Assembly (NCBI RefSeq): GCF_016793285.1
Contig: NZ_JAEUMO010000082.1
Coordinates: 1-32,665 of the forward strand
Source: Phenylobacterium sp.
Lineage (GTDB): Bacteria > Pseudomonadota > Alphaproteobacteria > Caulobacterales > Caulobacteraceae
DNA: 32,665 bases
Direction of reading: 5' to 3'
Shown: positions 1-32,665 of the stretch, piece after piece
Numbering within the stretch: the stretch's first letter is position 1
Layout of the letters: every line of letters begins with the position of its first letter
The notes under the pieces: model-generated
What the model was told of the DNA's origin: nothing
Database searches by the model: none
Seen by the model: only the letters and a program-made list of their open reading frames with translations
Made by a program: the position numbers and the translations under genes

Positions 1-241
1 CTGCGACTGCTGGGCGATCATGGAGGCCGGGGTGGACCCCGGCCGCTACATCCTGGGCGACGAGCTCACCATGCTCGACCTCTACGTCGCCGTCGTCTCC
101 CGCTTCCGCCCGCGCCGCCGGCGCTTCTACGCCGCCGCCCCGCGCATGGGCGAAGCCGTCCGCCGCATCGACGCCGACCCGCGCCTCGCCGCCCTCTGGG
201 CCGAACGCTATCCGTTCTTCGCAGGGTGGGATCGGCTGTAG
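1..241 (+). CDS. Glutathione S-transferase, C-terminal part (5' end outside the window)
   Basis: The frame is open from base 2, so the gene starts upstream of the window; the stop is TAG at 239-241. About 80 residues are visible. The segment YILGDELTMLDLYVAVVSRF is the conserved helical core of a GST C-terminal domain (the aspartate of the TMLDLY motif is an N-capping residue in this fold). The rest, ending PFFAGWDRL, fits the last helices. GSTs join glutathione to electrophilic substrates in the cytoplasm; substrate cannot be told from this piece because the thioredoxin-like N-terminal domain with the glutathione site is missing. It converges with the minus-strand gene ending at 262, leaving 20 bp between stops. 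Family is fairly sure, specificity unknown. Confidence 0.75.
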   Translation, partial: CDCWAIMEAGVDPGRYILGDELTMLDLYVAVVSRFRPRRRRFYAAAPRMGEAVRRIDADPRLAALWAERYPFFAGWDRL

Positions 242-261
242 GGCCCCACAGGCGGCGTTCG

Positions 262-885
262 CTACCTCTGCGGCCGGAAGCTGAAGGTGAAGGCCGCGAC
301 CGTGTCTTCGCGGGTCTGCTGGCCCCAGATCATGTGCTTGCCCTTCACCTCGCGGTGGATGACGCCCAGCGAGCTCTGCATGTCGCCCTTGCGCCAGCCG
401 ACGCCGACCTGGGCGTCGCCGACCAGGGCGCCGGTGTTGTCGGTCGACCAGCCGGCGCGGTCCCAGCCGCCCCGGTCCGAGCGGGTCATGTTGAGCCCCA
501 CCGCCTGGCCGGATGCGGCGGCGAACAGATACCAGCGGCCGGCGTCGCCGAAGCTCTGGCCGTCCTTCACGCCCATGTCGCGCAGTTGCGCCATCGCCCG
601 CTCGCCCCGGGTCCTGGGCGAGACCGTCAGCGTGGCGCCGCCCTCGGCCGCGCCGCGCCCGCGCTCGGAGACGCCGAAGCCGGCGTGCGGCGCGACCTCG
701 AACTCCAGCCCGTCGGACGCGAAGCTCACCGCCTTCGGCCAGCTCCGGATGGCGACGTTGAGCGCCGAGCGGCTGAGCGCGGACGCGTTCAGGGCGGCGG
801 TGAGATCGGGAACACGGCTCTGCGCCGTGGCGGCGCCCGCGGCCGCACAGCTCATCACCCCGACGACGAGCGCGACCCCACGCAT
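262..885 (-). CDS. Exported protein of uncertain family, possibly LpxR-like outer-membrane protein
   Basis: A 207-residue protein with an N-terminal signal peptide (MRGVALVVGVMSCAAAGAATAQ, cleavage probably after AQ). The mature part is rich in alternating polar/aromatic stretches (FEVAPHAGFGVS, AQVGVGWRKGDMQSSLGVIHREV, AAFTFSFRPQR) and ends in an aromatic/Arg tail, which suggests a small beta-barrel or beta-sandwich in the outer membrane or periplasm. The GDAQVGVGWR...SSLGVIHREV segment recalls proteins annotated as lipid A-modifying LpxR relatives, but no catalytic set can be shown by eye, so this is only a suggestion. It lies 109 bp downstream of nrdA on the same strand; nothing ties the two functions. 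The start gives a normal signal peptide length. Confidence 0.65.
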   Translation of the reverse strand: MRGVALVVGVMSCAAAGAATAQSRVPDLTAALNASALSRSALNVAIRSWPKAVSFASDGLEFEVAPHAGFGVSERGRGAAEGGATLTVSPRTRGERAMAQLRDMGVKDGQSFGDAGRWYLFAAASGQAVGLNMTRSDRGGWDRAGWSTDNTGALVGDAQVGVGWRKGDMQSSLGVIHREVKGKHMIWGQQTREDTVAAFTFSFRPQR

Positions 886-994
886 GCGCTACTCCCCGTT
901 CCCGGGATCATGTTTCGCCGGAAGCGCCCGCCCCGCAAGGCCAAAACCGCCACGCGCGAATTGCGGCAGGGCGACCGCCGGCTGCCCGGCCCGC

Positions 995-2857
995 CTATTG
1001 GCAGGCGAGGCATTCCTCGTAGTCGGTCTTGCCTTCGATCTGCATCTCGACCGCGGCGACCTCTTCGCCCCCGGCGTGGCTGGCCCGCTGCACCGACTTG
1101 GAGCGCAGGTAGTAGAGCGACTTGCAACCGCGCTCCCACGCCGTCCAGTGCAGCATGTGCAGGTCCCACTTGTCGACATCGCCGGGCAGGAAGACGTTGA
1201 CCGACTGGCTCTGGCAGATGTCGGGCGTGCGGTCGGCGGCGAGTTCGATGATCCAGCGCTGGTCGATCTCGAACGCCGTCCTGTAGACGTCCTTGTCGTC
1301 CTGGCCGAGGAAGTCGAGGTGCTGCACCGAGCCCTCGTGCGCCAGGATCGAGTCCCAGATCGCGGGCGTGTTCTGGCCGGCCGCGTCGAGGATCTTCTCC
1401 AGGTAGGGGTTCTTCACCGCGAAGGTCCCGGAGAGGGTCTTGTGCGTGTAGATGTTGGCCGGGATCGGCTCGATGCCGGCGCTCGTGCCGCCACAGATGA
1501 TCGAGATCGACGCGGTCGGCGCGATCGCCAGCTTGTGGCTGAAGCGTTCCATCACGCCGCGGTCGGCGGCGTCCGGGCACGGGCCGCGCTCGGCGGCCAG
1601 CTTGCGCGAGGCCGCGTCGCACTGGCGGCGCAGCGTCTTGAACAGCCGCATGTTCCAGCTCTTCGCCATCGCGCTCTCGAACGGCACGTTCTGGCTCTGC
1701 AGGAACGAGTGGAAGCCCATCAGGCCTAGCCCGACCGACCGCTCGCGCCGCGCGGCGTAGACCGCGTTCTTCATCTCGGCGGGCGCGCGGACGATGAAGT
1801 CCTCCAGCACGTTGTCGAGGAAGCGCATGACGTCCTCGACGAACGTCGGGTGGTCGCGCCACTCCAGAAACGTCTCGGCGTTGACCGAGGAGAGGCAGCA
1901 GACGGCGGTCCGCTCCTCGCCCTGATGGTCCTTGCCCGTGTGCAGCATGATCTCGCTGCACAGGTTCGACTGGCGCACCGTCAGGCCGAGGTCGCGCTGA
2001 TGCTGCGGCATCATCCGGTTCACGGTGTCGGAGAAGATCAGGTAGGGCTCGCCGGTCTGCAGGCGGATCTCCAGGATCTTCTGCCAGAGCGAGCGGGCGT
2101 CGACCTCGCGGATCACCTCGCCGGTCTTGGGCGAGCGCAGCCCGAACAGGGCCCCGTCGCGCACGGCCTCCATGAACTCGTCGGTGATGTTCAGGCCGTG
2201 GTGGAGATTCAGGCTCTTGCGGTTGAAGTCGCCCGAGGGCTTCCGGATCTCCAGGAACTCCTCGATCTCGGGGTGGTGGACGTCGAGGTAGACGGCCGCC
2301 GAGCCGCGCCGCAGCGAGCCCTGGCTGATCGCCAGCGTGAGGCTGTCCATCACGCGGATGAAGGGGATGATGCCGCTGGTCTGGCCCGCGCCCTTCACCT
2401 TCTCGCCGATCGAGCGGACGCCGCCCCAGTAGGTGCCGATGCCGCCGCCGTTGGACGCCAGCGCCACGTTCTCGTTCCAGACGCCGACGATGCCTTCCAG
2501 GTTGTCCGGCACCGCGTTCAGGAAGCAACTGATCGGCAGGCCGCGCTGGGCGCCGCCGTTCGACAGCACCGGCGTCGCCGGCATAAACCACAGACGCGAG
2601 ATGTAGTCGTAGATCCGCTGGGCGTGGTCGGCGTCGTCGGCGAACGCGGTCGCGACGCGGGCGAACATGTCCTGGTAGCTTTCGCCGGGCAGCAGGTAGC
2701 GGTCTTCCAGGGTCGTCTTGCCGAAGTCGGTCAGCAGGGCGTCGCGCGATCGGTCGACCTCGACCTTGCGCACCAGTTGCAGTTGCGGGCGCGCCGACGC
2801 CTGCGGCGCAACCCGTTCAGAAGTCTCGGCAATCCCAACCTTCGCCGCTTCGCTCAT
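995..2857 (-). CDS. nrdA: Ribonucleoside-diphosphate reductase, alpha (catalytic) subunit
   Basis: This 620-residue protein reduces ribonucleoside diphosphates to deoxyribonucleotides in the cytoplasm, together with a radical-generating beta subunit. The thiyl-radical cysteine lies in NLCSEI (C300, with N298 and E302). The redox partners are C111 in PISCFLN and C320 or C321 in AVCCLSS, and the C-terminal swinging-arm pair is in ECLACQ. The PTASISIICGGTSAGIEPIPANIY loop is typical of class I. The chain starts close to the catalytic core (LEDRYLLPGESYQDMFARV), so the N-terminal ATP-cone of E. coli-type NrdA (about 760 residues) is absent. No beta-subunit gene is in the window. The ATG at 2857 has GAGGGAC just upstream. 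The 272-bp upstream region carries predicted NrdR boxes, so regulation by NrdR is inferred. Confidence 0.95.
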   Translation of the reverse strand: MSEAAKVGIAETSERVAPQASARPQLQLVRKVEVDRSRDALLTDFGKTTLEDRYLLPGESYQDMFARVATAFADDADHAQRIYDYISRLWFMPATPVLSNGGAQRGLPISCFLNAVPDNLEGIVGVWNENVALASNGGGIGTYWGGVRSIGEKVKGAGQTSGIIPFIRVMDSLTLAISQGSLRRGSAAVYLDVHHPEIEEFLEIRKPSGDFNRKSLNLHHGLNITDEFMEAVRDGALFGLRSPKTGEVIREVDARSLWQKILEIRLQTGEPYLIFSDTVNRMMPQHQRDLGLTVRQSNLCSEIMLHTGKDHQGEERTAVCCLSSVNAETFLEWRDHPTFVEDVMRFLDNVLEDFIVRAPAEMKNAVYAARRERSVGLGLMGFHSFLQSQNVPFESAMAKSWNMRLFKTLRRQCDAASRKLAAERGPCPDAADRGVMERFSHKLAIAPTASISIICGGTSAGIEPIPANIYTHKTLSGTFAVKNPYLEKILDAAGQNTPAIWDSILAHEGSVQHLDFLGQDDKDVYRTAFEIDQRWIIELAADRTPDICQSQSVNVFLPGDVDKWDLHMLHWTAWERGCKSLYYLRSKSVQRASHAGGEEVAAVEMQIEGKTDYEECLACQ

Positions 2858-2911
2858 GTCCCTCGACCTGCCTTCGTGGGAAGCGGGGTCGTCTCCCCCA
2901 CCCGCTTCCAG

Positions 2912-2959
2912 CCCCTACATGTTGTGTCGGTGCTGTCCCGAACAACCCACATATGGGGC
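2912..2959 (-). promoter_or_regulatory. Predicted NrdR double box upstream of nrdA
   Basis: Two imperfect palindromes resemble the NrdR consensus acaCwAtATaTwGtgt. Box 1 spans 2912-2927 with core CTACATGTTG (8 of 10 core positions). Box 2 spans 2944-2959 with core CCACATATGG (7 of 10). Their cores begin 32 bp apart, about three helical turns, which is the spacing expected for co-operative NrdR binding. They lie 55-102 bp upstream of the nrdA ATG, where a promoter should be. NrdR is the nucleotide-sensing repressor of ribonucleotide reductase genes in most bacteria. The assignment rests on match and spacing only. Confidence 0.55.
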
Positions 2960-3013
2960 CATCGGTCGTTTGACTCGTCAATGAGGACGCCGGCCCGCGC
3001 ACAGACTTTTTCG

Positions 3014-3028
3014 CTAACGAGACGTTAA
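3014..3028. promoter_or_regulatory. CtrA-like box upstream of nrdA
   Basis: The sequence CTAA-N7-TTAA matches the CtrA consensus TTAA-N7-TTAA at 7 of 8 positions with correct spacing. It is about 160 bp upstream of nrdA. Two GANTC (CcrM methylation) sites, GACTC at 2972-2976 and 3053-3057, lie on either side. In Caulobacterales such sites mark cell-cycle-regulated genes. A single near-match can occur by chance, so the evidence is suggestive only. Confidence 0.35.
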
Positions 3029-3129
3029 CGCGCACCCCGCCCGTCTCGGCGGGACTCCCGGACGCCCACTCGCCTCACGAGCTTGTGATATCTGTCCCGC
3101 GAGCCGGCAGCGCGACGAGGGGACGGGCG

Positions 3130-4911
3130 TCAGGTCAGCGGCCACACCAGCGCGATCGCCGCGGTTCCCGCCACCAGCACCAGCAGCGTCAGCGGCGCGC
3201 CCAGGCGCGGGTAGTCCGCGAACCGGTAGCCGCCGGGCGCCATGACCAGCGTGTTGCACTGGTGGCCGATGGGCGTGAGGAAGTCGCACGCCGCCCCCAG
3301 GGCCACCGCCATCAGGAACGGATCGGGGTTCAGGCCCAACAGCTTCGCCAGGCTCGCGCCGACGGGCGCCACGATCAGCACCGTGGCGGCGTTGTTCAGG
3401 AACGGCGTCGCCGCCATCGCCACGGCCATCACCGCCGCCAGCGCCAGGATCGGCGGACGTCCCTCGAAGAGGTGCGCCAGCGTCCGGGCGATCAGGTCCG
3501 CGCCGCCGGTCGCCCGGATCGCGTCCGACACCGGAATCAGCGCGGCGATCAGCACCAGGAGCGGCCCGTCCAGCGCCGCATAGGCCTCACGCATGCGGAT
3601 CGCGCCGATGGCGATCATCAGCATCGCCGCCGCGAAGAAGGCGATCGCCACCGGCACGGCCTGGAAGGCCACCAGCACCATGGCGCCGGCCAGGATCAGC
3701 GGCGGCCCCACGGTATGGCGGATACCGCCCAGCCGCACCTGGCGCTCGGCCAGCGGCAGGAATCCCATCAGCTTCATCGCGCCGGGCAGGGTCCGCTCCG
3801 AACCCTCCAGCACCACGATGTCGCCGGCGCGCAGCTTCAGGGTCCTGAGCGCGCTTGAGATGCGATAGCCGGTGCGGCTCACCGCCAGCAACTTCAGGCC
3901 GTGCGCGGTGTGCAGGTCGGCCTCGCGCACCGAATGGCCGACCAGGGGCGAGTCCGGACCGATCACCGCCTCGACCACCCGCGCCTCCTCGGTGGGCGTC
4001 TCGATGACGATGGGCCGGTCGGCGCGCGTGATCCTGAGCTTCAGGCGCGCGATCAGGTCGTCCAGCGCCCCGTGCTCGCCCTCCAGCAAGAGGACGTCGC
4101 CCGTCCGCGGCCGCATGTTCGGGTGCGGCGGAGCGTGGCGCTCGCCGTCGCGCAGCAGCGCCAGCACGCGCACCTCGCCGTGCGCGATCCGGCCCAGCTT
4201 GGCCACGGTCGTCGCCCGCGTCGCATCCCAGCCGCCGGGGATCTCCGCCTCGGTCACATACGGATTGGCGGCCAGCGCCGCGTCCATCGTCTCTGGCGTC
4301 GGCCGGTGCTTCGGCAGCAGGCGGAAGCCGACCATCAGGAACGCGAACCCGGCCGCCGTCACCGACAGGCCCACCGGCGCGTAGTCGTACATCCCGAACG
4401 GCCGGCCGACGATCTCCTCGCGCACCTGGCTGACGATGATGTTCGGCGAGGTGCCGACCAGAGTCACCGCGCCGCCCAGCAGCGCCCCGAACGACATCGG
4501 CATCAGCAGCCGCGACGGCGGCGTGCCCGTCCGCTTCGCCACCGCCAGTGCGATCGGCAGCATGATCGCGAGCGCGCCGACGTTCTTGGTCACCATCGAG
4601 AGCAGCGTCACGGCCCCGGTGAACAGGGCCACCTGCGACGCCTGGCCCCTCAGCCGGCCGAGCAGCGGCCGCAGCGCGACCTCCACGACGCCCGACTTGG
4701 CGAACGCCGCGCTCACGATCAGCGCGCAGGCGATGATGACCGTGATGTCGTTCTTGAAGCCGTCGAACGCCGCCTTCGCCGGCACGACGTTCAGCGCCAC
4801 GCCCGCCAGGAGCGCGCCCAGCGCGATCGCGTCGTAGCGCCAGCGGCCCCAGATGAAGCCCACGATCGTCGCGCCGACCAGCGCGAACGCCAGCGCCTGC
4901 TGAAGGGTCAT
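3130..4911 (-). CDS. SLC13/DASS-family permease with two TrkA-C (RCK_C) domains
   Basis: A 593-residue inner-membrane protein. The N-terminal half has hydrophobic helices with the SLC13/ArsB-like signature (KNDITVIIACALIVSAAFAKSG, VTKNVGALAIMLPIALAVAKR, GGAVTLVGTSPNIIVSQ). A soluble central region of about residues 205-375 contains two TrkA-C-like repeats (GEVRVLALLRDGERHAPPHPNMRPRTGDVLLLEG; GLKLLAVSRTGYRISSALRTLKLRAGDIVVLEG). The second set of membrane helices follows and holds the matching SNTxxx-type loop (TPFLNNAATVLIVAPVGASLA). This architecture is common in proteins annotated as sodium/sulfate or dicarboxylate symporters; the substrate cannot be read from the sequence. RCK_C domains suggest ligand gating. 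It is divergent from the FAD oxidoreductase at 5004, with 92 bp between the starts. Confidence 0.88.
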   Translation of the reverse strand: MTLQQALAFALVGATIVGFIWGRWRYDAIALGALLAGVALNVVPAKAAFDGFKNDITVIIACALIVSAAFAKSGVVEVALRPLLGRLRGQASQVALFTGAVTLLSMVTKNVGALAIMLPIALAVAKRTGTPPSRLLMPMSFGALLGGAVTLVGTSPNIIVSQVREEIVGRPFGMYDYAPVGLSVTAAGFAFLMVGFRLLPKHRPTPETMDAALAANPYVTEAEIPGGWDATRATTVAKLGRIAHGEVRVLALLRDGERHAPPHPNMRPRTGDVLLLEGEHGALDDLIARLKLRITRADRPIVIETPTEEARVVEAVIGPDSPLVGHSVREADLHTAHGLKLLAVSRTGYRISSALRTLKLRAGDIVVLEGSERTLPGAMKLMGFLPLAERQVRLGGIRHTVGPPLILAGAMVLVAFQAVPVAIAFFAAAMLMIAIGAIRMREAYAALDGPLLVLIAALIPVSDAIRATGGADLIARTLAHLFEGRPPILALAAVMAVAMAATPFLNNAATVLIVAPVGASLAKLLGLNPDPFLMAVALGAACDFLTPIGHQCNTLVMAPGGYRFADYPRLGAPLTLLVLVAGTAAIALVWPLT

Positions 4912-5003
4912 GGCCCTGTCCCTCGGGGTTCCCGACCTGAAGAACGCGAAGCGGCGCCGTTCGCTGCGTGGACGCGGGCGCGCCGGCGCCGCAGAAGGGA
5001 CGG

Positions 5004-6116
5004 ATGGAGAGCCGCTTCCTCGTCATCGGCGCGGGCCTGGCCGGCGCGTCGGCCGCCGCCTTCCTGGCCGAGCACGGGTCCGTCACGATCCTCGAGGCCG
5101 AGGACCAGCCCGGCTATCACACCACCGGCCGCTCGGCGGCCAGCTACATCGACACCTACGGCCACGCCGCCGTCTGCTCCTCCACCCGCGCCAGCCGCGA
5201 CTTCTTCTGGAACCCGCCGCCCGGTTTCGCCGAGCATCCGCTCGTCCGCCCCCGCGCCGAGCTCGAGATCGCCCAGCCGGGGCAGACCGCGGCGCTGGCC
5301 GCGATGCTGGAGACCCACGGCGCGGCCCTGCGGCCCGTCGACCGCGACGAAATCCTGCGGCTCTGCCCGATCCTCAAGCCCGGGATCGACTGGTCGGGCG
5401 CAATCAACGAGGCCACGGCCGACATCGACGTGGACGCCCTGCTGCAGGGCTTCCTGCGCCTGGTCAAGGCCCGCGGCGCCCGGCTCGTCACCGGGGCGCG
5501 CGTCACCGGCCTCCAGCGGATCGGCGCGTCATACGTGATCGCGACCCCTATGGGTGAATATCGAGCGGACACCGTCGTCAACGCCGCCGGCGCCTGGGCG
5601 GGGGAGGTCGGACGGCTCGCAGGCCTGGGCGACCTGGGCCTGACGCCGCTGCGCCGCACAGCGCTGAAGATCGAACCGGCGACGAAGGACGGCATCGGCG
5701 ACTGGCCCTTCGTCATCGACGTGGAGGAGACGTTCTACTTCCGGCCCGACGGCGGCGGCCTGATGCTCTCGCCCGCCGACGAGACGCCGTCCGAGCCTTG
5801 CGACTGCCAGCCCGACGAACTGGACGTCGCCATCGCCGTGGACCACTTCGAGCAGGCCACCACCGAGACGGTCCGCCGCGTCGCCCACCGCTGGGCGGGC
5901 CTGCGCACCTTCGCGCCCGACCGGATCCCCGTCGTCGGCCCGGACCCTCGGGAGCCCCGCTTCCTCTGGCTCGCCGGCCAGGGCGGCTATGGCATCCAGA
6001 CCGCGCCTTCGCTCGCCATGGCGACAGCCGCTCTGGCAACCACGGGCGACGTGCATGAGGCGCTGAAGGCGCAAGGCGTCACGGCGGCCGACCTCGGCCC
6101 GGCGCGGCTGATCTAG
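5004..6116 (+). CDS. dauA: FAD-dependent D-amino acid (D-arginine-like) dehydrogenase
   Basis: A 370-residue DadA/glycine-oxidase-type flavoenzyme. The dinucleotide-binding motif is VIGAGLAGASAAAFLAEHG near the N-terminus, with the acidic ribose-binding residue in TILEAEDQPGYH. The motifs QPGYHTTGRSAASY, ASRDFFWNPPPGFAEHPLVRPRAELE, ADIDVDALLQGFLR, WAGLRTFAPD and QGGYGIQT follow the order known in Pseudomonas DauA, which oxidises D-arginine and related D-amino acids to keto acids. They include the His, Thr, Tyr and Glu positions around the flavin. The ATG at 5004 was chosen because AGAAGGGA lies 5 bases upstream; a longer in-frame extension exists but lacks the motif. It converges with putA across a hairpin. 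Family is sure; D-arginine preference is inferred from motif similarity. Confidence 0.85.
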   Translation: MESRFLVIGAGLAGASAAAFLAEHGSVTILEAEDQPGYHTTGRSAASYIDTYGHAAVCSSTRASRDFFWNPPPGFAEHPLVRPRAELEIAQPGQTAALAAMLETHGAALRPVDRDEILRLCPILKPGIDWSGAINEATADIDVDALLQGFLRLVKARGARLVTGARVTGLQRIGASYVIATPMGEYRADTVVNAAGAWAGEVGRLAGLGDLGLTPLRRTALKIEPATKDGIGDWPFVIDVEETFYFRPDGGGLMLSPADETPSEPCDCQPDELDVAIAVDHFEQATTETVRRVAHRWAGLRTFAPDRIPVVGPDPREPRFLWLAGQGGYGIQTAPSLAMATAALATTGDVHEALKAQGVTAADLGPARLI

Positions 6117-6149
6117 CGGGCGCGCGGCACGACGTAGGAAGAGGAAAGC

Positions 6150-6193
6150 GCCATCCCGGCCCCACCCGCCCGCGCGGTCAGGCCCGGGATGGC
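6150..6193. terminator. Hairpin between convergent genes, probable bidirectional terminator
   Basis: GCCATCCCGG (6150-6159) pairs perfectly with CCGGGATGGC (6184-6193), a 10-bp stem with a 24-base loop. It lies in the 95-bp gap between the FAD dehydrogenase stop and the putA stop. There is no clear T run, so termination strength is uncertain. Confidence 0.5.
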
Positions 6194-6211
6194 CTCCTCG
6201 GGGGAGAGCTC

Positions 6212-9200
6212 CTAGGCGTCCAGGTTGAGCAGCGCAGGGTCGCCGCCCTGGGCCGTGATGTTGACGCTGACGGCGCGCTCGACGGCGTAGCGCAGCAGCG
6301 CATGCGGGCCGCCGGCCTTCGGGCCGGTCCCGGACAGGCCCTCGCCCCCGAACGGCTGCACGCCGACCACCGCGCCGATCATCGAGCGGTTCACGTAGGC
6401 GTTGCCGGCGGGCACGGTCCGCCGGACCTCCTCGGCGAACGCCTCGATGCGGGAGTGGACGCCCAGCGTCAGGCCGTAGCGGGCCTGCACCAGCGGCGCG
6501 GCCGCCTCAGCCAGCTTCGCGGGGTCGTAGCGCACCACATGCAGCACGGGCCCGAACACCTCCTTCTGCAGGAAGGACGCGTCGGGGATCTCGGCCAGGG
6601 TGGGGGCGAAGAAGTGACCGCCCTTCGGGACATCCAGGCGCTCCAGCACCTTGGCGCCTTTCCTCAGCCGCGCGACGTGGGCGTCCAGCGCGGCCTTCGC
6701 CTCCTCGTCGATCACGGGGCCGATGTCGGTGCGCGGATCGGCCGGATCGCCGACCACCAGCGTCTTCATCGCGCCCTGCAGCCCCTCGATCAGCAGGTCG
6801 GCCGTGTCGTGCGGCGCGAACAGGATGCGCAGCGCCGAGCAGCGCTGGCCCGCCGAGCCGAAGCCCGAGGTCAGCACGTCGTCGATCACCTGCTCGCGCA
6901 GCGCCGTCGTGTCGACGAACATGGCGTTCAGCCCGCCCGTTTCGGCGATGAACGGCACGATCGGCCCCTGGCGCGCCGCCAGCGTGCGGTTGATCGCCCA
7001 GGCGGTGTCGGTGCCGCCGGTGAACGCGACGCCGTCGCAGCCGGGATGCGCCGTAAGCTGCGCGCCCACCGTCGCGCCGTCGCCGGGCAGGAGGTGCAGC
7101 AGGTCGACCGGCACGCCCGCGGCGTGGAACAGCTTCACCGCCTCGGTGGCGATGATCGGCGTCTGCTCGGCCGGCTTGGCCAACACGCCGTTGCCGGCCG
7201 CGAGCGCGGCGGCGATCTGGCCGGTGAAGATGGCCAGCGGGAAGTTCCAGGGGCTGATGCAGACGAAGACGCCGCGGCCGTGCAGGCTGAGCTGGTTCGT
7301 CTCGCCCACTGGACCGCGCAGGGTGTCGGGCTGGGCGAACTGCCGCTCGGCCAGGTGGGCATAGTAGCGGCAGAAATCAGCGGCCTCGCGCACCTCGGCG
7401 ATGGCGTCGGCCAGTGTCTTGCCGGCCTCGCGCACGCAGATGGCGATCAGGCGCTCGCGCGAGGCCTCGAGCGCATCGCCCATGGCGCGCAACACCTTGG
7501 CGCGGCCCTCGCCGCCCTGGCGGTCCCAGGCGGGCTGCGCGGCCTTGGCGGCGGCGAAGGCCGTGCCGACCTGCAACGGCGTGGCGGCCCAGGCGCGGCC
7601 GATCTCGCGGCCGAGGTCCTGCGGCGAGAGCGCCGGCTGGCCCGCGCCGTCGGCCATCAGCTTGCCGCGGACGATCGGCGCGCCCTGCAATGCCGGAAGC
7701 GCGTCGATGGCCGCGGCCAGTCGATCGCGCACCTCGGCGATGGAGAGGTCGAGGCCCATCGAGTTCCTGCGCGACGGTCCGTAGATGTCGCGTGGCAGCG
7801 GGATGCGCGGGTGCGGCCCGGCGCCGGCCGCCTCCACCGCCGCGATCGGATCGACGACGACCTTGCCGACCGGCGTCTTCTCGTCGAGCAGGGCGTGGAC
7901 GAACGAGGTGTTGGCCCCGTTCTCCAGCAGGCGGCGCACCAGGTAGGGCAGAAGGTCCTCGTGGCTGCCCACCGGGGCGTAGACCCTGAGCGGGAAGTCG
8001 CCGTAGCGCTCGTGCGCGGCGGCGTAGAGCGCCTCGCCCATGCCGTGCAGGCGCTGGAACTCCACCTGCAGGCTCATCTGGCTGGCCATCAACCGCACCG
8101 CCGCCAAGGTGTGGGCGTTGTGGGTCGCGAACTGGCCATAGAGGTGCGGCGCGGCGCCGAGCAGCGCGCGGGCGCAGGCCAGGTAGCTGACGTCGGTCGC
8201 GGCCTTGGTCGTGTAGACGGGATAGCCCTCGAGCCCGGCCACCTGGGCGCGCTTGATCTCCGAGTCCCAGTAGGCGCCCTTCACCAGCCGCACCATCAGC
8301 CGGCGGCCCGACGCGCGCGCGATGCCGGCCACCGCCTCGATCGTGCGCGGCCCGCGCTTCTGGTAGGCCTGGACCGCAAGGCCCAGGCCCTTCCACGTGC
8401 CCAGGGCCGGCTCGCGCGCCAGCCGGTCCAGGATCTCCAGGGAGATCACGAGCCGGTCGGCTTCCTCGGCGTCGAGGGTGAAGTTGATGTTGGCCTCCGC
8501 AGCCGCCTCGGCCAGGCGCAGCGCGCGCGGGTAGAGGTCGGCCATCACCCGCTCGGCCTGGCGCGCCTCGTAGCGCGGCGAGAGCGCCGACAGCTTCACC
8601 GAGATGCCGTGGCCCCGCTCCGGGCCTTGGCCTTTGGCCGCCTTGCCCACCACGGTGATGGCGCGGGCGTAGGCCGCCTCGTAGCGGTCGGCGTCGGCGT
8701 CGGTGCGGGCGCCTTCGCCCAGCATGTCGTAGCTGCAGATGAAGCCGTCGTCGCCAGCCCGCTTCAGCGCCTTCTCGATGGTGGCGCCCAGCACGAACTG
8801 CTCGCCCATGATCCGCACGGCGGCGCCGACGGCGCGGCGGATCACCGGCTCGCCCAGCCGCCCGGCCAGCCGCTTGATGAAGCCCGAGAGGTCGTTGCGC
8901 GCCTCCTCGTCCGGGTCGATCAGCTTGCCCGTGAGCATCAGGCTCCAGGTCGAGGCGTTGACCAGCAGCGAGTCGGACCGGCCGGCGTGGCTGGCCCAGT
9001 CGGCGGAGGCGATCTTCTCGGCGATCAGCCGGTCGCGGGTCTCTTCGTCGGGCGTGCGCAGCAGCGCCTCGGCCAGGCACATCAGCGCCAGGCCCTCGCG
9101 GGTCGACAGGCTGAACTCCTGCAGGAAGCTCTCGACCACGCCCTGGCGGTCGGCGGCCTTGCGCGCGGCGCGCACCAGCGCCTCGGCCTCGCCCTGCACC

Positions 9201-9301
9201 GCCTCGCGGTCCTGCGGGCCGAGCGGGCGGCCCGCGAGGAGATCGGCCAGCGCCGTGCGTTCGTCGGCGAACTTGCCGTCGTCCAGGTGATCGAACGCCA
9301 T
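6212..9301 (-). CDS. putA: Bifunctional proline dehydrogenase / L-glutamate-gamma-semialdehyde dehydrogenase
   Basis: A 1029-residue PutA that oxidises proline to glutamate in two steps (FAD-linked proline dehydrogenase, then NAD-dependent aldehyde dehydrogenase) at the inner face of the membrane. The N-terminal part has the PutA alpha-domain (VESFLQEFSLSTREGLALMCLAEALLR). The proline dehydrogenase barrel has FTLDAEEADR and RLVKGAYWDSEIKRAQ near residue 340. The aldehyde dehydrogenase part has SPWNFPLAIFTGQIAAALAAGN, FIAETGGLNAM and the catalytic cysteine in GQRCSALR near residue 820. The ribbon-helix-helix DNA-binding domain of trifunctional PutA (about 1300 residues) is absent, so it cannot be its own repressor. 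This fits the divergent Lrp-type gene at 9405, 103 bp away. Assignment is very sure. Confidence 0.97.
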   Translation of the reverse strand: MAFDHLDDGKFADERTALADLLAGRPLGPQDREAVQGEAEALVRAARKAADRQGVVESFLQEFSLSTREGLALMCLAEALLRTPDEETRDRLIAEKIASADWASHAGRSDSLLVNASTWSLMLTGKLIDPDEEARNDLSGFIKRLAGRLGEPVIRRAVGAAVRIMGEQFVLGATIEKALKRAGDDGFICSYDMLGEGARTDADADRYEAAYARAITVVGKAAKGQGPERGHGISVKLSALSPRYEARQAERVMADLYPRALRLAEAAAEANINFTLDAEEADRLVISLEILDRLAREPALGTWKGLGLAVQAYQKRGPRTIEAVAGIARASGRRLMVRLVKGAYWDSEIKRAQVAGLEGYPVYTTKAATDVSYLACARALLGAAPHLYGQFATHNAHTLAAVRLMASQMSLQVEFQRLHGMGEALYAAAHERYGDFPLRVYAPVGSHEDLLPYLVRRLLENGANTSFVHALLDEKTPVGKVVVDPIAAVEAAGAGPHPRIPLPRDIYGPSRRNSMGLDLSIAEVRDRLAAAIDALPALQGAPIVRGKLMADGAGQPALSPQDLGREIGRAWAATPLQVGTAFAAAKAAQPAWDRQGGEGRAKVLRAMGDALEASRERLIAICVREAGKTLADAIAEVREAADFCRYYAHLAERQFAQPDTLRGPVGETNQLSLHGRGVFVCISPWNFPLAIFTGQIAAALAAGNGVLAKPAEQTPIIATEAVKLFHAAGVPVDLLHLLPGDGATVGAQLTAHPGCDGVAFTGGTDTAWAINRTLAARQGPIVPFIAETGGLNAMFVDTTALREQVIDDVLTSGFGSAGQRCSALRILFAPHDTADLLIEGLQGAMKTLVVGDPADPRTDIGPVIDEEAKAALDAHVARLRKGAKVLERLDVPKGGHFFAPTLAEIPDASFLQKEVFGPVLHVVRYDPAKLAEAAAPLVQARYGLTLGVHSRIEAFAEEVRRTVPAGNAYVNRSMIGAVVGVQPFGGEGLSGTGPKAGGPHALLRYAVERAVSVNITAQGGDPALLNLDA

Positions 9302-9321
9302 GAGAGTGCTCCGCGACTAGT

Positions 9322-9386
9322 AGTCTTCGGAGTAATCCACACTTCTCCGAATGTGCTACGTTATATATCCGAGATCACCGAAGACT
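9322..9386. promoter_or_regulatory. Putative Lrp-type operator region between putA and its regulator
   Basis: The 103-bp gap between the divergent starts holds related half-sites. AGTCTTCGG (9322-9330) is the exact inverse of CCGAAGACT (9378-9386). TTCGGAG (9326-9332) is the exact inverse of CTCCGAA (9345-9351). A TTATAT element (9361-9366), absent elsewhere in this GC-rich gap, may be the -10 of the regulator gene. Repeated half-sites on an AT-rich spacer fit an octameric Lrp/AsnC-type regulator. The regulator-site link is inferred from position. Confidence 0.5.
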
Positions 9387-9404
9387 CCCGGCTGGAGCGC
9401 GTGC

Positions 9405-9875
9405 ATGGCGAATAATCTGCGGCTGGACGACACCGATCGCCGGCTTCTCCGCACGTTGCAGTCCGACGGCCGGATTTCGAACGCCGAACTCGCCGAACGG
9501 TGCAACCTCTCGCCCAGCGCCTGCTCCGACCGCGTGCGGCGGTTGCGCGAGAGCGGCTACATCACCGGCTTCGCGGCCCTGATCGACCCGCAGATGGTCG
9601 AGCGCGGGGTGCTGATCTTCGTGGAGGTCGTGCTGGACCGCACCACGCCCGAGGTCTTCGAGACCTTCGCCGCCGCCGCGCGGCGCGCGCCCGACGTCCT
9701 CGAATGCCACATGGTCGCCGGCGGCTTCGACTACCTGATCAAGAGCCGCGTCCGCGACCTGGCCGCCTGGCGCAAGTTCCTGGAGGACGTGCTGGTGCGC
9801 ATCCCCGGCGTGCGCGAGACCCGAACCTACGCGGTGCTGGAGGAAGTGAAGTCCACCACGGCGCTGCCGATCTAG
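9405..9875 (+). CDS. putR: Lrp/AsnC-family transcriptional regulator, probable proline-responsive activator of putA
   Basis: A 156-residue protein beginning MANNLRLDDTDRRLLRTLQSDGRISNAELAERCNLSPSAC. This is the AsnC-type winged-helix domain, with the HTH around residues 22-45. The RAM/ligand-binding domain follows (VLIFVEVVLDR, VLECHMVAGGFDYLIKSRVRDLAAWRKFLEDVL), including the GxxDY loop that binds amino acid effectors. It lies divergent to putA, the usual arrangement where a regulator of this family activates putA with proline as co-effector in alphaproteobacteria. The ATG at 9405 gives the normal length; an upstream in-frame start at 9351 would add 18 residues and run into the operator. The symbol is by context. 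Confidence 0.85.
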   Translation: MANNLRLDDTDRRLLRTLQSDGRISNAELAERCNLSPSACSDRVRRLRESGYITGFAALIDPQMVERGVLIFVEVVLDRTTPEVFETFAAAARRAPDVLECHMVAGGFDYLIKSRVRDLAAWRKFLEDVLVRIPGVRETRTYAVLEEVKSTTALPI

Positions 9876-9887
9876 CGCAGAGCACTT

Positions 9888-9944
9888 TTCCCTCCCTTGA
9901 TAGGAGGGACAGACCGCGCAGCGCGGTCAGCGTGAGGGAGTGTG
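9888..9944 (+). repeat. Left arm of inverted repeat flanking the DUF559 gene
   Basis: A 57-bp unit running from TTCCCTCCCTTGATAGGAGG to GCGTGAGGGAGTGTG. Its near-identical inverse lies at 10403-10458. The unit has two internal stems: CCTCC/GGAGG, and the perfect GACCGCG-CAG-CGCGGTC. The arm begins 13 bases after the putR stop and contains the stop codon (9927-9929) of the DUF559 gene. Confidence 0.85.
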
Positions 9945-10334
9945 CTCCAAGCGCGGCGCTTCGTGCTCTGCCGTCCCACCCCGAACGCGCCGAGCACCCT
10001 CGAGCACATGGATGACGTGATCCACCACACCGCCCAGATTCCCTCGCACATCGGTCGCGGAGAACCTCAGCACAATGAAGCCTTCGCGCCGCGCAATCCG
10101 ATCGCGGACCAAATCATGGTCAGCCTGAAGGTCGTCGTTGTGCTGTGAGCCATCGACTTCGATCACCAGTCGATACGAGAGACACGCGAAGTCGAAGAAG
10201 TAGCCGCGGAACGGAAACTGCCGCCGGAACGCGTAGCCGCGCTCCCGAAGTCGCTTCAGCCGACTCCAGAGCATCACCTCCGGCTCGCTCATGCTTTGCC
10301 GCATCTCGCGGCCGCGCTTGATCTCTGGCCTCAT
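9927..10334 (-). CDS. DUF559 (Vsr-like, PD-(D/E)XK fold) putative endonuclease inside inverted repeats
   Basis: A protein of about 135 residues from the ATG at 10334. A TTG at 10370 would add 12 residues, and neither start has a clear ribosome-binding site. Core motifs are MSEPEVMLWSRLKRLR, then YFFDFACLSYRLVIEVDG with candidate metal ligands D48, E59 and D61, then an HNDDLQAD segment and GFIVLRFSATDV. This is the DUF559 pattern, related to very-short-patch-repair-type endonucleases; the cellular role of the family is not established. The last codons (encoding EHTPSR and the stop) are made from the left flanking repeat, so gene and repeat form one unit. It lies between putR and the ompA terminator, fitting insertion as a cassette. 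Confidence 0.85.
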   Translation of the reverse strand: MRPEIKRGREMRQSMSEPEVMLWSRLKRLRERGYAFRRQFPFRGYFFDFACLSYRLVIEVDGSQHNDDLQADHDLVRDRIARREGFIVLRFSATDVRGNLGGVVDHVIHVLEGARRVRGGTAEHEAPRLEHTPSR

Positions 10335-10402
10335 CCCGAGATGGATGTTCTCTTTTTGTTCCTTCGTCAAGAAGGCTGATCACTGGTCGCCTCGCTCTGG
10401 GT

Positions 10403-10458
10403 CACACTCCCTCACCCTGGCCGCGTCGCGGTCTGTCCCTCCCCATCAAGGGAGGGAA
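10403..10458 (-). repeat. Right arm of inverted repeat flanking the DUF559 gene
   Basis: This 56-bp unit, read on the minus strand, matches the left arm (9888-9944) at nearly every base: TTCCCTCCCTTGAT, then GGAGGGACAGACCGCG, then the end TGAGGGAGTGTG. The differences are a one-base insertion, a two-base deletion in the middle hairpin and two substitutions. It lies 4 bases from the ompA terminator stem-loop. The similarity is too long to be chance. Confidence 0.85.
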
Positions 10459-10461
10459 ATG

Positions 10462-10489
10462 AAAAGAGCCCGGCCTTTCGGCCGGGCTC
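10462..10489 (-). terminator. Rho-independent terminator of ompA
   Basis: On the minus strand, GAGCCCGGCC-GAAA-GGCCGGGCTC forms a perfect 10-bp stem with a GAAA tetraloop, followed by TTTT. It starts 25 bases after the ompA stop codon. Confidence 0.92.
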
Positions 10490-10514
10490 CAATCATTCGC
10501 AGTGAGCGATCGAC

Positions 10515-11717
10515 TTAGAAGTTGATGTCGATCGTCGAGCGGCGGTTCAGCGGTTCCTTCACGCCGTCGCCGGTGGCGACCGCGAGCTGGGTTTCGCCCT
10601 TCCAGTCGACCGAGAGGGTCGTCTGGTTCACGCCCGAGCCCACCAGGGCGTCAGCGACGGCCTTGGCGCGGCGCTCGGACAGACGGACGTTGTACGCCGG
10701 CGAACCGGAGCTGTCGGTGTGGCCGACGACCACGACGCGGGTGGCGTTGCCGCCCTTGGCGTAGTTGGCCGCATCGGTGATCACCGCCTGGGCTTCCGGC
10801 GTGATCACGTACTGATCGAACGGGAAGTAGACGATGAACTGCTTGGCCTCGTAGGCCGCCGGCGGAGGCGGCGGGGGCGGCGGCGGCGGCGGGGGAGGCG
10901 GCGGAGGCGGAGGCGGCGGGGGCGGCGGGGGCGGCGGGGGCTCGGCCACCGCGAAGATGTAGCGCAGACCCAGCGTCACCGCCTGGTCCTTGTACTCGCC
11001 CGAGAACACGCCCGGCTGCAGGCCGGTCGCCACGCTGCCCGTCGACGTGAAGTCCACGTCCGAGCCCGCGAGGTAGCGGTAGGTGAGGTCGACGCGCAGT
11101 TGGTCGGTGGCCCGCCAGGCGAGGCCCGCGATGAACTGATAGGCGAACGCCGTGTCGTCGTCGTCGATCGTCAGGTTCTGGATGGCGTTGGCCGCCGCGG
11201 TGCCGACCGGCACGTTCGAGAACTGGCCGGTGACGTCCGTCGAGATGTGGTTCGCGCCGATGCCGGCGCCGATGAACGGGTTGATCACGCTGTTGGGCGC
11301 GATGTCGTAGATGATGTTGCCCATCACCGTCCAAGCCGACACGTCGCCGTCCGGCTTGCCGCAGGCCGGAGCCGCGGGCGTGCGGGTGACGCCGGGGGTG
11401 CAGAGACCCACGATCGCCTGGTTGGCGCCGCCGCGGATCGACTCGATGTCGCCCGAGCGGTAGCCGACTTCCAGCTCGACGCGCCAGTGATCGGTCAGTT
11501 GGTAGCCGAGACGGGCGAAGCCGGCCCAGTCGTCTTCCTGGCTGAAGTCCCAGTTATACGGCGCGCCGTTCGGCGCGTTGTTCGAGGACGTCATCTCGAA
11601 CTCTTGGGGCCAGTGGTAGCCGAGATCCACGGCGCCGTACCAACCTTCTTGGGCGGCGGCGCCGGATGCGGCGAACGCCGCAGCCATCGCGGCCCCAGCC
11701 AGGAGTTTCAACTTCAT
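10515..11717 (-). CDS. OmpA-family outer-membrane protein with 27-residue poly-proline linker
   Basis: A 400-residue protein. The signal peptide is MKLKLLAGAAMAAAFAASGAAAQ. The N-terminal beta-barrel (about residues 23-260) opens with EGWYGAVDLGYHWPQEFEM and includes AYQFIAGLAWRATDQLRVDLTYRYL and AVTLGLRYIFAVAE. An uninterrupted run of 27 prolines follows (codons at 10860-10940). The C-terminal OmpA-like peptidoglycan-binding domain (about 290-400) has KQFIVYFPFDQ, VVVVGHTDSSGSPAYNVRLSERRAKAV and NRRSTIDINF, with the diaminopimelate-binding Asp and Arg visible. Its role is to tie the outer membrane to peptidoglycan. A strong terminator follows. The long proline run should need elongation factor P for translation. 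Confidence 0.95.
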   Translation of the reverse strand: MKLKLLAGAAMAAAFAASGAAAQEGWYGAVDLGYHWPQEFEMTSSNNAPNGAPYNWDFSQEDDWAGFARLGYQLTDHWRVELEVGYRSGDIESIRGGANQAIVGLCTPGVTRTPAAPACGKPDGDVSAWTVMGNIIYDIAPNSVINPFIGAGIGANHISTDVTGQFSNVPVGTAAANAIQNLTIDDDDTAFAYQFIAGLAWRATDQLRVDLTYRYLAGSDVDFTSTGSVATGLQPGVFSGEYKDQAVTLGLRYIFAVAEPPPPPPPPPPPPPPPPPPPPPPPPPPPAAYEAKQFIVYFPFDQYVITPEAQAVITDAANYAKGGNATRVVVVGHTDSSGSPAYNVRLSERRAKAVADALVGSGVNQTTLSVDWKGETQLAVATGDGVKEPLNRRSTIDINF

Positions 11718-12261
11718 AATCAGAGCCCTCTCGTTGCCCTCAGGTGGTGCGGCCGTTCGACCCAGCCGCCGTTATAACAAGGCCGGATGGTTGCGAAAGT
11801 GTCGCCGGGGCCACACTCGGAGCGCAATTTCGCCAGCCTTTACCAAGCTCTACCAGGACGTCATAGCCCCGATCCCGCGCAAATGATTGGATTTGCCCGG
11901 AACCGCAAACAGAACATCCCCTCCTGACCCGCGCGGCGACGGCCGCTCAGGCCCGAATCTCATCGCCAGTCCCTCCGAAAGTCTCTGCCGACGGCCGGGA
12001 TGCGTCCGTCGATTTCTGACCGAAGTCCTTGGCTTTCCTTGTAAAGACGCGTCGGTGACGCAGCCGGGCGCGGCCGGGATTGCCCCGCCGCACTCTCCGT
12101 CTCCCGTGAGCCGATGCCGGTCATGCACATTTTCCCCGACCGCAGGCGCCGCCTTGCGTCAGCCCGTCAACGAGCAAGGCCACGCTTGGTTCCGCGCCAT
12201 CGCGCGCCGGATCGTTTTTTTCGGAGGGCCGTGATTTCGGCGCCATTCCGACGCGGCGCGG
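11718..12261. other. Gene-free intergenic region of about 540 bp
   Basis: It holds the upstream region of ompA and the 3' side of the antiporter gene. The open frames here (11850-12128 minus, 11887-12234 plus) have no recognisable domain, no ribosome-binding site and no coding-like composition. The base mix is less GC-rich than in neighbours. A run of seven T (12215-12221, plus strand) follows a weak GC-rich stem (CGCG-CCAT-CGCG). No convincing RNA gene could be defined by eye. Confidence 0.4.
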
Positions 12262-14043
12262 TCAGCCCTGCCGCTCGCGGAAACGCCGGGCGCGGCCACC
12301 GAGCGATTCGGGCCGGTTGAGCGCCTTGCGGAATTCGTCGCGCCGCTCGTGAATCGAGGCGATCACCAGGCCCATCGGGACGCCGATCTCGACCAGCACC
12401 GCCTCCGAGAGCTGCAGGCTCGCCTCGACGGTCTCCGGCACCGCGTCGGTGGCCCCCAGGTCGTAGAGCCGCTGCGCGTGGCGCGCGTCGCGGGCGCGGG
12501 CCACGATGGTCAGGTCCGGCCGCAGTTCGCGGGCCACGGCGACGATCGTCTCGACGCCCTCGGGATCGTCCATGGTCACGACCAGCGCCGGAGCGTCGGC
12601 GAGCCCGCAGCGCAGCAGGAAGTCGGCCCGCGCGGCATCCCCGAAGTAGATGGTCTCGCCGGCGCGCCGCCCCTGGTCCACCAGCCGCGGATCCAGCTCC
12701 GCGCCGACCCAGGGGAGGTCGTGACGCCGCAGCATGTCGCCGACGAGGCGTCCGACGCGGCCGTAGCCCACCACCAGGACCTTCGGCGCGGCGTCGGGGG
12801 CTGCGTCCGGCTTCTCGGTGGGTTGCTCCGCGGGCGTCACGCGGCGGCCGCCCAGCCGCAGGCCGAGCTGCGCCAGGAACGGGATCGAGAACATCGACAG
12901 CGTCGCGGCGACCAGGACCGTCTGGCCCACGTCACGCCGCACCAGCCCCTCGGTCATCGCCTGTCCCAGGATGACGAAGGCGAACTCGCCGGCGCCCGCC
13001 AGCAGCAACGCCGCCTCGATGGCGCTCTTGGTCTTCAGGCCGAACGCCCGCGCCAGGCCGAAGATGATCGCCGTGTTCATGGCCAGCAGCCCGAGCGCCG
13101 AGCCGAGGATCACCAGCGGGCGGTCCAGCAGCAGCGGCACGTTCAGCCCGATGCCGACCGACAGGAAGAAGAGCCCGAGCAGCAGACCCTTGAACGGCTC
13201 GACCCGCACCTCGACCTCGTGGCGGAACTCGGTCTCCGCCAGGAGCAGGCCGGCGATGAAGGCGCCGAGCGCCATGGACAGGCCGGTGATCGCGCTGACC
13301 AGCCCCGCGCCCACCACCACCAGCAGGCAGGCGGCCACGAACAGCTCCTCGCTCTTCGCCCGCGCCACCGAGCGCAGCATCGGACGCATCAGGAAGCGGC
13401 CGAACAGGAACAGGAACGCCACGCCCAGGATCGCCGGCAGGAACGAGAGCAGCAGGGCGGGCGAGAGCGGCTGGTCGGTGCGGTCGCCCATCAGCGTCAG
13501 CGTCACCAGGATCGGCGCCACCGCCAGGTCCTGGAACAGCAGCACCGAGAAGGTCGCGCGCCCGGCCACCGCATGCTGGCGCTTCTGCTCGGTCAGGATC
13601 GGCATCACGATGGCGGTGGACGACAGCGCCAGCGCCGCGCCCAGCGCGATCGCCGCGGCCGGGGCCTGGCCGGTGAGGTAGGCCACGCCCGCGGTCGCGC
13701 TCAGGCACAGCGCCACCTGCAGCGCGCCGAGGCCGAACACGTAGCGGCGCAGCGACCGCAGGCGCTCCCACGACAGCTCGAGGCCGATGGCGAACAGCAG
13801 GAACACCACCCCGAACTCGGCGAGCTGCGCGAGTTCGTCCGGATTGGCGATGGTGAAGGCATCCAGCCAGGAGATCTCTCGCGCCAACTGGCCCAGGCCG
13901 TAGGGGCCCAGCAGCACGCCGGCGCCCAGGAATCCCAGGATCGGGCTGATACGCCATTGCCGGAAAAGCGGGACGACGACCCCTGCCGTGGCCAGGAACA
14001 GCACCACATCCTTGTATGCGCCGGGCTGAACCTCGCCTGCCAT
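12262..14043 (-). CDS. CPA2-family monovalent cation:proton antiporter with TrkA-N domain (KefB/KefC type)
   Basis: A 593-residue protein with about 12 membrane helices of the Na+/H+ exchanger fold (residues about 5-380), including GFLGAGVLLGPYGLG, LALSSTAIVMPILTE and AGAGEFAFVILGQAMTEG. A cytoplasmic TrkA-N (RCK) Rossmann domain follows, from VLVVGYGRVGRLVGDMLRR with ribose-binding acid in VGAELDP, then a C-terminal tail. This is the architecture of KefB/KefC and YbaL, which export K+ in exchange for H+, often under NAD(H) or glutathione-adduct control. The exact ion is not certain. The ATG at 14043 was preferred over a GTG at 14073 because GGGAG lies 5 bases before it. It is divergent from the DUF2946 gene. 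Confidence 0.9.
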   Translation of the reverse strand: MAGEVQPGAYKDVVLFLATAGVVVPLFRQWRISPILGFLGAGVLLGPYGLGQLAREISWLDAFTIANPDELAQLAEFGVVFLLFAIGLELSWERLRSLRRYVFGLGALQVALCLSATAGVAYLTGQAPAAAIALGAALALSSTAIVMPILTEQKRQHAVAGRATFSVLLFQDLAVAPILVTLTLMGDRTDQPLSPALLLSFLPAILGVAFLFLFGRFLMRPMLRSVARAKSEELFVAACLLVVVGAGLVSAITGLSMALGAFIAGLLLAETEFRHEVEVRVEPFKGLLLGLFFLSVGIGLNVPLLLDRPLVILGSALGLLAMNTAIIFGLARAFGLKTKSAIEAALLLAGAGEFAFVILGQAMTEGLVRRDVGQTVLVAATLSMFSIPFLAQLGLRLGGRRVTPAEQPTEKPDAAPDAAPKVLVVGYGRVGRLVGDMLRRHDLPWVGAELDPRLVDQGRRAGETIYFGDAARADFLLRCGLADAPALVVTMDDPEGVETIVAVARELRPDLTIVARARDARHAQRLYDLGATDAVPETVEASLQLSEAVLVEIGVPMGLVIASIHERRDEFRKALNRPESLGGRARRFRERQG

Positions 14044-14129
14044 CCGGTCTCCCAATTGTCTGGACGGCGTCACTATGGCCTACGCGGGCCGCTTGCGGAA
14101 TCCCGCCAGCGCTCTAGAAGCGCGATCCT

Positions 14130-14525
14130 GTGGGAAGGTCGAAAACCGTTCAGATCACGCCGCAGGCCGAGCGCCGCGCCCTGATCGCGCTCGTCGCGGT
14201 CTTCGCGCTGCTCGTCCAGGCGCTGTTCCCCGCCTACGCCGCGGCCTCGCCGCTGGTCGGGCCGGGCATGACGATCTGCACCGACATGGGCCTCTCGGCC
14301 GACCTCCCCGGCGGCCCGCAGCCGACCGCGCCCGCCCACGGCTGCGACCACTGCATCTGCCCTGCGCCCGTCGCAACGCCCGCCGTGGCCGACACGCCGG
14401 TCGAGATGGTGCGCTACGCCGAGGCGCAGCCTTCGCTGACGCCCCACGCCGCGCCGGTCAGCCCGGGCCACGGCCTGGCCGCGCCGCCGCCGCCCCCCCG
14501 AGGACCGCCCGCCCCGAACGCCTGA
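14130..14525 (+). CDS. DUF2946-family small membrane-anchored Cys/His protein
   Basis: A 131-residue protein from a GTG start. One hydrophobic helix (ALIALVAVFALLVQALFPAYA) is followed by an extracytoplasmic tail with cysteines and histidines: MTICTDMG, then HGCDHCICPAP, then a Pro-rich end. This is the DUF2946 pattern. Members often sit beside copper-linked TonB receptors and PCu(A)C chaperones, as here, and the Cys/His cluster is plausible for metal contact. Biochemical function is unknown. It is the first gene of a plus-strand group: 63 bp to the TonB receptor, then the DJ-1/PfpI and PCu(A)C genes. No clear ribosome-binding site is seen, so the start is somewhat uncertain. Confidence 0.75.
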   Translation: MGRSKTVQITPQAERRALIALVAVFALLVQALFPAYAAASPLVGPGMTICTDMGLSADLPGGPQPTAPAHGCDHCICPAPVATPAVADTPVEMVRYAEAQPSLTPHAAPVSPGHGLAAPPPPPRGPPAPNA

Positions 14526-14588
14526 AACGACGCCGCCCGCGCGCGAGCCCTACGCGCGCCCGTCCTTCACGTTCGGAATCCCGCATCC

Positions 14589-16640
14589 ATGTCCCGCAAT
14601 CGCGCCCTCGCGCGCGCCATCTGGCTGGGCGCCTGCGCCTGGCCCGCCCTCGCCTGCGCCGCCGCCGACGAAGCCGCCACGACCATCGACAGCGTCATCG
14701 TCACCGGCGCCCGCCACCCGGAAGACCCGCCCGTCGTGCAGGATGCGCGCAAGCGCCTGTCGGAGACGCCCGGCGCCGTCTCGGTGATCTCGCAGGAGAG
14801 CTACGCCCGCCGCTTCGCCGTGGCCCTGGACGACATCCTGCGCGACGCGCCCGGCGTCTACGCCCAGAAGAAGTGGGGCGGCGACGTCCGCATCTCCATC
14901 CGCGGATCCGGAATCGGCAACGCCAACCACAATCGCGGCCTGCTGATCGCCCAGGACGGCGTGCCGCTGAACGAGGCCGACGGCTACGGCGACAGCCAGA
15001 TCGCCGATCCGCTCACCACCCGCTTCACCGAGGTCTACCGCGGCGGCAACGCGCTGCGCTTCGGCGGCGCCCTGCTGGGCGGTGCGATCAACATGGTCAC
15101 GCCGACCGGGAGGACCGCCGGCCACGGCGCCCTGCTGCGCGTCGACGGCGGCAGCTTCGGGATGCACCGCGAGCACGGCGCGGTGGCGCTCCGGGCCGGC
15201 GACTGGGACGTCTACGCCGCGGTCACGAACCAGCGTGGCCAGGGCTGGCGGCCGCAGAGCCAGCAGAACATCCAGTTCGGCTCGCTGAACGTCGGCCGCA
15301 GCTTCGGCGAGGACCGCGAGGTCCGCCTCATCGTCAACGGCTCGAACATCAACCAGGAGATCCCCGGCGCGCTCACCCGCGCTCAGTTCGACGCCGACCC
15401 GCGCCAGCCCGCGCCCGGCAACTACGCCAGCGATCAGGGCCGCAACCAGCGCGGCGTGCGATCGTCGCTCCGCACGACCTGGCGGCTCGGCGACAGCGCG
15501 GTGTTCGAGGGCGCGGTCTACGGCGTCTGGAAAGACCTCGACCACCCAATCTTCCAGGTCATCGACCAGGAAAGCCGCAACTACGGCGCCTTCGGCCGCC
15601 TGGACTGGCAGGGCGAGCTGGGCGGGCGCCGGGCCGACGCCTACCTCGGCGCCTGGCTGCGCGCCGGCGACCTCGACTCCAACTTCTACATCAACGTGAG
15701 GGGCGCGCGCGGCGCACCCACCTCCCGCACCCGACAGAACGCCGGCGCCGCCGACGTCTTCGGCGAGGGCCGCCTCTTCGTCACCGACCGGCTTGCGCTG
15801 GTGGCCGGCGCGACCTGGGGCGCCGCCGGCCGCGACTACCGGCAGTACGCGATCCCCGCTCAGCCCGCGACCTTCGACCTGAAGGCGTCCAGGGACTACG
15901 AATGGCTGGCCCCGCGCATCGGCCTCCTCTGGGAAGACGACGGCGGCGCGCAGGTGTTCGCCAACCTGACCAAATCGGTGGAGCCGCCGAACCACGGCTC
16001 GCTTTCGCCCACCGGAACCGGCTTCGCCCCGGTGAAGGCCCAGGTCGCATGGACCGCCGAGGTCGGGACGCGCGGCCGGCGCGGCCCGCTCACCTGGGAC
16101 CTCACCGCCTACCGGGCGGAGCTCAGGAAGGAACTCCTGCAGTTCACCGTGGCGCCGAACATCCCGGCCTCGACCTTCAACGCCGGCGACACCGTCCACC
16201 AGGGCGTCGAGGCGGCGCTGGACTGGGACATCACGCGGCGGCTGCGCCTGCGCCAGACCTACACCCTCTCCGACTTCCGCTTCCGGGGGGACAGCCAGTA
16301 CGGCGACAACCGCCTGCCGATCGCGCCCAGGCGCTTCTACCGCGCCGAGCTGCGCTGGCAGCACCCCGCCGGGTGGTTCGTCGCGCCCTCGCTGGAGGCC
16401 GCCTCGGCGGTCTGGGTCGACTACCGGAACACGACCGGCGCGCCGGCCTATACGGTCTTCAACGTGGGCGCGGGCTATGCGCTGAACGACCGCGTCAGCC
16501 TGTTCCTCGACGCCCGCAACCTGGCGGACAAGACCTACGTCTCCAACGTCCAGGCGCAGATCGCCGCCGGCGCGACCAGCGCCGCCTACTGGCCCGGCGA
16601 CGGGCGCGCCGTCTATGCCGGCCTGAGCGCCGGCTTCTGA
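14589..16640 (+). CDS. TonB-dependent receptor, probable metal uptake
   Basis: A 683-residue outer-membrane receptor. A signal peptide (MSRNRALARAIWLGACAWPALACAAA) is followed by a TonB-box-like region (ATTIDSVIVTGAR). The plug domain is about residues 55-165 (LSETPGAVSVISQESYARR, LDDILRDAPGVYAQKKWGGDVRISIRG, FTEVYRGGNALRFGGALLGGAINMVTP). A 22-strand barrel follows and ends in an aromatic residue (VYAGLSAGF), as the BAM machinery needs. No N-terminal signalling domain is present. The substrate is not readable from sequence. The neighbours (DUF2946, PCu(A)C) point to copper or a copper complex; iron chelates remain possible. It is 18 bp ahead of the DJ-1/PfpI gene. Confidence 0.92.
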   Translation: MSRNRALARAIWLGACAWPALACAAADEAATTIDSVIVTGARHPEDPPVVQDARKRLSETPGAVSVISQESYARRFAVALDDILRDAPGVYAQKKWGGDVRISIRGSGIGNANHNRGLLIAQDGVPLNEADGYGDSQIADPLTTRFTEVYRGGNALRFGGALLGGAINMVTPTGRTAGHGALLRVDGGSFGMHREHGAVALRAGDWDVYAAVTNQRGQGWRPQSQQNIQFGSLNVGRSFGEDREVRLIVNGSNINQEIPGALTRAQFDADPRQPAPGNYASDQGRNQRGVRSSLRTTWRLGDSAVFEGAVYGVWKDLDHPIFQVIDQESRNYGAFGRLDWQGELGGRRADAYLGAWLRAGDLDSNFYINVRGARGAPTSRTRQNAGAADVFGEGRLFVTDRLALVAGATWGAAGRDYRQYAIPAQPATFDLKASRDYEWLAPRIGLLWEDDGGAQVFANLTKSVEPPNHGSLSPTGTGFAPVKAQVAWTAEVGTRGRRGPLTWDLTAYRAELRKELLQFTVAPNIPASTFNAGDTVHQGVEAALDWDITRRLRLRQTYTLSDFRFRGDSQYGDNRLPIAPRRFYRAELRWQHPAGWFVAPSLEAASAVWVDYRNTTGAPAYTVFNVGAGYALNDRVSLFLDARNLADKTYVSNVQAQIAAGATSAAYWPGDGRAVYAGLSAGF

Positions 16641-16658
16641 ACCCAAAGGGAGGATCTC

Positions 16659-17378
16659 ATGAGCGACAACATCGACACCCGCCGCCGCTGGATGGCGCGC
16701 GCCGCCCTGGGCCTAGGCGTCCTGCTGGCCCATTCGCGGACGGCGACCGCCCAGGCCCCCTCTCCGGCCCCGGCCGCTGGCAAGAAGAAGACCGTCGGCG
16801 TGGTGCTTTACCCGGACTTCGAGGTGCTGGACGTCTTCGGCCCCGTCGAGATGTGGGCCAACACGCCCGACCTGAAGGTGATCTTCGTCGCCCAGACGGC
16901 GGGGCCGGTGCGCTCGGCGCAGGGCGTGTCGGTCGTGGCCGACCACGACTTCGCGAGCGCCCCGCCGCTCGACATCGTGATGACGCCGGGCGGCGTCGGC
17001 ACGTTCGCGCAGTTGAGGAACGAGACGTTCCTGCAGTACCTGCGCGACGCCGACCGCGGCGCCGAGTTCACCACCTCGGTCTGCACGGGCTCGGCGCTGC
17101 TCGCGAGGGCGGGCCTGCTGAAGGGCCGCCGCGCCACGTCGAACAAGAAGTTCTTCGCCCTCGCCGAGCAGCAGGGCGGCGGGGTGACGTGGGTGAGGCA
17201 TGCACGGTGGGTCGAGGACGGCAAGTACATCACCTCCTCGGGCGTCTCGGCCGGAACCGACATGGCGCTGGGCGTGGTGGCCCGCCTGCACGGCAAGGAG
17301 GCGGCGCGCACGCTTGCGCGGCTGCTGGAGTATCAATGGAGCGAGGATCCGAACAACGATCCGTTCGCCATCGGTTGA
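16659..17378 (+). CDS. Exported DJ-1/PfpI-family protein with Tat-like signal
   Basis: A 239-residue protein. The DJ-1/PfpI (class I amidotransferase-like) domain runs from about residue 44 (TVGVVLYPDFEVLDVFGPVEMW) to the end. The nucleophile-elbow cysteine is C142 in TTSVCTGSALLARAGLL, and the glutamate of the family is in FEVLDVFGPVEM. Relatives include isonitrile hydratases and the sensor half of GlxA regulators, but no HTH follows. The N-terminus DTRRRWMARAALGLGVLLA followed by TATAQA looks like a twin-arginine signal peptide, so it probably acts folded in the periplasm, unusual for this mainly cytoplasmic family. A strong ribosome-binding site (GGGAGG) precedes the ATG. The PCu(A)C gene starts 8 bp after its stop. 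Confidence 0.85.
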   Translation: MSDNIDTRRRWMARAALGLGVLLAHSRTATAQAPSPAPAAGKKKTVGVVLYPDFEVLDVFGPVEMWANTPDLKVIFVAQTAGPVRSAQGVSVVADHDFASAPPLDIVMTPGGVGTFAQLRNETFLQYLRDADRGAEFTTSVCTGSALLARAGLLKGRRATSNKKFFALAEQQGGGVTWVRHARWVEDGKYITSSGVSAGTDMALGVVARLHGKEAARTLARLLEYQWSEDPNNDPFAIG

Positions 17379-17386
17379 GGGCCGAC

Positions 17387-17812
17387 ATGAAATTCCTGAT
17401 CACCGCCGCCGCGCTGACGCTCGCCGCAGCGTCGGCGCAAGCCGCCCCGAAGGTCTCCGCCGCCTGGAGCCGACCCGCCGCCCAGGGCTCCACCGGCGCA
17501 GGCTACATGACGCTCAGCAACGCGGGCCCGGCCGACGCCCTCGTCGCCGCCGAGAGCCCGCTTTCCGGCCATGTGATGATCCACCATTCGTCCATCGCGA
17601 ACGGCATGGCGTCGATGAAGATGGTGGCCCGCGTGCCCGTCGCGGCGGGCCGGAGCGTCACATTCGCCCCGGGCGGATACCACCTGATGTTCATGGGCCT
17701 GACCAAGGCGCTGAACGTCGGCGACACCCTGCCCGCCACCCTCGTCTTCGCCAGCGGAGCCCGGGTGAAGGCGTCGTTCGTCGTGGGTCTCGCGCCGCCC
17801 GTCCGCAAATGA
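17387..17812 (+). CDS. Periplasmic copper chaperone PCu(A)C
   Basis: A 141-residue protein with signal peptide MKFLITAAALTLAAASAQA. The mature domain carries the exact PCu(A)C copper motif: H66-x10-M77-x21-H99-x-M101 (VMIHHSSIANGMASMKMV and GGYHLMFMGL), with extra Met and His residues nearby (H62, M64, H67, M74, M79, M103). Such proteins bind Cu(I) in the periplasm and pass it to cytochrome oxidase assembly or to other carriers. The ATG follows GAGGG by a few bases and lies 8 bp after the DJ-1/PfpI stop, so it is almost surely co-transcribed with that gene and the TonB receptor. Confidence 0.92.
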   Translation: MKFLITAAALTLAAASAQAAPKVSAAWSRPAAQGSTGAGYMTLSNAGPADALVAAESPLSGHVMIHHSSIANGMASMKMVARVPVAAGRSVTFAPGGYHLMFMGLTKALNVGDTLPATLVFASGARVKASFVVGLAPPVRK

Positions 17813-17917
17813 CCGCCTGACAAAAATGTAACGCGCGTAACGGGCCGGGCCGGGGGCATGATCGCGCCGTTCCGCCTCATCGTCCCTGCGCCTCATCGAG
17901 AGAGCACGACCTCACCC

Positions 17918-20002
17918 ATGAAGACCCTCCCGCTCGCCGCCGCGTCCGCGGCCGCCCTGCTCGTGACCGCGCCCGTCCTGCTTCCCTGCCCCGCCTTTGC
18001 CGCAGACGGCGCCACCGCGCCCGAAACGGCCGTCCGCGACCTGACCAGGGCGCCGCGCATGGGGCCGTGGGGCTTCGACGCGGCCGGCATGGACCGCTCG
18101 GCGAAGCCCGGCGACGACTTCTTCCGCTACGCCAACGGCGTCTACATGGAGAAGCTGGAGATCCCGGCCGACCGCTCCAGTTACGGCGCCTTTAATGCCC
18201 TGGACGAACTGTCGCGCGACCGCCTGAAAGCGGTCATCGACAAGGCCTCGGCCGCCGGCGCCGCGCATGGGCCCGAGGCCAAGGTGGGCGCGCTCTACAA
18301 GAGCTACATGGACGAGGCGAAGGTGGAGGCCCTGGGAGCCAGGCCGCTGGCGCCCGACCTCGCTAAAATCCGCACCGCGACGAGCCGAGACGAGATCGCC
18401 CGGCTGATGGGCGCCACCGCCAAGGGCTTCGGCCGCAGCTTCTTCGATCCGCAGATCTACGACGACTCCAAGGACCCGCTGAAGTACGCCGTCTACCTCG
18501 GGCAGGGCGGCATCACGCTGCCCGACCGCGACTATTACCTCGACGACAGGTTCAAGCCGCAGCGCGAGGCCTACGAGGCCTACATCGCCAAGATGCTCAA
18601 GCTCGGGGGCTGGGCCAACCCGCAGGCCGGCGCCAAGGCGATCGTCGCCATGGAGACCGAGATCGCCAGGGTCTCCTGGACGCGCGCCGAGCGCCGCGAC
18701 GACGACCGGACCTACAACCCCGTCGAGACCGCCAGGCTGGCGAGCTTCGCCCCCGGCTTCCCGTGGACCGCGTTCCTGGCCGGCGCCGACCTCGGCGCCG
18801 CCAAACGCGTCGTGGTCGCCGAGAACACGGCGTTCCCGAAGATCGCCCAGGTGTTCGCCAGGACCGACCTCGAGACGCTGAAGGCCTGGCTCGCCTTCAC
18901 CACCATCGACCAGGCCTCGCCGTACCTCTCGAAGACCTTCGACCAGACCCGCTTCGAATTCCGCTCGAAGACGCTCTCAGGCGTCCAGCAACAGCGTCCG
19001 CGCTGGAAGCGTGCGGTCGACACCGTCGACGGCAACCTCGGCGAGGCGGTGGGGAAGCTCTACGTCGAGGCCTACTTCCCGCCCGAGAACAAGGCGCGGA
19101 TGGAGGCCCTGGTCGGCGACATCCGCAGCGCGCTCGCCGCGCGCATCCGCAAGCTCGACTGGATGGGCGCCGAGACCAAGACCAAGGCCCTCGAGAAGCT
19201 CGCCAGGTTCAACGTGAAGATCGGCTACCCCGACAAGTGGCGGGACTACTCGGCGCTGGCGATCCGGGCGGACGACCTCTACGGCAACATCGAGCGCGCT
19301 TCGGCCTTCGAGTGGGACTATCGCGTGAGACGCATCAACGCCCCCGTCGACCGCGGCGAGTGGGAGATGACCCCGGGCACGATCAACGCCTACTACTCCT
19401 CGACGAAGAACGAGATCGTCTTCCCGGCCGCGATCCTGCAGCCGCCGTTCTTCGACCCCGAGGGCGACCCGGCCATCAACTACGGCGGCATCGGCGGCGT
19501 GATCGGCCACGAGATCACCCATGGCTTCGACGACCAGGGCCGCAAGTCCGACGGCGACGGCCGCCTGGCGGAATGGTGGACGGCCTCCGACGAAGCCCGA
19601 TTCAACGCCCAGGCCAGGATCCTCGGCGAGCAGTACTCTGCCACCGAGATTCTGCCGGGCGCGAAGATCAACGGCGACCTGACCATGGGCGAGAACATCG
19701 CCGACCTGGGCGGCCTGTTGCTGGCGCTCGACGCCTACCACCTGTCGCTGAAGGGCCAGCCGGCCCCGGTCATCGACGGGCTCACGGGCGACCAGCGCGT
19801 GTTCCTGGGCTGGGCGCAGGTCTGGCGCGGCAAGTACCGCGACGACCTGATGAAGCAGATCCTGGTCAGCGACCCGCACTCGCCGCCCGTCGCCCGCGTC
19901 GACATCCCGATGAGGAACATCGACGCCTTCTACGAGGCCTTCGACGTGCAGCCCGGAGACCCGATGTACCTCCCGCCCGAGAAGCGCGTGCGGATCTGGT
20001 GA
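17918..20002 (+). CDS. M13-family (neprilysin-like) zinc metallopeptidase, exported
   Basis: A 694-residue protein. The signal peptide is MKTLPLAAASAAALLVTAPVLLPCPAFAA. The N-terminal M13 domain starts MDRSAKPGDDFFRYANGVYMEKLEIPADRSSYGAFNAL, and the catalytic domain contains INAYYSSTKNEIVFPAAILQPPFF. Zinc ligands are in GHEITHGFDD (about residues 531-535) with the third, Glu, in GENIADLGG (about 591). The substrate-binding and fold residues are in PMRNIDAFYEAFDV, and the C-terminus ends RVRIW. Members cleave oligopeptides on the N-terminal side of hydrophobic residues; location here should be the periplasm. The ATG at 17918 gives a proper signal peptide; an earlier in-frame ATG at 17858 does not. 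A rho-independent terminator follows. Confidence 0.96.
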   Translation: MKTLPLAAASAAALLVTAPVLLPCPAFAADGATAPETAVRDLTRAPRMGPWGFDAAGMDRSAKPGDDFFRYANGVYMEKLEIPADRSSYGAFNALDELSRDRLKAVIDKASAAGAAHGPEAKVGALYKSYMDEAKVEALGARPLAPDLAKIRTATSRDEIARLMGATAKGFGRSFFDPQIYDDSKDPLKYAVYLGQGGITLPDRDYYLDDRFKPQREAYEAYIAKMLKLGGWANPQAGAKAIVAMETEIARVSWTRAERRDDDRTYNPVETARLASFAPGFPWTAFLAGADLGAAKRVVVAENTAFPKIAQVFARTDLETLKAWLAFTTIDQASPYLSKTFDQTRFEFRSKTLSGVQQQRPRWKRAVDTVDGNLGEAVGKLYVEAYFPPENKARMEALVGDIRSALAARIRKLDWMGAETKTKALEKLARFNVKIGYPDKWRDYSALAIRADDLYGNIERASAFEWDYRVRRINAPVDRGEWEMTPGTINAYYSSTKNEIVFPAAILQPPFFDPEGDPAINYGGIGGVIGHEITHGFDDQGRKSDGDGRLAEWWTASDEARFNAQARILGEQYSATEILPGAKINGDLTMGENIADLGGLLLALDAYHLSLKGQPAPVIDGLTGDQRVFLGWAQVWRGKYRDDLMKQILVSDPHSPPVARVDIPMRNIDAFYEAFDVQPGDPMYLPPEKRVRIW

Positions 20003-20020
20003 GGCTGTGAACCCCTTCGA

Positions 20021-20052
20021 GCCTCCGCGCGAGCGGAGGCTTCCTCATTTTT
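20021..20052 (+). terminator. Rho-independent terminator after the M13 peptidase gene
   Basis: GCCTCCGC-GCGA-GCGGAGGC forms a perfect 8-bp stem with a GCGA tetraloop, followed by TTCCTCATTTTT. It begins 18 bases after the stop codon. Confidence 0.85.
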
Positions 20053-20053
20053 A

Positions 20054-20117
20054 GAACCGCGGAAGCGCGGAAGAACGCGGAACTTGCGCCGCGCCATTCC
20101 GCGTATTCCGCGGTTTC
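20054..20117. repeat. Inverted CGCGGAA-repeat hairpin
   Basis: Three CGCGGAA units (starting GAACCGCGGAAGCGCGGAA) on the left face two inverse units (TTCCGCG, TATTCCGCGGTTTC) on the right. They can form a stem of roughly 20 bp with small bulges. It lies directly after the M13 terminator. The layered repeat structure looks like an intergenic REP-type element; copy number elsewhere is unknown. Confidence 0.55.
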
Positions 20118-20188
20118 ATTGAATCGGGAGCGCACCCCTGCGCGGCGTTTGCCTTTTGACTGACTTGTCGAAAATGGCGTGGACCGGG

Positions 20189-20229
20189 AAAAGAATCGGC
20201 CCGCAGCGGGGGATAGTCGCTGCGGGCCG
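20189..20229 (-). terminator. Strong rho-independent terminator downstream of hisG
   Basis: A perfect 12-bp GC-rich stem with loop ACTATCCCC, followed on the minus strand by ATTCTTTT. It would end either the hisSZG transcript, about 200 bases after the hisG stop, or a separate small RNA. Confidence 0.7.
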
Positions 20230-20311
20230 CCTTGAGCAGTCGCTCTGATAGAGCGGGCGTTTCCTCCCCGAAACGCCGGAGACCTCAGGACTTGGCGCCT
20301 TCATGTCTCTC
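20189..20311 (-). ncRNA. Candidate structured small RNA ending in a rho-independent terminator
   Basis: Read on the minus strand, four stems follow one another. GAGAC/GTCTC lies at 20305-20309 and 20279-20283. An 8-bp stem GGCGTTTC/GAAACGCC lies at 20256-20277, with the loop GGGGAG on this strand. A 6-bp stem CGCTCT/AGAGCG lies at 20241-20255. A perfect 12-bp stem CGGCCCGCAGCG/CGCTGCGGGCCG lies at 20197-20229, followed by ATTCTTTT. A TTGACT (-35-like, containing a GACTC site) lies about 30 bases upstream. An open frame also crosses the region (20116-20331), but it resembles no known protein. It could instead be hisG 3' UTR structure. No known RNA family was recognised. Confidence 0.45.
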
Positions 20312-20430
20312 GCGATGTGACAGGACGGCAATTTTCTACCCGAGTCAACGGGGCCTCACCGCAAATTGAGCATGGGTGACGATAAAATCGCGGTTTGGAG
20401 GAACTTTTGCGTCGCCTTTTGACGTCATGG

Positions 20431-21378
20431 TCAAAAGACACGTTCTTTCAGTTGCTTGAACGACGGGCAGGCGACGTCGAAGACGAAGTCCGGCTTCGAG
20501 ACCGTGACCGGCCCGAGCCCGGCCGTGCTGAGCGCGAGCGCCGAGTCCGCCACCTGCGCGGAGTCGACCAGCAGGCCGTTCGGCCGCCGCGACGCGCCGG
20601 CCACGACAAGCGCCGCGACGGCTGCGGCTTCGGCCGCATCGCCGCGGGCCGGCCAGGCCAGGGTCGCGCTCCTCAGCGCCGCGGCGCGGGCCTCGACGAT
20701 GCGCAGCAGCCGCTCGGCCGCGGCCAGGGCCTCGTCGTCCCAGGCCGCGCGCAGGCTGGCGGCGAGTTGCGCCTGGCTCTTCAGCATCACGCCGTCGCTG
20801 AGCACCTTCAGCCCGTTGGCCTGCAGCGTCGCGCCGGTGGTGGTGATGTCGACCACCAGCTCCGCCGCGCCGGTCGCCGGCGCACCCTCGGTCGCGCCGC
20901 CCGACTCCACGATGCGATAGTCGGCCACGCCGTGCCGCGCGAAGAACACACGGGTCTGCGCCAGGTACTTCGTCGCCACCCGCATCCGCCGCCCCGTGCG
21001 CGACAGGTGCTCGTGGGCCACCTCCTCCAGGTCGGCCATGCTCTCGACGTCGAGCCAGCTCTTGGGCGCGGCCACCACCAGGTCGGCGCGGCCGAAGCCC
21101 AGCGCCCGCAGCAGCAGCACCCGGCTGTCCAGGTCCTCGCCGCGCTCGCGCAGCAGGTCCTCGCCGGTGACGCCCAGGTGGACCTCCCCCGCGTCCAGCG
21201 CATCGGCGATGTCGGCCGCCGACAGAAGCCGCACCTGTGCGCCCGGCACACCCTTCAGGCTGGCGACATAGCCGCGCGCGCCGCCGGTCACCTCGAGCCT
21301 GAGCCCGCTGTCCCCCAGCCAGCCTTCGACCTGTTCCTTCAGCCGCCCTTTGGACGGAATGGCGATGATCAGGCTCAC
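20431..21378 (-). CDS. hisG: ATP phosphoribosyltransferase catalytic subunit (short-type core with C-terminal extension)
   Basis: A 315-residue protein catalysing the first step of histidine biosynthesis (ATP + PRPP to phosphoribosyl-ATP). The core (residues 1 to about 225) has LIIAIPSKGRLKEQVEGWL, GVTGEDLLRE, RIVESGGATEGAPATGAAELVVDITTTGATLQANGLKVLSDG, the last containing the PRPP-binding loop. This corresponds to the short, HisZ-dependent class. About 90 residues follow, ending KPDFVFDVACPSFKQLKERVF, that do not match the ACT-like domain of long HisG enzymes. The GTG at 21378 overlaps the hisZ stop as GTGA, so translation is coupled. The stop lies in an 8-bp palindrome (CTTTTGAC/GTCAAAAG, 20416-20437). 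Confidence 0.94.
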   Translation of the reverse strand: MSLIIAIPSKGRLKEQVEGWLGDSGLRLEVTGGARGYVASLKGVPGAQVRLLSAADIADALDAGEVHLGVTGEDLLRERGEDLDSRVLLLRALGFGRADLVVAAPKSWLDVESMADLEEVAHEHLSRTGRRMRVATKYLAQTRVFFARHGVADYRIVESGGATEGAPATGAAELVVDITTTGATLQANGLKVLSDGVMLKSQAQLAASLRAAWDDEALAAAERLLRIVEARAAALRSATLAWPARGDAAEAAAVAALVVAGASRRPNGLLVDSAQVADSALALSTAGLGPVTVSKPDFVFDVACPSFKQLKERVF

Positions 21379-22520
21379 GCTTCGCCCTCCGCCCCTTCGC
21401 CATCGCACCAGGCCCGCCAGGGGCGGACCATGCAGCCCACCGCGCGCGCGTCGCCGGCGCCGCCGAGCCGCGCCAGCAGCCCGTCGTAGCGGCCGCCCAC
21501 GGCCACCGGCCGCTCAGGCCCGATCCCGGCCGAGCGCACCTCGAAGGTGATGCCGTCGTAGTAGTCGAAGGCGTGACCCAGCGCCGGCGTGAACCGGGTC
21601 GCGTCGGCGGGCGCGACGCGCGCGAGCTCCTGAAGCCGCGCCTCCCAGCCGCCGAGCGCCGCCTTCAGGGCGGCGTCGTTCCGGCCCGCCAGGTCCCGCA
21701 CCTTGGCGAAGGCATAGGCCGGCTGATCGTCGATCGCCATGAAGGCGCGGACCGCGTCGGCCTGGCCCTCGCTCAGCGCCGGCGCCTTGGCCGCCTCGGC
21801 CTTGCGCACCAGCCGCGCGGCGATCTCCGCCGGTCCGCGGCCGCCCACAGGCTCCACGCCGGCCAGCGCCCAGACCTCCTCCAGCAGCACCGCGGCCTGC
21901 GTCTCGCTGAGGCCCGCCAGCAGTCCGGCGAGGGCGCCGCCGCCGTTCGCGTCCGACTCGCCCACGCGCGACAGCTCGTTCCAGAGCAGCCGCGGACGAC
22001 CCGCCACGCGCTTCAGCCGCGCCGCGAGACCTTCCGGCAGGTCCAGGCTCTCCACGAAGGCCGAGAACAGCGCCACGTCGCCCAGCCAGAGCGACAGGTC
22101 CCCGCGCCCGCCCGCCCCGGCAGCCCGCCAGGCCAGGCCGGCGATCTCGGCGTCCGCCGCCTCCACGCTGCCGCCGCCGGGCGAAAACATCTCCAGCCCG
22201 ACCTGCACGAACTCCTCGGGCCTGTCGGCGCCCGACGACGCCCGGAACGCGGCGCCCTCGTACCAGTAGGCGCCGGCCGCGCGGCCGCTTGCAATATGCT
22301 GGCGCGCGATGGCCACGGTGAAGTCCGGCCGCAGGCAATTCTCGGCCCCGCCTTCGGATTGCACCACGAACAGCCGCGCCCGCATCGCCTCGCCGGCGAG
22401 GTCGAGCAGCAGGTTCAGCGGCTGGAGCAGCGGCGCGTCGGCGCGCTCGGCGCCGGACGCCTCCAGGGGCGCGCGGACGTCGGCCGTCACGTCGGCCGGG
22501 ACGGCGGGTTCGACGCGCAT
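21375..22520 (-). CDS. hisZ: ATP phosphoribosyltransferase regulatory subunit
   Basis: A 381-residue class II aminoacyl-tRNA-synthetase-like protein without synthetase activity. It pairs with short HisG to make the active, histidine-inhibited enzyme. Visible are LLQPLNLLLDLAGEAMRARLFVV, NCLRPDFTVAIARQHIASG, AGAYWYEGAAFR, EFVQVGLEMF and, near the end, GHAFDYYDGITFEV and PVAVGGRYDGLLARLGG, the remnants of HisRS motifs 2 and 3. The ATG overlaps the last base of the hisS stop (TGATG), and its own TGA overlaps the hisG start, so all three genes form a tightly coupled operon. No second reading of this frame is likely. Confidence 0.94.
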   Translation of the reverse strand: MRVEPAVPADVTADVRAPLEASGAERADAPLLQPLNLLLDLAGEAMRARLFVVQSEGGAENCLRPDFTVAIARQHIASGRAAGAYWYEGAAFRASSGADRPEEFVQVGLEMFSPGGGSVEAADAEIAGLAWRAAGAGGRGDLSLWLGDVALFSAFVESLDLPEGLAARLKRVAGRPRLLWNELSRVGESDANGGGALAGLLAGLSETQAAVLLEEVWALAGVEPVGGRGPAEIAARLVRKAEAAKAPALSEGQADAVRAFMAIDDQPAYAFAKVRDLAGRNDAALKAALGGWEARLQELARVAPADATRFTPALGHAFDYYDGITFEVRSAGIGPERPVAVGGRYDGLLARLGGAGDARAVGCMVRPWRAWCDGEGAEGEA

Positions 22521-24037
22521 CAGCCTGCGGCGTCCAGGATGCGCCGCAGCGCCGCGACCAGCTCGCCCCGCGGGATCGTCTGCTGTCCCGGGCGTTCGGC
22601 TCGCCACTCGGCGTTGTCGGTGACTTTCGAGGCCAGCTCCCGGCCGAGGTCGAGGTCCTTCACGGTCACCGTCCCGGCCGCCAGTTCGTCGTCGCCGACG
22701 ATGATGGCGGCGGGCGACAGCCGCCGGTCGGCGTACTTCATTTGCGCCTTCATGCCCGACGCGCCGAGGTAGACCTCCGCCGGGATTCCGGCGGCGCGCA
22801 CCTCGCGGGCGACGGCGAAGTAGTCGGCCATGCGGTCGGGCGAGAACGCGATCACCACGACCGGCCCGCGCGCGGCCTTCGCCATGTCGCGGCCCGCGGC
22901 CCTGAGCGCCGAAGCCAGCCGCGAGACGCCGAACGAGAAGCCGGTGGCCGGCGTCCGCTCGCCCGTGAACCGCGCCACCAGATCGTCGTAGCGGCCGCCT
23001 CCGCCGATGGAGCCGAACCGCATCGGCTGGCCCTTTTCGTCCAGCGTCGAAAGCAGCAGTTCGGCCTCGAACACCGGACCGGTGTAGTATTCCAGCCCGC
23101 GCACGACCGACGGCTCGACGATGGCCCGGTCCGCGCCCACGCCGAGCCCCTTCAGCGCCGCGTCGATCGCGGCCAGTTCCGCCAGCCCCTCGTCGCCCTC
23201 GGCCGAGCCGCCGACCACATCGGCCAGCTTCGCCAGGGTCTCGGTCCGCCCGCCGACGCCCGCCGCCGTGAACGCCAGCACCCGCTCGGCCGCGGTCGCG
23301 TTGAGACCCGCGCCCTTGGTGAAGGCGCCGGACTCGTCCTTGCGGCCCTCGCCCAGCAGGAGCCGCACGCCGTCCGGCCCCAGCCGGTCCAGCTTGTCGA
23401 CCGCACGCAGCACCGCGAGCTTCTGGCCCTCGTCGGTCACGCCGGCCGCCGCCATCAGGCCGTTGAGGAGTTTGCGGTTGTTGATCTTGATCACCGCCGA
23501 GCCCGCCGGCAGGCCGGCAGCCTCCAGCCCCTCGGCCACCATGGCGATGATCTCGGCGTCGGCCTCGGGCCGCGCAGACCCGACGGTGTCGGCGTCGCAC
23601 TGTACGAACTCGCGGAAGCGGCCCGGCCCGGGCTTCTCGTTGCGCCACACCGGTCCGTAGGCGTAGCGCCGGAAGGGCTTGGGCAGCGTCTCCCAGTTCT
23701 GCGCGGCGAACCGCGCCAGCGGCGCCGTCAGGTCGTAGCGCAGCGCCACCCATTGCTCGTCGTCGTCCGTCAGGGCGAAGACACCCTCGTTGGGCCGGTC
23801 GGTGTCGGGCAGGAACTTGCCCAGCGCGTCGACGTATTCGAACGCGCCGGTCTCCAGCGGCTCGAAGCCCCAGCGCTCGTAGACCCCGCTGACCGCGGCC
23901 AGGATCGCCCGCTCGCCGACGACGTCGCGCGCGCGCCGGTCGATGAATCCGCGGGGCGTTCGGGCTTCGGGGCGCTCGCTCATGGCGGGGCGCTTAGCCT
24001 CTGGGGCGGTCTCACTCAAGGAAGGAAGGGCGTCCAT
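22520..24037 (-). CDS. hisS: Histidyl-tRNA synthetase, divergent alphaproteobacterial type
   Basis: A 505-residue class II synthetase that charges tRNA-His. Motifs in order: FIDRRARDVVGERAILAAVSGVYERWGFEPLETGAFEY near the start; motif 2 region RRYAYGPVWRNEKPGPGRFREFVQCDADTVG; the histidine-binding loop VRGLEYYTGPVFEAEL; motif 3 FGVSRLASAL; and the anticodon-binding domain from VVVIAFSPDRMADYF onward. The motif 2 loop differs from the usual bacterial form (RxGxMFRRERPQxGRYRQFHQ). It fits the distinct HisRS lineage of alphaproteobacteria that do not rely on the extra G-1 of tRNA-His. The ATG at 24037 is preceded by GAGAG. Expression is probably controlled by the leader attenuator upstream (24085-24202). 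Confidence 0.95.
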   Translation of the reverse strand: MDALPSLSETAPEAKRPAMSERPEARTPRGFIDRRARDVVGERAILAAVSGVYERWGFEPLETGAFEYVDALGKFLPDTDRPNEGVFALTDDDEQWVALRYDLTAPLARFAAQNWETLPKPFRRYAYGPVWRNEKPGPGRFREFVQCDADTVGSARPEADAEIIAMVAEGLEAAGLPAGSAVIKINNRKLLNGLMAAAGVTDEGQKLAVLRAVDKLDRLGPDGVRLLLGEGRKDESGAFTKGAGLNATAAERVLAFTAAGVGGRTETLAKLADVVGGSAEGDEGLAELAAIDAALKGLGVGADRAIVEPSVVRGLEYYTGPVFEAELLLSTLDEKGQPMRFGSIGGGGRYDDLVARFTGERTPATGFSFGVSRLASALRAAGRDMAKAARGPVVVIAFSPDRMADYFAVAREVRAAGIPAEVYLGASGMKAQMKYADRRLSPAAIIVGDDELAAGTVTVKDLDLGRELASKVTDNAEWRAERPGQQTIPRGELVAALRRILDAAG

Positions 24038-24084
24038 GGTCGTCTCTCTGCGATTGAGGCGACGGACGAAGCTGGAGAAGGTCG

Positions 24085-24163
24085 AGCCCCGTCCGCGTTG
24101 GCGGGGCTTCGGGAGGGGTCCGCGTCAGGCCACGCGCACGCCGTCCGAACCCGCCCGGGTCGG
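24085..24163 (-). promoter_or_regulatory. Transcription attenuator of the hisS-hisZ-hisG operon
   Basis: On the minus strand four segments can pair in exclusive ways. Segment 1, CCGACCC (24163-24157), starts at the base after the last His codon of the leader. Segment 2, GGGTTCGG (24152-24145), pairs with 1 across a GGGC loop with one bulge. Segment 3, CCGAAGCCCCG (24112-24102), contains CCGAAGCC, which pairs with 2 at 7 of 8 positions. It also contains AGCCCCG in inverse form, which pairs with segment 4, CGGGGCT (24091-24085). Stalling at His codons would mask segment 1, allow 2:3 and prevent 3:4. Stem 3:4 lacks a clear U run, so it may be a weak terminator. Confidence 0.75.
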
Positions 24164-24202
24164 ATGGTGGTGATGGCCGTGATGGTGCGAGGACCGCGTC
24201 AT
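24125..24202 (-). CDS. Histidine leader peptide (seven His codons)
   Basis: This 25-residue frame, MTRSSHHHGHHHHPTRAGSD plus GVRVA, has seven His codons in eight positions (24187-24164), then ends in TGA 87 bases before the hisS start. It is too His-rich to be chance in front of hisS, hisZ and hisG. It is a classical attenuation leader: low charged tRNA-His stalls the ribosome in the His run, next to segment 1 of the attenuator. The ribosome-binding site is poor (AGAAG about 11 bases upstream). The frame stays open further upstream, so the ATG at 24202 is chosen by position and sense. It starts 13 bases after the DUF4826 stop. Confidence 0.85.
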   Translation of the reverse strand: MTRSSHHHGHHHHPTRAGSDGVRVA

Positions 24203-24215
24203 GACGGCGGCGCTT

Positions 24216-24689
24216 CTAGTGCAAGTTCGTCGACGAGTCACGGTCCGGCACGTCCTCGGGCCAGAGTTCGTCGTCGCGGACCATCTCGAGCAGGAAGTCC
24301 GCCCGGCTCGCAAGCATGTCGGCAAACTCCACGGGGAGGCACGTGTCGCCGAGCGTCGCAGCGTCTTCGGGCGTGGCGGCGATCGCGCGCCGCCAGCTCT
24401 CTGCGAAGCGCCGCATGGCGCGTCTGGGATTGTTGCAGTCCTCCGAGGACGAGCAGTAGTCGGTGGGCAGATCGCCGCTGATGACCCACCATCCGACGGA
24501 CCCGGGCGCTTTCAGGCTCTCCACGGCCCACACGGAGACGTACGGGGCCATGCGCCAGCCAGGCCATTCCCCGACCTGGCCATGGCGACCCGGCTGGCGC
24601 TGCAGGTAGTCGACGACCTGATCGCGCATCTCCGCGCACCAGGCCTCCTCCTCGTCCGGGGTCAGTTCATCGTCGTCATCGCTCATCAC
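24216..24689 (-). CDS. DUF4826-family protein
   Basis: A 157-residue acidic cytoplasmic protein with no signal peptide or membrane helix. It starts MMSDDDDELTPDEEEAWC and contains the conserved segment WPGWRMAPYVSVWAVESLKAPGSVGWWVISGDLPTDYC, then RRAMRRFAESWRRA. These Trp-rich and GDLPTDY motifs are the mark of DUF4826. No function is known. Five cysteines are present. The stop lies only 13 bases before the histidine leader peptide on the same strand, so the his operon promoter may lie inside this gene, or it may share the transcript. No link to histidine is known. Confidence 0.8.
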   Translation of the reverse strand: MMSDDDDELTPDEEEAWCAEMRDQVVDYLQRQPGRHGQVGEWPGWRMAPYVSVWAVESLKAPGSVGWWVISGDLPTDYCSSSEDCNNPRRAMRRFAESWRRAIAATPEDAATLGDTCLPVEFADMLASRADFLLEMVRDDELWPEDVPDRDSSTNLH

Positions 24690-24798
24690 GAGAACATATC
24701 AGGCACGCGCCGGAACGCGAAGCCGCGGCCGGGGAAGCCCTCTAGGCCGATCGCGCGCGCAAGCTCATGTTGTCTCCCAACGACAAGGGAGGACGACC

Positions 24799-25692
24799 AT
24801 GGCCGACGATCCCGGCGCCGCGGCGACCACGCACGAGGTGATCGACCTCTGGTCCGACCCGCCGCCGCGCACCATCGAGGGCGTCCCGCCCGAGAGCACG
24901 TTCAGCCCGCCGGCCGGTCTCGCCGCCCGCACGACGATGCTGCGCAACGTCTCGCACCCGACGCTGACGGTCTATCGGCCGACGGTCGCCGCGAACGGGT
25001 CCAGCGTGGTCGTCTGCCCGGGCGGCGGCTGGTCGATCCTGGCGTGGACGCACGAGGGGACCGACGTCGCGGAGTGGTTCGCCGCGCGCGGCTACACCGC
25101 CTTCCTGCTCAAGTACCGCGTCTCGGCCACGCCCGCCGATCCGCTCGCCTTCGCCGCGCGGATGGCGCGGAACGACAGCCTGCTCTCCGAGCCGCTCACC
25201 GCCGCCAGGGCGCCGAAGGCCATGGGCGACATCGTCCGCGACGAGCGCCTGCTCTACGCCCGCGACATCGCCGCCGACGACGGCCGGCGCGCCCTGGCCG
25301 TCGTGCGCCAGCGCGCGGGCGAGTACGGCCTCGACCCGGAGAGGATCGGCATGATCGGCTTCTCCGCCGGCGCCTTCCTGATCGTCGACGTGGCCATGGA
25401 CCCGCAGGGCCCGCCGCCGGCCTTCATCGCCCCCATCTACGGCGGCGAGACCAGGGGCCGGCCCGTCCCCGCCGACGCCCCGCCGATCTTCACCGTCATC
25501 GCCCACGACGACCGGCTGCTGTTCCACATGGTCGAGGGGCTCTACCTCGACTGGTCGGCGGCCGACCGCCCGTCGGAGCTGCACATCTTCGCCCGGGGGA
25601 CGCACGGCTTCGGCATGGTGCGCCAGGGCGCCCCGTCCGACCGCTGGATCGACCTCCTGGGAGCCTGGCTCGCGGACAACGGCTTCGGATGA
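24799..25692 (+). CDS. Alpha/beta hydrolase, carbohydrate acetyl-esterase-like
   Basis: A 297-residue hydrolase. The oxyanion-hole strand is SSVVVCPGGGWSILAW. The nucleophile elbow is IGMIGFSAGAFL (Ser near residue 188). The acid is in VIAHDDRLLF (near 236) and the His in ARGTHGFGM (near 269). It is typical of the dienelactone-hydrolase/acetyl-xylan-esterase-like group. No signal peptide is seen, so it should be cytoplasmic. A good ribosome-binding site (GGGAGG) precedes the ATG. The GPH-type sugar symporter gene follows 85 bp downstream on the same strand, which supports a role in trimming acetyl groups from imported glycans. The substrate is inferred from context only. Confidence 0.88.
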   Translation: MADDPGAAATTHEVIDLWSDPPPRTIEGVPPESTFSPPAGLAARTTMLRNVSHPTLTVYRPTVAANGSSVVVCPGGGWSILAWTHEGTDVAEWFAARGYTAFLLKYRVSATPADPLAFAARMARNDSLLSEPLTAARAPKAMGDIVRDERLLYARDIAADDGRRALAVVRQRAGEYGLDPERIGMIGFSAGAFLIVDVAMDPQGPPPAFIAPIYGGETRGRPVPADAPPIFTVIAHDDRLLFHMVEGLYLDWSAADRPSELHIFARGTHGFGMVRQGAPSDRWIDLLGAWLADNGFG

Positions 25693-25700
25693 CGGCGGCG

Positions 25701-25719
25701 CGGCAAATCTCGTTTGCCG
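25701..25719 (+). terminator. Perfect small hairpin after the esterase gene
   Basis: CGGCAAA-TCTCG-TTTGCCG, a perfect 7-bp stem starting 9 bases after the stop. No T run follows directly, so it may be a weak terminator or an mRNA-end stabiliser. Confidence 0.4.
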
Positions 25720-25738
25720 GCCGCTGAACTTTATTCGG

Positions 25739-25764
25739 TAGGTGGGGCGCGAGGCCCGCCCCTA
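25739..25764. repeat. GC-rich inverted repeat before the symporter gene
   Basis: TAGGTGGGGCG and CGCCCCTA face each other across a short CGAGGCC spacer. The form (flanking TAGG/CCTA with GGGGCG/CGCCCC) resembles intergenic palindromes dispersed in many high-GC genomes. It lies 14 bases upstream of the ATG at 25778 and could affect its translation. Confidence 0.4.
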
Positions 25765-25777
25765 CGGTCCGGGCGTC

Positions 25778-27211
25778 ATGATCGCCAAAACGACCGCCGG
25801 GGCCCGCGAACGTCCTCACTTCGGCTGGCTCTCGATCGGCCTCTACGGCGCAGGATCAATCTCGAACTCGGTCAAGTCGAGCGGCCTCGCGACGTTCCTG
25901 ATGATCTTCTACAATCAGGTGATGGGCCTGCCGGCCAGCCTGGTGGGCCTCGGCATCGGCTTCGCCCTGGTCGTCGACGCCTTCATCGACCCTGCGGTCG
26001 GGCAGCTCTCGGACAACACCCGCACCCGCTGGGGCCGCCGGCACCCGTTCATGTACGCGGCGGCCGCGCCGGTCGCGATCTGCTTCTTCCTGATCTGGAA
26101 CCCGCCCAGCGGTCTCGAGGGCCTGCGGCTGTTCGCCTACATGATGGCCTGCCTGCTCACGATCCGGCTCTTCGACACCTTCTTCGAACTGCCGTCGTCG
26201 GCCCTGATGCCGGAACTCGTCGAGGGCTACGACCGGCGCACGGTCGTGGTCGCGGTGCGGGTGCTGATGAGCACGCTGGGCAGCATGGGCATGACCGTCT
26301 TCGCCTATCAGGTGGCGATGAAGGAGCAGCCCGGCGGCGGGGGCGGCGTGCTGGCGAAGGACGGATACTTCTCCTATTCCATCGTCGGCGCCCTGGTGAT
26401 CGCGACCACCATCCTGATCTCCTCGATCGCCACCCACCGCTTCATCCCGTGGCTGCGCCAGGCGGGCCCCGCCGCCCGCACCAACCACCTGAAGCAGATC
26501 TTCGAGGTGCTGAAGAACCGCGCCTTCCTCACCATCATGGGCTCCGGCGCGCTGGTGTATCTCGTCGCCGGCATCACCCAGGGGCTGGCGATCTACATCT
26601 CGCTCTTCTTCTGGCAGCTCACCCAGGGGCAGCTCGCCATACTGGCCGCGACCACGGCGGCCGCCAGCCTCACGGGCGTCATCCTGGCGCCGCAACTGAC
26701 CCGGCGGATCGGCAAGAAGGAGGCCGCCCTGATCGGCTACTTCGTGGGCGCGATGGGCGAACTCACGCCGTTCATCCTGCGGCTGCTCGGCGTGGCGCCC
26801 GAGAACGGCGACCCGGCGCTCTTCTACCTGCTGGCGGCCGGGCGCTTCGTGAACTTCGTTTCCTGGAGCGTCACCGGCATCTGCATCTCGGCGATGATCG
26901 CCGACGTGGTCGAGGACAACGCGGTCAGGACGGGCCGGCGCTCGGAAGGCTTCCTGTTCGCCGCCGACAGCCTCTTCAAGAAGATCGCCTCGGCGGGCGG
27001 GCCGGCGCTGGCGGGCCTGGTGCTCTCGGCCGCCCACTTCCCCATCGGCGCCAGGAAGGGCGAGGTCGCGCCCGAGGTGCTGCAGACCCTCATCACGCTC
27101 TACCTGCCGATGCTGGTGGCGATCTACACGGTCTCGATGAGCATCATGGCGTTCTACAACATCGACCGCCATGCCCACGCCGCCAACCTGGAGGCCCTGA
27201 AGCGGGCCTAG
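25778..27211 (+). CDS. MFS transporter of the GPH (glycoside-pentoside-hexuronide:cation symporter) type
   Basis: A 477-residue inner-membrane carrier of about 12 helices. The family signature after helix 2 is DAFIDPAVGQLSDNTRTRWGRRHPFMYAAAAPVAICFFLIW. Later parts include GSGALVYLVAGITQGLAIYISLFFW, the loop TRRIGKKEAALIGYF, and DVVEDNAVRTGRRSEGFLFAADSLFKKIASAGGPALAGLVL, also conserved in GPH carriers. It imports a sugar or glycoside with Na+ or H+; the substrate is unknown. The ATG at 25778 was preferred over a GTG at 25742, which lies inside an inverted repeat; neither has a strong ribosome-binding site. The stop TAG overlaps the stop of the convergent VOC gene in the shared CTAG. Confidence 0.9.
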   Translation: MIAKTTAGARERPHFGWLSIGLYGAGSISNSVKSSGLATFLMIFYNQVMGLPASLVGLGIGFALVVDAFIDPAVGQLSDNTRTRWGRRHPFMYAAAAPVAICFFLIWNPPSGLEGLRLFAYMMACLLTIRLFDTFFELPSSALMPELVEGYDRRTVVVAVRVLMSTLGSMGMTVFAYQVAMKEQPGGGGGVLAKDGYFSYSIVGALVIATTILISSIATHRFIPWLRQAGPAARTNHLKQIFEVLKNRAFLTIMGSGALVYLVAGITQGLAIYISLFFWQLTQGQLAILAATTAAASLTGVILAPQLTRRIGKKEAALIGYFVGAMGELTPFILRLLGVAPENGDPALFYLLAAGRFVNFVSWSVTGICISAMIADVVEDNAVRTGRRSEGFLFAADSLFKKIASAGGPALAGLVLSAAHFPIGARKGEVAPEVLQTLITLYLPMLVAIYTVSMSIMAFYNIDRHAHAANLEALKRA

Positions 27212-27780
27212 GCGGCGGCGGGCTTGCGCAGCAGGACCGGCGTGTAGTCGACGCGCTCGCCCTTGGCGTTCTTCACGCCGGGGGCCAGGTCTTCCTTCGT
27301 GCCCAGCTCGCGCAGCAGGCTGGCGAACTCGAACGCGATCCCGTCGGGGTCGCGGAAGTACATCGAGCGGATCCAGGTGTCGGCGTCGGGCTTTTCGCCG
27401 AACGGGTCGGAGCTGCCGTGGTTGATCGTGCGCACCGTGACGCCGCGGGCCCGCATGGCGGCCAGGATCTCGTCGAAACGCTCGGCCGGGATGTCCAGCG
27501 CCACGTGGTTCATCGAGGCGATCGCCGTCTTCGCGCCGTCCTTGCGGATGTCCAGCGGCTGCGACGCGATGCCGGGCGCGAAGGCCGGCGCGTCGGCGAA
27601 CGTCATGTACGAGAGCATCGCCCCGGCCCCCATGTCGTGGAAGCTGTGCTGTCCGCCGCCGGGCAGCTCTTCCATCTTGACCAGCGGGATGCCGATCTCC
27701 TCCCAGAATTTCACGGTTTCGTACATGTCGGAGCAGACGAGGGCGACGTGGCTCAGGCCGCGGGTCGGGACATTGGACAT
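27208..27780 (-). CDS. VOC-superfamily (glyoxalase/extradiol-dioxygenase fold) protein
   Basis: A 190-residue protein of two beta-alpha-beta-beta-beta modules: LSHVALVCSDMYETVKFWEEIGIPLV with metal-ligand His in SHVAL, and the partner half MNHVALDIPAERFDEILAAMRARGV with DPDGIAFEFASLL, the Glu being the usual last ligand. It probably uses a divalent metal; substrate unknown. A good ribosome-binding site (GGAGG) precedes the ATG at 27780; the frame stays open farther upstream but without such a site. It converges on the symporter gene with a 4-base overlap. The regulator at 28027 is divergent, 246 bp away. Confidence 0.88.
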   Translation of the reverse strand: MSNVPTRGLSHVALVCSDMYETVKFWEEIGIPLVKMEELPGGGQHSFHDMGAGAMLSYMTFADAPAFAPGIASQPLDIRKDGAKTAIASMNHVALDIPAERFDEILAAMRARGVTVRTINHGSSDPFGEKPDADTWIRSMYFRDPDGIAFEFASLLRELGTKEDLAPGVKNAKGERVDYTPVLLRKPAAA

Positions 27781-27979
27781 TCGGAACCTCCCTCCGCCGA
27801 TCCTCCGGCGGGCTTCGGGGCCGAAGGCTACACCCAACGCGAAGGCCCCCTCCACGACGTAAAATTTTGTCGCCCGGCAACGCGCATTTGCTTCGGGGCG
27901 GGCGGCGCCTGCGGCGCCGAACCGGCCGTTCCGCCTCATCCCGCTCGACGGCGGCGTCGGACTGGCGTTAGATGGCGGA

Positions 27980-28000
27980 AATTGAGAGTCGTTCTCAATT
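27980..28000. promoter_or_regulatory. Palindromic operator candidate before the ArsR-type gene
   Basis: A perfect inverted repeat, AATTGAGA-GTCGT-TCTCAATT, 26 bases ahead of the ATG. The TGAGA...TCTCA arms fit a Fur-like box (about 10 of 14 positions of TGATAAT-N-ATTATCA), and the TTGA...TCAA layout also fits self-regulation by ArsR-family proteins. The perfect symmetry in a GC-rich background makes it very likely functional; the binding protein is open. Confidence 0.65.
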
Positions 28001-28026
28001 GTCGGGCTGCCGACGGTTCGAGGCCC

Positions 28027-28422
28027 ATGGAAGCTCCGAAAGCCGCCAAGTCCCTCGCCGCCCTGGGTCACGAGGGCCGCCTCATGGCCTTCCGCCTGCT
28101 CGTCGAGGCGGGCCCGGGCGGACTGCCGGCCGGCGAGATCGCGCGGCGCACCGGCGTCTTGCAGAACACCTCGTCCAGCAATCTGAACGTCCTGGCCGCC
28201 GCCGGCCTCGTCGCCTCCCGGCGCGACGGCCGCTCGATCATCTACAGCGTTTCGCACGAGCACTTCGGCGAGCTGATGGAGTACCTGGTTCAGGACTGCT
28301 GCGGAGGACGGCCCGACCTCTGCGCGCCCTTCTTCGCCCGGCTGCTGGAGTCCTGCTCGGCCGGAGGCCCCTACGAGGGGCGCGGGCTCGGCGCCGACCG
28401 GAACAACGGCGACTGCTGCTGA
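28027..28422 (+). CDS. ArsR/SmtB-family transcriptional regulator with Cys-rich tail
   Basis: A 131-residue winged-helix regulator. LAALGHEGRLMAFRLLVEAGPGGLPAGEIARRTGVLQNTSSSNLNVLAAAGLVASRRDGRSIIYSVS is the ArsR domain with recognition helix at TSSSNLNVL. The C-terminal part has many cysteines: DCCGGRPDLC, LLESCS and a final CC. Such clusters bind As(III) or thiophilic metals and release the repressor from DNA. No arsenic gene is adjacent; the nearest are a VOC protein (divergent) and a histidine kinase (convergent). A perfect palindrome lies just upstream of its start, probably its own operator. The inducer is inferred. Confidence 0.9.
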   Translation: MEAPKAAKSLAALGHEGRLMAFRLLVEAGPGGLPAGEIARRTGVLQNTSSSNLNVLAAAGLVASRRDGRSIIYSVSHEHFGELMEYLVQDCCGGRPDLCAPFFARLLESCSAGGPYEGRGLGADRNNGDCC

Positions 28423-28459
28423 GCCGGTACGAGCCGGCCCGGCATCCCGATCGACCCGA

Positions 28460-29503
28460 TCAGGCGTCGGTCCGAGGCTGCTGGGCGTCGAGGCGCAGCC
28501 GCATCTCGACCTCCAGTCCCTCGACCGCCCAGTCGAAGCGGATGTCGCCCTGCATCAGCCGGCCCAGTTCGCGGATCAGCCGGGAGCCGAAGCCCTCACG
28601 GGTCGGCGGCGCCACGTCCGGCCCCCCGCGTTCGCGCCACGTCAGCGTCAGCTCGTCGCCGCGGCGCGTCCAGCTCACGCCGACCCGCCCGCCGTCCTGG
28701 GAGAGCCCGCCGTACTTGGCCGCGTTGATGGCGAGTTCGTGCAGCGCCATGCTCATGTTCTGGACGTGCCCGGCCTTCAGCAGCACATACGGCCCCTCGA
28801 TTGCGTAGCGGCCGGCGTCGGCCAGGGCCGCCAGCTCGCGCTCCACCACCTCGGTCAACGCCGCACCTTCCCAGCGGCGGGCGACCAGAGAGGTCTGCGC
28901 CCGCGCCAGCGCCTCGACGCGCCCCGTGAGGATCCGCCGATAGGTGTCGACGTCGGGCGCCGAGGTCAGCCGCAGGAGCGACTGCACCACCGTCAGCGAA
29001 TTGCGCGCCCGATGATCCACCTCGCGCATCAGAAGCTCGCGGGCCTCCTCGCTGCGCCGCTCCAGCACCTCGCCGGTGACGTCCTGCACCGCGCTCAGGA
29101 TATAGCCCAGGCGGCCATCGGGCATGAACACCGGCGCGTTCACGGCCGACCAGAAGCGCTCGTCGCTCGCGCCGTCGGCCCGCTGGATCGGAAAGGCCCG
29201 CACGCCCATCGCGTGCGCCTTGCCTTCCGAAAGCACCGCCGCGAACGACTGCCGGATCGCCTCGACGAACACGTCGACCTCGCGGCTGACCCCCTTCGGA
29301 AAGACCTCGATCACGCCGCGCCCCAGCAACGCCGCGGCCTCCGTGCGGAAGGCGCGGGCGTGGGCGGCGTTCACCGCCGCCATCGTGAACTTCGGCGGAT
29401 CGGCGGCGACGAGCAGCAAGGGCCGCGGCGAGGCGTCGAACGCCGCCCGGAACGTCACATCGTCCACATGCGGTCCCAGGCTGTCGGCCAGATCGCGGGT
29501 CAC
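28460..29503 (-). CDS. PAS-domain HWE-type sensor histidine kinase
   Basis: A 347-residue kinase without membrane helices, so probably cytoplasmic. The PAS region is about residues 15-140 (FRAAFDASPRPLLLVAADPPKFTMAAVNAAHARAF to PDGRLGYILSAVQDVTGE). The HWE dimerisation/phosphoacceptor box is LLMREVDHRARNSLTVVQSLLRL (His near residue 160). The ATPase domain has MALHELAINAAKYGGLS, the Trp-x-Glu of LTWRERGGP and EGFGSRLIRELGRLMQGDI. This family is common in alphaproteobacteria and often serves general stress or light responses. No response regulator is adjacent. The GTG at 29503 was chosen because GGAGAGG lies 4 bases upstream; a frame extension to 29578 has no such site. Confidence 0.9.
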   Translation of the reverse strand: MTRDLADSLGPHVDDVTFRAAFDASPRPLLLVAADPPKFTMAAVNAAHARAFRTEAAALLGRGVIEVFPKGVSREVDVFVEAIRQSFAAVLSEGKAHAMGVRAFPIQRADGASDERFWSAVNAPVFMPDGRLGYILSAVQDVTGEVLERRSEEARELLMREVDHRARNSLTVVQSLLRLTSAPDVDTYRRILTGRVEALARAQTSLVARRWEGAALTEVVERELAALADAGRYAIEGPYVLLKAGHVQNMSMALHELAINAAKYGGLSQDGGRVGVSWTRRGDELTLTWRERGGPDVAPPTREGFGSRLIRELGRLMQGDIRFDWAVEGLEVEMRLRLDAQQPRTDA

Positions 29504-29646
29504 CGGACCTCTCCAGATCGGGTGGGCAATGGGCGGCAAGCCGCCGCCGCCGTCAACCGCTCGGCAGGACGCCGCCAACTCTTCGGAGAAAGTTTACCAG
29601 ACTCGTCAAGGATAACCGACGACGCGAGGCCTCGGGGGTAAGTAGC

Positions 29647-30774
29647 GTGCAGGATCGGACGTTCCGCAGTCTGCGGGGCCTTGAGAAGACGGCCTCGACC
29701 TCGCGCGTGCTCAATCTGGCCGCGCTGCTCGTGCGCAACGCCGACAATCCCGCCCACGCCGCGAACCCGTTCTTCGTCGCCGACCCGCTGAACGGCGCGG
29801 TCATCGTCCGCCACCGTCTGCGCGGCTCCGAGCGCGAGGGGTTCACCGACCACCGCTACAGCGCCACCAAGCTGATCATCCCCTTCGCACGCGAAGACCT
29901 GGGCCTGGGCGGCCGCTCGGTGTTCGTCGCCGAGAAGGGCTGGCGCGAGGCGTTCGAGGTGCTGCGCGGCGAGGCGGGCGACCTGGAGCGCGACGTGGCC
30001 GTTCTGGAAGCGATCGACGAGCTGCCGTCGCTGGATCCGTTCCTGCTGCGCGAGCACCTGAAGCGCCGCAGCTTCACCATCAGCCCCAGCCATTTCGACA
30101 TCTCCGGCCCGGACCTGACGCGCATGCAGCGCTTCGTCGGCACCGAGATCGCCAAGCTGATCGAGCTGGCCTACCGCGACTCCGACGGGCTGGAAGGCAA
30201 CATCAACCGCCTGGTCGAGGCGCTGCTGGTCTCCAAGTCGGACGAGCGCCTGGAGCCGCTGCGCCTGACGCTCCGCCTGGAAAAGGAGAACTACCAGGAG
30301 GGGATCTTCGCCTGGAAGGGCTTCCTCTACTACAAGTGGGTGCTGAATACCCTCTGGGGCCAGGTGAAGGACGTGTTCGCCGAACTCATGCGGGCCAAGG
30401 TGGCCGGCATCATCGACAGCGCCACCCGCAGCGAGATCGAGGAGACGAAACTGCGGCTCCGCACCAAGCTGGAGCGCCAGGTGCGCGCGGTGCGGACCCA
30501 GCTCAAGATCTACGACGACGTGTTCGCCGAGTTGACGGCCAGCGGCAACGCCCTGGGCTTCCGCGACTTCCTGCTGAAGTCGCCCGACATGTTCCTCACC
30601 CTGGGCGAGGGCTGCGGCCTGATCAGCCACATCGCCACCTACTGGCGCTACCAGTTCCCCCACGGCCGCACGCTGGTGGCCGACGCCGGGACCCTCCTGG
30701 ACATCCTGCAGGACTTCGACGCCGGCCTCGGGCAGGAAGACGCGCCGCCCGCCACAGCGGCCGCGGCCGCCTGA
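29647..30774 (+). CDS. Conserved-looking protein of unknown function
   Basis: A 375-residue protein from a GTG start, with no signal peptide or membrane segment. It was not recognised. It begins MQDRTFRSLRGLEKTASTSRVLNLAALLVRNADNPAHAANPFFVADPLNGAVIVRHRLRG in a mixed fold. The middle (RFVGTEIAKLIELAYRDSDGLEGNINRLVEALLVSKSDERLEPLRLTLRLEKENYQEGIFAWKGFLYYKWVL) is helical. A heptad-rich stretch (about residues 240-300, SEIEETKLRLRTKLERQVRAVRTQLKIYDDVFAELTAS) should form a coiled coil. The tail is Pro/Ala-rich. Codon use is like that of its neighbours. The DUF2920-like gene follows 64 bp later on the same strand. A structural or assembly role is possible but not shown. Confidence 0.8.
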   Translation: MQDRTFRSLRGLEKTASTSRVLNLAALLVRNADNPAHAANPFFVADPLNGAVIVRHRLRGSEREGFTDHRYSATKLIIPFAREDLGLGGRSVFVAEKGWREAFEVLRGEAGDLERDVAVLEAIDELPSLDPFLLREHLKRRSFTISPSHFDISGPDLTRMQRFVGTEIAKLIELAYRDSDGLEGNINRLVEALLVSKSDERLEPLRLTLRLEKENYQEGIFAWKGFLYYKWVLNTLWGQVKDVFAELMRAKVAGIIDSATRSEIEETKLRLRTKLERQVRAVRTQLKIYDDVFAELTASGNALGFRDFLLKSPDMFLTLGEGCGLISHIATYWRYQFPHGRTLVADAGTLLDILQDFDAGLGQEDAPPATAAAAA

Positions 30775-30838
30775 GGGGCCTGTTCGCGAAGGGTTAACCA
30801 CGTTCGCCGACCCTCGCAGGTCCGAGGCCGAGGTTCCC

Positions 30839-32044
30839 ATGATCGAGATCACCCGCGAGATCGCCGGCGCGCCCGACTACGAGGTCGGCAAGCCGCGCAC
30901 CGCCGGCCTCGCCTACGACATCACCTGGCCGCAGGAGGGCGAGGCGCCGGGGCTGGCGCTGGTGATCTCGGGATTCGGCGACGATACGGCCAGCGACTAC
31001 AGCGCGGGCCTGCGGCGCCACATCGTCGAGACCACGGGCATGGGCGCCGTCAGCGTGCGCTACCACGCCTTCCATGCGCGGCCGACCAACGGAGGTGCGA
31101 TCTCGATCGACCCGTCCGAACAGGCCTACCTGATCGGCGCGGCGATCCTGGCCAAGGCCCAGGTCCGGAACATCACCGACTTCCGCGAGGTCGTGCAGGC
31201 CCTGGCCGCCGCCAAGGCCAACGTCGCGCCGAAGGTCTGGATCGACCCGGCGCATGGCGAGCGGCAGAACTTCGGCCTCATCCAGGCGCTCGACCACCTG
31301 CTGGTCATCGGTGACCTGATGGAGAACGCCCCGCCCTTCGACGCCGGCCGGATCGTGGCGCTGGGCTCGTCGCACGGCGCCTACATCGCCCACCTGATGG
31401 CCAAGATCGCGCCCTCGACCCTGGCCGCCATCATCGACAATTCGGCCTATGCCCAGCCGCCGATGAACTTCCTGGCGATGGGCGACCTGCCCGAGATCAC
31501 GATCGGCTACGAGGGCCTGAACCTGCACGCCCGCACCCGCAGCGCGTGGACGCTGAGCGACCGCAACGCGCCCGACTTCTACAGCCGCGACCGCGACCTG
31601 ATCCGCGACCTGCGCTACCCGCCGCACATCGCCGCCCAGCGCGCGGCGGCGGAGGACGCCGGCACGCAGTACTTCATGGTCAACGCCGCCTGGGACCCTG
31701 TCTCGCCGCCCGAGGTGAAGCAGCGCCAGCAGGCGGCGCTCGCCCGCGCCGGCTTCGCCGCCGAACTCGACATCATCGGCGAGGACCGGATCGACGGGCG
31801 GCTCTTCAAGACCGTGAGCCACGGCCTGGGCTGCTCGCTGAAGGGCCTCTTCGACCGCTACATCGGCCGCGTGCGGAACCGCGAGGTTTCGCCCGACGCC
31901 GTCCAGGCCACGATGACCGACTACGCCTGCGTGGACCGCGGCTACCGCTTCCGCCACAGCCCGGTCGCGCCCTACGTCACCTGCGAGGTCTACGACCTGT
32001 TCGAGGACGCAGTGGTCCAGGCCGGATCGGCGGCCGCGGCCTGA
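30839..32044 (+). CDS. DUF2920-like alpha/beta hydrolase
   Basis: A 401-residue cytoplasmic protein. The strand GLALVISGFGDDTASDYSAGLRRHIVE and the nucleophile-elbow-like GRIVALGSSHGAYIAHLMAKIAPSTL (Ser near residue 178) indicate an alpha/beta-hydrolase core. Possible acid and base are in YFMVNAAWDPVSPPEVKQ and KTVSHGLGCSLKGLFDRYI. The pattern fits the DUF2920 family, members of which occur in flagellin glycosylation loci of Campylobacter, but no flagellar gene is in this window. Function is unproven. It starts 64 bp after the unknown 375-residue protein, and mmsA follows 46 bp later. Confidence 0.7.
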   Translation: MIEITREIAGAPDYEVGKPRTAGLAYDITWPQEGEAPGLALVISGFGDDTASDYSAGLRRHIVETTGMGAVSVRYHAFHARPTNGGAISIDPSEQAYLIGAAILAKAQVRNITDFREVVQALAAAKANVAPKVWIDPAHGERQNFGLIQALDHLLVIGDLMENAPPFDAGRIVALGSSHGAYIAHLMAKIAPSTLAAIIDNSAYAQPPMNFLAMGDLPEITIGYEGLNLHARTRSAWTLSDRNAPDFYSRDRDLIRDLRYPPHIAAQRAAAEDAGTQYFMVNAAWDPVSPPEVKQRQQAALARAGFAAELDIIGEDRIDGRLFKTVSHGLGCSLKGLFDRYIGRVRNREVSPDAVQATMTDYACVDRGYRFRHSPVAPYVTCEVYDLFEDAVVQAGSAAAA

Positions 32045-32090
32045 CACGACCCCTCTAGGCTCCCGCGGCCCGGCGTCCTAAAAGCCGGCC

Positions 32091-32665
32091 ATGCGAGAGA
32101 TCAGCCATTTCATCGACGGCGCCGTGTATGTGGGCGCTTCGGGCCGCTACGGCGACGTGATGAACCCGAACACGGGCGAGGCGCAGGCGCGGGTGGCGTT
32201 CGCGACGGAGGCGGAGGTGGACCTGGCGGTCCGCTCGGCGGTGCGCGCGCAGCAGACCTGGGCGGTGGTGAACCCGCAGCGCCGCGCCCGCGTGATGTTC
32301 GAGTTCAAGCGGCTGGTCGAGGCGCGCATGGACGAGCTGGCCGAGGTCCTGTCGAGCGAGCACGGCAAGGTCATCGCCGACAGCAAGGGCGACATCCAGA
32401 GAGGGCTGGAGGTCATCGAGTTCGCCTGCGGCATCCCGCACGCGCTGAAGGGCGAGTACACCGAAGGCGCCGGGCCCGGCATCGACGTCTACTCGATGCG
32501 CCAGCCGCTGGGCGTGGGGGCGGGCATCACGCCGTTCAACTTCCCGGGCATGATCCCGATGTGGATGTTCGGGGTGTCGATCGCGGTGGGCAACAGCTTC
32601 ATCCTGAAGCCGTCGGAGAAGGACCCGACGGTCCCGGTGAAGCTGGCCGAGCTGATGATGGAGGC
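32091..32665 (+). CDS. mmsA: CoA-acylating methylmalonate-semialdehyde dehydrogenase, N-terminal part (3' end outside the window)
   Basis: The frame starts at ATG 32091 (MREISHFIDGAVYVGASGRYGDVMNPNTGE) and stays open to the window end, giving 191 residues. The segments RVMFEFKRLVEARMDELAEVLSSEHGKVIADSKGDIQRGLEVIEFACGIPHALKGEY and MRQPLGVGAGITPFNFPGMIPMWMFGVSIAVGNSFILKPSEKDP are the N-terminal NAD-binding part of MmsA, and PFNFPGMIPMWM is diagnostic. The enzyme converts methylmalonate or malonate semialdehyde to propionyl- or acetyl-CoA in valine and inositol breakdown. The catalytic cysteine lies beyond the window. Confidence 0.93.
   Translation, partial: MREISHFIDGAVYVGASGRYGDVMNPNTGEAQARVAFATEAEVDLAVRSAVRAQQTWAVVNPQRRARVMFEFKRLVEARMDELAEVLSSEHGKVIADSKGDIQRGLEVIEFACGIPHALKGEYTEGAGPGIDVYSMRQPLGVGAGITPFNFPGMIPMWMFGVSIAVGNSFILKPSEKDPTVPVKLAELMME

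Follow-up and report, generated by a model that had tools for sequence, protein, structure and literature searches.

A histidine-codon leader of six RNA segments ahead of hisS-hisZ-hisG in Phenylobacterium and Caulobacter: a probable attenuator of the hisS translation start

The question raised by this locus is what a short frame rich in histidine codons does ahead of a histidyl-tRNA synthetase gene, and at which step of gene expression it would act. The DNA analyzed here (the window) is a stretch of 32,665 nucleotides, positions 1 to 32,665 of contig NZ_JAEUMO010000082.1 in the Phenylobacterium sp. assembly GCF_016793285.1; hisS, a hisZ-like gene and hisG lie on its minus strand (Table 1). 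A first-pass annotation had proposed that a His leader peptide and competing folds stand ahead of these genes, and this is supported by our analysis, as the arrangement is conserved in relatives. Based on comparison of related loci and on modelled folds, it is probable that the element is a six-segment His-codon leader-peptide attenuator that acts mainly on the hisS translation start and, via the overlapping genes, on hisZ and hisG.

Table 1. Features of the hisS leader region and adjacent genes (window coordinates).
Feature	Position	Strand	Remarks
hisG	20431..21378	-	Pfam HisG; likely GTG start overlaps hisZ stop (GTGA)
hisZ-like gene	21375..22520	-	Pfam tRNA-synt_His, without anticodon domain; start overlaps hisS stop (TGATG)
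hisS, histidyl-tRNA synthetase	22520..24037	-	Pfam tRNA-synt_His and HGTP_anticodon; ATG 24037-24035
Segment 6, GAGAGACGACC-ATG-GACG (hisS ribosome-binding region and start codon)	24031..24048	-	5:6 swap test p 0.0001; computed fold with ribosome at leader stop
Segment 5, AGCTTCGTCCGTCG	24060..24073	-	Swap tests, pair counts, computed folds
Segment 4, CGCGGACGGGGCT (24097-24085) and next two bases	24083..24097	-	4:5 swap test p 0.0001
Segment 3, CCGAAGCCCCGCC	24100..24112	-	3:4 swap test p 0.0001; pair counts
Segment 2, GGCGGGTTCGG	24145..24155	-	2:3 swap test p 0.0004; pairs with segment 3 in computed stalled state
Segment 1, CCGACCC	24157..24163	-	1:2 possible, nearly invariant; without covariation signal
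His leader peptide frame, 25 codons and TGA	24125..24202	-	ATG 24202-24200; TGA ends at 24125
Candidate leader promoter, GTGACTCG (24241-24234) and CTAGAA (24219-24214)	24214..24241	-	11 nt before leader ATG
Rfam sRNA family CC3513 (RF01528) match	24091..24257	+	31.8 bits, below gathering score of 40
Loci with second short ORF			L008, L009, L010, L012, L017, L019, L022, L031, L076, L112, L119, L146, L149, L156, L177, L187, L190

The leader peptide encoded in the window reads M T R S S H H H G H H H H P T R A G S D G V R V A, followed by a stop codon that lies 87 nt from the hisS ATG. Its His block (24187-24164) holds seven His in eight codons, as had been described for this 25-codon frame, and segment 1 does begin on the base right after the last His codon. 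The pairings 1:2, 2:3 and 3:4, all named previously, are present in the window, and a U run is indeed missing after 3:4. In the whole 4.49 Mb assembly, this leader is the one place with an exact CAY3-NNN-CAY3 pattern; with one mismatch tolerated, the pattern is found at 14 places. Taken alone, the folding energy of the 165 nt region is unremarkable (z -0.75, with 45 of 200 shuffles equally good), so the case for the element is comparative and is decided by its relatives.

Because the junctions between the three genes overlap, control of hisS translation could extend to hisZ and hisG. Directly downstream of hisG and on its strand is the sRNA CrfA (RF01527, window 20189-20311), which has been reported to be a carbon-starvation regulator; the CrfA-hisG neighbourhood is kept in L002, L004, L006, L008, L011, L012, L015, L016 and L022. 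On the other side of the leader, a 157-codon ORF (window 24216-24689, same strand as the leader) ends 13 nt before the leader ATG, and its TAG stop codon (24218-24216) falls within the candidate -10 box.

The 80 best hisS loci among named genomes were compared, and in 25 of them an HHHGHHH-type His leader stands ahead of the gene; Phenylobacterium, Caulobacter and unclassified Caulobacteraceae appear in the titles of these loci. No His leader was found within up to 500 nt upstream of hisS in any of 18 Brevundimonas and five Asticcacaulis loci. Within the window's genus, R1, a sense-strand covariance model of the leader built from 31 sequences, has matches in 92 of 101 genomes, or in 72 of 75 when those of good quality are taken alone. 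Among 299 genomes sampled from the order, 43 have a match at E 0.01, and scores above 60 bits are confined to genera g1, g22 and g6; among 385 sampled from the class, five have one at E 0.001, namely the window and four others with Thr-rich leaders. From 138 leaders, 118 were distinct and long enough and 57 remained below 80% identity; L059 (a divergent HRHHHH frame) and L075 were removed before alignments. Each of the 57 leaders contains 4-8 His; both C (194) and T (144) are used at the third position of these codons, yet the codons remain His. In L075, from a Hyphomonadaceae MAG, MKTRLHHHHQQT precedes hisS and a different hairpin (GAGGCGC...GCGCCTC) is followed by ATGTTTTCAT (TTTT); this is possibly a separate, terminator-type His leader. 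At L194 and L108 (genome G130, genus taken as Caulobacter), the downstream segments are kept and the His codons and leader start are missing, which may represent a natural loss of the sensor part.

Many leaders share a common sequence in the 3:4 region after the leader stop, GAGCCCCGC...GCGGA(C/T)GGGGCTC. In relatives, segment 5 is often C(G/A)TCCGTCG and is followed by the Shine-Dalgarno (SD) sequence, GACG and the hisS ATG, which make up segment 6. Pairing was assessed with a swap test, in which duplex energies of native segment pairs are compared with those of segments exchanged between species (10,000 permutations, 57 leaders). Native pairs were more stable than swapped ones for 2:3 (p 0.0004) and for 3:4, 4:5 and 5:6 (each p 0.0001). 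The 11 other combinations gave p values of at least 0.038 (1:3, 0.038; 4:6, 0.054; 1:2, 0.48; the rest at least 0.33), leaving only the neighbouring helices 2:3, 3:4, 4:5 and 5:6 as significant. Helix 2:3 had been non-significant in a first set of 55 leaders (p 0.14) and reached its p value of 0.0004 in the 57 below 80% identity. Helix 1:2 is present and nearly invariant in the 57 leaders and gives no covariation signal. A 1:4 pairing, considered because segments 1 and 5 look alike, was rejected, as native pairs were weaker than swapped ones (p 0.997). In both the swap and the Wilcoxon tests leaders are treated as independent and relatedness is controlled by the non-neighbouring pairs only; the eleven other combinations share the same relatedness and so serve as its control.

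Pair counts in the 57 leaders point the same way. For 3:4 and 5:6 together, 85.3% of cells are paired in a sequence-only alignment. Double-changed cells number 24, compared to 10.0 in shuffles, and none of 500 shuffles attains the covariation score; 5:6 alone, in one register, is paired in 75.3% of cells. For 4:5, 94.9% of cells are paired, with 23 double-changed cells against 9.1 and a score likewise reached by 0 of 500. Slid control registers pair in 33-43% (3:4 and 5:6) and 33-57% (4:5) of cells. As a single pair (CG 31, UA 21) supplies 21 of the 23 double changes in 4:5 and slid 3:4 and 5:6 still shows 13-22 double-changed cells compared to 24 in the true register, the independent events may be few. 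The helices 2:3, 3:4, 4:5 and 5:6 that covary are mutually exclusive, as expected of an amino-acid leader-peptide attenuator. The check suggested by the first-pass annotation, namely a search of relatives for a His-rich frame and compensatory changes, has thus been run, and both are present. Its four-segment fold ending in a terminator has to be extended: segments 5 and 6 exist too, and both 4:5 and 5:6 covary. On this sequence comparison the element is one of six segments, and a four-segment terminator is not its best reading.

A switch at the hisS start was also computed. When masking of the leader extends 10 nt beyond its stop, the predicted fold of the window is 3:4 together with a hairpin between segment 5 and the hisS start region; when it reaches only up to segment 1, the fold is 2:3 plus 4:5. 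Opening the hisS start region (-13 to +5) in the window costs 11.8 kcal/mol with a ribosome at the leader stop and 5.7 kcal/mol with one over segment 1. The corresponding means for the 57 leaders are 11.14 and 8.32 kcal/mol, and 47 of them shift in the direction of the model by more than 0.3, with three against (p 2e-9). Dinucleotide shuffles of the sequence from segment 2 to just before the start gave a mean difference of -0.06 compared to 2.78 for native leaders (p 4e-13), a control in which, as in the start-site statistics and the second-ORF table, starts were misplaced by a few bases in about five of the 57 leaders (L026, L133, L162, L183 and L189) as a result of an alignment with rare columns removed. 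Exact start positions were used for the swap test and opening energies. Swapping segment 4 between species lowered the mean opening-energy difference to 1.97 from the native 2.78 (p 0.014); swapping segment 2 did not reduce the computed effect (2.39 compared to 2.78, p 0.25). The accessibility of the SD hexamer alone is the same in both states (0.37 and 0.38), so the computed effect concerns the start codon and its surroundings. The Caulobacter example L082 shows no switch at equilibrium (9.2 in both states). By these computations 5:6, which covaries and raises the opening energy, behaves like the last helix of a sequestor-type (translational) attenuator.

The leader start and the hisS-side start differ in their upstream sequences. 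In 31 of the 57 leaders (54%), the end of a GCTATAG-like box (at least 6 of 7 positions) lies 7-11 nt ahead of the leader start, compared to 2.9% in shuffles, and none precedes the hisS-side start. SD-like cores show the opposite distribution: 42 of the 57 leaders have one ahead of the hisS-side ATG and 6 have one ahead of the leader ATG, counts subject to the misplaced starts mentioned above. In the window itself, the box (CTAGAA) is weak and overlaps the stop codon of the upstream ORF. The simplest reading is that the leader mRNA is probably leaderless or nearly so; 375 leaderless mRNAs have been described in C. crescentus (PMC4117421). A second short ORF is seen in about 17 of the 57 leaders (Table 1), in which the first ATG after segment 6 opens a frame other than that of hisS; 22 were tabulated, and 17 are left once the five leaders with misplaced starts are omitted. 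In the cases other than L119, this ORF ends within 10 nt of the hisS ATG or overlaps it. In the window and in L002-L007, the corresponding ATG lies in the hisS frame and gives an N-terminal extension.

We propose that transcription begins at the leader ATG or a few bases before it, so that the leader would be read without an SD sequence. With enough charged His-tRNA, a ribosome would reach the leader stop, 3:4 would form and the hisS start would be masked by pairing between segments 5 and 6. Under a shortage of charged His-tRNA, the ribosome would stall on the later His codons and cover segment 1, allowing 2:3 to form; segment 4 would then take segment 5 and leave the hisS start free.

A simple scan of the window identified no terminator and no sigma-70 promoter. 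As no terminator is seen, we place the output at the translation start, and transcription attenuation becomes the main rival. In its classical form, 3:4 would act as a terminator, either an intrinsic one with a poor tail or one helped by Rho, 2:3 would serve as the antiterminator, and 4:5 and 5:6 would be secondary; the two levels could also combine. We judge this unlikely but deserving of serious weight: 2:3 and 3:4 do covary, the C. crescentus ilv leader is reported to use a Rho-independent terminator (PMC4117421) and T-rich tails are found in the related leaders L204 and L209 (five T each) and L208 (TTTGTCGTTT), but only one of the 57 divergent leaders (4 of the 118 in all) has at least five T in the 8 nt after 3:4, and the covarying 4:5 and 5:6 are left unexplained. 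An intrinsic terminator with a U tract was rejected on the scan of the window and the lack of a T-rich tail in 56 of the 57. Since such a tail is so rare and segment 6 is the hisS start region, the element most likely acts on the translation start; the earlier aside that the mechanism might be partly translational pointed in the right direction. Segments 5 and 6 were missed in the first-pass annotation. It is extremely improbable that the leader merely aids hisS translation by reinitiation or coupling, with no sensing of histidine. Leader genes have been proposed as reinitiation aids (PMC4833913) and the second short ORF is closely joined to hisS in about 17 of 57 leaders, but the His run and the covarying helices would go unexplained, and 87 nt separate the leader stop from the hisS ATG in the window. 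Chance or artefact, for which the GC-rich sequence and the fold z-score of only -0.75 might be cited, has next to no probability in our view and is refuted by the conservation of the element (R1 in 92 of 101 genomes), the single CAY3-NNN-CAY3 place in the assembly and the covariation.

A further rival comes from the opposite strand, where CC3513 is the only family in Rfam to match the leader region at a low E-value (0.00059 for 501 bases). The relatives L002, L008, L012 and L022 pass the gathering score of this family, whereas the window is below it, and all eight matches in named loci (L002, L008, L011, L012, L015, L016, L022 and L026) are antisense to hisS. The family also matches the control genome Caulobacter vibrioides. 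Of 30 loci around CC3513 matches, 28 pass a strict threshold for a His leader on the opposite strand; L110 has a variant with one Gln and L108 has none. Read as its reverse complement, the consensus of the Rfam alignment encodes the His leader. We conclude that CC3513 corresponds to the antisense strand of the leader element; judging from these sequences, the family may be mis-stranded or may be a true antisense RNA. It is very improbable that the conserved element is this antisense sRNA and the His frame secondary. RF01528 does cover the region on the plus strand, and 58 of 199 genomes in a sample of the taxonomic family match it at E 0.01 (36 over the cut-off); however, the frame is conserved with His codons of mixed third base, the promoter-like box and start region run in the sense direction, a covarying partner lies within the hisS start and the score in the window is below the cut-off. 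Still, both strands could matter.

Related leaders with other codon runs were found among weak matches to R1. Twelve extra matches (L196-L207) were fetched and inspected. L196-L200 and L206 are Ile/Thr-type leaders (e.g. MLKTQIIITTKTTRLCGTLRVRAI) with no T-rich tail, and asd is the next gene in L197 and L199, where the opening energy drops from 10.8 to 5.8 and from 7.9 to 5.8, respectively. In L204, from a genome of the window's genus, the leader MRAFAMQLVNLLPTASGGPVRDVVR precedes ilvC and GGGGCTTTTTCTT follows the hairpin. L201 is located before a methyltransferase-like ORF and L202 and L205 before an acetyltransferase-like ORF (labels assigned by eye); inspection of L203 and L207 yielded no explanation for these matches. 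L208, L209, L210 and L211, from alphaproteobacteria outside the order, are Thr-rich leaders with a similar downstream module that precede thrS or thrS-like genes (L208, L210 and L211; thrS-like in L208) or asd (L209). Besides the T-rich tails of L208 and L209 given above, L210, L211, L197 and L199 have none, and the computed start-site switch is present in L209 (9.2 to 4.8) and absent in L208 and L210. Rather speculatively, segments 3-6 might be a portable alphaproteobacterial switch scaffold with an exchangeable codon run (His before hisS; Thr or Ile/Thr before asd and thrS-type genes). The hisS version in Phenylobacterium and Caulobacter would lack a U tract and act on the translation start of a leaderless mRNA, the synthetase adjusting the charging level that the leader reads, and CC3513 would either record this element on the wrong strand or be an antisense partner modulating the switch.

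Parts of this arrangement are familiar from other systems. Like the enterobacterial hisL leader (RF00514 His_leader), as outlined in PMC9413887, the element has a run of His codons in a short leader, folds set by a stalled ribosome and histidine genes downstream; unlike hisL, its target is hisS-hisZ-hisG, it has no T-rich tail, its last helix lies on the hisS start and its leader usually has no SD sequence. Membership in RF00514 was rejected, as window 23900-24400 gave no match up to E 10. In Bacillus, His-leader control has been predicted for hisZ and for the hisS paralog hisS*, with His codons before both genes as before hisS here, but those leaders were found by a terminator search in Firmicutes, and that study reports no similarity between Firmicute and proteobacterial leaders (PMC2965389). 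Sequestor-type attenuators are listed among amino-acid attenuators (PMC9413887). The translational ileS T-boxes of Actinobacteria likewise have a hairpin that hides the ribosome-binding site and no terminator, but sense uncharged tRNA directly, while the sensor here would be a translated His leader (PMC1262725). The trp leader rnTrpL/peTrpL of Sinorhizobium meliloti, also an alphaproteobacterium, has a leaderless leader-peptide frame such as we propose, but is a tryptophan attenuator upstream of trpE that yields a small RNA (PMC10117765). CC3513 occupies the same locus as the His leader but is annotated as an sRNA gene on the opposite strand.

C. crescentus leader peptides before trpS and the ilv operon are already in print (PMC4117421); "hisS" is absent from the main text of that paper, which also has supplementary lists of 94 new small CDSs. 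Our literature search found no paper describing this hisS leader in Caulobacterales, with two likely surveys outside its scope (10.1134/S0026893310010164, 10.1016/j.femsle.2004.04.005), and we consider it possible, if somewhat doubtful, that the leader has already been predicted in print. Neither His-leader control of hisS or hisZ nor RBS-hiding attenuators in general are new in themselves (PMC2965389, PMC9413887, PMC1262725). Within the literature searched, what appears to be new is the combination of a His leader with no SD sequence, six segments and a start-site output on hisS-hisZ-hisG in Caulobacterales.

If the proposed six-segment attenuator is correct, Caulobacter, a model for leaderless translation, would have an internal gauge of how far its His-tRNA is charged, with translation start rather than termination as the controlled step. 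This would form a feedback loop in which the synthetase acts on its own signal. The element also offers a testable explanation for the orphan Rfam sRNA family CC3513, the strand of which deserves to be rechecked, and it suggests that terminator-based searches can overlook amino-acid attenuators in GC-rich alphaproteobacteria.
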